Source: Enterovibrio calviensis DSM 14347 (GTDB lineage: Bacteria > Pseudomonadota > Gammaproteobacteria > Enterobacterales > Vibrionaceae). From it: 64,000 nt of DNA. How positions within the stretch are numbered: the stretch's first letter is position 1; the number at the start of each line of letters is the position of its first letter. The stretch is from positions 124,001-188,000 of the forward strand of contig NZ_JHZA01000007.1 of the NCBI RefSeq assembly GCF_000621165.1, read 5' to 3'. Below are positions 1-64,000 of this stretch, piece after piece. The notes under the pieces were generated by a model. The model worked only from the letters and a program-made list of their open reading frames with translations, ran no database searches and was not told where the DNA came from. The translations under genes were made by a program, and so were the position numbers.

Positions 1-600
1 CATGTCGTGTTTTTCACCAAACGCGATGATTTCTGGCGTTTTTGCCATGGTGCCATCTTCGTTCTGCACTTCGCACAATACACCGGCTGGCGATAATCCT
101 GCCATTTGCATCAAATCAATGGTGCCTTCGGTGTGGCCACGACGTGTCAACACACCGCCGTTACGTGCACGAAGAGGGAAGACGTGACCAGGACGCGCCA
201 AATCGGATGGTTGCGCATCTGGGTTGGCTGCGGTTTTGATTGTGGTTACGCGGTCAGCGGCGGAAACACCTGTGGTGACGCCCACTTTTGCTTCGATAGA
301 AACAGTGAAAGCGGTTTGGTTTGCGCTGTTGTTGTCTACCACCATCGGGTTTAGCTCAAGTTTGTCGGCTTGTGCTTCTGGCAGGCATAAACAAACGATG
401 CCGCTGCATTCGCGGATCATCAGTGCCATTTGTTGATTGGTGAGGTGGTCAACCGAATAGATGATGTCACCTTCATTCTCGCGATCTTCATCGTCGAGCA
501 GCAATACGCCTTTACCTAGGCGAAGTGCTTCAAGTGCAGCTTCAACGCGTTGGAATGGGGTGCCTAGTGGAGCAAGTAGCGAAGTGTGTGTCTGATTCAT
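1..600 (-). CDS. ribB: 3,4-dihydroxy-2-butanone 4-phosphate synthase RibB (C-terminus cut by window edge)
   Basis: Makes 3,4-dihydroxy-2-butanone 4-phosphate from ribulose 5-phosphate, one of the two precursors of riboflavin; cytoplasmic. The reading frame runs from an ATG at 600 off the left edge. The acidic metal-binding loop DDEDREN, the segment [10 protein letters not shown] and the RPGHVFPL and RRGHTEG motifs of the DHBP synthase family are all visible. About 200 codons are present, close to the length of a stand-alone RibB, so only a few residues should be missing; a GTP cyclohydrolase II fusion cannot be excluded because the end is cut. The leader carries an FMN riboswitch, so it is probably shut down by flavin. 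Confidence 0.93.
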
Positions 601-719
601 GGTAACTCCTATAATACGTACCAGAATCAGGGCATAGATGAGCGGCATTCGAGGTCTCGAATACGCACAATTCACCGATAAGCAGATGCTCGAAAACGCC
701 GCTTAATGGGTAAACATAT

Positions 720-864
720 CATCCTCTTTCATCCGGACTCTAACCGTCGGCCTTGGCATCTCACCAAGTCTGCTGACCCCGAACTAGGTTCGGGCGCTCG
801 CGGGCTCGTCAATGGTATTCACTGACATACCGCCGGTGGGGAATTTCGCCCCGCCCTGAGAATA
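720..864 (-). promoter_or_regulatory. FMN riboswitch (RFN element) in the ribB leader
   Basis: Read on the minus strand, this begins with the conserved RFN 5' block TTCTCAGGGCGGGG (851-864), followed by the CCCCACCGGCGGTA helix, and closes with the conserved GAGTCCGGATGAAAGAGGAT block (721-740). It lies 120 bases upstream of the ribB start. By analogy with ribB leaders of other gammaproteobacteria it binds FMN and lowers ribB expression; whether it acts on transcription or translation is not decided by the sequence. Confidence 0.95.
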
Positions 865-1121
865 ATTAATTGTGATGCTCCATGACTGGAGCCAGTAAAT
901 ACTACTGCGTTTTCAATCAAAAAGGGAGAGTAAAATGACCGTTTGCGTGTTTTATGGACAAAGGTCATGAGTAAAGGTGATATCCCCTGTACTCGCTGAA
1001 AATTGCGACGCGTGGCGAATAAGGATGGGTGTTTTGCCGATGTTGGTGTGCATGGGTGATCGTAAATCCAACGAGTTAAGTATCAACGGGTTAGATCATT
1101 AATAAGCATGGTAGTGAATAT
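865..1121. other. Intergenic region between divergent ribB leader and DedA-family gene
   Basis: About 260 bases that should hold the ribB promoter (minus strand) and the promoter of the gene starting at 1122. No convincing ORF, repeat or operator was found by eye. Confidence 0.4.
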
Positions 1122-1739
1122 ATGGAAACAATTCTGGGTATCATCCGTGATTATGGACTGTTGAGCTATGTCATCCTTTTTCTATATTGCGGATTAAAAA
1201 GTGGCTCGCTCCCGCTATTTGCGGGTATCGCTGCGCATTTTGGTGCGATGAACATTGCATTGGTCTCTGTCGTGGTTTTTGCCGGCGGATACCTAGGGGA
1301 TGAACTGCGTTTCTTTCTTGGCAGAAAATACGGCGTCGCAAAATTGAATCGTAATCCGCGTATTCGACAGTCTGTGCACACCGCCAAACTGTTACTTGAG
1401 CGCTATGGCAAAGCCTATATTTTCTTATACCGCTATCCCAAAGGCATGCGAACCATTGGCGCACTTCCGGTGGCACTGAACGATATGCGTTGGGCGACGT
1501 TTACCTCCCTGAATTTTGCTTCGGCGATCACATGGACGTTTGCGCTGGTGGGCACCGGATATTTGTTTGGCACAACGCTAGAGAACACAGTGGGCGACAA
1601 CTGGGGGCTATTCAGTGTTGGCTTACTGGCTGCATTTTCTTTGGTAACGTATTTAGCGTGGCGTCGTGTTGCTGCGATAACCCGAGAGACTCGCCCTGTG
1701 CACGAGCATCTTCATCCTTTGCAACAATCTCGGGGGTGA
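1122..1739 (+). CDS. DedA/VTT-family membrane protein
   Basis: A 205-residue protein with several hydrophobic segments (about residues 10-35, 45-65, 135-160 and 165-185) and the DedA pattern: GGYLGDELRFFLGRKYG near residue 55 followed by FLYRYPKGMRTIGALPVA near residue 100, matching the conserved G-D-x-x-x-Y/F-xx-G-R and the R-x-x-P-x-x-R helix of the SNARE-associated/VTT family. DedA proteins sit in the inner membrane and are linked to lipid flipping and proton-motive-force homeostasis. The start ATG at 1122 has only a weak ribosome binding site. It seems to be transcribed alone. Confidence 0.8.
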   Translation: METILGIIRDYGLLSYVILFLYCGLKSGSLPLFAGIAAHFGAMNIALVSVVVFAGGYLGDELRFFLGRKYGVAKLNRNPRIRQSVHTAKLLLERYGKAYIFLYRYPKGMRTIGALPVALNDMRWATFTSLNFASAITWTFALVGTGYLFGTTLENTVGDNWGLFSVGLLAAFSLVTYLAWRRVAAITRETRPVHEHLHPLQQSRG

Positions 1740-1867
1740 GTTCGCGTGGGCACGATCACGAGGTCAAAATCGAAACGGCCAAATTACGAGGGTAAATTAC
1801 TTGGTATAGCTTTCTAGCTGAATCTTGTGATTGCGACGAACACATCACCACTTTGTCGCCCACGCTA

Positions 1868-1903
1868 TATACCCAAGCAACCTGAAGATGCAGGATTCAG
1901 CGA
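1868..1903 (-). repeat. Dispersed TATACCCAA-type intergenic repeat, copy 1
   Basis: TATACCCAAGCAACCTGAAG (1868-1887) continued by ATGCAGGATTCAGCGA (1888-1903). It is the reverse complement of the copy at 7693-7728 with one mismatch, and shares its ends with the palindromic copy at 23475-23521. It looks like a Vibrionaceae intergenic palindromic repeat. It supplies the ATG proposed as start of the next gene. Confidence 0.75.
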
Positions 1904-2424
1904 CAGGGTTAGAGACGGTGAACCAATCAAACGGGGTGAACCCGCCCAATACGAAAGAACGCCCTAAAGCGTTAAGAGCAATCGCCCTTTTGGAAGCCGC
2001 AAAGGGAGCGATTGCGATTATTGTCGGATTGGCGCTGCACGAATTAGGGGGCGAGGAAATACAATCTCTCTTTGAATCTCTCGTACAGCATCTTCACTTA
2101 AACCCTGCCAGCGAAGCACCCAGTGTGATTCATCACGCCATCTCAAAAATCAACGACAAGAACATCACGCTTCTAGCCTTGGGCTCGGTGCTCTACGCCT
2201 CGGTTCGATTCATTGAAGCCTATGGATTGTGGCATGCCTATGCATGGACAGAATGGTTCGCGTTAGCGAGCGGCGCTATCTATTTGCCTTTTGAAATAGT
2301 GGGGGTGGTGACGCAAGGAAAGTGGCTGGATTGGTTTGCTCTAGCGATCAATCTCGTTGTGATTGGCTATATGGGATTATTGATAAAACGCAGACGTACC
2401 GCGTCAAAAGCGCGGTATTCCTGA
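1888..2424 (+). CDS. DUF2127 family membrane protein
   Basis: A small integral membrane protein of unknown function. The region RPKALRAIALLEAAKGAIAI, the GSVLYASVRFIEAYGLW segment and the ending GKWLDWFALAINLVVIGYM give the four-helix pattern of DUF2127. The start is uncertain: the frame is open upstream to a TTG at 1831, but conservation begins only near 1960. The ATG at 1888 lies inside a dispersed repeat, and a GTG at 1918 is also possible. If 1888 is right, the first few residues were donated by the repeat. The gene converges on clcA. Confidence 0.7.
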   Translation: MQDSATGLETVNQSNGVNPPNTKERPKALRAIALLEAAKGAIAIIVGLALHELGGEEIQSLFESLVQHLHLNPASEAPSVIHHAISKINDKNITLLALGSVLYASVRFIEAYGLWHAYAWTEWFALASGAIYLPFEIVGVVTQGKWLDWFALAINLVVIGYMGLLIKRRRTASKARYS

Positions 2425-2431
2425 TCTTTTG

Positions 2432-3841
2432 TTATGACGGCTTAGCGGACGAAGAAGAATCAACCGCTGACTTTTGTTTTGAAAGTGCCCGTTGAAGAAG
2501 TTGGCTGTACAGCGGTTTTCCACCAATAAATTGCGCGGTCATGGTCGCGCCCAGCGATGTAATAAGCAGCGGCAAGATCAGTTCGTAGTTGTGAGTGAGT
2601 TCAATCACTAACAGAATTCCCGTGATGGGGGCACGAACTGTGGCTGCAAAAAGAGCCCCCATTCCTGCAACTGCAAACATACCAATCGTAATATCCAGTT
2701 CAGGAAAAAGCTGCATGCAGATTGCGCCAAAGCAGGTGCCAAAGAGTGTGCCTAGCGCCAGCATTGGTGCAAATACACCGCCGGGCGCGCCAGATGAAAA
2801 ACATGCCAATGTCGTGATGGCGCGAGCAAAGAACAGCATCAACAGCAGCGACAAGGAAAAAGAACCCGACACCGCGTCAGGAATGAGATTTGCACCTTCC
2901 CCAGTCAGCTTAGGGAGGAACAGTGCTAACAATCCAAAGACTGCACCGAGTAGCGCGCCGACATAAACAAAGCGTTTAGTCTCATGGCGATGAAAACGTT
3001 CAAAGCCGTCCATCGACATGATAACGAGGCGGTTAAACAGAACGCCAATAAAGCCGAATATTAGCCCTAGCACCAAAAAAAGAGCCAATGACGAGAGTGG
3101 CACGGTATCGTGCGCGGGAAGCGGGATCATTGCGCCTTGACCGAGAAAGCTGCGGTAAGTAATGGTCGCCATGATGGCCGCAATCATCACCGCTTTGATG
3201 GAGATGAGGTTGTATTTGAACTGAGGGCGCATTTCCTCAATCACAAACATGATGCCGGCGAGTGGTGCATTGAAGGCAGCAGCAAGCCCAGCCGCCGCGC
3301 CTGCCGCAACAAGAGTATGACGGCTTTCATCGGTGTCTATTTTGAAACTGTCTGTGAGCATTCGCCCGACACTGGCTCCCATTTGTACCGACGGCCCTTC
3401 GCGCCCGAGCACCAGCCCCGCCCCAATCGCGCCAATACCGCCAAAGAATTTCACGGGTATCACTCGCCACCAACGCACAGGGCGAACGCCGTCCAATGCG
3501 CCTTCGATTTCGGGTATCCCAGATCCAGCCGCTTCTGGGGCAACCCGTGCAACCAAGAAAAAGCCAAACGCGGAGAGCAGGGCGCTGCTTAACATGATGA
3601 CAAGAATGGTTGTCCATTCGAGCGTTGAACGCCCATCTAACCAATGCGCACGTTGGTTGAGTACCCAATCAATGGTGATATCAAAGAAAGTACAGAGAAG
3701 GCCGGCCACAATACCAACCAATACGGAAAGAATAAGGATTGGCAGCGAACTGCTGTGGCTGGCGAGAAAACGGCGCATTACGCCGGAAGGAGGTTTTCGT
3801 TCGGAAGGCGGGGTTGCATTATCATCAGAATTCGCTGTCAT
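2432..3841 (-). CDS. clcA: H+/Cl- exchange transporter ClcA (CLC family)
   Basis: Two-for-one chloride/proton antiporter of the inner membrane, used in acid-shock resistance by enteric bacteria. The 469 residues match E. coli ClcA in length and even in numbering: GSGIP at 106-110 (Ser107 coordinates chloride), GREGP at 146-150 (gating Glu148), the IEEMRPQF segment with proton-relay Glu203, GGVFAPMLALG in the second half, and GGKPLY with the pore tyrosine near the C-terminus. All residues that separate exchangers from channels are present, so it should be a coupled exchanger. Start ATG at 3841. Transcribed alone, converging with the DUF2127 gene; only 7 bases separate the two stops. Confidence 0.94.
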   Translation of the reverse strand: MTANSDDNATPPSERKPPSGVMRRFLASHSSSLPILILSVLVGIVAGLLCTFFDITIDWVLNQRAHWLDGRSTLEWTTILVIMLSSALLSAFGFFLVARVAPEAAGSGIPEIEGALDGVRPVRWWRVIPVKFFGGIGAIGAGLVLGREGPSVQMGASVGRMLTDSFKIDTDESRHTLVAAGAAAGLAAAFNAPLAGIMFVIEEMRPQFKYNLISIKAVMIAAIMATITYRSFLGQGAMIPLPAHDTVPLSSLALFLVLGLIFGFIGVLFNRLVIMSMDGFERFHRHETKRFVYVGALLGAVFGLLALFLPKLTGEGANLIPDAVSGSFSLSLLLMLFFARAITTLACFSSGAPGGVFAPMLALGTLFGTCFGAICMQLFPELDITIGMFAVAGMGALFAATVRAPITGILLVIELTHNYELILPLLITSLGATMTAQFIGGKPLYSQLLQRALSKQKSAVDSSSSAKPS

Positions 3842-3964
3842 GATTACTCTTTCCTGACCTGTCTCGGCACACAGTCAGCATAGAGCAGTTAGATGGCGGG
3901 CTATTCTTCGGAAATGATACTTCGCGTGATCGGCGGAAATCGGAAGGCTGGCAGAGTGAACGAT

Positions 3965-4005
3965 CAGCCCTTGTGAACATTAAGATGTGATAAACACAAG
4001 GGCTG
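3965..4005. terminator. 11-bp perfect hairpin downstream of hcp
   Basis: CAGCCCTTGTG (3965-3975) and CACAAGGGCTG (3995-4005) form a perfect 11-bp stem with a 19-base loop, just past the hcp stop. It lacks a proper T run on the minus strand, so it may be a 3'-end stabilising hairpin rather than an efficient intrinsic terminator. Confidence 0.5.
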
Positions 4006-4043
4006 GTGGAGCGATAAAAGCGCGTGATAGATCTGGGTGCTTA

Positions 4044-5705
4044 CTACGCAGCCAGTATGGTTTTCAGATCCTCTTCCACAGTAGTGATAGGGCGCATATC
4101 AAACTTGTCTTGGATAATCGCGATCAAATTGTCGGTGAGGAACGCAGGGGCGGTAGGGCCTGTGTAAATGCCTTTCACGCCGAGTGCGAACAAGGTTAGC
4201 AGGATGACGATCGCCTTTTGCTCAAACCATGACAGAACCAGAGTCAACGGCAATTCACTGATGTCGCAATCAAACTCTTTCGCCAGTGCCAATGCTAGCT
4301 GAATGGCTGAGTAAGCATCATTACATTGGCCCACATCAAGAAGGCGAGGAATGCCATTGATGTCGCCAAATGAGTTTTTATTGAAGCGATATTTACCACA
4401 TGCCAATGTCAGAATGACTGAGCTATCAGGAGCCTGTGCGGTGAAGTCGGTGTAATAGCTACGCTCTGATTTATCTCCGTCACAACCACCCACAAGGAAG
4501 AAGTGGCTGATATTGCCTTTCTTCACTTCATCAATCACGGCAGGTGCCGCTGCCATCAGAGCATTGCGACCAAACCCGATGGTGATCATGTGCTCGATTT
4601 CATTGTGCGCGAAGCCGTCACATGCCAGCGCACAATCGATAGCTTGGCTGAAGTCATCGCCTTCTATGTGTGCTACCCCCGGCCAACCCACGATACTGCG
4701 AGTAAACAAACGGTCTGCGTAATCACCCACGTTGGGATTTAACAAGCAGTTCGATGTCATGACAATTGCACCGGGGAAGTTAGCGAACTCAGTTTGCTGG
4801 TTTTGCCATGCACCACCATAGTTACCCGCGAGGTGAGGGTATTTGTTTAGCTCAGGGTAGCTGTGTGCAGGCAGCATTTCGCCATTGGTGTAAACGTTGA
4901 TGCCTTTGCCTTCGGTTTGTTGAAGGATCTTTTCCAAGTCATGCAGGTCGTGGCCTGATACCAGAAGGCATTTGCCCTTAATAGGTTTCACATTAACCTG
5001 TGCTGGCGCAGGGTGGCCGAACGTCATGGTCTCTCCAGTGTCCAGCATTTCCATGATTTTGTAGTTCATCAGGCCGATCTTCATCGAGCAATCGAGTAGC
5101 GCGCCTAAGTCTTCAGGATCTGTGCCGAGCCACGCCATGATCTCGTGGTATTCACCATAAACAGTGTTGTCAGTTTGGCCCAACACCAATGCATGTTCCA
5201 TGTACGCGGCAGCGCCTTTTAGGCCGTATAGGCATAGCAAACGCAAGCCAATGACATCCTCATGCACGGTATCTTTTCCGCGGTTCACTGCGACTTCGGG
5301 GGCGAAAGATAAGATCGCTTCAGCGCTCTCAGGCAGTTCGAAATTGGCTACAGCGGGTAAGTCTGGCAGGGCTTTGTCGGCCATCCGATATGCGGCGCGA
5401 ACATGTTGCTCTAAACGTGTTTTGTAGACAGAGGCTTGTTGCGTGAATTCAAGAATGCGTTCTGGGTCAAAGTTAACGTTGGTGAGCGTAGAGAAGAATG
5501 CCTTAGGCGCCCAATGATTGATTTCATCGTTGATGATGTCGAATTCGGTCGCAAGTTTGGCCCAATAAGAGACGCCTTGTAATACGTAAACCAATACATC
5601 CTGTAGGTCTGATACGTCGGCGGTTTTGCCACACATGCCTTGCGCGAATGCGCAGCCTTTAACTTTACGAGTTTGAATCGTCTGCTCACATTGAATGCAG
5701 AACAT
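4044..5705 (-). CDS. hcp: Hybrid cluster protein Hcp (hydroxylamine/NO reductase)
   Basis: A 553-residue class I/II-type hybrid cluster protein; cytoplasmic Fe-S enzyme that reduces NO to N2O at low levels, protects against nitrosative stress and can reduce hydroxylamine. The N-terminal cysteines C3, C6, C18 and C25 (spacing C-x2-C-x11-C-x6-C) are those of the [2Fe-2S]-type enterobacterial proteins. Later motifs [20 protein letters not shown] and LACGKYRFN plus the SWFEQKAI segment supply hybrid-cluster ligands. Unlike E. coli there is no hcr (NADH oxidoreductase partner) next to it; the next gene downstream is clcA. A sigma-54 promoter lies upstream and a NorR-type activator gene is adjacent, so induction by nitric oxide is likely. 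Confidence 0.95.
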
Positions 5706-5800
5706 AGCGTATCTCCAGTGTTTGCTACCCCTCGCACGGTATGACAGTGCGCATCGTGAGTGATGGGGTGATATTGATAGCGTGTAATTAGTTACTGGAT

Positions 5801-5817
5801 TGCAGGGTTTGTGCCAA
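5801..5817 (-). promoter_or_regulatory. Sigma-54 promoter of hcp
   Basis: On the minus strand TTGGCACAAACCCTGCA fits the sigma-54 consensus TGGCAC-N5-TTGCA, with the -24 GG and -12 GC separated by exactly 10 bases. Transcription would start near 5790, giving a leader of about 85 bases before the hcp start. It fits with the neighbouring gene coding for a GAFTGA-containing enhancer-binding protein. Confidence 0.85.
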
Positions 5818-5866
5818 TAGTTATCTATATGATAAATAGGGTTATATTTAAATATTACGATGGAAG

Positions 5867-5908
5867 TGATGTAAAAAAGACAACGTGATTGTTGTCTTTT
5901 TTACATCA
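5867..5908 (-). terminator. Perfect 18-bp hairpin with T run: norR terminator, possible upstream activating region of hcp
   Basis: TGATGTAAAAAAGACAAC (5867-5884), a 6-base loop, then GTTGTCTTTTTTACATCA (5891-5908); the arms match perfectly. It ends norR transcription about 30 bases past the stop codon. The arms also contain GT-N7-AC strings (GTAAAAAAGAC, GTCTTTTTTAC), the minimal NorR core, and sit 50-110 bases upstream of the sigma-54 promoter where an enhancer would be expected. That second role is inference and may be chance. Confidence 0.75.
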
Positions 5909-5934
5909 AAGAGTGGTGGGCATGAAACTGGGTG

Positions 5935-7464
5935 TCAGCGATGGATGCCGAGCTTCTTACCCATACGATAGAGATTGCCTCTATCCATGTGTAAAAAATC
6001 AGCCGCTTTTGACCAAATACCGCCCGTTTTACGAAGCGCATGGGAAATGAGGTCATGTTGGTACGCCTCCACTAGCTCTCGCATGTTTTGACTTTCCGTC
6101 GGGAAATAGCGCGATGTGCTTTTAACATCACCCTGAGCGGCAGCAACGTCAAAGTGAGTCAGGAATATGGTTGGACTCTCATCTTGTATGGCACGAAGTG
6201 CAGCGCGTGTCAGGGTGTGCTCCAATTCTCGAACATTACCCAACCATGGCTGTTCTTCCAGCATCGACAGGGCTTTCGCGTGAATATGGAGGTTTGGTAC
6301 ATTGAATTGGTGGCGAACTTTTTCGAGAAGAAATCCGGCCAGAACGGGAATGTCACCCTCACGATTTCTCATCGCAGGCACGGCAATCGGAAACACGTTT
6401 AAACGGTGAAATAAATCGGCGCGAAATTGCCCAGATTCAACCTCTTGTTCGAGCTTTCGATTGGTTGCCGCCACGATGCGAACGTTGACTTGTAAGTGCT
6501 TGTCGCTGCCTACTCGCTGTAATTCTCCCTGCTGAATGACGCGCAGTAATTTTGCCTGTAGAACCAGAGACAGCTCACCAACTTCATCCAGAAACAGAGT
6601 GCCACCGTCTGCTAACTCAAATTTGCCTGCTCGGTTGCTGATGGCCCCTGTAAATGCTCCTTTAACGTGACCAAACAATTCACTTTCTGCTAATCCCTCT
6701 GGTAGCGCGGCACAATTCACGTAGATCATCGGCTTATCGCTTCGACTAGATTGTGCATGAACGCGGTGTGCCACCAATTCTTTACCTGTGCCCGTTTCGC
6801 CGGTAATGAGAACAGCATAATCAGATTTCGCAACGGTCTCGATGTTCGTGCGTAACTGTTGCATCTGCGGGCTAATGCCGACCATATCGCCTTTGAGTGA
6901 ACGTGCTTGCTGAATCAAGGTTTCAGTCACGGACTTTTGCTTGTGGTTTTGCGTTTTTAACGCTTCCACCAAGCCCATATTGCGCAACGTAGCCGCTGCG
7001 AGTGCCGCGAAGGTTTCAATAGCAACCGGCTCAATTTTGTCGAAAGCGCCGATGGTGAGGGAATCCATCGTTAATACGCCCACAAGCTGCCCATCAACAT
7101 ACAAGCTGCACCCCATGCAGTCATGAACGTCAATCGAGGCGTTTTCTGTTAGCAATACACCATCAAAGGGATCCGGTAATTCGCTATTGGCATCGAAGCG
7201 CACAGGGCGTTGGCTTCCAACAATAGCGGCTAGGCGAGGATGAGATTTTGGGAAAAAACGTCGCCCCAGTACCGCGTTGGACAAGCCTTTAACGGCGACG
7301 GGTTTCAAAAATCCCTCTTTATCAAAGATAAACAGAGCGCTGGCGTCGCAAGGGAATACTTGGCTCATTCCTTCAATCAGACGTTGATATTGCGTTTCGC
7401 TGGTGAGGTTGGAGCTGAGATTCAGCGCGATATTGAGCAGTACATGATCCATGTTGGAAGGCAT
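5935..7464 (-). CDS. norR: NorR-type nitric-oxide-sensing sigma-54 activator
   Basis: Enhancer-binding protein that senses NO through a mononuclear iron in its GAF domain. The 509 residues comprise GAF (about 20-160), AAA+ (about 190-430) with Walker A GETGTGKE, the sigma-54 contact loop GAFTGA and Walker [10 protein letters not shown], and a Fis-type helix-turn-helix ending [15 protein letters not shown]. The five iron ligands known in E. coli NorR (R75, D96, D99, C113, D131) align with R77, D98, D101, C116 and D134 here, so NO sensing should be intact. The likely target is hcp just downstream, which has a sigma-54 promoter; no norVW or hmp lies in the window. ATG at 7464 is weakly supported; ATG at 7452 is an alternative. 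Confidence 0.9.
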
Positions 7465-7510
7465 AAGGAAAACCGAGGTCGGAAAACACGTCGGCAGAAT
7501 ATCAGCCTGA

Positions 7511-7523
7511 TGTCATTTGAACA
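7511..7523. promoter_or_regulatory. Candidate NorR binding site upstream of norR
   Basis: TGTCATTTGAACA contains the NorR core GT-N7-AC (7512-7522) and lies within a longer dyad TGATGT-N7-ACATCA (7508-7526), about 50 bases upstream of the norR start. NorR genes elsewhere are often autoregulated. A single site, recognised by pattern only. Confidence 0.45.
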
Positions 7524-7692
7524 TCATTGATGTGGGGTGAATGATGTTTGATTGACGACGATCAATCTTGTGCATGCCACCTTTTGTACGGCGCGGCGCG
7601 GCGCGGCGCTGTGCGATCTGGAAAATGGCTAGCCACTGAGAGCCTCCTTTCGGGCGAGTTTACTGGCGCCTTGATCATAACGTCAGTAAAGC

Positions 7693-7728
7693 TCGCTGAA
7701 TCCTGCATCTTAAGGTTGCTTGGGTATA
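7693..7728 (+). repeat. Dispersed repeat, copy 2
   Basis: TCGCTGAATCCTGCATCTTA (7693-7712) followed by AGGTTGCTTGGGTATA (7713-7728); reverse complement of copy 1 with a single substitution. Located in the spacer before the VOC gene. Confidence 0.75.
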
Positions 7729-7792
7729 ATGTTGAGGGCCTTGGTGATAACGTGTTGGTTCGCTAAAACCTAAAACAAGAGAGGAAACACCA

Positions 7793-8176
7793 ATGTTTAG
7801 TCATGTGATGTTAGGTGTGGAAGACATGGAGAAATCTAAGGTTTTCTACGACGCGATTTTAGGTACCTTGGGATATAAAGAAGGTGTGTTCGACCCAAAA
7901 GGCCGTTGTTTTTATCTCTCACCACACGGTGTTTTTGGCATTACAATACCGATTAATGGCGAACCTGCAAGTCACGGAAACGGCAGCACTGTTGGCTTTG
8001 CAGCAGATAGCCCTGAGCTGGTGGATGCTTTTCATGAGGCGGGACTTCAGAATGGCGGCACAACGTGTGAAGAACCACCGGGTATCCGTGAGTCTTCAAA
8101 CGGAAAACTCTATTTGGGGTATCTGCGTGATCCATCTGGCAATAAAATCTGCGCGACACACCGAGTACGAAACTAG
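7793..8176 (+). CDS. VOC (glyoxalase/bleomycin resistance) superfamily protein
   Basis: A 127-residue single-domain protein with the two beta-alpha-beta-beta-beta halves of the vicinal oxygen chelate fold: MFSHVMLGVEDMEKSKVFYD at the start, a GSTVGFAADSPELVDAFHEAG middle and a DPSGNKICATHRV end. Such small proteins act as lyases, dioxygenases or antibiotic-binding proteins; the substrate cannot be told. A good ribosome binding site (AGAGGAAA) precedes the ATG at 7793. Single gene, ending in a strong terminator. Confidence 0.85.
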   Translation: MFSHVMLGVEDMEKSKVFYDAILGTLGYKEGVFDPKGRCFYLSPHGVFGITIPINGEPASHGNGSTVGFAADSPELVDAFHEAGLQNGGTTCEEPPGIRESSNGKLYLGYLRDPSGNKICATHRVRN

Positions 8177-8183
8177 TCGCATT

Positions 8184-8213
8184 AAAAAGGGCAATCATCT
8201 TGCCCTTTTGTTT
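8184..8213. terminator. Bidirectional intrinsic terminator
   Basis: AAAAGGGCAA (8185-8194), loop TCATC, TTGCCCTTTT (8200-8209) and further T-rich sequence, between the VOC gene (+) and the converging pseudouridine synthase gene (-). Confidence 0.85.
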
Positions 8214-8261
8214 CTTCCTTTTTGTCCTTCAAACCTACAACGCGACTTCCCGTTATTTATC

Positions 8262-9152
8262 CTAATTCAATGATAAATCTTGGCTGCAACGAAAATACCT
8301 TGGTTGGTGCGTGATGGGATCGACGAATTCCACTGATTTTGCAAGCAATTGCAGCGGCGAGTCATAGTTATCGTCAGAAAGCGGCTGCAATGTTGGGTAG
8401 TATTTGTCGTTCAATATTGGCCAACCTAATGATTGCATGTGAACACGCAATTGGTGGGTTTTTCCTGTTACGGGGTGCAATTCGAACAACGCCTTTGATG
8501 TGGATTGCTCCAGGCAGCGGATCACCGAATGGCTGTTTGCCTCTCCTTCAATCACCTGCATACGAAAACGTGGTTCTGATTGAACAATGCGATTTTTGAT
8601 TTCCCACTCTTCACCGACAATTTTTTCGTTTTCACTAAGGCTGGCTAACGCTTGATAAGTTTTATGAATCTGGCGGGTTTCGAACAAATGGTGATAAAGG
8701 TGTCGGGACTCGGGGTTAATCGAAAACAACACCAAGCCCGCAGTCACTCTGTCTAAACGATGTAACGCCTGCAAGTCCTTCAACCCCGTGCTTTTACGCA
8801 AGCGGTTTTGCAAACATTCGTTGACGTAAATGCCACCCGGTGTGACTGCGAGAAAATGGGGCTTATAGGCCACCACGATGTGCTCATCTCGAAAGACGAT
8901 CTCTTCTTCGAAGGGAACACTTGGCTCGCTTTCCACTTCACGGTAGTAACAGATCCGCTGCTGGGGTTTAAACGGTGATTGTGCGGTGACGAGTGTCCCA
9001 TCGTAATAGTGAACTTTTCCGTCACTTACGCGCTGCTGCCAAACCTGCGCATCAATAAATGGGAACTTGATGATCAGGTATTCCAATACCGTCGCGACCC
9101 CCGGATTGGTCTGGGGCAAACTCAGTGTCGAGGGAAACTCAGAAATGGTCAT
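8262..9152 (-). CDS. RluA-family pseudouridine synthase
   Basis: A 296-residue protein that converts uridine to pseudouridine in RNA. The catalytic motif HRLDRVTAGLVLF (aspartate in HRLDR, near residue 130) and the RluA-family later motifs KTYQAL, HPVTGKTHQLRVHMQSLGWPI and NDKYYP are clear. A short N-terminal region (about residues 20-65) resembles a degenerate S4-like segment. The target RNA (rRNA or tRNA) cannot be assigned from sequence alone. Start ATG at 9152. Single gene. Confidence 0.9.
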   Translation of the reverse strand: MTISEFPSTLSLPQTNPGVATVLEYLIIKFPFIDAQVWQQRVSDGKVHYYDGTLVTAQSPFKPQQRICYYREVESEPSVPFEEEIVFRDEHIVVAYKPHFLAVTPGGIYVNECLQNRLRKSTGLKDLQALHRLDRVTAGLVLFSINPESRHLYHHLFETRQIHKTYQALASLSENEKIVGEEWEIKNRIVQSEPRFRMQVIEGEANSHSVIRCLEQSTSKALFELHPVTGKTHQLRVHMQSLGWPILNDKYYPTLQPLSDDNYDSPLQLLAKSVEFVDPITHQPRYFRCSQDLSLN

Positions 9153-9286
9153 TGGGCGTCATCTATTCGGCGTGGTGGGCGATTATAGATGATGAAAGCG
9201 CGCAGTGTAAGGACGCAGATACCCGACAGACCAATGATTGCTATTCAGAGCCCTTATGTACTTAGCTGATGGTTAAATCAATCAGA

Positions 9287-10825
9287 TTAAACAGAGCAGG
9301 GTTGATCGGCAAAGAGATAAGCGTTCTTGCCTTGATGCTTAATTTTGTACATCGCTTGGTCTGCTAATGTCACCAGTTCGTCAGGTGTTGTGCCATGGGC
9401 GGGATAAAGGGAAATACCAATGCTGGCGGTAATGGTGATCTCGGTATCTCCAAAGGTCGTTGGCGTTGATACGGACTCGATCATACGCTCTGTGATTTTA
9501 CGGATAGTTTCCGTGCTGTCGATATTGCATAGCGTGACCAAAAACTCATCGCCACCGATGCGAGCAACAGTATCGATATCTCGTACACACTCACAGAGCT
9601 TTTGGGCGGTTGCTTTTAATAACATATCGCCCGCATCATGCCCCAGCGTATCATTGATGACCTTAAATCCGTCGAGGTCGATAAAGAGAACGGCGACCTT
9701 ACATTTATGCATTTTCGCTTGCGTGACGGCGTTACATAGACGGTCCATAGACAATTTACGATTTGGGAGACCTGTTAGCGTGTCATGGTAAGCCAAATGG
9801 TCGATTTGCTTTCTGGCTTCTTTTAGCGCGGTTATGTCTTCTTTTACGGCGACAAAATGGCTGATTTCACCGTTACGTTGTTTGACTGGGGCAATGGAGG
9901 CGATTTCCCAGAACAGTTCGCCGCTTTTCTTTCGGTTGTAGAATTCTCCCCGCCATACTTTGCCGCTGGAAATGGAATCCCAAAGTGCCGAAAACTCATC
10001 AGTACCTGTTTCATTGGGTTTTAAAATGTTCGGTTTTTTGCCGATAAGTTCTTCGGCAAGATACCCTGTTGTTTCGGTGAAGGCGGGGTTCACGTAGTGA
10101 ATCACCCCAGCCTTGTCAGTGATGATGATGGAAGATGCAGACTGCTCGACGGCAAGGGAGACGATGCGAAACTCTGACTCTAAGACGGCGTAAGTTAGCA
10201 AAATGAGTGTTATCGCCATACCCGCAATCATGAATATCCCACCTAAGAACACCAATGAAGCGGTGATGTTCACTGCCATGAAATGGTGCTCCAACGGCGA
10301 CATCAACATGATGACGCCACGCACGCCATGAATGAAACCAAATAGGCCAAACATGAGAGCAACGGCGAACCCTGCAGAGCGCCAAGGCGCGTGCTTTTCC
10401 TGCAGGAACGTGATGACAACGTTAGAGCAAATAATAACGAATGCCATGGAAACCACGGCAACTCGCATATTCAAATTCTGGTCAATGAAATTGAAGTAAT
10501 AGAGCAAAACCGCAGATGTGGGAACCAGCGCATAGTCTAATAGGGCCAATGGGGGGCGGCCGACAAAAATGCGTATGCCACGAAGAATGAGTTGAAAGCC
10601 GAGAATATAGAGAGAATTAGCGGCAACCAGAGAGAGTAGGTCTGGAAGCATGTCTCTTAGCGATATCAACACACTCGCGAGCGCAACGCTCGACATGCCA
10701 ATTGCCCAAAAACCTGCTCCATTGGATTTGGATTGCGAACGCCATAAGGAGAACAAGGCAACCGCCGAGCCGATTGAAATCAGGGCAGTTACGGTTAGCA
10801 GGGTGCGATTGTCGAGTGAGAGCAT
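9287..10825 (-). CDS. Membrane-bound PAS-GGDEF diguanylate cyclase
   Basis: A 512-residue inner membrane protein that probably makes cyclic di-GMP. About seven hydrophobic segments fill residues 1-225. A PAS domain follows (about 225-335; SSIIITDKAGVIHYVNPAFT, with a PAC motif before ITALKEARKQ). The GGDEF domain (about 345-505) has an intact active site RIGGDEFLV and an RDID sequence five residues upstream, which is the RxxD product-inhibition I-site. No EAL domain. Signal and target are unknown; it is transcribed alone. Confidence 0.92.
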   Translation of the reverse strand: MLSLDNRTLLTVTALISIGSAVALFSLWRSQSKSNGAGFWAIGMSSVALASVLISLRDMLPDLLSLVAANSLYILGFQLILRGIRIFVGRPPLALLDYALVPTSAVLLYYFNFIDQNLNMRVAVVSMAFVIICSNVVITFLQEKHAPWRSAGFAVALMFGLFGFIHGVRGVIMLMSPLEHHFMAVNITASLVFLGGIFMIAGMAITLILLTYAVLESEFRIVSLAVEQSASSIIITDKAGVIHYVNPAFTETTGYLAEELIGKKPNILKPNETGTDEFSALWDSISSGKVWRGEFYNRKKSGELFWEIASIAPVKQRNGEISHFVAVKEDITALKEARKQIDHLAYHDTLTGLPNRKLSMDRLCNAVTQAKMHKCKVAVLFIDLDGFKVINDTLGHDAGDMLLKATAQKLCECVRDIDTVARIGGDEFLVTLCNIDSTETIRKITERMIESVSTPTTFGDTEITITASIGISLYPAHGTTPDELVTLADQAMYKIKHQGKNAYLFADQPCSV

Positions 10826-11236
10826 GAGGTTGTCCGTATCTTGTTTATTTTAGCGTGGCCACTAATCTCAACTAACAGGGCATTAGGCTTGAAGTGTCTA
10901 GGTTGTTAAACAGTAGTGCGTATTTCGTTGTTATGCATATGATTTTAACGTCAAAAAGATCTAATTCACATTTGCGGGGTTGATTAGTTCCATCTCATTT
11001 TCTTTTTAGAGATGAGTGTCGACAGAATTATCTCCCGTCCTTGCAATTTATTATCACGATCCCCCGCGAGTTTGTTTAGTTATCAGCATGATGAACGCAC
11101 CCAGTGAAGCAAATTCCAGCCTCAAAGAAACAAATTCACGCAGTGCTGGAGTGGGTTCATTGTGTTCGTATGGATTTAGTACACACTAACATTAACGTGT
11201 TGAACGCTGTACTTCCCGATATCACATGGAGTGATG
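10826..11236. other. Divergent intergenic region, no gene seen
   Basis: About 410 AT-rich bases between the cyclase and the antiporter gene, which diverge. A small stem CATCTC-N12-GAGATG lies at about 10992-11015. No ORF with a ribosome binding site, RNA gene or known repeat was recognised. Confidence 0.4.
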
Positions 11237-12448
11237 ATGACTGAATCAGTACCTACGCTGGTGACATACGCGGTTCTAGGCTGGATGGCGCTTAATGTCA
11301 TCTTCTATATTTCGGAAAAATGGATGGTGTTTTCCGACATCATCTGGATCTTGTTGGCTGGCATTGCTTATGGTTGGGTGTCGACCAATCCAGAATCAGG
11401 CTTACCAGAATTGGTGATGAACCCAGACGTTGTTCTCTATGTCTTCGTGCCTCTGTTGATTTTTGCATCTACTAAGAAAATGTGTCTGTTCCATTTTCGG
11501 CCCATTATTGTGCCCGCCGTGATTGCAGGGACGCTTGGTATCGTGGTGAGCATGTTGACTATTGGCTTGGCGATTCACTGGCTGTTGGGTGTGACCCTAC
11601 TACCCGCGCTATTGTTTGGTGTGATCATATCAGCGACCGATCCGCTTGCGGTGAGTGCGCTGTTCAAGGGCAATGAAAACATTACTGAAAACCAGAAACT
11701 GCTGATTGAAGGCGAGTCCATTCTGAATGACGGTTTTGTCGTGACGGTGGCAGGTATTCTCGCGTTACTGATTTTCAGCATGACCAGCTTCAGTGTGGTT
11801 GATACCGGTGTGAGCTTTGTTACGCATATTGCAGGCGCTTTAATCAGCGGCGCAGTGCTTGGCAGATTGGCGCGTTCTATTCTTCGCTTGATGGATACAT
11901 CGCATTACATTCTCACGACTAACATCACGCTCGCCCTTGCTTATGGCAGCTTCGTGTTAGCCGAAACCTTGCATTTTTCTGGCATTTTGGCCGTTTTCGC
12001 GGCGGCGCTTGCATACGGCTACAAGCCGGATAAAGACAGGACTAACAGACTGGCTGAAGAAAGAGTGTGGGAGTACCTCGACTATGCCGCCAACGCCTTA
12101 CTGTTTTTCTTGCTCGGCACCAGCTTCTTTGCACTGACGGCGGATATGGATTTACCTATTAGCTACTCTCTTTTAGCCATTGGTTTATTGTTCGCAGGGC
12201 GATTCGTGGCGCTATCTGTCTTGAAACCAGTGATGCGCATAGAAGGTATGCGGCTTTCAATGAACGAATTTTGGTTGCTGAATTTTTCGGGCGCGAGGGG
12301 GGCGGTCTCTGTGGCACTTATTTTGTTGTTGCCCGCGGACTTTCAATATCAATCGCTATTTTTGTCTTTGGCGTTTGTCATGATCTTGTTTTCTCTTCTT
12401 GTATACCCGCTGGTAACCGTTCGAATTTTGAAGAAAATGACCAGCTAA
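11237..12448 (+). CDS. CPA1-family Na+(K+)/H+ antiporter
   Basis: A roughly 403-residue inner membrane exchanger with about 11-12 hydrophobic segments. The CPA1 (NhaP/NHE) signatures are present: GVIISATDPLAVSALFK with the ion-binding aspartate (about residue 135), EGESILNDGFVV (about 160) and the late GARGAVSVALILLLP helix. It expels sodium or potassium in exchange for protons, fitting a marine lifestyle. The short cytoplasmic tail lacks a TrkA-C domain. Several in-frame starts lie close together (GTG 11231, ATG 11234, ATG 11237); the last keeps proper spacing from the GGAG at 11228-11231. Followed by an intrinsic terminator. Confidence 0.88.
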   Translation: MTESVPTLVTYAVLGWMALNVIFYISEKWMVFSDIIWILLAGIAYGWVSTNPESGLPELVMNPDVVLYVFVPLLIFASTKKMCLFHFRPIIVPAVIAGTLGIVVSMLTIGLAIHWLLGVTLLPALLFGVIISATDPLAVSALFKGNENITENQKLLIEGESILNDGFVVTVAGILALLIFSMTSFSVVDTGVSFVTHIAGALISGAVLGRLARSILRLMDTSHYILTTNITLALAYGSFVLAETLHFSGILAVFAAALAYGYKPDKDRTNRLAEERVWEYLDYAANALLFFLLGTSFFALTADMDLPISYSLLAIGLLFAGRFVALSVLKPVMRIEGMRLSMNEFWLLNFSGARGAVSVALILLLPADFQYQSLFLSLAFVMILFSLLVYPLVTVRILKKMTS

Positions 12449-12477
12449 CCACTCAGTTCTCCGTCTGGTTTTCACCC

Positions 12478-12510
12478 AAAGGCAAATGCATTCGATGTGT
12501 TTGCCTTTTT
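12478..12510 (+). terminator. Intrinsic terminator after the antiporter gene
   Basis: AAAGGCAAA, a 13-base loop, TTTGCCTTTTT: a 9-bp stem running into a T run, 30 bases past the stop codon. Confidence 0.85.
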
Positions 12511-12718
12511 CGTTTTGGGGCAAGATTGGGTGATAAATATCGAGAAGATAATGTTTCGTGGTCTAATTATTCGCCAGTTGAGTAACAAGTGGTGATTTAA
12601 ATTATTGCCGCTATCTTATTGATGATAATGACATTAATTATTGTTGTTCACATTCATTCACAGTTATAGCTCAATGTTCATTTTGACAACGTGTGTGTTA
12701 TTTGTAAGTCTATTTTTA

Positions 12719-12732
12719 ATTGAACGTTCAAT
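12719..12732. promoter_or_regulatory. BetI operator
   Basis: ATTGAACGTTCAAT is a perfect 14-bp palindrome about 45 bases upstream of betI. It resembles the BetI sites known from E. coli and Vibrio bet operons, where BetI represses until choline is present. It would overlap or lie next to the operon promoter. Confidence 0.8.
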
Positions 12733-12777
12733 CAAAAAACATTTTGGCTACATTTGTAATCAACAAAGGAGAGATCG

Positions 12778-13371
12778 ATGCCAAAAGTAGGGATGCCTGC
12801 AATTCGACGCCCACAGCTAGTAGAGGCGACCATGTCTGCCATCGACGAAGTCGGTTTGGCGGGGGCGAGTGTGGCTTTGATAAGCCGTAAAGCGGGCGTA
12901 TCAGCAGGGATCATCAATCACTACTTTGGCGGCAAACATGGCCTGCTTGAAGAGACCATGCGATCTGTCATGCGTGAACTCTCCAAAGGGGTTCAGCAGC
13001 GACTGAGTGGCATCGATCCAAACCATGCCAAGGCACGCATTCTTGCCATCGTTGATGGCAACTTCGACCGCAATCAAGTAAGCAGCAAGGTGACCAAAAC
13101 CTGGCTCGCCTTCTGGTCTCATGCCATGCATGACCCCACACTGTTCCGCCTTCAGCATGTTAATGAAAGACGTTTGCTCTCACACCTTCGTGTTGAACTC
13201 AAAAAGTTATTACCGCCAGAACGAGCCAACTTTGTGGCGCAAGGTATTGCCGCACTGGTGGATGGTATTTGGCTTCGTGGGGCGCTAAACCCACATGGAA
13301 TAGACACCCATGCCGCTATTTCAACGATTGAAGATTACCTTGAACGTCAGCTTCTCGGTTCCCATCCATAG
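12778..13371 (+). CDS. betI: Choline-responsive TetR-type repressor BetI
   Basis: A 197-residue TetR-family protein with the BetI N-terminus [19 protein letters not shown], helix-turn-helix [22 protein letters not shown] (about 35-57) and the BetI ligand-domain block [13 protein letters not shown]. It represses the bet genes and releases when choline binds. First gene of a six-gene cluster; the perfect palindrome upstream is its probable operator. A clear AAAGGAGAG ribosome binding site precedes the ATG. The spacing of 17 bases to betB implies co-transcription. Confidence 0.95.
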
Positions 13372-13388
13372 AAAAGGAAAAAAATTAA

Positions 13389-14849
13389 ATGGATATTAAA
13401 CAGTTATACATTCATGGAGGGTATGTTGATGCCACTTCAGGTGAAACGTTCAAAACCCTAAACCCAGCCACGGGAGAGGCTTTGGCTAGTGTGCAACAAG
13501 CAAGTCAGGCCGATGTGGATGCGGCCGTGAAATCGGCTTGGGAAGGGTTTCAGGTTTGGTCGGCGATGAGTGCGCCAGAACGCAGAAGCATTCTTAACCG
13601 CGCCGTTGCCATCTTACGTGAGCGTAACGACGAGTTAGCGGCGCTGGAAGTGCTAGACACAGGAAAGCCGATTCAAGAAGCCTTGTATGTGGACGTGGTG
13701 ACTGGCGCTGACGTCATTGAATATTACGCAGGTTTGGCTGTGTCGATTCAAGGCGAGCAACAGAGCTTGGGTGAAAATCAATTCTTCTATACACGCAAAG
13801 AACCGCTGGGTGTTTGTGCGGGTATCGGCGCATGGAATTACCCGATTCAAATCGCGATGTGGAAAGCGGGTCCCGCGTTGGCTGCTGGCAATGCCATGGT
13901 GTTTAAACCTTCAGAGGAAACACCGTTAACAGCACTGAAATTGGCCGAAGTGTTTACCGAAGCGGGCATGCCTGATGGCGTGTTTAACGTGGTGCAAGGT
14001 GATTACCGCGTGGGTCAAATGCTGTCTCGCCATGAAGAGATCGTCAAAGTGTCATTCACGGGCGAGTGCGGAACAGGCAAGAAAGTGATGGCTGATGCTG
14101 CGGGATCGTTAAAGTCGGTCACCATGGAATTGGGCGGTAAATCTCCGCTGATCGTGTTTAACGATGCCGATCTCGATAACGCAGTCTCTGGCGCCATGCT
14201 CGCTAACTTCTATACACAAGGCGAAGTCTGCACCAACGGTACACGCGTGTTTGTTCATGATGATATTTACGATGCGTTCATCGAAAAGCTGGTAGCACGA
14301 ACCAATAAGTTGATCGTGGGAGACCCGACTCACCCTGACACGCAAATCGGCGCTTTAATCTCAAAAGGGCATGTGGAAAAGGTCTTGGGCTTTATTGAGC
14401 AGGGCAAACAAACAGATGCACGTCTGCTTTGTGGCGGTTATCAGGTCACTGATGGAGAGCTAGCAAAAGGCAACTTCATTGCGCCAACGATATTTGCTGA
14501 TTGCACCGATGATATGCCGCATGTCAAAGATGAAATCTTTGGTCCTGTGATGTCTGTTCTGCGCTTTAGTGACGAACAAGAAGTGATCACACGCGCCAAT
14601 CATACCAAATATGGCCTAGCGGCTGGTGTGTTTACCACCAATTTCTCCCGCGCACACCGTGTGATAGCCAAGCTGCAAGCCGGAATTTGCTGGATTAATA
14701 ACTGGGGCGCATCTCCGGCGGAAATGCCCGTTGGCGGCTACAAGCAATCGGGTATTGGACGTGAAAATGGCGTTCAAACGTTAAATCACTACACCCAAAC
14801 CAAAAGTGTTTATGTTGAGTTGGGTGACGTAGACAGCCCGTTCGCGTAA
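13389..14849 (+). CDS. betB: Betaine aldehyde dehydrogenase BetB
   Basis: A 486-residue NAD(P)-dependent aldehyde dehydrogenase that oxidises betaine aldehyde to glycine betaine, the second step from choline. The catalytic glutamate is in TMELGGKSP and the catalytic cysteine in [12 protein letters not shown]; the NAD-binding motif appears as [12 protein letters not shown], and the C-terminal [13 protein letters not shown] block is typical of BetB. Length equals that of family members. It sits between betI and betA with short spacers, so it is part of the choline oxidation operon. Confidence 0.96.
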
Positions 14850-14857
14850 AGGATTTT

Positions 14858-16555
14858 TTGAGCACTATGGCAATCGAAACAGAGTTTGATTACATCATTG
14901 TTGGCGCAGGTTCGGCAGGTTGTGTGTTGGCAGATCGTTTGACGGAGTCAGGCGAGCATAACGTATTGATTCTTGAAGCTGGTGGCACAGACAAAAGCAT
15001 TTTCATTCAAATGCCGACAGCGCTGTCTTACCCCATGAACACCGAGAAATACGCGTGGCAGTTTGAAACCCAAGAAGAGTCGGGCTTGGATGGCCGTAAG
15101 TTACATTGTCCTCGCGGCAAGGTACTTGGCGGCAGTTCCTCCATCAACGGCATGGTGTATGTTCGCGGCCATGCTTGTGATTTTGACCAATGGGAAGCCA
15201 ATGGCGCACAAGGTTGGAACTACCAATCTTGCCTTCCGTACTTCAAACGGGCAGAAACATGGGTAGGCGGTGAAGACGAATATCGCGGCGGTAACGGCCC
15301 TGTTGGGACATGCAACGGCAATGACATGACCTTGAACCCGCTTTATCAAGCATTCATTGATGCCGGAGAGCAAGCGGGTTATCCGGTCACAGATGATTAC
15401 AACGGTTATCAGCAAGAAGGCTTCGGCCCAATGCACATGACTGTGGATGGCGGTGTGCGAGCATCCACCTCCAATGCGTACCTTCGACGTGCTTTAAAGC
15501 GCAGTAACCTTGCGCTGATCAAAGGCGTGACTGTCAACAAGATACTGCTTCAAGGCAAGCAAGCCGTTGGTGTGGCATACAGCAAAAGTGGAAAACACCA
15601 TGAAGTTACCGCACGTAAAGAAGTGATCAGCGCAGCTGGCTCTATTGGGTCGCCGCAACTGCTACAAGTTTCTGGTATTGGCCCTAAAGCCGTGCTGGAG
15701 AAAGCAGGCGTTGAAGTGAAACTCGACTTGCCTGGCGTGGGTGAAAATCTTCAAGATCACCTCGAAGTTTACTTTCAGTATTTCTGTAAGCAGCCCATCA
15801 CCTTGAATGGCAAGCTCGGCTTAATCAGCAAAGGGTTGATTGGCACGCGTTGGGTGCTGTTCAAAGATGGTTTAGGCGCCACCAATCACTTTGAATCGTG
15901 CGCATTTATTCGCAGCCGAGAAGGCGTTAAGTGGCCGAATATTCAATATCACTTCTTACCAGCCGCCATTCGTTACGACGGAAAATCGGCAGTGGAAGGG
16001 CATGGTTTCCAAGTACATGTTGGTCCAAACAAACCGCAAAGCCGTGGCTATGTGCGTATCACCAGCGCTAATCCTGACGACAAACCCGAGATCGTTTTCA
16101 ACTACATCAGCACTGAACAAGACAAGCAAGATTGGCGAGACTGTATTCGCCTGACTCGCGAAATCTTGGCGCAAGATGCGTTTGTCCCGTTTCGTGATGG
16201 CGAGATCCAACCCGGCGAGTCAGTGGTGTCGGATGACGAGATTGATGCGTGGGTGAAAGCGAACGTAGAGAGCGCTTACCACCCATCTTGTACCTGCAAA
16301 ATGGGTGCGGACTCTGACCCACTCGCGGTGCTTGATGAATCCCTACGCGTTCGCGGGATCGACAACCTCCGAGTTGTGGATTCGTCGGTATTCCCAACCA
16401 TCACCAACGGCAACCTGAACGGCCCGACCATCATGGTGGCAGAGCGCGCAGCAGACATGATCTTGAATCAATCAACGTTGCCTTCTGAAGAGGTAGCGGT
16501 GTGGCTCGATCCAAACTGGCAAACACAGCAAAGGCTAAACCCGAAAGCGACATAG
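14858..16555 (+). CDS. betA: Choline dehydrogenase BetA (GMC flavoprotein)
   Basis: A roughly 565-residue membrane-associated FAD enzyme oxidising choline to betaine aldehyde (and on to betaine). The N-terminal Rossmann motif [18 protein letters not shown], the GMC signature [18 protein letters not shown] and the C-terminal catalytic histidine ([11 protein letters not shown]) and asparagine ([10 protein letters not shown]) are all present. Start: TTG at 14858 lies 4 bases after TAAAGGA at 14847-14853, whereas the ATG at 14867 is 13 bases from it; TTG is favoured, though either gives the full domain. The ribosome binding site overlaps the betB stop codon, pointing to translational coupling. 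Confidence 0.95.
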
Positions 16556-16601
16556 CAGCAACACCATAAAAGCGAAATGCACCAACACATTGCCGTAAAC
16601 C

Positions 16602-16644
16602 AAAAGCAATAAGACACAAAAGCAATAAGACACAAAAGCAAGAC
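16602..16644. repeat. 16-bp tandem repeat in the betA-proX spacer
   Basis: The unit AAAAGCAATAAGACAC occurs twice exactly (16602-16617, 16618-16633) and is followed by a partial third copy, AAAAGCAAGAC. It lies within the 157-base spacer of an otherwise tightly packed operon. Copy number may vary between strains by slippage. Confidence 0.9.
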
Positions 16645-16712
16645 GTATAAGAAACTGAAGGGCGAGGCTTACTGCATCGTCCACAGACAAAGAAAGGAAG
16701 AGGGAAGCAACC

Positions 16713-17663
16713 ATGGATATGAAAAAGACTCAACAACTGACAGCACTAAGCCTGACGTTAGCAGCGAGCTTGGCTGCCGCGCCAGCAATGGCCAATCAGT
16801 GCGAGAAAGTAACGTTTTCAGATGTAGGTTGGACAGACATTACAGCGACTACCGCTGCAACGACACTTGTACTGCAAGGTATGGGATACGAAACCGACAT
16901 CCAATTACTGTCGGTACCTGTTACCTATACCTCGCTGGCAAATGGCGATGTCGATGTGTTCCTCGGCAACTGGATGCCCACCATGGAAGGTGATATTGCA
17001 AAATACCGCGAGGCGGGCACCGTCGATACCATCAACATGAACCTTGAAGGCGCGAAATACACACTTGCTGTGCCAAAGTACGCGTTTGAAGGCGGCGTCA
17101 AAACCTTTGCGGATATCGCCAAATTCGACGATGAATTCAAAGGCCGAATTTATGGCATTGAGCCAGGCAACGACGGTAACCGCCTTATTCAAGACATGAT
17201 CGACTCTGATGCGTTTGGCTTGAAAGAATTCGACCTTGTTGAATCCAGTGAAGCGGGCATGTTATCGCAGGTGAAACGTGCTGTTCGTCGTGACCAGTGG
17301 ATCGTTTTCCTAGGTTGGGCTCCCCACCCAATGAACAGCAACTTTGAACTTGAGTACCTGTCGGGCGGTGATGACTATTTCGGCCCGAACTACGGCGGTG
17401 CCAACGTGTTCACTAACGTACGCAAAGACTTTACGGCAGAATGCCCGAACGTTGGCAAATTGCTGACTAACCAGAAATTCACGCTCGCCATGGAAAATGA
17501 AATCATGAACGGCATTTTGAACGATGGTGAGAAACCAGAAGTTGCAGCGAAAGCATGGCTGCAAGCAAATCCAGACGCGTTAACCGCGTGGTTAGACGGT
17601 GTGAAAACGGCTGACGGCAAAGACGCACTGCCTGCGGTTAAAGCTCATTTGAATATCCAGTAA
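16713..17663 (+). CDS. proX: Choline/betaine ABC transporter substrate-binding protein
   Basis: A 316-residue periplasmic binding protein of the OpuAC/ProX family, with a signal peptide (LSLTLAASLAAAPAMA, cleavage near residue 27). Aromatic residues expected to form the cation-pi cage for a quaternary amine are visible (DVGWTD, FLGNWMPTM, AKYTLAVPKYAF, FLGWAPHPM). The arrangement resembles ChoX, the choline-specific member, more than E. coli ProX, and position behind betIBA agrees with choline uptake; affinity for betaine is possible too. Good ribosome binding site (GAGGGAAG). Two hairpins follow its stop codon, which may raise its level over the permease. Confidence 0.92.
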   Translation: MDMKKTQQLTALSLTLAASLAAAPAMANQCEKVTFSDVGWTDITATTAATTLVLQGMGYETDIQLLSVPVTYTSLANGDVDVFLGNWMPTMEGDIAKYREAGTVDTINMNLEGAKYTLAVPKYAFEGGVKTFADIAKFDDEFKGRIYGIEPGNDGNRLIQDMIDSDAFGLKEFDLVESSEAGMLSQVKRAVRRDQWIVFLGWAPHPMNSNFELEYLSGGDDYFGPNYGGANVFTNVRKDFTAECPNVGKLLTNQKFTLAMENEIMNGILNDGEKPEVAAKAWLQANPDALTAWLDGVKTADGKDALPAVKAHLNIQ

Positions 17664-17665
17664 TG

Positions 17666-17740
17666 CACTAACTGCTGCCCGTCCGCAGTTAGTGTCGGGA
17701 GCAGCAGGTGAATAGCGGTCGTCATCGCCGCTACTCACCT
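17666..17740 (+). promoter_or_regulatory. Two tandem hairpins between proX and proW
   Basis: Stem 1: CACTAACTGC (17666-17675) with GCAGTTAGTG (17685-17694), perfect 10 bp. Stem 2: AGGTGAATAGCGG (17706-17718) with CCGCTACTCACCT (17728-17740), one A/C mismatch in 13. Neither has a T run, so they more likely protect the upstream proX mRNA end and reduce read-through, giving excess binding protein, than act as full terminators. Confidence 0.7.
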
Positions 17741-17766
17741 AAACCATGATGGATATTGGAGTACAC

Positions 17767-18615
17767 ATGAACTGGATTACTGAAAATAAAATACCCCTTG
17801 GCGATTACATGGAAACCGGCGTGGATTGGCTCACGTATAACGCCGCTGGTTTCTTCGATGCGCTGTCTATTTCGCTGGAATGGTTGATCCTTTCCCTTGT
17901 AGAACTCATGCAATGGTTCCCGCCTTACGTGCCGATTTTGTTGACCGCTGCGATGGCGTGGCTTCTTCACCGAAGCCTGTCGCTGGTGGTGTTTGTTTGC
18001 GTTGCATTGTTACTGATTCTGAATTTAGGGTACTGGCCGGAGATGATTGAAACCTTCGTGCTGGTGCTTACGGCAACGTCGTTGTCTGTGATGGTGGGTG
18101 TCCCACTTGGCATTCTTGCCGCGCATCGCCCATGGCTGTATACCTTCATGCGGCCGGTGTTGGATTTGATGCAAACGATCCCGACGTTCGTGTATTTGAT
18201 CCCGACCTTGGTATTGTTTGGTCTTGGCGTCGTGCCGGGTTTGATTTCGACCATTATCTTTGCCATTGCCGCACCGATACGTTTGACCTATCTCGGCATT
18301 CGTAGCGTGCCAGAAGAACTCATTGAAGCGGGGAAGGCGTTTGGCGCAACCCCAAGTAAATTATTGTTTAAAGTCGAATTGCCCGCTGCCATGCCAAACA
18401 TCATGGCGGGGATCACCCAGTGCATCATGTTGTCGCTATCAATGGTCGTGATTGCCGCGCTTGTTGGCGCTGACGGCTTAGGTAAACCCGTCATTCGCGC
18501 ATTGAATACCGTCAACATCTCTCAAGGATTTGAGGCCGGTCTCGCCATCGTATTAGTGGCTATCATTTTGGATCGCTTGTGCAAAGCGCCAGCTTCACAA
18601 GGGAAAGAGGGATAA
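17767..18615 (+). CDS. proW: Choline/betaine ABC transporter permease
   Basis: A 282-residue inner membrane permease with about six to seven hydrophobic helices and the binding-protein-dependent transport signature (EELIEAGKAFGATPSKLLFKVELPAAMPNIMAG), which docks on the ATPase. ATG at 17767 is chosen because TTGGAG precedes it at proper spacing; the frame is open to ATG 17746, which overlaps the hairpin region and has no ribosome binding site. Two bases separate its stop from the ATPase start. Confidence 0.92.
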   Translation: MNWITENKIPLGDYMETGVDWLTYNAAGFFDALSISLEWLILSLVELMQWFPPYVPILLTAAMAWLLHRSLSLVVFVCVALLLILNLGYWPEMIETFVLVLTATSLSVMVGVPLGILAAHRPWLYTFMRPVLDLMQTIPTFVYLIPTLVLFGLGVVPGLISTIIFAIAAPIRLTYLGIRSVPEELIEAGKAFGATPSKLLFKVELPAAMPNIMAGITQCIMLSLSMVVIAALVGADGLGKPVIRALNTVNISQGFEAGLAIVLVAIILDRLCKAPASQGKEG

Positions 18616-18617
18616 GC

Positions 18618-19808
18618 ATGAAAGCGGTAACCATTGAAAATTTAGACGTGGTGTTTGGCCATTCGCTTGATAAAAGTCTCACCTTGTTAGATGAAGGCAA
18701 AACACGCCAAGAAATCCAAGAAGAAACCGGCAACGTGGTTGGGGTACATAACGCCACACTCAGTGTCGAAGAAGGCGAGATCTGTGTGTTGATGGGGCTC
18801 TCAGGCTCCGGAAAATCCAGCCTGCTTCGTGCGGTTAATGGCTTAAATCCCGTGACGCGTGGTTCTCTCAAAGTTCGTAATGGCGACGAGATGGTCGACC
18901 TCGCGGGCATTGATGAAACCGCATTGCGCCATTTGCGCTCGCACCGTATTTCCATGGTGTTTCAAAAGTTCGCTCTGATGCCTTGGCTCACCGTGGTGGA
19001 TAACGTGGCGTTCGGTTTGGAAATGCAGGGTGTAGCCAAAGAAGAACGTCGCCGACGAGCAATGGAAAAGTTAGAAATGGTGGGGTTGAGCGAGTGGCAC
19101 GATAAGCATCCCCACGAGTTGTCGGGCGGCATGCAGCAGCGTGTGGGTCTGGCGCGCGCATTCTGTATGGACAGCGATATTCTTCTGATGGACGAACCTT
19201 TCTCAGCCTTGGATCCACTTATTCGTAACCAGTTACAAGACGAGTTATTGGAGCTTCAACGTAAACTCAATAAAACCATTTTGTTCGTGAGTCATGATTT
19301 GGATGAAGCGCTGAAAATCGGCACCAATATCGCCATCATGGAGTCAGGGAAAATCATTCAGCACGGCAAGCCGGAAGACATCGTACTGCGACCTGAAAAT
19401 CAATATGTCGAAGATTTTGTCGCTCATACTAACCCGCTAAACGTATTGCGAGGTCGCTCACTGATGACTGCGATTAGCGATTTGGAACGCGATGGCGAGA
19501 CGCTGATATTGAACCGCCATGAACACACCATGCTGCAAACCGATTCCGACGGGCAGATAGTCGGCGCCAAGCGCTTAGATCAACATCTACCTATTGTCCG
19601 CTGGGCAAAAGACGAGAGCATTGATGCGCTTGCTGTCGACTCAGTGGTGATTGCTTCCGCAGATATCTCCATGCGCCATGCATTGGAAATTCGATACAAA
19701 ACGGGGCAGCCAGTGTTGCTGAGCGACGAAGATAAAATCATCGGCGTGTTATCAGACAATGATTTCTACCATGCACTGCTTGGAAAGCATTTCTCGAACG
19801 CAGCGTAA
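18618..19808 (+). CDS. proV: Choline/betaine ABC transporter ATP-binding protein
   Basis: A roughly 396-residue ATPase driving the importer. Walker A GLSGSGKSS, Q-loop FQKFALMPW, signature LSGGMQQRVGLARAF, Walker B ILLMDEPF and the switch histidine in VSHDLDEA are intact. The C-terminal extension (about residues 270-396) ends in a CBS-like half (GQPVLLSDEDKIIGVLSDNDFY), the region that senses ionic strength in OpuA/ProV relatives. ATG at 18618 follows AAAGAGGGA; an in-frame ATG upstream at 18579 lies inside proW. Last gene of the operon, followed by a terminator. Confidence 0.94.
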   Translation: MKAVTIENLDVVFGHSLDKSLTLLDEGKTRQEIQEETGNVVGVHNATLSVEEGEICVLMGLSGSGKSSLLRAVNGLNPVTRGSLKVRNGDEMVDLAGIDETALRHLRSHRISMVFQKFALMPWLTVVDNVAFGLEMQGVAKEERRRRAMEKLEMVGLSEWHDKHPHELSGGMQQRVGLARAFCMDSDILLMDEPFSALDPLIRNQLQDELLELQRKLNKTILFVSHDLDEALKIGTNIAIMESGKIIQHGKPEDIVLRPENQYVEDFVAHTNPLNVLRGRSLMTAISDLERDGETLILNRHEHTMLQTDSDGQIVGAKRLDQHLPIVRWAKDESIDALAVDSVVIASADISMRHALEIRYKTGQPVLLSDEDKIIGVLSDNDFYHALLGKHFSNAA

Positions 19809-19832
19809 ATACCGACTTCTAAGCTTCATCTT

Positions 19833-19858
19833 AAGCCAGCATTTATGCTGGCTTTTAT
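19833..19858 (+). terminator. Intrinsic terminator of the bet-pro operon
   Basis: AAGCCAGC, loop ATTTAT, GCTGGCTTTTATTTT, 25 bases past the proV stop codon. Confidence 0.9.
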
Positions 19859-20129
19859 TTTATATCTAGTATTAATTGTCGTGATACCTGCTCATTACGA
19901 TGGTGTCTACTTTGAACTTTCGTGATTGAAGGATGTTCTAAATTTCTAATTTATAACCATCTAATAATAATGCTAAATCCGCACTTTTACCCGAATGAAT
20001 GACTAGGGGGCTGAACCAATTAATGATTAATTGGTGAAGGTTGCGGTGTGTATTTTCTGATGTGAATTACATTTTCAGTGCCCAAAAAAAGGCAATCATT
20101 TATGTTAATTATCACATTAGGAAATCATA
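19859..20129. other. AT-rich intergenic region with a perfect 19-bp palindrome
   Basis: CCAATTAAT-G-ATTAATTGG at 20016-20034 is a perfect dyad, 95 bases before the next gene start. It may be the operator of an unidentified regulator of the secreted-protein genes that follow. No ORF was seen here. Confidence 0.5.
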
Positions 20130-21092
20130 ATGAAAGTTGTAAAGTTTGGTTTAATGCTAACCGCTTTAGCATTTTCAACCACATCATTTGTCACGCAGGC
20201 ATCAGGCCTGTACCCAGGCCAAGTGCTAAATAAAACACATCGAGCGAATACCCATAATATTGTTCGGAATTTTGTTGAAACAAGGAAAGGTTATGGATAT
20301 GTCGCCTTCAGCGGAGGGAAGGCGATAGGTAACACTGACAATGAATTTACAGTGACTGTTGGTCCGCATAACACCAAAATTGGTTCAGTGCTGGGCGGCG
20401 TTGACCTGAATTTCAATCCAGAAGAGTTAGACTGTGTTCGTGGCCTACACCTTTCACTCAGTGTTGGTGAAGACGTCCCCCTCTCACTAAGCCCCAATTG
20501 TGATGCGCTTCTTCGTGCAGACATAAAGCGTAGTATCAGTCATACCGTTGCTGGAGGAGAAGTTCCTCTCCCTGAAGTTCCCATTGACCCCGCCGGCATT
20601 TTTCGCCTTGGAGTTAAAGTGGGTGCAACGTTAAAGGTTGGTGCGGACTTTGCGGCTGGTCTCGAAGTGGGTGGTTTTGATAAACCCAACAAGCCGATAA
20701 CAATCAATGGCCAGCGTCGGCCAGACTTTATCTACGCCAGTGTAAGACCTTATATTTCAGGCGAAGCGACAGCCAAAGGTTATGCCAAATTGAATCTTTT
20801 CTTTAAAACTGTTGAAAAAGGCGTAAAGGGCTCGCTGAATTTAATCAATGCAGGGACGAAAGCCTATGCTGAAGCAGGCGTTACTTACAAGCCAAAAAGC
20901 ACAAACTATCAATATTATACCAAGCTGAAGTGGGATGCGAATGCGTTTGGTGGTGATGGAAAAGTCGGGCTTTATTGTGATGTGAAATTGTTTGGCTTCG
21001 CGAGAATATTCTATGCGGAAACTTCATTGATCAGTTGGTCTCCAATATATGAGTTCAACACAACGATTTATGACAGAACGACATATATATAA
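20130..21092 (+). CDS. Secreted beta-rich protein of unknown function
   Basis: 320 residues with a signal peptide (LMLTALAFSTTSFVTQASG, cleavage near residue 24-26). The mature part is rich in Gly, Val and alternating hydrophobic residues, suggesting beta structure: FRLGVKVGATLKVGADFAAG, GYAKLNLFFKTVEKGVKGSL and a C-terminal GKVGLYCDVKLFGFARIFYA stretch ending ISWSPIYEF. It has four cysteines, probably paired in the periplasm or outside. I do not recognise a named family; the C-terminal pattern resembles beta domains seen in large secreted bacterial proteins. A good ribosome binding site (TTAGGAAA) precedes the ATG. It precedes a second exported gene by 158 bases, and the two may work together. 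Confidence 0.7.
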   Translation: MKVVKFGLMLTALAFSTTSFVTQASGLYPGQVLNKTHRANTHNIVRNFVETRKGYGYVAFSGGKAIGNTDNEFTVTVGPHNTKIGSVLGGVDLNFNPEELDCVRGLHLSLSVGEDVPLSLSPNCDALLRADIKRSISHTVAGGEVPLPEVPIDPAGIFRLGVKVGATLKVGADFAAGLEVGGFDKPNKPITINGQRRPDFIYASVRPYISGEATAKGYAKLNLFFKTVEKGVKGSLNLINAGTKAYAEAGVTYKPKSTNYQYYTKLKWDANAFGGDGKVGLYCDVKLFGFARIFYAETSLISWSPIYEFNTTIYDRTTYI

Positions 21093-21103
21093 TTTGTAGA
21101 ATA

Positions 21104-21216
21104 TGCCCGAGTAACTTCGCGATGGAAGATTCAGATTCATTATATGTCAGTCAGCATTTAGGATCTGCGTCTCTCCAATTTCTTGCTGAATATGAACGTT
21201 GAGTTATCTCGGGCAT
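21104..21216. repeat. Long-range inverted repeat between the two secreted-protein genes
   Basis: ATGCCCGAGTAAC (21104-21116) and GTTATCTCGGGCAT (21203-21216) are inverted copies with one single-base insertion; inside them GATTCAG/CTGAAT extends the pairing. The whole 113-base unit could be a small hairpin-forming element or a MITE-like remnant. The right arm runs into an in-frame ATG (21215) upstream of the next gene. Confidence 0.6.
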
Positions 21217-21250
21217 GTCATGTGCCTCTATTTTTTCAAATGGATTCGCA

Positions 21251-23008
21251 ATGAAAAGAAATTTACTCATTACCTCGTTGCTTGCCTGCGCAGTGGTTGT
21301 CTTGTCATTTGTTTTGTTTGAATCGACACCACAGACAACGGTTAAAACGAATACACAGCTAACGAGTGTTGAAAAAAAACTCACTGATGTAGAAAGTTCT
21401 CCTTCGAGCGTTAGCGGTAATGCGAGTTCCTCTTCGGTTGTCTCCCCCTCGACACCGAGCAGCAGCGAGCTAAAGGCTTACAGGGCAGTGATACGTTCAA
21501 AGCTTACAGGTGAGGGAGCGACACTGGCCGACTTTACTAACACGTTGAATATCGCTCTCAGTATGAAAGAGAAGTCTCCTTTCAAAGGCGTTGTTTATGA
21601 CGTGAAATTTGAATCTGAGGATCCAGAAACCGACATTCCGCCGCAACTTGGTTTTACGTTCAAGTACGATTCTGGTGAGTTCACCAACGTGTCGATGTTA
21701 GGACTTCCATCTCAACATCCACTCAACATTGTGACGACCCTATTGGTGCAATTTTCTTACTTTGAAGGGATTCAGAGCATTGAGCTTGCAGACGGCATAC
21801 ATACTTATGTATATCAGGTTAAAGGTGAACAAGTTACAAGACAGAAAGCAGAGGATTTGCGCTCCTCTGCCAGCTATGAAACGTTGTCAGAGCACGAAGT
21901 GTGGTCACTTACCTTAGATGCGAACCTGTTTCCCTCAGTTTTAGCAACCAGTGCAGGCAAAACCCTTGAAATGGATGGTTCAGAGCTTCAGCTTGAACAG
22001 GAAATTACGATTACACCGATCACACCCGATCCTTCACTGTTGGCGAAGGTTAATTTTGGCTCGGGTGTTAATGCCAAATACAAGGTGGCGCTCAATGACT
22101 CGGGCCCCAAATTAGAGGTGAATGAAGAGAATTTCATGGAAACGCTGGTGACGTTTGATGCTAAGCCAGACTTAGATACCGCTCAAGCGCTGGGCGTGTA
22201 TTTGGTGAATCAAGGGTGGGGATTCGTCCGTGATTTACTCAGCTCAGACGAGATCACTGACAGTATGCGATCGAGTCTTATCTTCGCGTTAGAGAGATCT
22301 GGTGAACCCGAAGGTGAGTATCTACTTGCGTCACTGATTGAAGACGATTCGCTCGCTGAAACCGATCGTTTACGCGCGATGATGTCGATTGCGAAAATGG
22401 GCGATATCAACAGCCAAGTCGCGTTGAGCACGTTGCAAAATATGCTCGATCATTCCAATGGCTTGCTGGCGCAAACCGCGATGTTGAACATTGGTATTCT
22501 TGGAAAACAAAACTCGAGAATGACCAGTGACGTCACTTCGTTTCTATCACAACGTCTATCGATTGAAGGAGCGGGTTATAGCGAGCTGCTGGCAATCAGT
22601 AATCTTGGAAACTCGGAGCTAGACAGCAAAGTATTGCCTTATTTGGGCAGCCAGTATGCTGACGAAAGGCAGGTCGCGGTGAAACTGCTGAGTCGAAATC
22701 CTGACATGCAGCCAACATTGCTCAACCAAATGTTGAATGATAGCAATCCGAGTGTGGTGAAAGCGATTACGACGGGCATTGAAAACCATAGCCAAGATTT
22801 TCAGCTCAGTGAAAGTTACCAAGCAAAGATTCGAAGCCGCTTAGATGCGCCTGATATTCTCGCGCCCACACGGGATCTGTTGTTTACGTTTCTCGCCAAT
22901 AATGCGCAGCCGACGGCGTTGAACAAATCCGTTGCGCGTAAAATGCTCGAAACGCCGGATATTTCTGAATCTACACTGGTGCTAGCTCAAGATTTACTGA
23001 ACAAATAA
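21251..23008 (+). CDS. Exported protein with C-terminal HEAT-like helical repeats
   Basis: 585 residues. The N-terminus MKRNLLITSLLACAVVVLSF is a signal anchor or uncleaved signal, followed by a Ser/Thr-rich linker (about 30-80), a mixed beta region (about 85-320) and a helical part (about 330-585) made of paired amphipathic helices such as FALERSGEPEGEYLLASLI and LSTLQNMLDHSNGLLAQTAM. The order beta barrel-like region then helical repeats recalls the N-terminal module of large lipid-transfer (vitellogenin-like) proteins, but this is only a pattern impression. ATG at 21251 places the hydrophobic segment at the N-terminus; an ATG at 21215 is open in frame but has no ribosome binding site. Ends in a strong terminator. 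Function unknown. Confidence 0.7.
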   Translation: MKRNLLITSLLACAVVVLSFVLFESTPQTTVKTNTQLTSVEKKLTDVESSPSSVSGNASSSSVVSPSTPSSSELKAYRAVIRSKLTGEGATLADFTNTLNIALSMKEKSPFKGVVYDVKFESEDPETDIPPQLGFTFKYDSGEFTNVSMLGLPSQHPLNIVTTLLVQFSYFEGIQSIELADGIHTYVYQVKGEQVTRQKAEDLRSSASYETLSEHEVWSLTLDANLFPSVLATSAGKTLEMDGSELQLEQEITITPITPDPSLLAKVNFGSGVNAKYKVALNDSGPKLEVNEENFMETLVTFDAKPDLDTAQALGVYLVNQGWGFVRDLLSSDEITDSMRSSLIFALERSGEPEGEYLLASLIEDDSLAETDRLRAMMSIAKMGDINSQVALSTLQNMLDHSNGLLAQTAMLNIGILGKQNSRMTSDVTSFLSQRLSIEGAGYSELLAISNLGNSELDSKVLPYLGSQYADERQVAVKLLSRNPDMQPTLLNQMLNDSNPSVVKAITTGIENHSQDFQLSESYQAKIRSRLDAPDILAPTRDLLFTFLANNAQPTALNKSVARKMLETPDISESTLVLAQDLLNK

Positions 23009-23022
23009 CGAATCCATAAACT

Positions 23023-23055
23023 AAAAACGCCAACATCATCATGTTGGCGTTTTTG
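23023..23055. terminator. Bidirectional intrinsic terminator
   Basis: AAAAACGCCAACAT, loop CATC, ATGTTGGCGTTTTT: a 14-bp stem between the HEAT-like gene (+) and the converging SEC-C gene (-). Confidence 0.92.
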
Positions 23056-23078
23056 TGTTTGCACAAGGTTGCTTGGGG

Positions 23079-23414
23079 TTATTTACCGCAGCACTTCTTG
23101 TATTTCTTTTCGCTACCGCAAGAACAAGGGTCGTTACGGTTCGGCGTTTTATCAAACACGGTAGTTTGTGGCTTACAAAGCAGCGTTTCGAACTCAGTAA
23201 TGTCTTCTACTTGTTCAGCGTCAACGGTAATAGCAACAAACAGCTGGCTTTCAAGCGCCTGGGCTTCAAGTTCTGCTTTGCGTTCTTCAGTTTGCACTGT
23301 TAGCACCAACGGAAGGTCTTCTGAACCCGGCTTTGCTGCACGCTTAGTGTTATAACCAAAACTTTGATATTTTGGTTTTTTCTCAATTCTGCCTTTATAG
23401 AAAAACTTAGACAT
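23079..23414 (-). CDS. SEC-C metal-binding motif protein, PBPRA1643-like
   Basis: 111 residues, beginning MSKFFYKGRIEKKPKYQSFG and ending in the zinc-binding SEC-C motif NDPCSCGSEKKYKKCCGK. The combination fits the PBPRA1643 family of SWIM/SEC-C small proteins found in Vibrio, Photobacterium and Shewanella. The SEC-C motif of SecA binds zinc and contacts SecB/ribosomes; the role of this stand-alone protein is not known. Single gene. Confidence 0.88.
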   Translation of the reverse strand: MSKFFYKGRIEKKPKYQSFGYNTKRAAKPGSEDLPLVLTVQTEERKAELEAQALESQLFVAITVDAEQVEDITEFETLLCKPQTTVFDKTPNRNDPCSCGSEKKYKKCCGK

Positions 23415-23474
23415 GGTTTTTTTTCCGGGTTAGTTAAATGCGGAGTGAGGTTATACAGCAAAATGCGAGCCTAA

Positions 23475-23521
23475 TATACCCAAACAAGCTGAATCCTGTA
23501 TCTTCAGGTTGCTTGGGTATA
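23475..23521. repeat. Dispersed repeat, copy 3 (palindromic form)
   Basis: Both ends present: TATACCCAA at 23475-23483 and TTGGGTATA at 23513-23521, enclosing GCTGAATCCTGTATCTTCAG. The full unit folds into a hairpin. Copies 1 and 2 have lost one arm. Located between the SEC-C gene and the LRR kinase gene. Confidence 0.8.
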
Positions 23522-23569
23522 AATGTAATCTCGCGTATCGGTGCTTTTATCCTCGTGTTTACCTGCTAA

Positions 23570-24826
23570 TTAGGCCGAAATACGCTGATTGAGGTGCGTA
23601 AAGCCATCACTTTGACGATCTTCATCGGCGCAGATACTGAGTAGATCTTCAATGAAGAAGTTCAACGAGCGGCCCTCAACTTGACGCAACGTCGCCTGTT
23701 GCTGCGTTGACAGCATGTGATACATGCTGGCGGCACCAAAATCACCAAAGATGATGTTGGCTTGGTCGTCAAAAAGGGTGTTATGTGCGTATAAATCGCC
23801 GTGACAAACGTGGTTGTCATGCATGTGTGCGAACACATCTTCCATTTGATCCACGATCTTTTCGATTTGCGCGATGGAAAGGGAAAACCCTTCAGGGAAG
23901 GTATCGCGTGTGCATGTGTCGAAGTTCGGCGGTAAACCTAAGTTCTTAAAGTGCGATGGGATCAGGTTCATCACCAGTGCGAGGTAGTTGGGTTCGCTGA
24001 CTTGAGCTAGCGGCTGCACAAGGCTTGGGTGATACCCCACGTTCAGACAAGCGTTCAGCTCGTCTTGCGGATAACCATCACTGGTGACCTCGCCTTTGAA
24101 TACCTTCACCGCAATATCAGCAGGGTAGTCGGCTTGATTGTCATTCCAAACAGCTTTAGATATCACGCCTGACGCACCTTGCCCCAAGACATGTTGCAAC
24201 GTGAAACTAGACGAAGCGACATGCGGCACCGACTCGATGCTGTTGGACGATTTGGTGTCTGACGATTGGCAAAAAGGATTCCCAGCGAATGCCACCCAAG
24301 CCAGCTTCGGAAGGCCAAATACGTGGTCAGGGCATTCCTGCAATTGGTTGGCAGAGATTCGCAATAGCTCAAGGTTGTGAAGCTCGCTCATGGTCTGAGG
24401 CAATGCCGTTAAGCGATTACCTGCAAGCGCCAGTTTTTGCATGCGAGGGCGCAGACCTAAAGAGTCTGGCAGGTTTTCTATTTGGTTATCGGTGAGGATC
24501 AACCAACGCAGCTTGGGCGGCAGCGCATTGTCTGGCACATGGCGAATTTGGTTGGATTTAAAGCCAATCATTTCGAGCTCTGGGCATTCTCCCAGCACGT
24601 CAGGCAGGGTTTCAAATCGGTTGTTTGACGCAAACACGATTTTAAGTTTTTTCAGCTGTTTCAATTCTTCTGGTAAAGAGGACAGCAGATTGTCCGAGAG
24701 GTCCAATATTTCCAAGCTGTCAGCCAGAGAAAGGACTTCCAACGGAAAATCGGTGAGGTCTTCTGACAATTTAAGGCGCGTGACGCCTACAAGTTTGCCG
24801 TCACGTAGCTGAGAAAGAGAGTGCAA
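23570..24826 (-). CDS. Leucine-rich-repeat protein kinase
   Basis: 418 residues in two parts. Residues 1-185 are about seven leucine-rich repeats of the LxxLxLxxNxLxxLPxx type (LEILDLSDNLLSSLPEEL, LRWLILTDNQIENLPDSL). Residues 205-400 are a serine/threonine-type kinase domain: glycine loop LGQGASGVISKAVW, lysine in IAVKVFK, catalytic loop CHGDLYAHN (HGD in place of HRD) and DFGAA. All catalytic residues are in place, so it should phosphorylate something; the LRR part probably recruits the partner. No signal peptide, hence cytoplasmic. It is not in an operon and no cognate phosphatase is nearby. Related LRR-kinases occur in Vibrio and Pseudomonas with unknown targets. Confidence 0.88.
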   Translation of the reverse strand: MHSLSQLRDGKLVGVTRLKLSEDLTDFPLEVLSLADSLEILDLSDNLLSSLPEELKQLKKLKIVFASNNRFETLPDVLGECPELEMIGFKSNQIRHVPDNALPPKLRWLILTDNQIENLPDSLGLRPRMQKLALAGNRLTALPQTMSELHNLELLRISANQLQECPDHVFGLPKLAWVAFAGNPFCQSSDTKSSNSIESVPHVASSSFTLQHVLGQGASGVISKAVWNDNQADYPADIAVKVFKGEVTSDGYPQDELNACLNVGYHPSLVQPLAQVSEPNYLALVMNLIPSHFKNLGLPPNFDTCTRDTFPEGFSLSIAQIEKIVDQMEDVFAHMHDNHVCHGDLYAHNTLFDDQANIIFGDFGAASMYHMLSTQQQATLRQVEGRSLNFFIEDLLSICADEDRQSDGFTHLNQRISA

Positions 24827-25010
24827 AATGAAAATCCATAGTAGCGATAAAACGATCGGCGCTTAGTCTACAAGAAAGTCACTCAATGCGTTAGAGGTGA
24901 ATCATTAGAGGCACAGAGAGGTTACTGAACGGTTGATTCTGCCGCGGATGTTTAATGTTGCGTTTTTGGATTAGCACGATGATGAGGATGACTTCGACGC
25001 AAACGTTGAA

Positions 25011-25030
25011 GCGCCAAGGTCACTTGGCGC
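25011..25030 (-). terminator. Hairpin after the small gene at 25056-25301
   Basis: GCGCCAAG-GTCA-CTTGGCGC, a perfect 8-bp stem 26 bases past the stop codon of the minus-strand gene. The T run on the minus strand is poor. Confidence 0.5.
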
Positions 25031-25055
25031 AATGTAACTATCTCTTAGTGACAAC

Positions 25056-25301
25056 TTAGTGCTTTTTAACACCGTAACGTACTAAGTCTTTACCTGTTTC
25101 GAACACTTCTTGTGTGACCCATCGAGCTAGTAGTAATTGGTGCTTATCATCCAACACGGCAACAAACGGGCGACCGTCAGAGTTATTGGTTGCGAGCGCA
25201 ACGCCTGAAACGTCTTTTAGCCCCAAACCACCATTTTCAATGGCGATCAGGAAAGTCTCAAGATCTTGTAGGTTGTCGATGATATCGGTTTCGTTGTTCA
25301 T
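25056..25301 (-). CDS. Small acidic protein of unknown function
   Basis: 81 residues from an ATG at 25301 (MNNETDIIDNLQDLETFLIA), with an upstream in-frame start at 25328 that would add nine residues. It has no signal peptide, membrane helix or recognisable motif. The order helix (DLETFLIAIEN), beta strands (RPFVAVLD, HQLLLARWV) and a closing helix suggests a small folded cytoplasmic domain. Family not recognised. Kept as real because of its clean codon usage, isolated position and downstream hairpin. Confidence 0.6.
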   Translation of the reverse strand: MNNETDIIDNLQDLETFLIAIENGGLGLKDVSGVALATNNSDGRPFVAVLDDKHQLLLARWVTQEVFETGKDLVRYGVKKH

Positions 25302-25689
25302 GTGTTCAACACTCTTTCTGTGTTTCAAGATTTCTGTTTTGGGATTATTTCATGGCATGCCTAACGTAGCAATCAGGTATCCCGACTCATTGTGGTGCCT
25401 TTTTAAATTCAATCTTCTTTTGCCGGTTTTTCACTCTCTTGTTCGCGCTGTTCGCGCTGTTCGCGCGCGTATATCTGTCATTACTTTAGGCTGGCATTCT
25501 ACTCAATAACCCATTTATACCGAATATCGTACGCATTCATAAGGATGAGTGTAATTCATACATATGCATAATATTCGGCCTCTGATCTGAACGATAGCAT
25601 GAGAAATCGCTGTGAAATTGCCCCTGAGATGGGGTGGTGACAGCGAAGAGCAGTGATTCATAAATACGAATACAGGGAGTATTAAAAAG
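25302..25689. other. Intergenic region upstream of the porin gene
   Basis: About 390 bases. It contains a 9-bp tandem repeat GTTCGCGCT (two copies plus a partial third, 25441-25466) and AT-rich sequence expected to hold the porin promoter. No gene or convincing operator was seen. Confidence 0.5.
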
Positions 25690-26844
25690 ATGAAGACTCA
25701 TGCAATTCGTTTACTACCGCTAAGTTTTGCGGTGATGTGTGTAAACGCCACCGCGGCTGTCACCTTGTACGAAGACGATACTCATTCTGTCAGCACAGAT
25801 TTGTTGGTGAATGTTTTTTATACCAATTCAAGCATTGATCGATTGTCGGATTTTGACGATGCCAACAGCGATAGGGTAAGTCGAGACCAATCGCGTGTTC
25901 GCGTTGGCTTACTACCGAACTACATTGGGTTTAACTACAACACTGAAACTGATGACGGCTTGAAGATAGGCGCTCGTTCTTCGTTCTGGGTTACATTAAA
26001 TGATACTGACATCAATCGTGGCGCAGAAGGCTTGGGTACTCGCTCTGGTATCGATGCTCGCCAATTCTATGCAACGGTTGATGCCAATTGGGGACAGGTT
26101 TTGCTGGGCAAAGATTTTGGTTTGTTTTCACGCAGTAATATTCTGACGGATGAACTGTTATTGGGCCACGGCCAAACCAGCGATTTCTATGGTTTGATTG
26201 ATGGCGGTAACGTGTCGTTCGGTAATATTGGGTCGGGTTATACCTATCCATTTCCGAAGGCACAAATCACTTATCGTAGTCCCGACCTGTCGGGCGTTCA
26301 GATTGCTGTCGGTGTGATGGATCCGAACAAGAAAAGTGCAACCAGCTCTGAAGATAATCCGCGTTTTGAAAGTGAAATCACGTACAACAATACGTTTGAT
26401 GAGGTGGATTTTAAAGCCTATATCAATGGCGTCACTCAAAGCTCCAAAGATAGCACCGGTAAAACCGACTCTAACGGCTTAGGTGGTGGTATTCGTTTAG
26501 GTTTTGCAGGCGCTGCGTTCAATGCTTCTGGTTTTAGTACGGAAGGACTAGGCGATGTGGCGGGATTAGATACCATAATTTCAAATGAGCAAACCGAATC
26601 AAAAGGTTACTTGTTGCAAGGTTCATATTCGTTTGATTCCGAGCGTATTGTGTTGTCCTATGGCCGAACCGATGTTGAAACCCGAGGAACGACTAGCCTT
26701 GAATACGATAATTACGCTGTCGCTTGGTTTCACACGGTGAATATGAACTTGAATTTAGTGGGAGAATACAATCGTACAGAAGTGAATGAAGGACGTACGG
26801 AAGAAAATAATACCTTCGCGATTGGTGCCGTTGTGACGTTTTAA
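25690..26844 (+). CDS. OmpU/OmpT-type outer membrane porin
   Basis: 384 residues. Signal peptide MKTHAIRLLPLSFAVMCVNATAA, then alternating beta-strand sequence of a 16-stranded general porin (VGLLPNYIGFNYNTETDDGLKIGARSSF, DARQFYATVDANWGQVLLGKDFGLF) and a C-terminal phenylalanine (AIGAVVTF) as required for BamA-mediated insertion. The DGLKIGAR and GQVLLGKDFG segments resemble Vibrio OmpU/OmpT-like porins, but it is rather divergent. Forms water-filled trimers for small solutes. Ribosome binding site AGGGAG precedes the ATG. The 3' region carries a small-RNA-like element. Confidence 0.88.
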   Translation: MKTHAIRLLPLSFAVMCVNATAAVTLYEDDTHSVSTDLLVNVFYTNSSIDRLSDFDDANSDRVSRDQSRVRVGLLPNYIGFNYNTETDDGLKIGARSSFWVTLNDTDINRGAEGLGTRSGIDARQFYATVDANWGQVLLGKDFGLFSRSNILTDELLLGHGQTSDFYGLIDGGNVSFGNIGSGYTYPFPKAQITYRSPDLSGVQIAVGVMDPNKKSATSSEDNPRFESEITYNNTFDEVDFKAYINGVTQSSKDSTGKTDSNGLGGGIRLGFAGAAFNASGFSTEGLGDVAGLDTIISNEQTESKGYLLQGSYSFDSERIVLSYGRTDVETRGTTSLEYDNYAVAWFHTVNMNLNLVGEYNRTEVNEGRTEENNTFAIGAVVTF

Positions 26845-26920
26845 TTCATTGTACTCAGTGGCGTACTAGCATCCGTTGCTGAGTGGAATGAATCCTATTT
26901 TTTAGTGCTAATCCAATTGA

Positions 26921-27001
26921 GACACGAATCGTGTAGATGATGTGAGGTAAGTCAGTTTTATGTGTCGCAAGCGCTAGGTCATGCTTGGCGCTTGTTTTTT
27001 T
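26921..27001 (+). ncRNA. Putative small RNA, copy A (3' of the porin gene)
   Basis: A hairpin ACACG-AAT-CGTGT, the block AGATGATGTGAGGT (26935-26948), a variable region, then an intrinsic terminator CAAGCGC (26968-26974) / GCGCTTG (26988-26994) and seven Ts. The same order, with the same 14-base block and an AGCGC-type terminator, occurs at 37539-37615. Length about 80 bases. No clear promoter is seen, so it could be released from the porin mRNA 3' end. Not matched to any named RNA from memory. Confidence 0.5.
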
Positions 27002-27011
27002 ACAAACAAGA

Positions 27012-27034
27012 AACGACTCCACAAAGGAGTCGTT
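27012..27034 (-). terminator. Hairpin downstream of the GMC dehydrogenase genes
   Basis: AACGACTCC-ACAAA-GGAGTCGTT, perfect 9-bp stem; on the minus strand it is followed by TTCTTGTTTGT, a weak T run. Confidence 0.6.
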
Positions 27035-27091
27035 CAAGTATTATGACTGTGTTTCGCAGTATTAACTCACGGGTTGTTTGGGTATATAGCG

Positions 27092-28666
27092 TTACAAAGT
27101 ACGCCGATTGAGTGACTCTGCAATGAAGTCAGCCTGTCGGATTGCGAGTGCCACGATAGTGAGAGTGGGGTTTTCTGAGGCACCAGTGGTGAACTGGCTA
27201 CCGTCTGAAATAAATAGGTTCTTAATATCGTGTGTTTGCCCCCATTGATTCACTACACCATCTTGCGCCTTCGAACTCATGCGGTTGGTGCCAAGATTAT
27301 GAGTCGATGGATAGGGCACCACATTGTGAACCTTCACAGCGCCGACGGCTTCGTAAACTTCGCCCCCTTTTTTATATGCGTAATTACGCATCGCGACATC
27401 GTTGGGATGATCATCAAAATGTACATTGGGGACGGGCAAACCAAAGCTGTCTTTCACCTCGGTATTGAGTGTAATGCGATTGCTCTCTCTTGGCATGTCT
27501 TCGCCCACAATCCACATTCCAGCCATTTTCTCGTAGCCTTCCATATTTTCTGCGAAGTCTTTTCCCCACGCTCCGGGTTTCAAGAATGCAGCCATAAATG
27601 GCAAGCCTAGAGACAAGGTTTCCATTTCAAAGCCACCGACAAAGCCGCGAGAAGGATCATGACGAGATTCATCAGTAATGATGCCAGCCATGGTGGTGCC
27701 TCGGTACATATGAACGGGGTTTTCAAATTCGGCATATACAGAGCCCGTCACGTGGCGCATGTAATTGCGCCCTACTTGACCTGAACTGTTTGCAAGACCA
27801 TCAGGAAACATACTGGTTGCGGAATTAAGCAATATACGTGGGCTTTCAATGGAATTACCTGCCACACACACAATGCGTGCTTTTTGATGTTGCTGCTTGC
27901 CGTTGGCATCTACATACAGCACGCCGTCCACATTGCCCATGTCGTCGTGTGTAATGGTTTGAACATGGCTGCTTGGGCGAAGTTCAAAGTGCCCAGTTTG
28001 CTCTGCTTTTGGAATTTCTGAGTAAAGCGTTGACCACTTTGCGCCATATCGACAGCCTTGAAAACAAAAGCCTGTTTGTTGGCAGGCTGCGCGTCCATCA
28101 CGGGGTTGTGAATTAATCGCCATTCGACCCGTATGCACGCTTTTGTAGCCGATTTTTTGAGCGCCAGCTTGCATCACTTTGAAGTTGTTGTTGCCGGGTA
28201 AACCAGGGATATCGTGTGTGCGGGTTACGCCCATTTTGTCTTCAGCTTTGGTGTAGTAAGGCGCCAAATCTTCAATCGTGATAGGCCAATCAAGCAAGTT
28301 TGCGTTAGACACTTCACCATAGGTTGTTTTGGCTTTGAGCTCGTGTGGTTGAAAACGAAGACTCGCGCCTGCCCAATGGAGGGTTGAACCGCCAACGGTT
28401 TTACAAATCCATGCGGGTAAGCCGGGGAAATCTCGAGCAACTTCCCACGTGCCTGATGTGGTACGCGGTTCTAACCATGCTTCTTTGCTAAACATTCCCC
28501 ATTCGTTATTTTCAAAGTCAGTGCGGTAATCGAGCCGTGTGCCTGCTTCTAAGCAAATGACATCTACACCTTTTTGGGCGAGCTCATTGCTTAATGTTCC
28601 ACCACCAGCCCCAGAGCCGATAACCACCACGACATTTCTGTTGTCGTATGCAAACTCCTTTTTCAT
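27092..28666 (-). CDS. GMC oxidoreductase, gluconate 2-dehydrogenase-type flavoprotein subunit
   Basis: About 524 residues. Dinucleotide-binding motif VVVIGSGAGGGTLSNELAQKG at the N-terminus, FAD-contact segment KTVGGSTLHWAGASLRF, a cysteine-containing region (GRAACQQTGFCFQGCRYGAK) typical of the periplasmic gluconate/sorbitol dehydrogenase large subunits, and the C-terminal active-site histidine (THNLGTNRMS) and asparagine (ASENPTLTI). It oxidises a sugar, sugar acid or alcohol; substrate unknown. ATG at 28666 follows AAGGAG; the frame is open 41 codons further but that would overlap the upstream gene. Its partner small subunit ends 4 bases upstream. It has no signal peptide, so it is probably exported with the Tat-tagged partner. 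Confidence 0.88.
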   Translation of the reverse strand: MKKEFAYDNRNVVVVIGSGAGGGTLSNELAQKGVDVICLEAGTRLDYRTDFENNEWGMFSKEAWLEPRTTSGTWEVARDFPGLPAWICKTVGGSTLHWAGASLRFQPHELKAKTTYGEVSNANLLDWPITIEDLAPYYTKAEDKMGVTRTHDIPGLPGNNNFKVMQAGAQKIGYKSVHTGRMAINSQPRDGRAACQQTGFCFQGCRYGAKWSTLYSEIPKAEQTGHFELRPSSHVQTITHDDMGNVDGVLYVDANGKQQHQKARIVCVAGNSIESPRILLNSATSMFPDGLANSSGQVGRNYMRHVTGSVYAEFENPVHMYRGTTMAGIITDESRHDPSRGFVGGFEMETLSLGLPFMAAFLKPGAWGKDFAENMEGYEKMAGMWIVGEDMPRESNRITLNTEVKDSFGLPVPNVHFDDHPNDVAMRNYAYKKGGEVYEAVGAVKVHNVVPYPSTHNLGTNRMSSKAQDGVVNQWGQTHDIKNLFISDGSQFTTGASENPTLTIVALAIRQADFIAESLNRRTL

Positions 28667-28670
28667 TTTG

Positions 28671-29204
28671 CTACTCCTTGTTAGCGTCAGGCAGCCAGTC
28701 GATGTCATCGAATCCGCGATGCAGGTAACCACCTTGTGTGAATGATGGCCCTTCATAGCCAAACAGTGGCCAAATTTTTGGGTTGTCATAGAGTGATACG
28801 ACCATGTTACCTCTGACAGTTTGGAAAAATGGGGTGCTAGAAATAGCTGTCAGAATGGCGGCTTTTTCATTTTCGGAAAGGGCATTCCACTGCCCATTTG
28901 AACGCTGATTAATATCGTCTAGCCCTGTCACGAGCAACGAATGAAGATCGGGGCTTTGGGCGGCTTGTTTGTCAAAGCTTTCGACGCTGGCCGCGTAAAA
29001 CAAATCGTCAATATTTGGATGAGGGTAGATACTGCGACACACGCTGAGTAGCATTTTTGCTTGCGTGTTCGAGAGTGTTGATACCGTCATCGCCCAACTA
29101 TTGGTGGGGACGGTTATGCCTGCTATCGTAATGGCAAAGGCGGATGCAGCAGTGAGTGAACCCATCTTGAGTACATCGCGCCGCGTAAAGGCTTTCGATT
29201 CCAT
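28671..29204 (-). CDS. Gluconate 2-dehydrogenase subunit 3 family protein (Tat-type signal)
   Basis: 177 residues. N-terminus has the twin-arginine pattern FTRRDVLKMGSLTAASAFAI and a hydrophobic segment, then a helical domain with the subunit-3 hallmarks (LLSVCRSIYPHP near residue 55; FFQTVRGNMVVSLYDNPK near 125; GYEGPSFTQGGY). In known enzymes this small subunit chaperones or carries the flavoprotein across the membrane. Translationally coupled with the flavoprotein downstream. The usual third subunit, a multiheme cytochrome c, is not adjacent. Confidence 0.87.
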   Translation of the reverse strand: MESKAFTRRDVLKMGSLTAASAFAITIAGITVPTNSWAMTVSTLSNTQAKMLLSVCRSIYPHPNIDDLFYAASVESFDKQAAQSPDLHSLLVTGLDDINQRSNGQWNALSENEKAAILTAISSTPFFQTVRGNMVVSLYDNPKIWPLFGYEGPSFTQGGYLHRGFDDIDWLPDANKE

Positions 29205-29316
29205 CTTTTATTGCCTCCAGATCATTATTTTTATCGGTGCTGGTCGTTTAATCAGTACGCTGTTATGCAGCCATGGGTAAACTTAAGCCACGAGATAGAT
29301 CGCGTTGTTTTCTGGC

Positions 29317-29712
29317 TCAAAGAAAACGACCAAATCGCTTTAACACTTCAATCTTGTAACCGTCTGGATCGGTGATAAAAAAGAAACTCGCCATGGGCGT
29401 TTCTTCATAAGACATGGTTTTTATGTCAGTGGGAGAAAGACCACTGTCTAAAAGGAATTGGTGGTGTTGTTCGAGATCGTCGACGGTGACAGCGAGGTGC
29501 CCATAGGCGTTACCCTGTTCATAAGGAGTGGCTTGTTCATGGTTATAGGTAAGTTCTAACTCAAACACATTGTCTTCACCTCTGAGATAGAACAGGGAAA
29601 AATTGGCGAAGTCATAACGTGCTTCAACACGCATCCCAAGGGCGAGTTGATAGAAGGAAATGGATTTTTCAGGGTCAAATACTCTGATCATCGAATGAAT
29701 AGGCTTTGCCAT
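29317..29712 (-). CDS. Glyoxalase I-like (lactoylglutathione lyase family) protein
   Basis: About 131 residues. It follows the E. coli GloA pattern: MIRVFDPEKSISFYQLALGM at the start, metal ligand His near residue 5, glutamate in FELELTYN, histidine in YGHLAVTV, and glutamate in DPDGYKIEVLKR. All four nickel/zinc ligands appear present, so it probably isomerises the methylglyoxal-glutathione adduct; other VOC activities remain possible. The ATG at 29712 lies 9 bases after AGGAG; a GTG two codons upstream is too close to it. Confidence 0.82.
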   Translation of the reverse strand: MAKPIHSMIRVFDPEKSISFYQLALGMRVEARYDFANFSLFYLRGEDNVFELELTYNHEQATPYEQGNAYGHLAVTVDDLEQHHQFLLDSGLSPTDIKTMSYEETPMASFFFITDPDGYKIEVLKRFGRFL

Positions 29713-29787
29713 ACACACTAACTCCTCACTGTTTTTAGTAGTGTAATGTGAGGGAGTTTGTGACAGGTGGTATTATGCTACCGCATG

Positions 29788-30105
29788 TTAATTATTCGTT
29801 AATTTTCTGATCTTGAGTTCGGTGTTGGCAATGTGCATAGTTTGTTCTGGCGCGTTGAGGTAGAGCAAACAACTACAACGGAGTAGTGAGGCGAAATTGC
29901 TCACATCTCCATTTATGTCAAGGGCTTCATCATAGATGGTGGAAAGGAATTTCCCAGTATTCATACCTTGGCTATTGGCAATGCGGTCGATAACCAGCCA
30001 AAACATTCGTTCTAAACGAACGCTGGTGCTATGCCCTCCTAGACGGATTGAGCGGGTTTGACACTCGTAATTTTTTGGGTCTTGTCCAGCAAATATTGTA
30101 CACAT
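29788..30105 (-). CDS. Ribbon-helix-helix domain protein
   Basis: 105 residues. The segment TRSIRLGGHSTSVRLERMFW, followed by a helix (LVIDRIANSQGMNTGKFLSTIYDEAL), fits the RHH_4 family, in which a strand-helix-helix unit dimerises. Family members are thought to bind DNA, but no target is known. GGGAG precedes the ATG at 30105. Single gene, upstream of a long AT-rich spacer. Confidence 0.8.
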   Translation of the reverse strand: MCTIFAGQDPKNYECQTRSIRLGGHSTSVRLERMFWLVIDRIANSQGMNTGKFLSTIYDEALDINGDVSNFASLLRCSCLLYLNAPEQTMHIANTELKIRKLTNN

Positions 30106-30450
30106 AGCATCGACTCCCTAGCATGAGCTACTTCAAGCCAAGAGCAACGTTGCGATGCAATCACGTACTATTGACCTCCTCATAATTAAGCCTACGTCAG
30201 GTTCGCAACGAGCATTTATCTCAACATAAAGACAAATTAGGAAAGTGCCCAATGAACATACAGTAGTTGTTAGATAACCAATTGTTCATAGGTCACTATT
30301 TCATTTCGTCCTAATTGAAAGGTGATTTAGCGTCTGTGGGCTTTTTTGTGTTTTGATTCGAAAATCAAAACCGCGAGAAATGATTTCGAGTTGTGATTGA
30401 AGATATATAGTGTCTTCAACGTTTGAGTGAGTCAGTGAGATTGTTCAGGC
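30106..30450. other. Divergent AT-rich spacer
   Basis: About 345 bases between the RHH gene and the phosphotransferase gene. It contains the dyad GTTTTGATT-CGAA-AATCAAAAC (30350-30371), about 80 bases before the phosphotransferase start, a possible operator. No gene seen. Confidence 0.45.
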
Positions 30451-31281
30451 ATGAAATCTAGCAAGCCACGGATTGAGGTAAACAAATACGTGAAAGAAGA
30501 TCAGAACCTAGAAGCCTTAACTGGTGGTCGAGAAGGTGCGATTTACAAGAAAGAAAACACCGTGATCAGACCGCTTAACGCTTGGTCTGGCAATGTGCAC
30601 CGCCTGCTCTATCATTTTCAAGCGCAGGGCATCACGGAATGCCCTCGAGTTCTTGGTATCGAAGGTCAAAATGAAATCCTTAGTTTCGTCGATGGGCAAA
30701 CGTATAACTACCCGCTGACGGGCGCCATCGCAAGTCAATCAGCGTTGGTTTCAGCTGCGTCTTTGTTACGAAAACTGCATGATGCATCGGTTTCGTTTCT
30801 TGCGGCGGGTTGCGATCAAGAAACGCAATGGATGTTACCCGCAAGATCGCCACAAGAAGTGATGTGTCATGGCGACTATTCGCCGTATAACGTGGCGCTC
30901 AGCGGAGAAACAGTTGTCGGTGTGTTTGATTTCGATACGGCTCATCCCGCGCCAAGGGTTTGGGATTTGGCGTATGCCATCTATTGTTGGGCACCTTTTA
31001 AAACAGACAAGATAGATGCATTGGGTTCGCTTTCCGATCAGATTGAACGTGCTAAACATTTCTGCGATGCCTATGGCGCGTCTGAGCAACAACGTCGCGA
31101 GCTGGTTGATGCAATGGTCGCGCGTTTAGATGCACTCGTGACTTTCATGCGCGATGAAGCTGATAACGGCAATGAGCAATTCGCCGCGAATCTGGAAGAT
31201 GGCCACCACCTGAGTTACTTGGCTGACATCGACTATTTAAAAGCAAAACAAGTGAGGATTTCTGAGCGCTTAATGGAGTGA
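30451..31281 (+). CDS. Aminoglycoside phosphotransferase-fold (APH) kinase
   Basis: 276 residues with the APH/choline-kinase fold: N-lobe with GGREGAIYKKENTVIRPL, the Brenner-type catalytic loop VMCHGDYSPYNVAL and the metal-binding VGVFDFDTAHPAPRVWDLAY. It phosphorylates a small molecule; the substrate cannot be told and resistance should not be assumed, since many chromosomal members have metabolic roles. Single gene, ending in a shared terminator. Confidence 0.85.
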   Translation: MKSSKPRIEVNKYVKEDQNLEALTGGREGAIYKKENTVIRPLNAWSGNVHRLLYHFQAQGITECPRVLGIEGQNEILSFVDGQTYNYPLTGAIASQSALVSAASLLRKLHDASVSFLAAGCDQETQWMLPARSPQEVMCHGDYSPYNVALSGETVVGVFDFDTAHPAPRVWDLAYAIYCWAPFKTDKIDALGSLSDQIERAKHFCDAYGASEQQRRELVDAMVARLDALVTFMRDEADNGNEQFAANLEDGHHLSYLADIDYLKAKQVRISERLME

Positions 31282-31328
31282 AGCGCCGAATCGCACATTG
31301 AGGCGAAACCGCGCTTCTAGGGGGAAGG

Positions 31329-31363
31329 GATTGGGCAGATTTTTCTGCCCAATTTAGTTTTTA
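31329..31363. terminator. Bidirectional intrinsic terminator
   Basis: ATTGGGCAGA, loop TTTT, TCTGCCCAAT (31330-31353) then TTAGTTTTTATT; on the opposite strand the stem is followed by A/T-poor sequence, so it mainly serves the plus-strand phosphotransferase gene. Confidence 0.85.
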
Positions 31364-31394
31364 TTGCTAAGTGCGTGTTACGTTCGTTTAGTCC

Positions 31395-32852
31395 TTACTT
31401 TGCAAGCACGCTTTTCATTTGTTCAGCCACTTTATCGACCTTGCCTAAACCAACGACCACTTGTAGACCTGCTTTACCAATTGGAATTACACCTGCTGCG
31501 CCCAGTTGTTTTAGCTTTGCAGCGTCAGCCATTGCTGAATCTTTCACGGTGAGTCGTAAGCGGGTCACGCAGTTATCTACTTCGACGATGTTGTCTGCGC
31601 CGCCAATGGCTTCGATGTAATCCAGTGTGAGTGGGCCAATGTCTTGTGCGCTGGCACTTTCATCTGCTTTCTCGTTGCGCCCAGGAGTGCTCAAATTGAA
31701 TTTCACAATCGCGAATCGGAAAGCGAAGTAGTAAAGAGCAAAGAAGAACAGGCCTTGAACAATCAACATATACCATTTTGTTGCCAGCGGGTTTTGGCTT
31801 GATAGGACGAAATCAACAAACCCAGCCGAGAATCCAAAGCCCGCCATCCATTCCATGCTTGCAGCAATATAGAGAGACAAGCCCGTCAGTACCGCGTGAA
31901 TGAAGTACAACGCAGGTGCTAAGAACATAAAGCTAAACTCAAGCGGCTCAGTAATCCCCGTGAAGAATGAAGCCATTGCAGCGGCAATCATGATAGAGAA
32001 CGTGGTGCCTTTGTTTTCAGCATCGGCACAGTGATACATCGCCAACGCAGCTGCAGGTAGACCAAACATCATGATGGGGAAGAAACCTGCTTGATACATG
32101 CCCGTTTTGCCAGGGATAGCCGTACCATTCGCGATAGATTGCGCACCGCCAAGGAAGTTAGGGATATCGTTTATGCCCACCACATCGAACCAGAACACAG
32201 GGTAGAGCGCATGGTGCATGCCAATGGTGAGTGTGAGTCGGTTGAAGAAACCGAATAAGCCCGCGCCCAGTGCGTCTAACGCCAGCAGTTGATTACCGAA
32301 TACGATCAATCCGCCGTAAACCATTGGCCACACGTAGAGCAAAATAAACGACATGAATATGCCCGCGATGGACGTGAGAATGGGCACTAATCGTTTGCCG
32401 CTGAAAAAGGCCAGCGCTTTAGGAAGTTCAACGGTGTGGAAACGGTTGTAGATTTCCGCCGACACAATACCAACGAGAATACCGATAAACTGGTTATTAA
32501 TCTTATCGAAAGCCGCAGGCACTTCGTCGGCTGCCACCCCCATTAATTGGCTGACCGCAGCAGGAGAGAGCAGCGTCGTAATGACGGTAAAACAAATGAA
32601 TCCGGCCAGTGCAGCAGCACCGCTTTTATCTTTGCTCAGTCCAAAGGCAACACCAATAGCGAAGAGCAACGCCATGTTGTCGATGATGGCACCACCGGAT
32701 TTGATGAGAAATGCCGCGATAATGCTCTCTGAACCCCAACCTACAGGATCTAACCAGTAGCCGACCCCCATTAATATTGCTGCAGCAGGCAATGTGGCAA
32801 CAGGCACCATCAATGCTTTACCGACTTTTTGCATGTATCCAAGGATATTCAT
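31395..32852 (-). CDS. nagE: PTS N-acetylglucosamine-type EIICB permease
   Basis: 485 residues. EIIC membrane domain (1-about 385) begins MNILGYMQKVGKALMVPVAT like NagE, with AIGVAFGLSKDKSGAAALAG, GMHHALYP and GITEPLEFSFMFLAP. The EIIB domain follows (about 405-485), with its phosphorylated cysteine in DNCVTRLRLTV. There is no EIIA domain, as in Vibrio NagE, so it would rely on a separate EIIA-Glc. It imports and phosphorylates GlcNAc or a related sugar. It diverges from a LysR-type regulator, which may control it; nagA/nagC are not in the window. Confidence 0.85.
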   Translation of the reverse strand: MNILGYMQKVGKALMVPVATLPAAAILMGVGYWLDPVGWGSESIIAAFLIKSGGAIIDNMALLFAIGVAFGLSKDKSGAAALAGFICFTVITTLLSPAAVSQLMGVAADEVPAAFDKINNQFIGILVGIVSAEIYNRFHTVELPKALAFFSGKRLVPILTSIAGIFMSFILLYVWPMVYGGLIVFGNQLLALDALGAGLFGFFNRLTLTIGMHHALYPVFWFDVVGINDIPNFLGGAQSIANGTAIPGKTGMYQAGFFPIMMFGLPAAALAMYHCADAENKGTTFSIMIAAAMASFFTGITEPLEFSFMFLAPALYFIHAVLTGLSLYIAASMEWMAGFGFSAGFVDFVLSSQNPLATKWYMLIVQGLFFFALYYFAFRFAIVKFNLSTPGRNEKADESASAQDIGPLTLDYIEAIGGADNIVEVDNCVTRLRLTVKDSAMADAAKLKQLGAAGVIPIGKAGLQVVVGLGKVDKVAEQMKSVLAK

Positions 32853-32989
32853 GTAGCCCCCAAAACTGTCTTCTAAAATGTGATAAAAATTGTTCGTCTC
32901 TACAGTGGGTTTTGCTTCGAAAAAACACGGGAAAGCAAAGACATTGGGGATATTTACGCATTAATTTATGTTGCAAACAAACCAGTTAA

Positions 32990-33028
32990 AAGACACCATG
33001 AATTAAAACTTTTAATGCATGGTGTCTT
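32990..33028. promoter_or_regulatory. 39-bp near-perfect palindrome abutting the start codon of the LysR gene
   Basis: AAGACACCATGAATTAAAA (32990-33008), a single C, then TTTTAATGCATGGTGTCTT (33010-33028): 18 of 19 positions pair. The next base begins the LysR ATG, so there is no room for an ordinary ribosome binding site. It may be an autoregulatory operator of a leaderless mRNA, or an RNA hairpin controlling translation. Confidence 0.85.
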
Positions 33029-33907
33029 ATGAATCATCAATCTCTTTTGCGGAATCTACACACCTTTAGTTCAGCCGCACGAACACTGAGCTTTACTGAA
33101 ACCGCCACCGAGCTTCACTTAACTCAAGGTGCGGTAAGCCACAGAATCAAAGTGCTAGAGAAAGAATTGGGGTTTAATCTTTTTGTAAGACGCACACGCA
33201 TGCTGGCGTTGACCGAAGAAGGTGAGAAATTTCAGGCGACGTTATCAAAGTCTCTTAATTCTATCTTTAGCGAAATTGACAACATACGAACGACGGAACT
33301 CTCGGGTGAGCTAACCATCGCGACGTCACCTGGCATCGCCAATGAATGGCTTATTCCGCGACTTTCAGATTTCAAAGCCAAGTACCCTAAATTCAACCTC
33401 AATATTCTGACTCATGATGTCGAACTTGATTTTGATGTGCACGCTATCGATATCGCGATTTATTACGGCGAACATGAGCGCGTAAACATGTTCAGCAAAA
33501 AGATGTTTGGCGAGAAATATATTCCTGTTTGCACACCGGCTTATGCCAAAACCCATCGACTATTTGAAGATGGGTTAGCGTCGCTGCAGCGCGTCAATTT
33601 TCTTTATGCGAAGAAATCGACGGCTTGGAAGCGGTGGGCAAAACAGCACAAGGTGGTGCTAGATACGTCGAAGCAGTTCATCACGCTGACCCACCAAGAT
33701 ATGGCCGTGTACAGCGCGAGAAAAGGGTTGGGTGTTGCAATGGGGCGATACCGTTTCGTGAAAGACGCGCTAGAATCCGGAGACTTGGTCGCCCCTTATC
33801 CCGCGATGGAAACACAGAGATGTCACAGCGTTTTGTGTCCACAAGGCACTGAAAACCGCCCAAAGGTGCGTACCTTTCTCCAGTGGATTGATAGTCAGTT
33901 AGCGTAA
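33029..33907 (+). CDS. LysR-family regulator, DsdC-like
   Basis: 292 residues: winged helix-turn-helix (about 8-68; FTETATELHLTQGAVSHRIKVLE) and a LysR effector domain. The effector-domain wording (GELTIATSPGIANEWLIPRL, AIDIAIYYG, GLGVAMGRYRFV, GDLVAPYP) follows E. coli DsdC, the D-serine activator, closely, but no dsdX/dsdA lies here; the divergent neighbour is a PTS permease. The ligand is therefore unsure. Its start codon touches a 39-bp palindrome and lacks a visible ribosome binding site; no other in-frame start would keep the whole helix-turn-helix. Confidence 0.83.
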   Translation: MNHQSLLRNLHTFSSAARTLSFTETATELHLTQGAVSHRIKVLEKELGFNLFVRRTRMLALTEEGEKFQATLSKSLNSIFSEIDNIRTTELSGELTIATSPGIANEWLIPRLSDFKAKYPKFNLNILTHDVELDFDVHAIDIAIYYGEHERVNMFSKKMFGEKYIPVCTPAYAKTHRLFEDGLASLQRVNFLYAKKSTAWKRWAKQHKVVLDTSKQFITLTHQDMAVYSARKGLGVAMGRYRFVKDALESGDLVAPYPAMETQRCHSVLCPQGTENRPKVRTFLQWIDSQLA

Positions 33908-34017
33908 GGGAGCGTGTTTAAGACTTTGTCCCGACATTAGGTGAATAAGAAGTGGCAAATCACACCTAAGGACTTAGAATGCGACCATTGAAACTTATAT
34001 CGAATTAGAGTGACCTT

Positions 34018-34476
34018 ATGCTTCGTGATTACACCTTTGAATGTCTCGTAACCATGCCCCGCCATGAACTGGAAGAGTTTAGCGCTCGAATCATAAGCAG
34101 AATGGTGCCAGAAGACGTGATGAGCGAGATTTTCACTTTTGAGCAGGAAGAGATCGACAGCGAGGAACGCCTGTTATCGGCTCGTCTTGATGCAATGCTG
34201 CGTATGACGGCTATCGCACTGAGTGAAACTCAACAAGCGTTTGATGATTCAGAAAATGCAACGCAAAACAGTGTAAGAATGACGCGATTAGTGCTGTGGC
34301 ATTTCTACGCTATTTCGTTTCGTTTGGAGCAAGCGATTTCCCTCGAAACGCATTGTGAACACGTTGAAGCATTGATTAACAATGCACCCACGGATGTTTT
34401 TGGTTGGGTTAAGGCGTTGACGGAACTTCTTCATGGTTATGCAGAGATCAGTGATAAACAAAATCCTCAAGACTAA
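34018..34476 (+). CDS. Helical protein of unknown function
   Basis: 152 residues, acidic and almost wholly helical in appearance (RHELEEFSARIISRM, EEIDSEERLLSARLDAMLRMTAIALSETQQAF), with no signal peptide or membrane helix. Family not recognised. Alone between a LysR gene and a VOC gene. A long GCCCCTTTCAA/TTGAAAGGGGC hairpin follows 55 bases after its stop. Confidence 0.65.
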   Translation: MLRDYTFECLVTMPRHELEEFSARIISRMVPEDVMSEIFTFEQEEIDSEERLLSARLDAMLRMTAIALSETQQAFDDSENATQNSVRMTRLVLWHFYAISFRLEQAISLETHCEHVEALINNAPTDVFGWVKALTELLHGYAEISDKQNPQD

Positions 34477-34531
34477 GAGGCAAATAGCAGCGAGAAACAT
34501 TCGTAAAATGGCGAATTAGCGTCTGTTCGTT

Positions 34532-34562
34532 GCCCCTTTCAAAGGTTAACGTTGAAAGGGGC
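34532..34562. terminator. 11-bp perfect hairpin
   Basis: GCCCCTTTCAA (34532-34542), 9-base loop, TTGAAAGGGGC (34552-34562). Located between converging genes; no T run, so termination is likely but not certain. Confidence 0.55.
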
Positions 34563-34623
34563 CAGTTCGATGACTTGCCCCAGAGACTTCACGCTGGCAC
34601 TTCCTATCTCATGCATTTTCTCG

Positions 34624-35025
34624 TCATTCTTCAGTTGAAGAAGCAACGTGTTCAACAATATCAATACGCAAACCTGCTGGGTCCTCAACCATAAAGTGTA
34701 TTTGCCCCCAGACTTCTTCCTTCAATTCCATCGCAATATTTAGGTTCATGGCTTTTGCCTCTGCAAACGCTTTGGCGGCATCTCGCACTTCTAATGAAAT
34801 CACGTAGCCTTCGGTCACCATGTTGGCGTGCAAAAAATTGGGTTGAGAAGCGTGGTTGGGTACAAGAAAGCCAAGCTGGACACCGGTTGTGGGGGAGACT
34901 AAGTGCAAATAAAACGAAGGGTCATAAAACACCGCTTCAAAGCCAAATGTGGAGAGATAAAACGTTTTCAGCGTGTCTAGCTCTGGCGTGACGATAACGG
35001 GAAACATCGCTTGAAACTCAATCAT
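34624..35025 (-). CDS. VOC superfamily protein (glyoxalase/bleomycin-resistance-like)
   Basis: About 133 residues. MIEFQAMFPVIVTPELDTLKTFYLSTFGFEAVF opening, VISLEVRDAAKAFAEAKAMN second half, and a DPAGLRIDIVEHV ending match the AraC-linked VOC proteins that lack a clear catalytic set. ATG at 35025 sits 8 bases from AAGGA; ATG at 35031 is only 2 bases away. It is 43 bases downstream of the AraC gene on the same strand, so the pair may be co-transcribed and the AraC protein may respond to its substrate. Confidence 0.8.
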   Translation of the reverse strand: MIEFQAMFPVIVTPELDTLKTFYLSTFGFEAVFYDPSFYLHLVSPTTGVQLGFLVPNHASQPNFLHANMVTEGYVISLEVRDAAKAFAEAKAMNLNIAMELKEEVWGQIHFMVEDPAGLRIDIVEHVASSTEE

Positions 35026-35073
35026 TTTCATTGTCCTTATTGAATAATGTTTGATGAGTATCGGTGAGGTGGC

Positions 35074-35880
35074 CTAGTCGATATTGTACAAAACGGACAA
35101 ATTAAACAGTTCGCTCGGCTTGGTTCCTGACATGCGTTTAAATTCACGAATGAAATGGGATTGGTCGTAGAAGTTATCTGCCCATAACGTCATATTCGGC
35201 TGGTGCTTGATCGCGTCCAATGTGTGCTGGAAACGCATGACTCTCGCGAAGTCGCGTGGAGAAAGACCAAACTGAAGCTGGGTTAGTCGGCGAAGCTGTC
35301 GCGCAGATAACCCAAACTCGGAACATGTCTTATCGGAAAGGACGATATTGGACGAAATGTTGTGATGACAGTAGCTGACAAAGCGAAGAAGACGATGATC
35401 AATATTGGGTTGCTTGGCAACGTTTAACAACGATGCCGATACATGCTGACACCGTTGTTCGAAGGACAGTTTGGGCGAAGTAGACGCTCGAATGGCATCG
35501 ATCACGCTCGTTGGAATGACATCTGCTTTTCGCGTGTCGCTGGAAAGCCTATCCCATTCCTCAAGGGGCGTTGACACTATTGCCTTGTGTCCGAGCAACC
35601 GAAATCGAATACCGAAATACGCCTCAGGCCCAGCCAAATCAAAAACCAATGCTGAAGAGTAAGGGGGAACGATGAATAGCTCTTCTGCATTTCGTAGGTT
35701 AACGATCACATCAACACAATTGTCCGGCATGCTTCGATAGCGATAGTGCCCTAGCGGGACATTCAACTGCCAGAAGCTTTGCACCCAATGGTTAAGAGGC
35801 GCAGCAGGGGCCAAGGTTAAGTAACCTTGATCTTGCAAGACATGGCCTTGAGTTGAGTGGTAGTCAATATCTGTCAGCAT
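35074..35880 (-). CDS. AraC-family transcription regulator
   Basis: 268 residues. N-terminal sensor region (about 1-150; LNHWVQSFWQLNVP, RSMPDNCVDVIVNL) resembles the DUF6597-type domain of AraC regulators; C-terminal AraC DNA-binding domain (about 165-262; LSARQLRRLTQLQFGLSPRDFARVMRFQ and FYDQSHFIREFKRMSGTKPSEL). Upstream of, and on the same strand as, a VOC gene. Confidence 0.85.
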   Translation of the reverse strand: MLTDIDYHSTQGHVLQDQGYLTLAPAAPLNHWVQSFWQLNVPLGHYRYRSMPDNCVDVIVNLRNAEELFIVPPYSSALVFDLAGPEAYFGIRFRLLGHKAIVSTPLEEWDRLSSDTRKADVIPTSVIDAIRASTSPKLSFEQRCQHVSASLLNVAKQPNIDHRLLRFVSYCHHNISSNIVLSDKTCSEFGLSARQLRRLTQLQFGLSPRDFARVMRFQHTLDAIKHQPNMTLWADNFYDQSHFIREFKRMSGTKPSELFNLSVLYNID

Positions 35881-35965
35881 GGTGCGGTATCACAGCCTCA
35901 GCATTTATACTCGGGATAAAGTATAGGCGTTCTTGTCGTTCGAATAAGAAACAGGGACAGCGAGT

Positions 35966-36406
35966 TCAAGCGCTTTCTGATTTTTCGGTTAGATTCCGCG
36001 TCATTTTATCTGCAATACGTGTAAATGCTTCCCACTCTTCTTCCGAAACACCTTCCGACAGTTGCTTAAATACACTAGCGTCGATGCCCGCTATCTGCTT
36101 GAGGATCTGCTCACCGCTGTTGGTCAACCGTAAGCACTGGCTACGTTTGTCCTCAGGGTTGGGCTCTTTTTGTATCAAGCCTTGCTCGATAAGAGCATTT
36201 AATAATCGAGTAACTTGCGCCTTATCTCTGTTCAACAAGTGCGCAATGTCGATAGCAGTAATGTTTTTTTTCACACGAATAATCTTCAATACGCGAACGT
36301 TCATGGGGGCAATGCCCAGTTCCAGTTCTTCAATACTTTCAATCATTTTACGTTTTAGCGCGTGTGCCAGTTGGAACAAACTGTCGAGTGAATGTTGATC
36401 AGTCAT
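35966..36406 (-). CDS. MarR-family repressor
   Basis: About 146 residues. Winged helix with NITAIDIAHLLNRDKAQVTRLLNALIEQGLIQKEPNPEDKRS, the MarR DNA-binding core. Starts possible at TTG 36421, ATG 36412 and ATG 36406; the last has the best spacing from GAGAG. It diverges from a DUF2798 gene, and two near-identical 15-bp palindromes lie between them; it probably represses both genes and is released by a small ligand. Confidence 0.88.
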   Translation of the reverse strand: MTDQHSLDSLFQLAHALKRKMIESIEELELGIAPMNVRVLKIIRVKKNITAIDIAHLLNRDKAQVTRLLNALIEQGLIQKEPNPEDKRSQCLRLTNSGEQILKQIAGIDASVFKQLSEGVSEEEWEAFTRIADKMTRNLTEKSESA

Positions 36407-36429
36407 AAGCATAACTCTCAAATAAATAG

Positions 36430-36473
36430 GTTGATAATATCAACTATATTCCTGTATGGTTGATATTATCAAC
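36430..36473. promoter_or_regulatory. Twin MarR operators
   Basis: GTTGATAATATCAAC (36430-36444) and GTTGATATTATCAAC (36459-36473): perfect 15-bp palindromes, apart from the centre, differing only at the central bases, with centres 29 bases apart. They lie in the 100-base gap between the MarR gene and the DUF2798 gene and should cover both promoters. Confidence 0.85.
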
Positions 36474-36506
36474 TTAATTGAGAGTCACTTCAAGCTAGGA
36501 GAAACC

Positions 36507-37010
36507 ATGAGCGCACAAGATGTGATGTCTCCCTCGCAGCAAGCGATGGAACACCAACAAACCAAGACGCCGCTGTATCAAAAAGTGCTCGTTGTACTTT
36601 GTATGATGACTGTGATGGGCGGCTCGTTAACAAGCGTGATGACATACATCAACCTCGGTTTTACCGAGACCTTTTTTACCGACTGGGGCAGTTCTTTTCT
36701 ACTCGCCGCTATCACGGTCATGCCGGTTGGTTTTTTGTTGATGGTGTTACTAACCAAACTTTCTCATGCGCTCCTTCCAAATACCCGCGAGCTTAAACGC
36801 AATTTGCTGGTGGGGGTGAGCATGGCGCTAATCATGGAGTCGGGCATGGCTTTCACCACTGCGATGAATAATGTTGGGTTTGAAGGAAAGGGTGTGTTTT
36901 TCGACGCATGGTTAGATGGCGTGTTAGCGGCTTTGCCTGTGGCGCTTACCCTGATGCTGATTATCTCAACAACCGTAAAACCCAAGATAGAGCGTTTTAT
37001 GAAGAGCTAG
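36507..37010 (+). CDS. Membrane protein with two DUF2798 domains
   Basis: 167 residues with four hydrophobic segments forming two similar halves: VLVVLCMMTVMGGSLTSVMT with a following helix, then LLVGVSMALIMESGMAFTTA with a following helix. Each half resembles one DUF2798 unit, so this is probably an internal duplication. Function unknown; members often sit next to MarR/TetR genes. ATG at 36507 has AGGAG at good spacing; an earlier frame opening at 36456 would overlap an operator. Confidence 0.8.
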   Translation: MSAQDVMSPSQQAMEHQQTKTPLYQKVLVVLCMMTVMGGSLTSVMTYINLGFTETFFTDWGSSFLLAAITVMPVGFLLMVLLTKLSHALLPNTRELKRNLLVGVSMALIMESGMAFTTAMNNVGFEGKGVFFDAWLDGVLAALPVALTLMLIISTTVKPKIERFMKS

Positions 37011-37061
37011 GCGGGTATTCAATCACATTCAATCCGTTTTGGAATCAAAGAGAGATAGACA

Positions 37062-37364
37062 ATGACGACAACAAGAAAAGACAAGCGCTACCGCATCATT
37101 ATTGAAGAAATAGGTTGTGAGCAAGAGGCCGCGAGGAGACTTGAATTTGAACACGTTGATAGGGAAGACATGTTCAACGTCGTTGAAAAACTGAAAGAAG
37201 GAAGTGGCCTGGAAGCATCGGTTGCGACCAAAATGGGCGTGGCATTACGTTTGATGGGGCCAACGATGATGGAACACCGCAAACACCCCTTGCTTGTTGA
37301 CTTTATGCCTCACTTCAAAGCCTTCATGCAGAACCTCAAAAGTACGGTGAAAAGTCAAAGATAA
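37062..37364 (+). CDS. DUF3861 family protein
   Basis: 100 residues, beginning with a charged strand (KRYRIIIEEIGCEQEAARRLEFEHVDREDMFNVVEKLKEG) and ending with HPLLVDFMPHFKAFMQNLKS, as in DUF3861. Small cytoplasmic protein of unknown function. It is 51 bases downstream of the DUF2798 gene, so probably under the same MarR control. Confidence 0.8.
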   Translation: MTTTRKDKRYRIIIEEIGCEQEAARRLEFEHVDREDMFNVVEKLKEGSGLEASVATKMGVALRLMGPTMMEHRKHPLLVDFMPHFKAFMQNLKSTVKSQR

Positions 37365-37538
37365 CCCTAACGGACATCATCTGAAAGAAGGATGCTAAAT
37401 CCACCCAATGCGCCATGTTTCATCCAGTAAAGGACGCATAAAATGGCGTTGTTGGTTGAGTTCAGGTAAAGGGTTAAGGCTTAGACATGCGTAATCACCT
37501 GACTCACGAAACGCTGTGAGATAGAGATCCCTTATTCA

Positions 37539-37615
37539 ACACAATTCGTGCAGATGATGTGAGGTTATTCTGAACTTAGTGTTAAAGCGCCATGCTGATT
37601 TGGCGCTATTTTTTT
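37539..37615 (+). ncRNA. Putative small RNA, copy B
   Basis: ACACAATTCGTGC, AGATGATGTGAGGT (37552-37565), a variable stretch, then terminator AGCGCCA (37586-37592)/TGGCGCT (37601-37607) with eight A/T bases mostly T. Same layout as 26921-27001. It lies in the 316-base spacer between the DUF3861 gene and a converging LysR gene; promoter not clear. The rest of the spacer (37365-37538) shows nothing recognisable. Confidence 0.5.
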
Positions 37616-37680
37616 ATCTTCCACTTTTGGCGTATTCGGTGGGGTTGTTTGCCATTGAGTGAGCCTGACATAGTCATCCG

Positions 37681-38574
37681 TTACTCCTTCCACCCCTCAA
37701 AGTGGGTCAGCAAATGATCGATAGCGAGGCGCGCTTTGAGTGGCAAGAACTTACGGTTTTTATATACCACCCATGACGTGATTTTCTGTGTCCAATAGGG
37801 CGCGAGAATAGGAACCAAATGCCCTTCGTTGATTGCTTGCTGGAAACTGCTCTTTGGCATGTAACCAATCCCCAATCCGCCTTTACATGCTTCTACCAAC
37901 GCATTCGCATTGTTACAGCGAAAACGCCCAGATACCTTCACTGGGATCTCTTTGCCTTTATGCTCAAATAGCCACGTATCGTTGTTTGTGATCAAGCATG
38001 AGTGCTTTGCTAAGGTGCTGGGGTGGCTTGGCTGACCATGTTCCAAAATGTATTCCGGTGAAGCGACGGCGATCAAACTGCGATCGGCTAGCTTTCTCGC
38101 CACCAATCCTGAATCTTGCAACCGTCCATAACGGATGGCGAAGTCGATACCGTCTTCCACGAAGTTGACGTGTCTGCTGCTGAAATCAACTTCAACAGTC
38201 AGCTTCGGGTGCTGTTTGGCAAACGCCACCAGTGCAGGCGCAACGAATTGCTCGGCAAATGATCCTGCCATGCTAACGCGCAGCGTGCCTTGCAAATCAA
38301 ACTGTGCGCCCGTCACCATTTCATTGGCTTGATCAAGCCCGCTCACCAACTCTTGGCATTGCAGATAATACTGTTGACCGGTTTCTGTCAGTTTTACCGA
38401 GCGTGTCGATCGCGCAAATAGGGCAGTGCCAAGTCGTTGTTCCAGGCGGGACACTTGGCGAGAGACATGGCTCACGGAACAGTTCAAACGCCGCGCAGCT
38501 TCGCTGAATCCTTTGGTTTCAGCCACCATGACGAATTCAACAATGCCATCAAAACTGAGTGAGTGAAGGTTCAT
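37681..38574 (-). CDS. LysR-family transcription regulator
   Basis: 297 residues. Helix-turn-helix near the N-terminus (FSEAARRLNCSVSHVSRQVSRLEQRLG) of the CrgA/YafC-type, and an effector domain containing GTLRVSMAGSFAEQFVAPAL and GIDFAIRYGRLQDSGLVARKL. It diverges from a DJ-1/PfpI gene 150 bases away, the usual arrangement for a LysR regulator and its target. Confidence 0.9.
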   Translation of the reverse strand: MNLHSLSFDGIVEFVMVAETKGFSEAARRLNCSVSHVSRQVSRLEQRLGTALFARSTRSVKLTETGQQYYLQCQELVSGLDQANEMVTGAQFDLQGTLRVSMAGSFAEQFVAPALVAFAKQHPKLTVEVDFSSRHVNFVEDGIDFAIRYGRLQDSGLVARKLADRSLIAVASPEYILEHGQPSHPSTLAKHSCLITNNDTWLFEHKGKEIPVKVSGRFRCNNANALVEACKGGLGIGYMPKSSFQQAINEGHLVPILAPYWTQKITSWVVYKNRKFLPLKARLAIDHLLTHFEGWKE

Positions 38575-38726
38575 TTATTATTGCCATATAGCAAAGACGG
38601 TTTTTCATTTTAACGGATTATCACTCATTTGGCGAAAGCATAGAATGGTGGACATCGAACGGCTTATCTCTGTCCAAATACGGTCTACCTAATATCCAAG
38701 CCGATTCGCATCAAAAGGATTACGTT

Positions 38727-39398
38727 ATGAAAAAGGTTCTTATCATCGTTACGAATCACGCCACGCTTGGTATCACTGATCAGGCGAATGGGACTTACGC
38801 CCCTGAGATGACTCATGCTCTGGACGCATTTTTGCAGGCGGGTTTCAGCTATGACGTTGCCTCGATCAAAGGCGGAGCGGTACCTTTCTATGGTGAAGAC
38901 GTGGAAGGCGATGAGGTTAACACGCGCATTTTTAATGACGCTGAGTTTCAATCTCGAGTGAACAACACTGTCCCAGTCAATCAGCTTGATATCGACGAGT
39001 ACGATGCAATTTTCTATCCGGGCGGATTCGGTCTGCTTTCAGATTTGGCCGACCATGCATTGACGGCAAGCCTAGCGGCATCGCTTTACGAAAAAGGCGG
39101 CGTGATTGGTTCAGTATGCCACGGGCCAGCCGGCCTGCTTCCTATTACGCTGAGCAATGGACAACCATTGATCGTTGATAAAACGGTGACGGGTTTTACC
39201 CGAGAAGAAGAAGTGGATTTCGGCACTATTAATGACATTCCATTCCTATTGGAAGAATCTCTTACACGCAAAGCGGCGAAGTTCAGCAAGATCCAACCTT
39301 GGGGCGTGCATGTTATTGTCGATGATCGCCTGGTCACAGGCCAAAACCCAGCAAGTGCTCACGGTGTCGGTAAAGCCATGGTCGCGCTTCTCAAATAA
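38727..39398 (+). CDS. DJ-1/PfpI superfamily protein (Hsp31-like)
   Basis: 223 residues. Nucleophilic elbow VIGSVCHGPAGLL carries the conserved cysteine (about residue 132), with the acidic partner in YAPEMTHALDAF (Glu near residue 30) and DAIFYPGGFG upstream. The length fits the Hsp31-like class I glutamine amidotransferase-like proteins, some of which are glutathione-independent glyoxalases or chaperones. Probably a carbonyl- or stress-response protein controlled by the divergent LysR. AAAGGA ribosome binding site. Confidence 0.85.
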   Translation: MKKVLIIVTNHATLGITDQANGTYAPEMTHALDAFLQAGFSYDVASIKGGAVPFYGEDVEGDEVNTRIFNDAEFQSRVNNTVPVNQLDIDEYDAIFYPGGFGLLSDLADHALTASLAASLYEKGGVIGSVCHGPAGLLPITLSNGQPLIVDKTVTGFTREEEVDFGTINDIPFLLEESLTRKAAKFSKIQPWGVHVIVDDRLVTGQNPASAHGVGKAMVALLK

Positions 39399-39429
39399 TA
39401 TTGGCTAGTGATGAGTTAAGAACAACGTT

Positions 39430-39480
39430 TAAACGCTGGTGTTGAGCAAACCACTGCCTTGCTCAACATTGGCGTTTTTC
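39430..39480 (+). terminator. Intrinsic terminator after the DJ-1 gene
   Basis: AAACGC-TGG-TGTTGAGCAA pairs with TTGCTCAACA-TTG-GCGTTTTT around a 9-base loop; long stem with a 3-base internal loop and T run. Confidence 0.85.
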
Positions 39481-39721
39481 TTTGCGCTTGCTTTTAGATA
39501 TGCGCGGTTAGAGTGAGACCTTTGCAAGGCGTATATTTTTGAAGGGAAATCAATGTTTCACCTCGATATCAAAGTGACTGAGTAACGTATGATTGAAGCT
39601 AATCCGCCATATCAAAAACGGTTGTATTGATATTGAGAAATGCCGTTCCTATTCCCTTTGTACTGGCGTCTCTTCGCAACTAAGCTGTTATAAATCAACC
39701 AGCAAAAAGTATAGGCACTCA

Positions 39722-40702
39722 GTGAAATTCAACTCTCAACGAATCATCCCCCTTCCATCAGCGATTGCGCTCACGATGGCTTTTTCTCCACTTGCACTCG
39801 CATCTTCTGATGGTGTGGTCGAATACAGTGGCTCAGGGAGCATTACACAGGGCGTAGCTAAAACCATCGAGTCGAACATTTTTGAGTGCGCCAATGGGCG
39901 AAGCCGAGTGGCGGGCATAGGTGAGATAACAGATGCAGAGGGCAACGTCTGGACTGTTCCTGCAAAAAACAATTACGCCACTGGGCCGAAAGCAGTCGAT
40001 TTGTATGAGGGGTGTGCAAATATCACCCCGAAAAGCCTGGCTGACGTCGATCAAGACTCAGTGCCTGTCGTTGTAATCGACCCTGATGGAGAAGAGGTTA
40101 CCGGCTATATTTTTGCAGACAATTATTTTGAGCTGTATATCAACGGTACGCTTGTCGCTGTTGATACCGTGCCGTTTACGCCATTCAATTCGAATATCGT
40201 TAAGTTCAAGGTTAGCAAACCATACACCATTGCCATCAAGGCAATTGATTGGGAAGAAAACCTAGGATTGGGTTCGGAGAACAACCGCGGGAAAAAATAT
40301 CACGCTGGTGACGGTGGTTTCATTGCGAGCTTTAGCGATGGCACGGTGACCAATGCCGATTGGAAAGCCCAGACATTCTATACATCACCTGTTTATGACC
40401 TGTCTTGCCTGAAAGAAGAGGATGGACGTCGACTGTCGGAAACGTGTACGACAGAGGGAACAGATGAAGGGCAAGATGCGTATGCCATTCATTGGCAAAC
40501 GCCTGATAATTGGATGGCTGAAGATTTTGACGCGAGTTCGTGGCCTCAAGCCACTTTGTATTCCGAAGATGACATTGGCGTGAACAATAAAAAGGCGTAC
40601 ATGAACTTCATTGAAAAATTTAGTGGTGCGGGAGCGAGCTTCATTTGGTCAACAAACGTCGTGATTGATAACGAAGTGCTACTGAGATACGAAGTGAAAT
40701 AA
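39722..40702 (+). CDS. Exported beta-rich protein of unknown function
   Basis: About 326 residues from a GTG at 39722, chosen because the signal peptide (PSAIALTMAFSPLALASS) then sits at the N-terminus; the frame is open back to a TTG at 39593 whose extra residues look non-native. The mature part has the wording of a jelly-roll, carbohydrate-binding-like domain (YIFADNYFELYINGTLVAVD; later a DASSWPQATLYSEDDIG stretch, ending IWSTNVVIDNEVLLRYEV, as in galactose-binding-fold domains). Eukaryote-like egg or shell proteins are not implied. Family not identified; probably periplasmic or secreted. A terminator follows. Confidence 0.6.
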   Translation: MKFNSQRIIPLPSAIALTMAFSPLALASSDGVVEYSGSGSITQGVAKTIESNIFECANGRSRVAGIGEITDAEGNVWTVPAKNNYATGPKAVDLYEGCANITPKSLADVDQDSVPVVVIDPDGEEVTGYIFADNYFELYINGTLVAVDTVPFTPFNSNIVKFKVSKPYTIAIKAIDWEENLGLGSENNRGKKYHAGDGGFIASFSDGTVTNADWKAQTFYTSPVYDLSCLKEEDGRRLSETCTTEGTDEGQDAYAIHWQTPDNWMAEDFDASSWPQATLYSEDDIGVNNKKAYMNFIEKFSGAGASFIWSTNVVIDNEVLLRYEVK

Positions 40703-40741
40703 AACTTCAGACGCTATTTTGCTTTCCATTGCGCCAGGAAT

Positions 40742-40768
40742 AGCCAGTGTTCAGCACTGGCTTTTTTG
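40742..40768 (+). terminator. Intrinsic terminator
   Basis: AGCCAGTG-TTCAG-CACTGGCT with a run of Ts, 40 bases past the stop of the exported-protein gene. Confidence 0.88.
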
Positions 40769-40925
40769 TTTGATTTTATTGAGTCTATGTTTGGGTATAA
40801 ATGCGTGGCTGGGTGACTGCTCATCGATTGAACTATCGATCACACAGATTCGCGCGAAAGAGTCAGTAACATTGGGCAATATGCACTTAACTTTACGATG
40901 CGAATGAGTCCCAAAGGAAAACTTG

Positions 40926-42362
40926 ATGGCCTATAAGAATACAGAAAAAGCCAAAAATGAAGCGGTTGAGTGGGCATTAACTCATGGCATGGCGTTAAAA
41001 CAGACTGATGATTCAGCGAGACATCCCGCATTTACGCTGACGCCAACTGTTATTGAAAGTGCGCGTTTTGAACGGCTGAGATCCTCTGTTCACCTCCTCG
41101 GTAAACTTGTGCACGCGGTGTCGCAGGATCATGGGTTTCTGGTTGAAGCGATAACCCCGATCACGACAGGTAATGTGTTTTTTAACGCGTTGCTGCGAAT
41201 GGCAGACAGTATCCATAACAGCGATGATGGGCAGGTATGTTTGCCGTTGTTGATCATGCGAAGCGACTTTATGGACGATGCCACTCTTGGCCCAAAGCTG
41301 ATTGAATTTAACGGCATTGCGGCAGGGATGGGGCCGTTTGGTCAGCGTATCCATGAGCTGCATAGTTACTTATCGACACAGTGGCCTGCGCCGTATGCGG
41401 AATGGTCGGGCAGTGAAGTAGGGCAACCAATCAGTAATAATGCTTTGAACGGCTTGGCTGACGGGATTGCGGCGGCAACATGGAAGATAAAACGTGAATT
41501 TTCCGACTCTGGCTCGCCGACGTTTATCATGGTGGTACAAGATCGTGAAGACAATGTGTATGACCAGCATTTGCTTGAGCACGCGCTGCAAGCCAAAGGG
41601 ATACGCACCGTACGTCGAACCTTTCGTGAACTCTATGATGGCCTATCAACAGGAGAGAACCGCCGCCTGATCTTAGAAGGGATTGGCACGATTGATTGCG
41701 TGTATCTTCGCGCGGGGTATCAGTTCAGTGACTATGTTGCTCACGACATTGTTGATAAGGCTTGCTGTGAAGCGCTCGCACAAACACGCGTGATGATTGA
41801 AAAACATCGTGTGGCGGTCAATGCGACGGTTAGCCAACAGTTGGCAACGAGTAAGCGTCTGCAAATGCTGTTGTCTTCTGCTCCGGTGGAATCGCTTACG
41901 CGTTTTGGTTTAACGGAATCAGAAGCGCAAGAAGTGAAGTATTTGCTGGGTGATATGATTGCCGTCGATGCACAAAGCGCGGAATGGGTGAAACAACGTC
42001 CGCTTGATGAATGGGTGCTGAAAAACCAAGGTGAAGGTGGCGGTCATTGTGTGTTTGGAGAAGACATATACACCAAGTTGTTGTCGCTTGATCCGAATGA
42101 ATACGAAGCGTGGTCCTTGATGAGAAGGCTGCACCCTCTGCCGCGCTCGCAAGCTGCGTATGTGGTGCGAAAAGGCGAGATTTATGTCATCGATGATCTG
42201 ATCAGTGAGATTGGATTGTTCACGGTGCATATCGATGGCGAGGCAGCACTAGAAGGTGGCGGCTATGCGGGCTATTTGATCCGTAGTAAATCGTCACAAG
42301 TAACGGAAGGCGGTGTTCACAGCGGCATGGGCGCATTAGATTCTCTGGCCTTCAAAGGGTAA
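40926..42362 (+). CDS. Eukaryotic-type glutathione synthetase homologue
   Basis: About 478 residues, the length of human/yeast GSS (bacterial GshB is about 315 and unrelated in sequence). The family order is visible: KLIEFNGIAAGMGPFG (EFN... substrate strand), VYLRAGYQFSDY (the RDGY loop, here RAGY), VAVNATVSQQLATSKRLQMLL (the NAP..Q..G.K segment), the glycine-rich ATP loop LKNQGEGGGHCVFGED and the C-terminal YLIRSKSSQVTEGGVHSGMG alanine-loop equivalent. It should ligate glycine, or another amino acid, to gamma-glutamylcysteine. ATG at 40926 follows AAAGGAAA. Single gene between two terminators. Confidence 0.85.
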   Translation: MAYKNTEKAKNEAVEWALTHGMALKQTDDSARHPAFTLTPTVIESARFERLRSSVHLLGKLVHAVSQDHGFLVEAITPITTGNVFFNALLRMADSIHNSDDGQVCLPLLIMRSDFMDDATLGPKLIEFNGIAAGMGPFGQRIHELHSYLSTQWPAPYAEWSGSEVGQPISNNALNGLADGIAAATWKIKREFSDSGSPTFIMVVQDREDNVYDQHLLEHALQAKGIRTVRRTFRELYDGLSTGENRRLILEGIGTIDCVYLRAGYQFSDYVAHDIVDKACCEALAQTRVMIEKHRVAVNATVSQQLATSKRLQMLLSSAPVESLTRFGLTESEAQEVKYLLGDMIAVDAQSAEWVKQRPLDEWVLKNQGEGGGHCVFGEDIYTKLLSLDPNEYEAWSLMRRLHPLPRSQAAYVVRKGEIYVIDDLISEIGLFTVHIDGEAALEGGGYAGYLIRSKSSQVTEGGVHSGMGALDSLAFKG

Positions 42363-42378
42363 TGAAAGCAGCCTTCGA

Positions 42379-42410
42379 AAACAGCCACTGAAAGGGTGGC
42401 TGTTTTGTTT
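42379..42410. terminator. Intrinsic terminator after the glutathione synthetase gene
   Basis: AAACAGCCAC-TGAAAGG-GTGGCTGTTTT; converging psiE gene ends immediately after. Confidence 0.88.
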
Positions 42411-42812
42411 CTACTCTTCGCCATTTGGGACTTTGGGGTAGGGAAATTTGATGTGTCCAATGCGGATGATAAAGACGGTAATGGCCAAAATCAGCCCTGC
42501 GACTGTGATGGCGAGAATTCGCCAGTCGTCCATGTTTTTCATATCCAAAATAAGATAACGGGCGAGCGCCACAATGGCTATGTATAACGGCATTCTCACG
42601 GGTACTTTTCCCGATTCGAAAAAGCTGTGAACCATGGCCAATACTTCGAGATAAATGAACATCAACAGCAAATCACCGACCGATACCGTTCGATTCATAA
42701 TCACCAGATAAATTTCTTCACCAATGGCATAAATCGTGGCGAGGAAAATCAGCACCAATACACAATTTTCCATCAAATGTATGATTTGTGATGCTTTTCT
42801 ATTCTTGGGCAT
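42411..42812 (-). CDS. PsiE-family (phosphate-starvation-inducible) membrane protein
   Basis: 133 residues with four hydrophobic helices; ENCVLVLIFLATIYAIGEEI, LLLMFIYLEVLAMVHSFFES and the VPVRMPLYIAIVALARYLIL block match the PsiE family. Inner membrane; function unknown beyond phosphate-starvation induction in E. coli. No PhoB box was identified upstream. Confidence 0.85.
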   Translation of the reverse strand: MPKNRKASQIIHLMENCVLVLIFLATIYAIGEEIYLVIMNRTVSVGDLLLMFIYLEVLAMVHSFFESGKVPVRMPLYIAIVALARYLILDMKNMDDWRILAITVAGLILAITVFIIRIGHIKFPYPKVPNGEE

Positions 42813-42962
42813 TGTTACGGCCAGTCCTTGAACACAAAGCCAGTGTAGCGAGTAGATGTGTAGGGAAGGGTCTCATTGGCGAGAGCACACACCCTCAATA
42901 TCGTTAGGGTGTGTGCAAAGCACGTTTACATTGAAGCGTTTGGATACTGAAAAGAAAGGATC

Positions 42963-43883
42963 TTATCGTGCGGACAGTAGGTAATTCAGCGCCCCTCGAA
43001 CCGCAGCCACTTGCGCGTCATTACATTCTTGGTCGGTGACTTTTTCGCTGTCCGGATACACTTCTGTGGTGGTGCTGTATTCACAGTCGGTGAAGCCAGT
43101 GCAAAGTCCAAGGGCCTTGACGGGGTAATTGATCACACCTTCTTGTTCGACTGGCGTGCCAATGATTTTCCCTGTCGCATCAGCCGGTGCAATGTGAGTC
43201 ACTTTACGCACTTCATCGATAACAGCGGTTTGGAAATCCACGTTTGGATTCTCGGTATCACCAACCGTATAGAAGCCATCTGGAACGGTATCTTCTTCAT
43301 AGTCTTTGCCATCGCGAGCAGCGAGCGCAGGACGGAATTCAGTGTCGTCTGTGTCTGTCGTTTCATGTAAGTCGATGTGAGCAAATACCTCTACATCTAA
43401 GCTTTTTACCCATGCCATTACATTCGCGGCTTCTTGAGATGGGCTGTTCTCTACAAACGAACGGTTTGGATCGACGGTGTAAGGGTTCCAACGGTTGATG
43501 GTTTCATAGCCCCATGGGCTGATACACGGCGCAACCACAAAGTTAAAGTGTTCTGTAAATGACAGTGCGTCGGTATTTAAGAATTGCAATGCGCCATGCA
43601 CGCCGCTGGTTTCGTAACCGTGGACACCGCCAGTGATCAATATGGTGGGTTTGCTTTTATCGAAATCACGGCTGCGAATACCAAACTGAGGGTATCGCGC
43701 TTCATCAAAAGACAATGCGCCGTATTGCGTCACGTCAAAGCGGTCTTTTAGTGCATTGATTTTGGTGACCACATCATCGTTGTAGCTGCGCTTAAGGCTG
43801 GTAGTGGTTAACCATTGCGCTTTTTCTTCCTCTCCCCAAGGTTGTCCTGGTGTACCGATTGGAAAAGGGGTGGACGTCGTCAT
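42963..43883 (-). CDS. M14-family zinc carboxypeptidase-like protein
   Basis: 306 residues. Zinc ligands His and Glu in GGVHGYETSGVHG (HxxE, about residue 88), NRSF substrate motif (DPNRSFVENSP) and third ligand His in AHIDLHETTDTD, as in M14 carboxypeptidases of the succinylglutamate desuccinylase/aspartoacylase group. A final glutamate near CEYSTTTEVY may be the general base. No signal peptide, so cytoplasmic; substrate unknown. AAGGA precedes the ATG at 43883. Confidence 0.85.
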   Translation of the reverse strand: MTTSTPFPIGTPGQPWGEEEKAQWLTTTSLKRSYNDDVVTKINALKDRFDVTQYGALSFDEARYPQFGIRSRDFDKSKPTILITGGVHGYETSGVHGALQFLNTDALSFTEHFNFVVAPCISPWGYETINRWNPYTVDPNRSFVENSPSQEAANVMAWVKSLDVEVFAHIDLHETTDTDDTEFRPALAARDGKDYEEDTVPDGFYTVGDTENPNVDFQTAVIDEVRKVTHIAPADATGKIIGTPVEQEGVINYPVKALGLCTGFTDCEYSTTTEVYPDSEKVTDQECNDAQVAAVRGALNYLLSAR

Positions 43884-44045
43884 GATGATTCCTTACTGAG
43901 AGAATGCTAAGTCGCTAGAGATTAGCACACTCTTTTCGGCTTTCAATCGAATATCAATGGCCTTAATGCGATAAGACGACACGTTGAGGTTGGCGACGTA
44001 GAGGAGAGAAAGAGGGCTGATACAACGCGCTTTTTTGAAACGATT

Positions 44046-44069
44046 ATCCAACCCTTTTTGGGGCTGGAT
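44046..44069 (-). terminator. Hairpin after the bufferin operon
   Basis: ATCCAACCC-TTTTTG-GGGCTGGAT: 9-bp stem with one G-U pair on the minus-strand RNA, right after the last stop codon; no strong T run. Confidence 0.5.
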
Positions 44070-44071
44070 GA

Positions 44072-44836
44072 CTAAAACGCCAACACTTCATCATTGATCC
44101 AGCGAAGCAGCATTTGGCCGAATTCGACGGACATATCTGAGTCAGGGAATTGAGCACTCAGTTTCGCGCCCAAATCGTTCACGTTCATTCCTGCGGACAC
44201 ATAATCAATAGCGGCAGATTCGATGGGTGAAATGCTGCGAAAATGCGGGGAGTGGCCTTTACGCCAAATCAGTACGTCGACGGGTTGTGGCAGTGGGGCG
44301 ACTTCTGGTGGCACGGTATCTTGATCAATGGCGTGCCAAATATCCAGTGTATTGAAGTGGTGCGTTGCGACCGACAAGGTAGGAACGGGTTTTAACGATC
44401 CATCTTGCGATTCGGTGCTCGCGATGTTTTGCAGATCTTCCAATGTCATAACTGAGCTATCAGCGCCGTCAAAAGCGCGTCGAAGCGTCCAATCTAACGC
44501 TGCCAACTCAGAGACTTCCAGATCATCGGGAAGCTGTTGTGCTAAGAACTCAGGAAAAATGTCGCCATAAAAGCCGATGTTGTTGTAACGAGAATGGTGC
44601 GATTGCACGTAATCGTTCGCCAGTTGATTGAACCAGTCGTCACCAAGATATATGACAGTGTGCCCAAAGGTGTCACGCAAAACGTCAACCAAGCGAACGC
44701 GATAAGCATTGTGATAAATGGCTAAGCGGTCTTTGGCAGGGAGGCGTTGTGCTGATTGATTGACCCAATTGGCGTCAAGACACTCTTTGCGTAAAACGAT
44801 AGTCTGGAATTGATCTTGAATATCTTGCAGCTTCAT
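44072..44836 (-). CDS. HvfC/BufC-type partner protein (DUF2063)
   Basis: 254 residues. N-terminal DUF2063 region ([42 protein letters not shown]) is the substrate-presenting partner of DUF692 maturases, as in HvfC/BufC and MbnC. It helps the maturase recognise the precursor peptide. Its start overlaps the stop of the maturase gene by four bases (ATGA), so the two are translationally coupled. Confidence 0.88.
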
Positions 44837-45660
44837 AACACTCCCTCGGTTTGCAGCACATTATGTGCAATTGAGCGGGCGTTATCTAACTCAGCGAGCA
44901 ATTCAGACAGCGGAGGAATGTTGTCGTCACGCTCTATCATAGTCGGCGTTTCACCAAATCGTTGGAGTGCTTGTTCGTAGAGTGACCATACGCCATCACA
45001 AACAGGGTGATCATGGGTATCGATCAAATGGTCGCCATTATTTAAGTGACCCGCCAGGTGAAACTGCTGAACGCTGTCGACGGGAATACCTTGAATGAAG
45101 TCTGTCGAGGAAAAGCCATGATTGAAAGCGCTAACATAGATATTATTGATATCAAGCAATAACTTACAGTCGGTTGTTCGGCTTATCGCGGAGAGGAATT
45201 CCCACTCTGTCATTTCAGACGCGGTAAATTCTACATAGCTGGATACGTTTTCTAACACTAAGGGGCGTTGCAATGCCTCTTGTGCTTGGTGAATATTTCT
45301 CACGACGACATCTAACGCTTCTTGCGTAAAGGGAAGTGGCATTAAATCGTGAAGTTTGCGTCCATGAACGCCACTCCAACACAAGTGATCAGAAACCCAC
45401 ATGGGTTCAATGCGCTGTTCGAGTGCTTTAAGTTTTCGAAGGTATTCGGTGTCTAGTCCGTTGATTGAACCAATGGAAAGAGACACGCCGTGCATGACCA
45501 TGGGATAGTCAGCGCGAATACGGTCAAGCATGGTCAATGGTTTTCCGCCATTGACCATGTAATTATCAGAAATGACTTCTAACCAGTCGACAGGTTGAGG
45601 CGCATTCAGAAAATCGTTGTAATGCTGAGTGCGAAGTCCAAGACCAAAGCTAGAAGTCAT
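44833..45660 (-). CDS. DUF692 multinuclear iron oxidase (HvfB/BufB maturase)
   Basis: 275 residues with the MNIO/DUF692 TIM-barrel signatures: [64 protein letters not shown] and [20 protein letters not shown], supplying the His, Asp and Glu metal ligands. These enzymes oxidise cysteines of a partner peptide (thiooxazole or related rings) to make copper-binding bufferins or methanobactins. The precursor gene lies 23 bases upstream, the partner gene overlaps downstream. Confidence 0.92.
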
Positions 45661-45683
45661 TTCTTTATCCCTTTCTTAAATGA

Positions 45684-45965
45684 TTAGATATCAGAGATAG
45701 TGCCGCCAGCATCGAGGCATTCTTTCGCTTTCATGCCTTTGAAGCCGTGTCCGCCACATTGGTTTTGACCCTTACAGGCGTGCTCTGCAGTTTTACAATC
45801 TGAGTTGCCTTTACAAGAGTGTATGCCATAACAGTGCACTTTATCACCAGCACCGATAGCAGCGCCGCTGCTACCTTTTGGTGATTCAGCAGCAAACGCA
45901 GAAGTGCTTAAGGCCAAAGCCAAAGCAACGGAAGCAAAGGTGGCGCTTTTTTCTACTTTATTCAT
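45684..45965 (-). CDS. BufA2-family bufferin-type metallophore precursor
   Basis: 93 residues. Signal peptide (SATFASVALALALSTSAFAA) then a short mature part with six cysteines in KVHCYGIHSCKGNSDCKTAEH and ACKGQNQCGGHGFKGMKAKEC. This matches the BufA2-type periplasmic bufferins, which bind copper after cysteine modification by the DUF692 enzyme. First gene of the operon; TTGGAG ribosome binding site. No ECF sigma/anti-sigma gene is adjacent, so regulation is unknown. Confidence 0.9.
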   Translation of the reverse strand: MNKVEKSATFASVALALALSTSAFAAESPKGSSGAAIGAGDKVHCYGIHSCKGNSDCKTAEHACKGQNQCGGHGFKGMKAKECLDAGGTISDI

Positions 45966-46365
45966 TTTCTATTCTCCAATGTTTTCACGTAAAACAAGCA
46001 TCTTGCTAATAAGTAAATTGCCAATCGTGCACGCGGTGAATATTTCAACGTAAAGTGCGATGACTGGTTGGTTTAAGTACATTCAAAAGCCACATAAATA
46101 GACCTATAGGTATCTGAGTTGATTTCATGAAAATTGAGAAAATATTGAATATATTTCTAAGTTGTTGTTTTTATTTTATTTAAATTTTGGTTTTTTTGAT
46201 AATCGAGATGACTTAAAGCGAGAAATGTGTGGAGGTGAAGTGTTTCATATGCTTGGTTCTGTGCTTTGGTCTATTTTTTGACACAAACAAAACGGTCGCC
46301 GGTTAATTTCTTTTTTGGTGATTTCGCTGGGGAGGGATAATAAAATTCAGAGAGCGTGGGTTTTA
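45966..46365. other. AT-rich upstream region of the bufferin operon
   Basis: 400 bases, very AT-rich around 46120-46200. It should contain the operon promoter. No copper-regulator box (CueR-type dyad) or ECF-type promoter was found by eye. A weak AATAAAA/TTTTATT dyad lies near 46338-46368, after the GNAT gene. Confidence 0.4.
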
Positions 46366-46908
46366 TTACTCTTTTATCGTACTGACTGTCATGGTTATTT
46401 CTGATACTGACTTTCCGTCAATACGATATAAATCAGTTATTTCTCCAATAGTGTTGAAACCTCGAGTTAAATACAGGTATTTTGCTGGGATATTGTCAGA
46501 GAGCACCTGCAAATCTAGCCAGTCAATGTGACTATGTGCGTTGCAAAATTGAACGACACAATCGAGCAACTGTTTACCGATACCTTGCTTTCTCATACGA
46601 CGATCCACACCCATGCCTATCAAAACGCGGTGAAAGGTATAGTCATCACTGTGGTGGCGCAAATCGATATGCCCGCGAATAGTGTTGTTCGAGTCTTTTA
46701 CTAGCCAAAGCTTACGCCATCCACTTTCACCAAACGGTACGTGAAAACCGTTGCGGAATTTGGCCTTAAGCTGATCAGTGAGTGGACTGTGCGCTTTGGC
46801 AACAGGCTGGAACAGCGGCGTATTCTCGTCTGCATTTTCTTCGAGTTGTCTTTCTAAGTACTCGAAGAACTGGGGTAAGTCTGCCAATGTGGCTTCCACG
46901 ATGTCCAT
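46366..46908 (-). CDS. GNAT-family N-acetyltransferase
   Basis: 180 residues. Acetyl-CoA loop IGMGVDRRMRKQGIGKQLLD (R/Q-x-x-G-x-G/A type) in the centre, HIDLRHHSDDYTFHRVL strand before and LQVLSDNIPAKYLYLTRGF after, as in GNAT proteins. Substrate unknown. AAGGA precedes the ATG at 46908. Single gene. Confidence 0.85.
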   Translation of the reverse strand: MDIVEATLADLPQFFEYLERQLEENADENTPLFQPVAKAHSPLTDQLKAKFRNGFHVPFGESGWRKLWLVKDSNNTIRGHIDLRHHSDDYTFHRVLIGMGVDRRMRKQGIGKQLLDCVVQFCNAHSHIDWLDLQVLSDNIPAKYLYLTRGFNTIGEITDLYRIDGKSVSEITMTVSTIKE

Positions 46909-47025
46909 TTTACTTCCTTGTTTCCTTTCTGTGACTATCTAGCGTGCTTCATGATTACTGTGTATCCAAGCTAACATCTTGAATAGGAATATGAAAATCC
47001 ATGAATTGAGTTAGTGATTGTGTGC

Positions 47026-47907
47026 TCAACTATTTTCGGCCAAGTACGCTTCCAATCGATCAGACAGCCATACTGTGAGTGCGCCTGTGTGACCATCCAT
47101 TGATGTAATTTGTCCGTACGGTTGTAGCTGCATGGCACTGGAATGGCGTAATACCTGCAGTGTGCCGCTTCTTAGGTATTTCCTCAAAAGAACAGAAGGG
47201 ACATTTGACCAACCAGAGCCATCTAACACGGCATCGCGCAAATGCTCATAAAATGGCAGAGCAATATAGTGTGGGGAAATCGGATCGAGCGCTTTCAAAC
47301 CTTCGTCATCCACATAAGCGAGAGTGACTTCTGTATAGCGTTCAAGGTCGGCGCGCTGAACGCGTTTGAGCCTTGCGAGAGGGTGGTCCTTGTGAACAAC
47401 GGACATCATTCGTACCTGTCCTAGCTTTTTCGAACTGATACGGCCGAATGCGCGTGTTTCTGGCAGCAAACCAAAGGCGACGTCAACCATGTTCTCATCC
47501 ACCATTTCGTAGAGTTCTGGTGGTGGCGCAACGTAAAGCGATACGCTTGAATTGGGAAACAGCTGGTGGATTTCGCGCATGGTGGCACGCCAAAATGACT
47601 CAGGAATAGCGTCATCACGGCCAATACGAAGTGCTGATTCCACGCCACTTTCGAACTGGCGACACTTAGCGTCAATGTCATGTGCGGCTTGCAGTAAGCG
47701 TTCGCAGTCATCGTGAATCATTCGGCCAACGTTGGTCAGGTTAACGCTATTTCCTGAGCGGGCTAGCAATTCCACGCCCAAACTATCCTCTAGCGCACTG
47801 ATCGCGGCACTGACTGTGGTACGGCTTTTTTCGAGTTCACGCGCCGCACCAGCAATTGAGCCAGTTTCGACCGCGGTGAGGAACATTTCTATTTGGCTAC
47901 TTCGCAT
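47026..47907 (-). CDS. LysR-family transcription regulator
   Basis: 293 residues: helix-turn-helix at the N-terminus (VETGSIAGAARELEKSRTTVSAAISALEDSLG) and LysR effector domain (SALRIGRDDAIPESFW; NMVDVAFGLLPETRAF). It diverges from the CDF-like membrane protein gene 185 bases away, a possible target. Ligand unknown. Confidence 0.88.
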   Translation of the reverse strand: MRSSQIEMFLTAVETGSIAGAARELEKSRTTVSAAISALEDSLGVELLARSGNSVNLTNVGRMIHDDCERLLQAAHDIDAKCRQFESGVESALRIGRDDAIPESFWRATMREIHQLFPNSSVSLYVAPPPELYEMVDENMVDVAFGLLPETRAFGRISSKKLGQVRMMSVVHKDHPLARLKRVQRADLERYTEVTLAYVDDEGLKALDPISPHYIALPFYEHLRDAVLDGSGWSNVPSVLLRKYLRSGTLQVLRHSSAMQLQPYGQITSMDGHTGALTVWLSDRLEAYLAENS

Positions 47908-48092
47908 TGTATGTCCATGTTTGTACGGGTATTGACCAGATTCATTTTAACCCTAAATAAATAGAATAAAACCCCAGCGACCAAAAAGTTGTCGCTCAGT
48001 AACTCCTTGAATCCCCAAATAGGCTGTATTGTCGTTATTACTGCGCCATTGAATGATGTTGCAGTCAATTTTTTTGTCACTTGTGGGGATTT

Positions 48093-48803
48093 ATGTCGTG
48101 TGAATATGCGAAAGAACGTAACTTACTGAAATTTTCTAGTTTTGCTTGTTTTTGCTTTGCTGCGTTAGGTGTTGGGATCGGTCTCTGGGCTGGATCAATG
48201 GCGATAGTGTTTGATGGTGCTTACTCTTTGGTTAGCCTTTTTCTCTCTCTGATGGCACTCGGCGCGACGGTCTACATTAGCAATGGCACAGGCAAAAATC
48301 GAAAATCAGGTAAGCACGTTTCTGCGCAAAAAGCCGAAGTTATTGAGTCATTGGTGGTGTTGATTAAAGGTCTCGCCGTATCGGTTGTATGCGTAGTGTC
48401 ATTTGCATCAGCATTTGAAGCCATGTTTAACGGCGGACGTGAAGTCAACGCGGGTTCTGCCCTAATTTTTGGCGTGGTTAACTTGATTGGTTGTTTTGCC
48501 TGTTACTTTTTCGTGAAGTCACGCTCGGGTAAACAAGCCTCGACAATTTTGAAAGCCGAAACCAGCCAATGGTTGATGGATACCGTGATTAGTGCCGCTG
48601 TATTAGTCGGTTTTATTATCGCTGCAGCGATGATGGCGAGCGGTTACTCAGACTACGCGGTTTACGCAGACCCAATCATGGTGATTCTGGCATCGGTTTA
48701 CTTTGCGACGGTACCTGTAAAGATGGTGGGTGATTCAACCAAACGTTTGTGGAACATCTACCAAGAAGACAACGCCGTGTCTGGGCAACGCCTCTTGGCT
48801 TGA
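48093..48803 (+). CDS. CDF-like cation transporter membrane domain protein
   Basis: About 236 residues with six hydrophobic segments. GLWAGSMAIVFDGAYSLVSL resembles the TM2 region of cation diffusion facilitators (HxxxD/DxxxD type; here FDGAY), and LKAETSQWLMDTVISAAVLVG the TM5 metal-site helix (D in WLMD). The C-terminal cytoplasmic domain is nearly missing, so it is shorter than a full CDF; metal unknown. ATG at 48093 follows TGGGGAT. A terminator follows. Confidence 0.75.
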   Translation: MSCEYAKERNLLKFSSFACFCFAALGVGIGLWAGSMAIVFDGAYSLVSLFLSLMALGATVYISNGTGKNRKSGKHVSAQKAEVIESLVVLIKGLAVSVVCVVSFASAFEAMFNGGREVNAGSALIFGVVNLIGCFACYFFVKSRSGKQASTILKAETSQWLMDTVISAAVLVGFIIAAAMMASGYSDYAVYADPIMVILASVYFATVPVKMVGDSTKRLWNIYQEDNAVSGQRLLA

Positions 48804-48832
48804 AAGTCACGTAACTAACATCTTAATTCAAG

Positions 48833-48863
48833 AAATGGCAGCTCATTGAGCTGCCATTTTTTT
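48833..48863 (+). terminator. Intrinsic terminator
   Basis: AAATGGCAGCTCA-TTG-AGCTGCCATTTTTTT, 30 bases past the stop codon. Confidence 0.92.
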
Positions 48864-48911
48864 ATCCGTTAAGTTCATCTGATATCAGCAAGTTTGGTCA
48901 AGTTTCAAGGT

Positions 48912-48952
48912 CGTTAGTACGTTATGTTGTTGTTGGCGATAACGTACTAACG
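48912..48952. promoter_or_regulatory. 14-bp perfect inverted repeat before the AraC/GyrI gene
   Basis: CGTTAGTACGTTAT (48912-48925) and ATAACGTACTAACG (48939-48952), separated by 13 bases. The right arm ends at the GGAGGGAG ribosome binding site. It may be an operator for autoregulation, or an RNA hairpin next to the ribosome binding site. Confidence 0.8.
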
Positions 48953-48967
48953 GAGGGAGCGCAGTAC

Positions 48968-49834
48968 ATGTCGAATTGTAAGGCCCGCTTGGAGAAGGTT
49001 CGCGAATACATTGAACTGAATTTGGATGAACAGATTAATCTCGATACGTTGAGCAAAGTTGCTCATCTCTCTAAGCACCATTTTCATCGTCTATTTTCTG
49101 TTGAATACGGCATCACAGTGGCTACTTATGTTCGCCTTTTACGGCTGAAAAAAGCGGCTTATCAAATCGCCTACCGTGATGATCTTTCGATTACTACCAT
49201 TGCATTGGATTGTCACTACGAAAGCAGTGAGGCGTTTTCTCGTGCCTTTCGCAAAGTGTTTGAACAAAGCCCATCTGCATTTCGAACTGAGCCCAATTGG
49301 GCCGCATGGCAACTGCATTTTGATGGCATTTTTAAGCTTCGAAATGAAGCATTCCTCAAATATTCTAACTTCAATGTGGAATATGCAGAACTGCCGACAC
49401 TAGATGTGGCTGTGTTTGAACACCGTGATTCGCCAGAGAATTTGCAGTATTCGGTGGGTAAATTCATTGAATGGCGAAAGAGCAATAAGGTTCCGCCGAG
49501 CCGCTATCGAACTTTCAATTTGATTTATGACGACCCAGAAGAAGTGGTCGATACCTCGTTTCGGTTTGATCTCTGCTGTCAGATAGATAAGGGCACCGAT
49601 ACGTCCGACTCGAACATTTCGCTAAAAACACTGCAAGGCGGGCGCTGTGCCAAGATACGCTTTGTTGGTAGTGACGATGTGATTGGATGTGCGGTGAGGT
49701 ATTTATATTCGCAGTGGTTACCGCAATCCAGTGAGACGCTGCGTGACGCACCAGTGCTGTTTGAGCGCGTGACTTTATTCCCTGACGTGACTGAACATGA
49801 AATGGTGACGGATGTATATCTTCCTATTGTTTAG
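48968..49834 (+). CDS. AraC-family regulator with GyrI-like effector domain
   Basis: 288 residues. AraC DNA-binding domain at the N-terminus (about 8-105; INLDTLSKVAHLSKHHFHRLFS and YESSEAFSRAFRKVFEQSP) and a GyrI-like small-molecule-binding domain (about 125-288; LPTLDVAVFEHRDSPENLQY, GGRCAKIRFVGSDDVI), the SoxS/Rob-like arrangement of drug-responsive regulators. Target unknown; the only close neighbour is the small membrane protein downstream. Confidence 0.88.
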   Translation: MSNCKARLEKVREYIELNLDEQINLDTLSKVAHLSKHHFHRLFSVEYGITVATYVRLLRLKKAAYQIAYRDDLSITTIALDCHYESSEAFSRAFRKVFEQSPSAFRTEPNWAAWQLHFDGIFKLRNEAFLKYSNFNVEYAELPTLDVAVFEHRDSPENLQYSVGKFIEWRKSNKVPPSRYRTFNLIYDDPEEVVDTSFRFDLCCQIDKGTDTSDSNISLKTLQGGRCAKIRFVGSDDVIGCAVRYLYSQWLPQSSETLRDAPVLFERVTLFPDVTEHEMVTDVYLPIV

Positions 49835-49858
49835 CACCTATTTTCAGCAGGTTGCGTT

Positions 49859-50107
49859 GTGACTGTTTCAACCAAAACCGTGCTAAAGAGCAGCTTGTCG
49901 ACGGCTCGTCGTCATCTCGCTTTGTTCTTCAACTATTACTGTCTGGCCGTCATAGTGATGACGATAAAAGGGGAACTGTTTAACGTCGCCTTACGAGTTT
50001 GGTCTGATGAGCCGCTGACTTTTTGGGGAAACGGCTTGTGGCAAGTGACACTGATGATTTCATTCGTTATTGCTTTATACGTCTATATCAACGATGTCAC
50101 GCACTAA
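49859..50107 (+). CDS. Small membrane protein, function unknown
   Basis: 82 residues from a GTG at 49859 with two hydrophobic helices (LALFFNYYCLAVIVMTIKG; LWQVTLMISFVIALYVYIND). No family recognised. It begins 24 bases after the AraC/GyrI gene and overlaps the glcF stop by four bases in converging direction. The start codon has a poor ribosome binding site. Confidence 0.5.
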   Translation: MTVSTKTVLKSSLSTARRHLALFFNYYCLAVIVMTIKGELFNVALRVWSDEPLTFWGNGLWQVTLMISFVIALYVYINDVTH

Positions 50108-51405
50108 ACTGACGACTCCTCAGTCGATGATAGCCGCTCTGCCAGTAGTTCGATCCAGTGTTTGACGGGTACAGTACTTTCCGAGGCTAGGTGCAGTTGG
50201 CAACCAATGTTGGCCGTGACAATCACATCCGGATTGTCACCTTGCAGTGCTTCAAGTTTTCGCTTCAATAGCTTTTGACTCAGTTCTGGTTGTAGCAGGG
50301 AATAGGCCCCTGCAGAGCCGCAACAGAGGTGGTTTTCGTGGGTTGTGGTTTGAACTACACCTAGTTGGCTGAGTGTTTTGTATAGATTGCCTTTGCGGTC
50401 GATACCGTGTTGCAGTGAGCAAGGGCAGTGCACCGCTGCACGTTCACCACTTTGTTTAATCCGTAATTGACTCAAGTCTTCTTCTGCCAGTACATCACTA
50501 AGATCTTTCGCAAGTGCAGCAATGCGATTGGCTTTATCCATGTAATCGGGTTCGTGTCTCAATAATTCTGGGTATTCTTTGATGGATAACCCACAGCCTG
50601 ATGCAGATATGACAATGGCTTCAGCCCCATTTTCTATATGCGGCCACCATGCATTGATATTTTGCTTGGCTTGTTCAATAGCGCGCTGATGTTCGGATAG
50701 ATGCGCATTCATTGCGCCGCAGCAGGTTTCGTTTTTGATGGTGATCAGTTCAATGCCAAGATGACACATGACTTCGCGTGCCGCAATTAAGGTGTTCGGT
50801 GTGACGGCTTGCTGAACACAACCCTTAAAACCAATCATGGTCCTGATTGCCTTCACTTCAGGCGTTGGGGAATTGGTGGAGATTCTCTTGGCATTGATTG
50901 GCTTGAGGTTGATACGATTGTTTTGCCCACCTCGAATGACTTGTTGCTGAGGTAATTTCTTGCGAAGCGCTATTGGCAACAAAAACGAAAATGTTCGCCC
51001 CAATACCACGCCGAAACGAACCCAGCCCGAATGGGGGAAAATGCGAGTGAGGGTAAAACGTATTAGTTTTTCTTTGGCGGAACGGGGCACCTTTGATTCA
51101 ATGTGTTTTCGTCCGATATCGAGCAATTCTGCGTATTTCACACCCGAAGGGCAGGTGGTTTCACAGCTTCGGCAAGTGAGGCAGCGATCAAGGTGTCGCT
51201 GTGTTTTCTCTGTGACTTCATTGCCTTCCAGCATTTGTTTTATCAAATAAATACGACCTCGCGGGCCGTCTCTTTCATCGCTTAGCTCTTGGTAGGTAGG
51301 GCAGGTGGCGTTACAAAACCCGCAGTGCACACAGCGTCGCAAAATATCCTGCGCTTTTTGGCCATCTTTTGATTTGAGAAACGCACTGTCGAGGTTTGTC
51401 TTCAT
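50104..51405 (-). CDS. glcF: Glycolate oxidase iron-sulfur subunit GlcF
   Basis: 433 residues. Two ferredoxin-type motifs at the N-terminus, RCVHCGFCNATCPTY and RCLTCRSCETTCPSG, and two CCG-type domains (ETCCGAMNAH, HLCCGSAGAY) in the C-terminal half. It passes electrons from glycolate to the quinone pool together with GlcD and GlcE. Overlaps glcE by four bases (ATGA). Confidence 0.93.
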   Translation of the reverse strand: MKTNLDSAFLKSKDGQKAQDILRRCVHCGFCNATCPTYQELSDERDGPRGRIYLIKQMLEGNEVTEKTQRHLDRCLTCRSCETTCPSGVKYAELLDIGRKHIESKVPRSAKEKLIRFTLTRIFPHSGWVRFGVVLGRTFSFLLPIALRKKLPQQQVIRGGQNNRINLKPINAKRISTNSPTPEVKAIRTMIGFKGCVQQAVTPNTLIAAREVMCHLGIELITIKNETCCGAMNAHLSEHQRAIEQAKQNINAWWPHIENGAEAIVISASGCGLSIKEYPELLRHEPDYMDKANRIAALAKDLSDVLAEEDLSQLRIKQSGERAAVHCPCSLQHGIDRKGNLYKTLSQLGVVQTTTHENHLCCGSAGAYSLLQPELSQKLLKRKLEALQGDNPDVIVTANIGCQLHLASESTVPVKHWIELLAERLSSTEESSV

Positions 51406-52544
51406 TGCGATTCGCCTCCTTGCCTATCAACGCCTAACCGTTCACCTGCTAACCGTTCGACACCTAACCAAGAATAAAGCCGACCTGGATTAAACAGATG
51501 TTGTGGGTCAAATGCTGCTTTAAGCGATTGATGCAGATGCTGAATGGGCGGTGATAGTGCGTTAAAACACTCGCTGTTATCGTTGCGTCTAGAGCCACTC
51601 AATTCTGCCTTTGAACGATATCGAGCCACATGCCCGCCGTGTTGCTTGGCAATTTGGGTTAACGATTCATGGGGTTCGTCAGTGAACACCCAACGGACGT
51701 TTCCCGCCCAATCGACCAATGTGTGTTCGAATTGCGTTATATGAGGGGCTGATGCATCAATAGATAAGCGATATAGATGTCCATCGTGACTGAAAAATGG
51801 ATGGCGGAAATTGCGAATAGATCGCCAGAACAGGGATTGATGACTCAGCTTTTCGCCGCCAATGTTGTTTGAATAAACAGCCACGTTTGGCGCTGACCCC
51901 GCGAGTCGGATGTACAAATTCCCGTCGACCCACGCCGCGCCAGACAAGGGATAACCGCTGATGACCCATTTGCGCATGACCGTGATGGCTTGCTGTGTAT
52001 CCATTTCAAGCATCAAGGTTTCTGTGGCTTCGGGTTTTGGCATCACTCTCAGGCTGATGTCGGTGAGTATGCCAAACGCGCCCATCGCACCGGCTTGCAG
52101 TCGAGATAAATCATAGCCAGCAACGTTTTTCATGACCTGCCCGCCAAACCTTAGGTGTTCACCAAAGCCGTTTATCAGGGTTACGCCTAGAATGGCGTCT
52201 CGTAGTGAGCCATAAAATGGGCGAGAAGCGCCGCTAACATTGCATGCAACGGTGCCTCCTAACGTCGCTTTTCCCTCGAATGCAGGTGGCTCGCCAACGA
52301 GCATTTGGTTGTTTTCAGCCAATATTGATTGTAATTCGGTAATGCGAGTTCCTGCCCGAGCCGTGATCACTAGCTCACTGGGGTGATAGGCGGTCACACC
52401 GCTGTGGCCACTGAGAGAAACAGGGCTTCCTATGGCTTCTCGACCGATAAAGGCTTTGGTGTTTCCTCCAATAATGTTGAGTGGCGTGTTATCAGCTTTG
52501 GCGTCCCGCACTTGTTCGCAAAGCGAAGCCGACATATCAGCCAT
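51402..52544 (-). CDS. glcE: Glycolate oxidase FAD-binding subunit GlcE
   Basis: 380 residues. PCMH-type FAD domain: GGNTKAFIG, EGKATLGGTVACNVSG, GQVMKNVAGYDLSRLQAGAMG, and C-terminal FDPQHLFNPGRLYSW. Overlaps glcD by eight bases. An extra C-terminal tail (GVERLAGERLGVDRQGGESQ) has repeated ERL/GV units encoded by short direct repeats (AACCGTTC) and looks like recent slippage. Confidence 0.92.
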   Translation of the reverse strand: MADMSASLCEQVRDAKADNTPLNIIGGNTKAFIGREAIGSPVSLSGHSGVTAYHPSELVITARAGTRITELQSILAENNQMLVGEPPAFEGKATLGGTVACNVSGASRPFYGSLRDAILGVTLINGFGEHLRFGGQVMKNVAGYDLSRLQAGAMGAFGILTDISLRVMPKPEATETLMLEMDTQQAITVMRKWVISGYPLSGAAWVDGNLYIRLAGSAPNVAVYSNNIGGEKLSHQSLFWRSIRNFRHPFFSHDGHLYRLSIDASAPHITQFEHTLVDWAGNVRWVFTDEPHESLTQIAKQHGGHVARYRSKAELSGSRRNDNSECFNALSPPIQHLHQSLKAAFDPQHLFNPGRLYSWLGVERLAGERLGVDRQGGESQ

Positions 52545-53979
52545 TGGTCGACCCTCTTTGCGACAATGAATGTTTCATGACTGTGTGTTCTTGGCAGTGT
52601 TTGGGGGTTGGGATGCCTTTCCCTGGATTAAGTAGGTTGTCGGGGTCGAAGGCGGCTTTGACTCGAAGAAACTGCGCTAGCTCTGCATCATTGAATTGAT
52701 AGTGCATCTGCTCGATTTTTTCTAGCCCAACGCCGTGTTCACCGGTAATACAGCCACCGGCTTCAACGCAAACTCGCAGGATATCCGCCCCAAACGCTTC
52801 CGTTTGTTCAAGTTCGCCCGGAACGTTTGCATCGAACAAGATGAGTGGGTGTAAGTTGCCATCACCAGCATGGAATACATTCGCAACGCGCAAACCATAT
52901 TGTTCGGAAAGCCGATGGATTTCTGCTAAAACAGGGGCTAACTGCCGACGCGGAATGGTGCCATCCATGCAGTAGTAGTCTGGTGATAACCGACCGACGG
53001 CGGGAAATGCGGATTTGCGTCCCTTCCACATCAATGCCCGTTCTTCCTCGTTGTTGGAAACACGCAGTGACGTAGCGCCTGCGGATTCCAGCAGAGTTTT
53101 GGCAAGTTGTAATTGGTGATTCACGTCATCTGCAGTGCCATCGAGTTCGCAAAGCAAGAGTGCTTCCGCGTCTTTGGGGTAACCTGCGTGAGCAAAATCT
53201 TCAGCCGCTTGAATGGCGTACCGATCCATCATTTCAAGGCCAGCAGGGATAATACCGTCTGAGATGATTGCATTGACGGCGTTTGCCGCATTTTCTACCG
53301 TGTCAAAACCTGCGAGTATTACCCTTGCAAGTTCTGGAATGGGAAGCAGCCGAACAGTGATTTCCGTCACTAAGCCTAGCATGCCTTCAGAGCCAGTTAA
53401 CAAGGCGAGAAAATCAAAACCCGCGATATCGGCACTTTTGTCGCCCACTTCTATGCGTTCTCCCTCTGCGGTCACGAATATCAATGAGACGATGTTATGA
53501 ACCGTGAGGCCATATTTTAGGCAGTGAACGCCGCCTGCGTTTTCTGCTACGTTACCGCCAATCGAACAGGCTATTTGTGAAGAAGGATCAGGCGCATAAT
53601 ACAGACCATATTTTGAGGCCGATTCTGAAATGGCGAGGTTGCGAACTCCGGGTTGTACAAGAGCGAGGCCGCTTTCATTTTTGATATCAAGGATTTGATT
53701 AAGTCTCGCTAAAGAAAGAACAATCCCTCCCTCAATGGGCAGCGCACCAGCGGAGAGCCCTGTCCCCGCTCCACGAGCAACCACGGTCACGCTATGCTGA
53801 TGGCACAATGCCATGACTGCCATCACTTCTTCTGTATTCGCAGGTAACACCACACAGGTTGGAAGAGAACAATAGACCGATAGCCCGTCGCACTCATAAG
53901 GGTGAAGGGTTTCTTTATCGACAATGATGAACTCACTGCCAACAATGCTCTCAAGTGCTTCAAATATGACGGCATCCAT
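52537..53979 (-). CDS. glcD: Glycolate oxidase catalytic subunit GlcD
   Basis: 480 residues. FAD-linked oxidase of the D-lactate/glycolate family: VVARGAGTGLSAGALPIEGG, GGNVAENAGGVHCLKYGLT, GSEGMLGLVTEITVRLLP, and the C-terminal active-site segment FHAGDGNLHPLILFD with ITGEHGVGLEK. It oxidises glycolate to glyoxylate. First gene of glcDEF; no glcC regulator, glcG or glcB lies next to it. GGGAAG precedes the ATG. Confidence 0.95.
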   Translation of the reverse strand: MDAVIFEALESIVGSEFIIVDKETLHPYECDGLSVYCSLPTCVVLPANTEEVMAVMALCHQHSVTVVARGAGTGLSAGALPIEGGIVLSLARLNQILDIKNESGLALVQPGVRNLAISESASKYGLYYAPDPSSQIACSIGGNVAENAGGVHCLKYGLTVHNIVSLIFVTAEGERIEVGDKSADIAGFDFLALLTGSEGMLGLVTEITVRLLPIPELARVILAGFDTVENAANAVNAIISDGIIPAGLEMMDRYAIQAAEDFAHAGYPKDAEALLLCELDGTADDVNHQLQLAKTLLESAGATSLRVSNNEEERALMWKGRKSAFPAVGRLSPDYYCMDGTIPRRQLAPVLAEIHRLSEQYGLRVANVFHAGDGNLHPLILFDANVPGELEQTEAFGADILRVCVEAGGCITGEHGVGLEKIEQMHYQFNDAELAQFLRVKAAFDPDNLLNPGKGIPTPKHCQEHTVMKHSLSQRGSTNG

Positions 53980-54284
53980 GTCAGCTTCCCTGTGTGTTGG
54001 TGATTGAATGGTAAAACGTTAGTCCATCCTGTGAGGGGGAGTTGCATAATCCTTATGCCATACTGAAAAAGTGTGGGGCGTGTAAGGTATTCACCGCAAC
54101 TGCAATACGAGCGAGTTCTCATGATGCAGGATTCATAATGGCGCTTCACCTGATAGTGAAGGCAATTCACAATTGCGAGAGAGGGATACAAGGGTTGTTC
54201 TACAAGACTGTTGCGTAACATGTTGACGCTAAGATATTATTTTTGTTGAAGTTATATAGTTTTTCGTTCATTCATGGAGGAATG
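53980..54284. other. Divergent spacer upstream of glcD
   Basis: About 305 bases. A fragment GATGCAGGATTCA (about 54122-54134) matches the inner part of the dispersed repeat. The glcD and methyltransferase promoters should lie here; none could be assigned. Confidence 0.4.
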
Positions 54285-54746
54285 ATGGATAGTTTGAAAT
54301 TGAAAGTGCCCCCTGTTTTGCAGGTTATTTTAATATTACTGCTGATGAGAGGCATTGCGAGCATATCACCAGTCAGCCCGCTATTGGCGTCATATTCCAG
54401 TGTATTAAGCGTTGTGTTTTTGGTCGTTGGTGTGGTGTTCGGCGTTTCTGGGGTTGTGGCATTTCGTCGTCACCAAACCACAGTGAATCCAACATTAAAA
54501 ACGGCTTCGACATCTCTTGTTCAGTCTGGTGTGTATCGTGTGACGCGTAACCCCATGTATGTAGGGTTGGCGTGCTTACTCATTGCTGCTGCATGTTACT
54601 TCGCAAATTTTTACACGCTACTTGGTTGTGTGTTGTTCATTTTCTATATGAATATGTTCCAAATAGAGCCTGAAGAAGTGTATCTAACCGAACAGTTCCC
54701 TGACGAATATCCTGAATACACGAGAAGGGTGCGTCGTTGGTTGTAG
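54285..54746 (+). CDS. Isoprenylcysteine methyltransferase (ICMT)-family membrane protein
   Basis: 153 residues with four hydrophobic helices and the S-adenosylmethionine-binding signature GVYRVTRNPMYVGLACLLIA followed by EPEEVYLTEQFPDEYPEYTRRVRRW, typical of PEMT/ICMT-like bacterial proteins. Substrate unknown. GGAGG is 4 bases before ATG 54285 and 1 base before ATG 54282; the former is chosen. Confidence 0.88.
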   Translation: MDSLKLKVPPVLQVILILLLMRGIASISPVSPLLASYSSVLSVVFLVVGVVFGVSGVVAFRRHQTTVNPTLKTASTSLVQSGVYRVTRNPMYVGLACLLIAAACYFANFYTLLGCVLFIFYMNMFQIEPEEVYLTEQFPDEYPEYTRRVRRWL

Positions 54747-54912
54747 GCTCTATCGAATAACGTCACGAAGAAATCAGGTTTTGTTGCATGGCTAACTCAC
54801 CGTTCTGTAACAAAACCGACCCTATGTTTGTTTAAGGCCATGGCTCTGTTTAAGACAATGGCGATTTTCTATACACTCATTCTTTTCTCTCACGAATTTG
54901 AATCTTTCGTCG

Positions 54913-56001
54913 ATGCTATCAATTCCCGTTCCTTTCGTTGTTTCCCTGTTACTGATTATTGCTGCGGCACTTTTGTTTTTGACGTTGGGGAAATCAGGTC
55001 AAAAATCGGTGTGGTTCACGATACTGTGTGCGACATGTACCTTCGTAGTGGGAATGCGTTGGACGCTTGATCTTCAATGGGTGCGTTTTGTTCAGCCTAT
55101 TTTGGCGTCTATGTTGCCCATTGCGGCTTGGTATTGCTTTGCCAAAGCGCATCACAATAAGCGGCCTGCTTTTTGGCATATAGGTTGGCCAATACTTATC
55201 GCCGTTTGTTCATTCAATTACGCGCAATGGCCTTTTGCTACCGATATGGCTCTAATTGCGTTGTATCTTGGTTACGGTGGCGCGTTGATTGCTTCCTCGT
55301 TGACAGTGCCCGAAGAAGTGCGACTGTCGAACGTGCAACGTGTTGTTGTGGCAGAACGTGTTGCGGGATCGATGCTGTTGTTTTCCGCGTCGATTGATAG
55401 CATGTTGTCGTTTGATTTCGCCTTCTACCGTGGCGAGCATGGACCCGCCATCATTTCTTTGTCCTATTTGATTTTGATCCCCATGGTTGTCGGCGCAGTT
55501 GCTATTGTCGGTTTCAGTACGTCGACGCGTGACAGGGATAATAACGCCGCAATGCCGCGCTCAACACCAATGCCTTTTCCGTCGTCTTTAGACGCCGATG
55601 GTTCAGAGATCGTTGATGTCACTGCCACAAACCCCTCGCCTGAAAACCATGCTCAAGTGTCAGAGGAAGAATCCGCCGATATCATGGCTAAATTCGACGG
55701 ATTAATGCACATCAAGCAGACTTATCGTGACCCAGACATTACGTTGAGCCGATTATCACGCAAATTGGGTATCCCGGCTAAACAACTCTCTAGTGCGGTC
55801 AATAAGTGCAAAGGGGAGAATATCTCCAAGGTGATCAATGCGTATCGTATTGAACATGCTAAAACTCTGTTAGAAACAACAAAAGACAGTATTACTGAAA
55901 TCTACTTGGCGTCAGGGTTTCAAACCAAATCCAATTTTAACCGAGAGTTTTTGCGTATTACGGGGCAAACGCCCAGCGCATATCGCCAATCCCTCCAATA
56001 G
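54913..56001 (+). CDS. Membrane-embedded AraC-family regulator
   Basis: About 362 residues. Seven or so hydrophobic segments (residues 1-205) are followed by a linker and an AraC helix-turn-helix domain (about 260-360; ITLSRLSRKLGIPAKQLSSAVNKC, ITEIYLASGFQTKSNFNREFLRITGQTPSAYR). A membrane sensor joined directly to a DNA-binding domain. Signal and targets unknown. The start is uncertain: TTG 54898 and ATG 54913 are both possible. Confidence 0.85.
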   Translation: MLSIPVPFVVSLLLIIAAALLFLTLGKSGQKSVWFTILCATCTFVVGMRWTLDLQWVRFVQPILASMLPIAAWYCFAKAHHNKRPAFWHIGWPILIAVCSFNYAQWPFATDMALIALYLGYGGALIASSLTVPEEVRLSNVQRVVVAERVAGSMLLFSASIDSMLSFDFAFYRGEHGPAIISLSYLILIPMVVGAVAIVGFSTSTRDRDNNAAMPRSTPMPFPSSLDADGSEIVDVTATNPSPENHAQVSEEESADIMAKFDGLMHIKQTYRDPDITLSRLSRKLGIPAKQLSSAVNKCKGENISKVINAYRIEHAKTLLETTKDSITEIYLASGFQTKSNFNREFLRITGQTPSAYRQSLQ

Positions 56002-56027
56002 ATTTGACCGTGGTAGATATTATTACC

Positions 56028-57038
56028 TTAGTCGCGGATGAACCGTGCAATATCTTCGTATATCGCCTCATGTAATGCGCGTCTGTCACTGCCAATACCA
56101 TCTTTACAAATCACCCCATCACCAGGGACTTCTTCTTCAAGAATGGCTATCGCATTGGACTTACATAACTGCATGAAGCTAAAATGTGTCGCCTTTTCAA
56201 ACACCTTATAGCGACGATTCTCTAGGGGAATGTGCTCGGCTAGATAGCCGGATTCCATCGCTTGAGGTAAGTCTCCAATATCAATGCCCGCCGCGAGGAT
56301 TAACGATGGCTGTTGGATCTCATTTAAGCTGGTGGTGGAGAAACTTCGTGCTAGGCCAAGGTCTAGGATCACCACTCGTTTGATTCTGTGATCTGCAAGG
56401 TCATTTGATTCGGGTTCACCGTCTTGTTCTGCATCTAACCCTAGCTCTTTTGCCAAGCCACATGTGCGAGGATTTGGGTGGATTTTGCATTGTGTATTGA
56501 AGGCACTTCTATCAAACTGCGCACCCCCTAACTGAGCGACACTCCAGCCTCCAAGCGAATGACCAATCGCAGTGACGTCATCCGATGCGATGCTCTCTTT
56601 CCATACCGCATTACCTTCCAAATAATTCAGCACACGAATGAGATCTCTTGGGCGTTGCCACCACTGTGAAGATTGAGAGGGAGAGTGATCAAATGTTGTG
56701 GTTCCCGGATGATCAGGCGCGGCGACAATGTAACCTTCTTGGACTAATTTGTGGGCCAGCCAATTGAGGTTTCGCCAACTTCCACGATAACCATGTGACA
56801 ATAAAACCAGAGGATGTTTGGCTGACATCACTTTTGCCTCTTTCACAACGCGTGTTCCTTCAAAGGCAATATTGTCAGCCACTAACGTCGCGGGAGCATT
56901 GTCGGTCGTTGGATACCACAGCGTCACATGGAGTGGGCGATTTGGTTCATCGCCGAGTTCAAATTGCGTAAATCCAACGCTGTTGGCGAGGGCATTCAGC
57001 GAAAATAGAGTCAGCAGCAGTGAGATAAGAGGCTTCAT
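56028..57038 (-). CDS. Exported alpha/beta hydrolase, PAF-acetylhydrolase type
   Basis: About 336 residues. Signal peptide MKPLISLLLTLFSLNALA, then the hydrolase fold with oxyanion motif LSHGYRGSWRNLNWLAHKL and nucleophile elbow IGHSLGGWSV (serine); the acid and histidine probably lie in VVILDLGLA and ATHFSF. The arrangement is that of platelet-activating-factor acetylhydrolase-like esterases. ATG at 57038 has AAGGA upstream; the open frame extends to 57107 without a signal-compatible start. Confidence 0.85.
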   Translation of the reverse strand: MKPLISLLLTLFSLNALANSVGFTQFELGDEPNRPLHVTLWYPTTDNAPATLVADNIAFEGTRVVKEAKVMSAKHPLVLLSHGYRGSWRNLNWLAHKLVQEGYIVAAPDHPGTTTFDHSPSQSSQWWQRPRDLIRVLNYLEGNAVWKESIASDDVTAIGHSLGGWSVAQLGGAQFDRSAFNTQCKIHPNPRTCGLAKELGLDAEQDGEPESNDLADHRIKRVVILDLGLARSFSTTSLNEIQQPSLILAAGIDIGDLPQAMESGYLAEHIPLENRRYKVFEKATHFSFMQLCKSNAIAILEEEVPGDGVICKDGIGSDRRALHEAIYEDIARFIRD

Positions 57039-57247
57039 TGTTGGCGTTCCTTGTCGGCATTTCGATAATAGGTATATTCGTCGGAATACCTGTGCCGTGC
57101 GCCTCACAACCGGATCGAGGACGACCTAGAACCGATTCGAGTACTTATATGTGGATTGTCACTGCTACGAGTTTTGCTTTTTTGGCTATTCCAATTTCTC
57201 GATTTACTGATACTGTATATAAAAACAGTTATCGCTAGGTGCCTCCT

Positions 57248-58408
57248 ATGCTGACGTCGCTATCCATTGCTAACTACCGCTCCATTATGTCGCTTACTAT
57301 TCCGCTTGGGCCGTTGAACTTGATCACGGGATCGAATGGTAGTGGTAAATCGAATCTCTATAAAGCGCTGCGTTTGTTGGCGAAAACGGCGTCGGGTGGC
57401 GTTGTTAATTCACTGGCAGAAGAAGGGGGGTTGCATTCCACGTTTTGGGCTGGGCCAGAAGAGATTTCTGAGGCAATGAAGCGAGGTGATGTTGAGGTTG
57501 AAGGAACGCAACGAAAGAACGTCGTGCGTTTGAAGTTGGGCTTTGCGAGCGAGACGTTTGGTTATGCCATTTCGTTGGGGCTACCTGCGCCTCAACAATC
57601 AGCATTTATGTTTGATCCTGAAATCAAACATGAGTGTATTTTTAACGGTGATTATTTTAGACCTGCAAGTTCTTTAGTTGAACGCAAGGGTAGTGTGGTG
57701 AAAACCCGTCAGGGTCGCCAATGGGAAGTGATCTCTCAGCATATTCCCAATTACGACAGCATGTTTGATTCGCATTCAGACCCTGCCTCCGCGCCAGAAG
57801 TGTTCCATGTGCGTGAGATGATTAGAAGCTGGAGATTTTACGATCATTTTCGTACTGACAGCGAAGCACCCGCCAGAAAGCCACAGTTAGGCACGCGAAC
57901 ACCAGTGCTTCATCATGATGGTCGCGATCTTGCGGCTGCACTTCAAACCATTATTGAAATCGGTGATAAAGAAGCACTTGATCGCGCTATTGAAGATGCA
58001 TTTCCTGGCTGTAAATTGCGTGTTGTGACGAAAGAAGATGGGCGATTTTCTCTCGAGTTCTTTCAAAGAGGGTTGTTGCGTCCATTAACGGGCGCTGAAC
58101 TTTCTGATGGAACGCTGCGCTTTGTGCTCTGGATTGCCGCGTTACTTACCCCAAGGCCTCCCTCTTTGATGGTGCTTAACGAGCCTGAAACCAGTTTGCA
58201 TCCCGATCTATTGCCTGCGCTGGCGCGGCTAATCGGCCATGCCTCAACGCACTCTCAAGTTTGGGTGATTTCCCACGCTAATCGTTTGATCAATGCGCTT
58301 AATGAACATCCTGATTGTCACTCCATTCAATTGGAGAAAGTGCTCGGTCAAACCGAAGTTCAAGGACAAGGTATGCTTGATGGCCCCAATTGGTATTGGC
58401 CCGATTAG
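57248..58408 (+). CDS. RecF/SMC-like AAA ATPase
   Basis: 386 residues. N-terminal SIANYRSIMSLTIPLGPLNLITGSNGSGKSNLYKAL with Walker A, ABC-type signature near LTGAELSDGTLRFVLWIAAL, Walker B LMVLNEPETSLHPDLL and switch VWVISHANRL. This is the OLD/RecF-like single-ATPase type (AAA_21). Often found alone; no nuclease, TOPRIM or toxin partner is adjacent, so a phage-defence role is not supported. ATG at 57248 preferred over GTG 57239. Confidence 0.85.
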   Translation: MLTSLSIANYRSIMSLTIPLGPLNLITGSNGSGKSNLYKALRLLAKTASGGVVNSLAEEGGLHSTFWAGPEEISEAMKRGDVEVEGTQRKNVVRLKLGFASETFGYAISLGLPAPQQSAFMFDPEIKHECIFNGDYFRPASSLVERKGSVVKTRQGRQWEVISQHIPNYDSMFDSHSDPASAPEVFHVREMIRSWRFYDHFRTDSEAPARKPQLGTRTPVLHHDGRDLAAALQTIIEIGDKEALDRAIEDAFPGCKLRVVTKEDGRFSLEFFQRGLLRPLTGAELSDGTLRFVLWIAALLTPRPPSLMVLNEPETSLHPDLLPALARLIGHASTHSQVWVISHANRLINALNEHPDCHSIQLEKVLGQTEVQGQGMLDGPNWYWPD

Positions 58409-58664
58409 CCTTGTCTTGCACGTTTGACGTACACCATACGTGATTAAATACGAAATTTTTTGCATAGCTAACTCCCTTTCTTACAAAGGAAAAAGAGGTC
58501 GATCAAAATTAATGTCCAAAAACGTATGCAATTCCGTATGTGAGATTATAAATCTGTGCCTATAATTATTGTGCTTCGGCAATATTCAGTTGAGTTAGAG
58601 GTGAGCTAGTTTGCATATCGATGCGTAACTACTTCACAGAGAGACGATTACAAGGAAAGCCAAC

Positions 58665-58751
58665 ATGCGGGTTCCGTTTTTTATAAAACTTTTACTTCCA
58701 ATTTTGCTGCTAATGGGCTTGATGGCCAGTCCTGTTATTTCAGCGTTGTAG
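58665..58751 (+). CDS. 28-residue hydrophobic peptide
   Basis: ATG at 58665 is preceded by AAGGAAAG at good spacing. The product MRVPFFIKLLLPILLLMGLM continues ASPVISAL: a basic start, one hydrophobic helix and a short tail. It ends 23 bases before a strong terminator. This looks like a real small membrane or leader-like protein rather than a chance ORF; no family is known to me. Confidence 0.6.
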   Translation: MRVPFFIKLLLPILLLMGLMASPVISAL

Positions 58752-58773
58752 TTGCTGTGGATTCATCAAATAG

Positions 58774-58806
58774 AAAAACAGCCACCTTTTAGGTGGCTGT
58801 TTTTTT
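58774..58806. terminator. Bidirectional intrinsic terminator
   Basis: AAAAACAGCCACC-TTTT-AGGTGGCTGTTTTTTT, between the 28-residue ORF (+) and the RND pump gene (-). Confidence 0.92.
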
Positions 58807-58820
58807 GCCTTCCGTTTGTG

Positions 58821-61800
58821 TTAAGACTGGCTTTCGAGGGAATTTACGTTGTCCAACGGATAGACGGATACCGCAATTTTAAAGGCTGCAGGGACGAAAT
58901 AGAATGAAAGTAACGTGGTCAGTAAAGTACCGCCTGCGATGGCAATAGCAAAGGGAGGCCAGAATCCGCCACCTGCCAATATCAGTGGTAAAAAGCCCCC
59001 AATCGTGGTGATTGTGGTTGAGGTAATATGGCGACCACAGCTACTCACTGCATCAACAATCGCGTCTTTCTCACCTTGTTTAGCTGCTGGGCTCGCTTTC
59101 AGTTCGGCCAATATGACAATCGCTGCATTGATGGCCAGTCCAACAAGACCCAGTAAACCAATGATCACGGTGAAGCCGAACGGGTAGCCAAAAAACCAGA
59201 CAGAAAGTAGGCCCAAGCCAGCGGCTTGTGCTCCTACCAGAAAAATAATGCCACTGAGCCTGAATGAGTTAAACGATACGACGACGACCGCTACCAACAA
59301 GGTGATAACGATGGTTAGGTTCGCCATGAGCTGGTTGACCGATTCATTACGCTCAGCGGATTCGCCACCAAATTCAATACGGTAGCTCGGTGGCAGTTGA
59401 ATATTTGCCTGCTCAAGTTTTAAGTTAAATGCATTAAGTGCAGTTTGAGGCAATACGCCCGCCATCAAGTATCCTTCAATGACATTGACCCGCTCACCAT
59501 CTCGACGTGGAATAGCGCCACGACTTGGTTCGACGCTTAGCTCTGCAATGGCGGTCAGGGGCAAGTCCATTTGGCCGCTTGCTTGTGCCAGTGGAAATCG
59601 AATCTGGCTAAGTTCAGACAAACTGGTTCGCGACTCATCATCCACTCTGACTCTCACGGGAATAGATTCTGTTTCCTCAATTACACTGCCTTGAACAATG
59701 CCAGACATGGAGGCATTGAGTAAGTTTGCGATATCGTTCAATGACATGCCTGTAAGCTGGCTAGCCTCTTCATTCACATTGATTGAAACTTTTGGTACAC
59801 CCGGCTGCATGGTTTCACGAGTGTTGATGACATCAGGTGTTTGTGCCATCAGCAAACGGATTTCTTCACTGATCTCACGGAGTTTATCAAGGTTGGGTCC
59901 GTATACGCGTACCTCTAGCGGCGCGTTAAACGGGGGGCCTTGTTCAAGCTTCCTGACTAATATTTGAGCATGAGGCAGAGCGCGAGATAACTGATCTTGT
60001 AACTCAGGAATCATGACATTGGCGGCTGCAAAATCCTTGGCTTTCACCATGGCCTGAGCGAAATTTGGCGCACCACGTTGTCTGCCCATCATGTTGTAAT
60101 AGAACGAGGGGAAGTTTGTGCCGACCACCCAACCGACGCTTTCAACGTTTTCATTCTTCGCCATGATTCGGTCAATTTCTTGTGTTGTTTCAAGCGTTGC
60201 TGTCATGCTGGCTTGGGGCGCAAGATAGACTTGGATCTCGAACATATCTCGGTCTGACGGCGGAAAAAACTGTTCTGTGAGTTGGCCTGCCGCCCAAAAA
60301 CCCGAGGCCGGTACAACGAATACCAGTGGAATGGCAATCAAAGGGAAGCGTACGGCACCACGTACTGACGCACGAAACATCGCGCTAACTCTCGGCAATG
60401 AAATGCCCGCGTGGTACCAACGTGTGCTGGTATCTCCGGATGGAAGCCATCGCGCTGCAAAAGCGGAAACAATCAATTGCGATACCATGTATGAGCCGAC
60501 GAGTGAGAAACTCACCGTAATGGCAATCGCGCCAACAAATTCGCCAGCTGGGCCTGGCATCAAGAAGATCGGTGCAAACGCTAAAATTGTGGTTAAGGTT
60601 GACCCGAGCAGCGGCAGCCAAAGGTGTCTAATCGCTCGCAGTGCTGATTCGAGCCTTTTCACTCCTTGTTGTCTGTAGTGCTGAATGGTGTCGACCATCA
60701 CAATGGCGTTATCTACCATGATCCCGAGTGACACAATCAGACCCGTGACTGACATTTGGTTGATGGGAAGACCAGTAAAACTCATCATCGCTAGCGTAAA
60801 GGCTGACGCAATCGGCAGTGACAATGCAACGAGCAGTGCAGAGCGAAACCCTAGCGTAATGAACAGTACAATGAGCACTAATCCAAAGCCTATCAGCAAG
60901 CTTTGGACCAAATCGGAAAGACGGGTTTCGGTGTATCGAGCTTGTTTGAATATAGGTTCTAGCGAGATGTTATTCGGCAATTCGGATCGAAAGCGATTGA
61001 GCATATTGTCTGCCGCTTGTGTCCAGCGATCGACACGAATATCGCTCTGCATGCGAGCAGAGACAAGAACAGCGGGTGTACCATCTATTACGGCTATTTG
61101 AGACGGCGGAGAAGCGGCAGCTCTTTCGACCGATGCGATATCTTCAAGCCGCACAAGAAAGCCACTGTCATCAATCGCAACGGGCACTCGCTTAACTCGG
61201 TCAACAGAATCAAGCGCCCCTGCTACTTCTAGTTGAAAACGATTGTCCTTGCTGTGGAGCTCACCGGCGGCGTTCTTTGCATCAGCGCCAGAGATAGCGT
61301 TCGATAGGCTCAGTGCTGATTGCCCCAATGCACTAGAGGCAGCGACATCAAGCGTAACCAGAATTTCTTCATCAGGCAGGCCATGTACATCAACAAAGTC
61401 GGTGTCGGATAGGTTTCGCCATCGTTTAGCGAGCTCGCTGGCATAGCGGCCGAGGATTAATGGATCAGGATTGCTGTCACCTTGCCATTGCAGAGACACG
61501 ATATAGGTAAAGGCATTGGAATGATCGTTGTCAAACTGTGGTTCCAGCGCACCTTGAGGTAGCTGTGGCGAGGCATCGCCGAGTTTGTCACGGATCTTTG
61601 ACCAAACAGGTTCGGTATCAATGATATCGTCATTAAGCTCTACCGTGATAACAGAAATCCCCGGTTTAGATTGAGACTCGATCAGGTTGATTTCATCTAG
61701 GCCACGCAGAGATTTTTCAATTTCTTCAGTGACGAGTGCTTCGACTCGTTCTGCACTAGCGCCAAGATAAGGGGTGCTGATGGTTGCCCATCGATTGATG

Positions 61801-61916
61801 AGTGCTGGATCTTCGGCGCGGGGCAAGGTTGATAGCGCAGAGAGTCCTGAAACCAAAAGCAGAACCGTCATTAGAACGATCAAACGCGTATTTGTAAGCA
61901 GCTTTTCCATCATCAT
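58821..61916 (-). CDS. RND-family efflux pump inner membrane subunit
   Basis: 1031 residues, twelve membrane helices and two large periplasmic loops; the usual RND length. TM4 reads GIMVDNAIVMVD: the AcrB Asp407 equivalent is present but Asp408 is Asn; the TM10 helix (GLAINAAIVILAE) has Asn where AcrB has Lys940. This is seen in RND subfamilies outside the AcrB-type HAE1 group. Substrates unknown. Its ATG overlaps the stop of the adaptor gene (ATGA). No outer membrane channel gene is adjacent; TolC is probably used. Confidence 0.93.
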   Translation of the reverse strand: MMMEKLLTNTRLIVLMTVLLLVSGLSALSTLPRAEDPALINRWATISTPYLGASAERVEALVTEEIEKSLRGLDEINLIESQSKPGISVITVELNDDIIDTEPVWSKIRDKLGDASPQLPQGALEPQFDNDHSNAFTYIVSLQWQGDSNPDPLILGRYASELAKRWRNLSDTDFVDVHGLPDEEILVTLDVAASSALGQSALSLSNAISGADAKNAAGELHSKDNRFQLEVAGALDSVDRVKRVPVAIDDSGFLVRLEDIASVERAAASPPSQIAVIDGTPAVLVSARMQSDIRVDRWTQAADNMLNRFRSELPNNISLEPIFKQARYTETRLSDLVQSLLIGFGLVLIVLFITLGFRSALLVALSLPIASAFTLAMMSFTGLPINQMSVTGLIVSLGIMVDNAIVMVDTIQHYRQQGVKRLESALRAIRHLWLPLLGSTLTTILAFAPIFLMPGPAGEFVGAIAITVSFSLVGSYMVSQLIVSAFAARWLPSGDTSTRWYHAGISLPRVSAMFRASVRGAVRFPLIAIPLVFVVPASGFWAAGQLTEQFFPPSDRDMFEIQVYLAPQASMTATLETTQEIDRIMAKNENVESVGWVVGTNFPSFYYNMMGRQRGAPNFAQAMVKAKDFAAANVMIPELQDQLSRALPHAQILVRKLEQGPPFNAPLEVRVYGPNLDKLREISEEIRLLMAQTPDVINTRETMQPGVPKVSINVNEEASQLTGMSLNDIANLLNASMSGIVQGSVIEETESIPVRVRVDDESRTSLSELSQIRFPLAQASGQMDLPLTAIAELSVEPSRGAIPRRDGERVNVIEGYLMAGVLPQTALNAFNLKLEQANIQLPPSYRIEFGGESAERNESVNQLMANLTIVITLLVAVVVVSFNSFRLSGIIFLVGAQAAGLGLLSVWFFGYPFGFTVIIGLLGLVGLAINAAIVILAELKASPAAKQGEKDAIVDAVSSCGRHITSTTITTIGGFLPLILAGGGFWPPFAIAIAGGTLLTTLLSFYFVPAAFKIAVSVYPLDNVNSLESQS

Positions 61917-63007
61917 TGCTCCGCTGCAACGTTAACCTGTTGGCCGGAAACAATGCGATGGACGCCTTCGGTAACCACTAATTCACCGTCACCAATGGCG
62001 CCTGACACATAGGCATTGCTGTCGTCAGCATAAAGCACTTGCACCGAACGGCGTGAAATGTGGTGCTCGCCGTTATCATCTACCTCGGCAGCATAAATGT
62101 TCCACATACCACGTAATCCGTCGGTTATCCCAGTGATGGGCATCCAAAAGCCTTCGTTAGGCGTGTGGTGATCGTATTGAAGATAAGCCAGTTCGCCATT
62201 TAATGCGGACGTTTGTTCAGGCAGCAGGAACCTGAGGGTGACGGTGCGCGAGCGCATGTCGATGTCTGCGCCTGGGTTCATTAACTGAGCTGGGTATTGG
62301 TCGTCGCGAACGCGAATGATGGGATTAGTCATTCGATTGATGTCAGCTAACGCAGTAACAGGAACACCGATTTGTGCTTCTTTTTGTGAATCAGCCAATA
62401 GCGTCAGCGTTGGAGCACCAACATTAACAACATCGCCATGAGAAACGAATCGTTGGCTGATTTTTCCATTATAAGGAGCATATATGGTGGATTTTTCTTT
62501 GCGCAGTTCCGTCGAAGCCAATGAGGCATCAAGCTGACGGACATTCGCCCGAAGTGCGTCACGTTGGCTGGTCAACGAATCAATTTCTGCGTCGGCACTA
62601 AAGCCTTTCTTCTTTAGTTGGCGTTGGCGCTGAAGGTTGTTTTGAATGAGGTCAAGTTGGGCATCGAGTTGTTCTAACTGCGCAGATAACTGCTGTGTTT
62701 CGGTATCCAATAATTGGGTATCTAACGCGATTAATGGGTCGCCTTTTTTGACTGCATCACCCACATCGACCATCAGTGCATTCACTTTTCCGCCAAGTTC
62801 AAACCCGAGTTTGGCGTTTTGCCCTGCCTGCACTGTGCCGACAAATTCGCGATTCAAGGAATAGCCGGGAGACATTTCGACAACAAGCGCTGTAACCATC
62901 GGAATATTCGTTGCGTTTGTCTCGGGCTCAGCGTTGCTTTCACTGCCACAAGCTGACAATAACGAGAGCGAAGAGACCAAAGCAAACGTGGGGGCAAACC
63001 TATGCAT
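61913..63007 (-). CDS. RND efflux periplasmic adaptor (membrane fusion lipoprotein)
   Basis: 364 residues. Lipoprotein signal with lipobox LSAC (about residue 17-20), barrel-sandwich halves (GFELGGKVNALMVDVGDAVKKGDPL and STIYAPYNGKISQRFVSHGDVVNVG) around a coiled-coil hairpin (about 95-165; LDTETQQLSAQLEQLDAQLDL). It links the pump to the outer membrane channel. Divergent from the TetR gene; two operators lie between. Confidence 0.93.
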   Translation of the reverse strand: MHRFAPTFALVSSLSLLSACGSESNAEPETNATNIPMVTALVVEMSPGYSLNREFVGTVQAGQNAKLGFELGGKVNALMVDVGDAVKKGDPLIALDTQLLDTETQQLSAQLEQLDAQLDLIQNNLQRQRQLKKKGFSADAEIDSLTSQRDALRANVRQLDASLASTELRKEKSTIYAPYNGKISQRFVSHGDVVNVGAPTLTLLADSQKEAQIGVPVTALADINRMTNPIIRVRDDQYPAQLMNPGADIDMRSRTVTLRFLLPEQTSALNGELAYLQYDHHTPNEGFWMPITGITDGLRGMWNIYAAEVDDNGEHHISRRSVQVLYADDSNAYVSGAIGDGELVVTEGVHRIVSGQQVNVAAEQ

Positions 63008-63038
63008 GGCGAAATACTCAATGTCCGTTTAATATTAG

Positions 63039-63096
63039 ACTAGACTGTCCAGTCCACTTTGATTAAAAATAGAGCAATCAAACTGGACTGTCTAGT
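63039..63096. promoter_or_regulatory. Twin TetR operators of the RND pump
   Basis: ACTAGACTGTCCAGT (63039-63053) and ACTGGACTGTCTAGT (63082-63096), dyads of the form ACTRGAC-T-GTCYAGT, with centres 43 bases apart (about four helical turns). The second is extended by AATCA/TGATT arms. They lie in the 133-base gap between adaptor and TetR genes. Confidence 0.85.
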
Positions 63097-63140
63097 TTGA
63101 TTAGGCAATAATTTTAAGAAGTTTCATTCAAGGAACATCA

Positions 63141-63767
63141 ATGACAACGCATTTGACTCAGCGAAAAGAGCGAAAGAGAAAGCAGATCCTAAGTGCCGCG
63201 ATTGAGCTCTTTTCTAAGCAAGGGTATGGCATTTCTATGGATGCGATCGCTGAGCATGCTCAAGTGAGCAAGCAAACGGTATATGCGCATTTTTCTAGCA
63301 AAGATCAGCTTTTTGAAACCTGCATTATCGAGAAATGCATGAAATCAGGTTTGAACTGGGATTTGATGAGCGATGAGCGTTCAGCAAGTGATGTGTTGAA
63401 TGAATATGGATGGCTTTTTCAAAACATGTTGCTGGGTGATGAAGCACGTAACACGTTTCAGAATACGATTCGTCAATCAGATACACATCCTGAAATTGCC
63501 AAAATCTTTCTAGAGCAAGGGCCGAAGCGAAATATCATTTTGCTGAGTGACTATTTCGGTAAATTGGTTGCCAATGGGCATCTTCCTCATTGTGAAGATA
63601 CAGAAGCTGCAGCCATGCAACTTCTACTGATGTTACATGGTCGCTCTGTCTATTGGGGATTTTTTGGCTTCGATGCTGGCGAGGACGAGGACACTCGTCG
63701 TACTTATGTCCGTAAAAGCGTGGACGTTTTTCTTCGTGGCTATGGGTATGTATCACCAGAGAAATAG
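63141..63767 (+). CDS. TetR-family repressor of the RND pump
   Basis: 208 residues. N-terminal helix-turn-helix (about 10-57; ILSAAIELFSKQGYGISMDAIAEHAQVSKQTVYAHFSSKDQLFE) and a C-terminal ligand domain of the TetR_C_14-like type. AAGGA precedes the ATG. It is divergent from the pump operon, and paired operators make it the likely local repressor, released by a pump substrate. Confidence 0.92.
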   Translation: MTTHLTQRKERKRKQILSAAIELFSKQGYGISMDAIAEHAQVSKQTVYAHFSSKDQLFETCIIEKCMKSGLNWDLMSDERSASDVLNEYGWLFQNMLLGDEARNTFQNTIRQSDTHPEIAKIFLEQGPKRNIILLSDYFGKLVANGHLPHCEDTEAAAMQLLLMLHGRSVYWGFFGFDAGEDEDTRRTYVRKSVDVFLRGYGYVSPEK

Positions 63768-63778
63768 CGCCTGAGGGA

Positions 63779-64000
63779 TTACCCGCTCACCATCAACGAT
63801 TTGTACTCATCAAACGCAAACTGATCGGTCATCCCACTGATATAATCTTGCAGTAATCGGCAGCGAAGATAAAACTCCCAAAGGTCGGGATCGATTGGGG
63901 CGACAGCCTCTTTGCGCGCCAATGTGTAAGCAGCAACATGCTTACGCGATAGTTTGTTAAACAATCGACGTTCGACGGGGTAATAGCGTCCTTCACCTTC
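63779..64000 (-). CDS. dgt: dGTP triphosphohydrolase Dgt (C-terminal fragment; continues past right edge)
   Basis: Only the last 73 or so codons are present. The end [28 protein letters not shown], preceded by [13 protein letters not shown], matches the C-terminus of E. coli Dgt (LSRKH...[14 protein letters not shown]). The enzyme cuts dGTP to deoxyguanosine and tripolyphosphate. The HD metal site is outside the window. Confidence 0.85.

Follow-up and report, generated by a model that had tools for sequence, protein, structure and literature searches.

Behind a putative porin gene in the window (the whole 64,000-nt stretch of DNA analysed here) stands a short element of about 80 bp that ends in an intrinsic terminator, and an element built in the same order stands 10.6 kb further on. 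The locus thus raises the question of whether the two elements are simply the ends of two mRNAs, are small-RNA genes in their own right, or specify sibling small RNAs (sRNAs), one of which is released from the 3' end of the porin mRNA. The original prediction, made from the letters of the window, favoured sibling sRNAs with a link to the porin. To answer the question we combined exact-match and alignment searches, comparison with related genomes, structural alignment, promoter and processing-site scans, and target searches.

Two homologous copies of one element

The 14-base block AGATGATGTGAGGT occurs exactly twice in the 5.5-Mb genome, and a whole-genome search places both occurrences inside the window, on the + strand (Table 1); two further sites that differ from the block by one base are present in the genome, both without the flanking element. 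In each copy an intrinsic terminator, consisting of a hairpin and a T run, lies 3' of the block, as had been predicted. Local alignment of the intergenic region that contains copy A with the one that contains copy B yields a score of 50, as compared to a best score of 27 in 1000 dinucleotide shuffles, which excludes chance as the source of the resemblance, and the alignment covers the whole element. When the 14-mer is masked, the score is 25, and 14 of 1000 mononucleotide shuffles score as high, indicating that the similarity of A and B extends past the 14-mer but is weaker there. We conclude that copies A and B are homologous, and the earlier description of a two-copy element, with the same 14 bases in the same order, is upheld by both exact search and alignment.

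Table 1. Coordinates of the two copies and of the neighbouring genes, in positions of the window
Feature	Position	Strand	Basis or remark
Putative porin gene, 384 aa, proposed parent mRNA of copy A	25690..26844	+	ORF; Foldseek of model
Spacer, porin stop codon to element	26845..26920	+	RNase E-type RN/WUU motif at 26897-26901, 24 nt before stem
Copy A, whole element	26921..27001	+	from GACAC to last of seven T
Copy A closing stem, 5' arm (GACAC)	26921..26925	+	structural alignment
Copy A conserved loop	26926..26961	+	about 36 nt; species comparison
Copy A shared block AGATGATGTGAGGT, proposed seed	26935..26948	+	exact-match search
Copy A closing stem, 3' arm (GTGTC)	26962..26966	+	structural alignment; abuts terminator
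Copy A intrinsic terminator, 7-T run	26967..27001	+	terminator scan
DUF2798 gene upstream of copy B	36456..37010	+	PF11391
DUF3861 gene directly upstream of copy B	37062..37364	+	PF12977
Copy B, whole element	37538..37615	+	begins with AACAC
Copy B closing stem, 5' arm (AACAC)	37538..37542	+	structural alignment
Copy B shared block AGATGATGTGAGGT	37552..37565	+	exact-match search
Copy B closing stem, 3' arm (GTGTT)	37579..37583	+	structural alignment
Copy B intrinsic terminator, 7-T run	37586..37615	+	terminator scan

The closing stem of copy A begins 76 nt 3' of the porin stop codon, and that of copy B begins 173 nt 3' of the DUF3861 gene, behind a stretch that species comparison finds to be partly conserved. 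The porin label is a low-confidence one: the protein encoded at 25690-26844 matches nothing in Pfam or NCBIfam and no PDB sequence significantly, and the label comes from a Foldseek search with a structure model (pLDDT 44.7), in which porins are the top matches (best E 5.5e-12). A very short reading frame, ATG TGT CGC AAG CGC TAG (26960-26977), follows the GAGG of copy A and runs into the terminator stem; most A elements have ATG TGT or ATG TGC and then a stop within a few codons after GAGG, copy B has no such frame, and the letters of the frame in A elements are largely forced by the stem.

No Rfam 15 family matches either copy at gathering score, and permissive searches with both copies (E <= 5) return only sub-gathering families, RF00079 not being among them. 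Elsewhere in the window, at 717-867 on the - strand, an Rfam search locates an FMN riboswitch (RF00050, 114.9 bits).

Distribution in relatives and the conserved fold

Copies A and B are both present in the window genome, in Enterovibrio norvegicus DSM 15893 and in E. baiacu A649. In E. baiacu and E. norvegicus the two copies lie 3.7 kb apart on one strand, with copy A behind the porin ortholog and copy B behind DUF3861 (for E. norvegicus, judged by eye from aligned DNA). Enterovibrio sp. ZSDZ42 has copy A and a decayed copy B (stretch L080, 9302-9381, +), in which the closing stem is short of one pair and the T run is interrupted; the decayed copy lies about 140 nt behind a different gene, presumably for a membrane permease, to judge from its translation, and looks like a sibling in course of loss.

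The association with the porin gene reaches deeper. Ten of the 18 genomes of the genus, Grimontia celer among them, have a porin ortholog (E <= 1e-40), and an A-type element lies 3' of the porin in all ten, as expected from the porin link originally proposed; in the nine orthologs measured, the distance from porin stop codon to closing stem is 40-76 nt. Six of these A elements belong to deeper lineages (Grimontia celer, E. coralii, Enterovibrio sp. ZSDZ35 and three others), in which stem and terminator are kept and loops differ; Grimontia, E. coralii and ZSDZ35 have loops of largely different sequence. In most of the deeper elements a G(T/A)GAGG-like core is discernible, though not in E. coralii, which reads AGTGAGTGG. 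Behind the porin of Shewanella corallii, which is 73% identical to the window porin, there is no such element.

The sequence that precedes the element also has recurrent features. Deep-branch A elements have an extra hairpin (AACCACGCCTGGTT or AACCACGCCTGTGGTT) after CCCTTA, within about 25 nt before the closing stem; TCCCTTA precedes copy B, which has no such hairpin; and in one single-sequence fold, that of E. norvegicus copy B, CCCTTA pairs with the loop.

Model searches of the family suggest a narrow distribution. Of 197 family genomes sampled, six match model R1 at E <= 0.01, and all six belong to one genus; weaker R1 matches in the genus have E >= 0.0177. Model R2 matches 11 of 197 family genomes, comprising seven in the genus and four weak matches outside it (E 0.0016-0.0066); at E <= 0.01 it misses the A copies of the window genome, E. 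baiacu and E. norvegicus, and it detects copy A of ZSDZ42 (E 3.2e-4), a sequence outside its building set, its other matches in the genus being building sequences or identical to one. A scan for the block with up to one mismatch matches 27 of 296 family genomes, 23 of them beyond the window genome, E. baiacu, E. norvegicus and ZSDZ42, and in one genome (G021) the exact block stands without the element; as part of the element, the block is present in four genomes, with a changed base in one. The expected conservation of the block is found in those four genomes. The spread over Vibrionaceae that had been suggested for the element (NCBI places Enterovibrio in this family) is not borne out by the R1 matches, and the element appears to be genus-restricted.

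The fold that is conserved among these elements differs from the fold first proposed. The 5' hairpin ACACG-AAT-CGTGT of the original prediction was tried as the conserved fold and rejected, inasmuch as the 5-bp hairpin cannot form in all seven close elements: its outer pair is kept in two of the seven and its inner pair in four, leaving a 3-bp CAC/GTG core as its general part. The better-supported helix is one in which RACAC pairs with GTGTY just before the terminator (in copy A, the GACAC and GTGTC arms of Table 1), and this closing stem can form in 7/7 close elements. Single-sequence folding forms the closing stem in both window copies, and minimum-energy folds form it in 4 of 7 longer stretches of relatives; the minimum-energy fold of E. 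norvegicus copy B has a CACG/CGTG hairpin instead, similar to the one first proposed.

Covariation points to the same helix. We aligned 13 elements to R1 (nine of the ten A elements, one identical sequence having been dropped, and four B elements), and in this alignment 98.4% of the cells of closing stem and terminator are paired. Five pairs are changed on both sides, which 4 of 500 shuffles equal, and the covariation score is 0.377 vs. 0.249 in shuffled alignments (reached by 0 of 500) and at most 0.136 in slid versions; these shuffle counts are not probabilities, because related sequences make up the alignment, which was itself fitted to the structure. In number of further pair types the 13 elements fall below every shuffle, and for the seven close elements taken by themselves covariation does not rise above that of shuffles, 63 of 500 of which reach it. 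The covariance that had been put forward as a check is seen as compensatory stem changes across the 13 elements, with the seven close ones at shuffle level. The adjoining terminator anchors the stem, and the variants GACAC/GTGTC, AACAC/GTGTT and AGCAC/GTGCT are apparent on visual inspection.

These results bear on whether the shared block is a DNA site (an operator or a repeat) or a product of chance. In favour of such an origin are the shortness of the block and the palindrome-like ACACGAATCGTGT in copy A; however, the palindrome is not conserved, the order and strand of the block relative to the terminator are fixed, and the changes in the stem are compensatory. Together with the alignment score of the two copies, this makes such an origin of the block very improbable.

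Conservation of the loop and candidate targets

Comparison of the window with E. norvegicus indicates that conservation is not confined to the terminator. The extended block (26927-26948) is 0.95 identical, stem plus loop (26921-26966) 0.87 and the terminator 0.83, as compared to 0.48 for four-fold sites of the porin gene, 0.50 for the spacer and 0.38 for the downstream flank; comparison with E. baiacu yields the same picture. Block and stem plus loop are far above four-fold sites and flanks, and it follows that the loop is protected, not the terminator alone. We conclude that the loop of copy A is conserved above neutral between the more distant species. In closer pairs the contrast fades: between the window and ZSDZ42, four-fold sites are 0.63, the spacer 0.81 and the block 0.82 identical, with block identity at 0.73-0.82 in the three species pairs that include ZSDZ42. 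In close pairs (window/ZSDZ42) spacer and element are conserved to much the same degree, which counts against the reading we favour below, an sRNA released from the porin mRNA. For copy B, stem plus loop is identical at 44/47 to 47/47 positions across three species, figures that are raw identities with no neutral yardstick.

The two copies also resemble each other within each genome. The longest run identical between A and B comprises 25 loop bases in E. norvegicus, 17 in E. baiacu and 14 in the window, and in E. norvegicus the terminators of the two copies differ despite the 25 shared loop bases. The presence of one loop at two loci favours a shared base-pairing role in trans. Within the window clade, sequence is conserved beyond the terminator, a property that the review PMC9438474 names as a sign of a seed; deeper lineages, E. 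coralii excepted, keep of it only the G(T/A)GAGG-like core.

Two target patterns were searched. The first, the complement of the inner 12 bases of the block with at most one mismatch, occurs at 127 places in four genomes, seven of which are the elements themselves. Sixty places were inspected (30 in the window genome, 23 in E. norvegicus, 7 in E. baiacu, none in ZSDZ42): 55 of the 60 block complements lie within or antisense to reading frames, 5 lie outside frames on either strand by the cut-offs applied, and no start-proximal site recurring between species was seen among the 60, orthologs being compared by eye. The second pattern, which includes a start codon downstream, gave at least three start-proximal 8-base matches that recur between species, for 20 stretches among the matches listed. 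Two of these are common to the window genome and ZSDZ42, and the third is the gmk leader, in which TAACCTCACA, located 13-22 nt upstream of the start codon, can pair with TGTGAGGTTA, a stretch of 10 bases in the loop of copy B and of E. norvegicus copy A. The core of this site, ACCTCACA, is present in 10/10 genomes with the element and in 3/8 genomes without it, a distribution that possibly results from relatedness, since most genomes without the site are distant; the site is unchanged in Grimontia although the loop differs there. The gmk leader is to be read as a candidate target, unproven, that leaves the odds of the different readings as they were. A longer stretch of the gmk leader, TTTAACCTCACAGTGAT, which lies 8 to 24 nt upstream of the start codon, is invariant in 13 of the 18 genomes in the genus, namely in all ten that carry the element and in three of the eight that do not.

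Autoregulation of the porin through its own leader was considered and is not supported. In a pairing test with 9 of the 10 orthologs, shuffled loops were as good as the real loop in 185 of 200 cases for the window, in 191 of 200 for ZSDZ42, and in 16-127 of 200 for the other seven.

The main rival reading is that the element is a purely cis-acting 3' end, which would terminate the porin mRNA and guard it from 3' decay or serve as a landing pad for ProQ or Hfq, with no action in trans, copy B being a copied terminator for its own operon. The position of the element directly behind the porin in 10/10 orthologs, the retention of stems while the loop changes between deep lineages, and target searches that established no target are all as this reading would predict. 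Nevertheless, within the window clade the block exceeds the terminator hairpin in conservation in three of the six species pairs and falls short of it in the other three, which is not the behaviour of a free loop, and at two loci 14 to 25 loop bases stay identical, which termination or stability alone would not call for. We therefore consider a purely cis-acting 3' end unlikely, while giving it more weight than any other rival.

Proposed origin of the transcript and relation to known systems

Scans of the regions upstream of the element point to the porin mRNA as the source of copy A. No sigma-70-like promoter was found on the + strand before four A elements (of ten) or before 3/3 intact B loci, in a scan that models sigma-70-like sites only. 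In 7 of 9 A elements an RN/WUU motif starts 5-9 nt before the closing stem (1.8 expected; 0 of 2000 shuffles), a result to be read with the facts that the test window of 3-11 nt before the stem was picked after the positions had been seen and that the nine rows represent some three or four lineages. RN/WUU is the RNase E consensus, and OppZ and CarZ provide precedents in V. cholerae (PMC7398697). No RNase E-type motif is present within about 40 nt upstream of copy B in three species. The absence of sigma-70-like promoters from the loci scanned, the attachment to the porin stop codon and the RNase E-type motifs favour release of copy A from the porin mRNA, so that the 3'-end origin envisaged for copy A in the original prediction stands as the better guess. 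By position only, copy A would qualify as a 3' UTR element, lying after a stop codon and ending in a terminator.

The same evidence weighs on the alternative that A and B are independently transcribed sRNA genes with promoters of their own, as is usual for intergenic siblings. Copy B, 173 nt past DUF3861 and behind a partly conserved stretch that has no RNase E-type motif, would suit a separate gene; set against this, none of the seven regions scanned shows a sigma-70-like promoter on the + strand, and the closing stem of copy A comes only 40-76 nt past the porin stop codon. We regard independent transcription of the two copies as improbable.

According to the reading we favour, the porin mRNA has copy A as its 3' UTR, the end of which is formed by a closing stem of 5 bp, a loop of some 36 nt that includes the conserved block, and an intrinsic terminator with a U tail to which Hfq could bind. 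RNase E would cut upstream of the closing stem; a fragment of about 80-100 nt would persist as an sRNA; and its loop, with AGAUGAUGUGAGGU and the bases on either side, would base-pair with other mRNAs, coupling porin synthesis to their control. Copy B would be a duplicate that ends the DUF2798-DUF3861 operon, bringing that loop under separate transcriptional control, as happens with sibling sRNAs. In keeping with sibling sRNAs, there are two homologous copies per genome in the window genome, E. norvegicus and E. baiacu, with a block that is predicted to be single-stranded. Transcription, processing, Hfq binding and action in trans are all steps that we infer. We put the probability of this reading, in which the 3' UTR of the porin mRNA releases an sRNA and another operon carries its sibling, at roughly 0.6. 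A fuller version, in which the module was copied from the 3' end of the porin mRNA into a second operon, such that two unrelated units feed one base-pairing pool, and in which the Grimontia branch keeps the scaffold with an exchanged seed, is tentative, and we would sooner bet against it than on it.

What would be new is a genus-restricted, sRNA-like 3' UTR element with a sibling copy, the kind itself being already known. In literature searches for small RNAs of Enterovibrio norvegicus or Grimontia, for porins in connection with UTR-derived sRNAs or porin mRNA, and for Vibrio sibling sRNAs, the element is undescribed in the titles and abstracts of the matches listed. If the favoured reading is correct, the element is an RNA family absent from Rfam, from Enterovibrio and Grimontia; the porin mRNA bears its own regulator, and the paralog exhibits a 3' UTR sRNA escaping its parent gene; and comparison of copy A, decayed B and the re-tooled loops allows seed evolution to be watched on a fixed scaffold.

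Known systems resemble the element in different respects. OmrA and OmrB (RF00079) are sibling sRNAs tied to outer-membrane proteins; that pair and the present element both involve two related RNAs per genome, and there is no RF00079 match here. OppZ and CarZ of V. cholerae, as described in PMC7398697, are like copy A in being short Vibrionaceae 3' UTR modules with a conserved stretch before an intrinsic terminator and an RNase E motif, and the parent mRNA of OppZ is one for a transporter. Unlike the element described here, for which pairing with the parent leader is not supported and which exists in two copies, OppZ and CarZ act on their own transcripts (PMC7398697); the likeness is one of description. 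In E. coli the 3' end of a transport-operon mRNA gives rise to MalH, an sRNA that is tied to porin control (PMC8081044), as copy A would be; MalH derives from malG and tunes maltoporin, whereas here the parent gene itself would encode the porin. The duplication of csrB in Vibrio, described in PMC6262261, provides a further instance of two related RNAs in one genome, as here.
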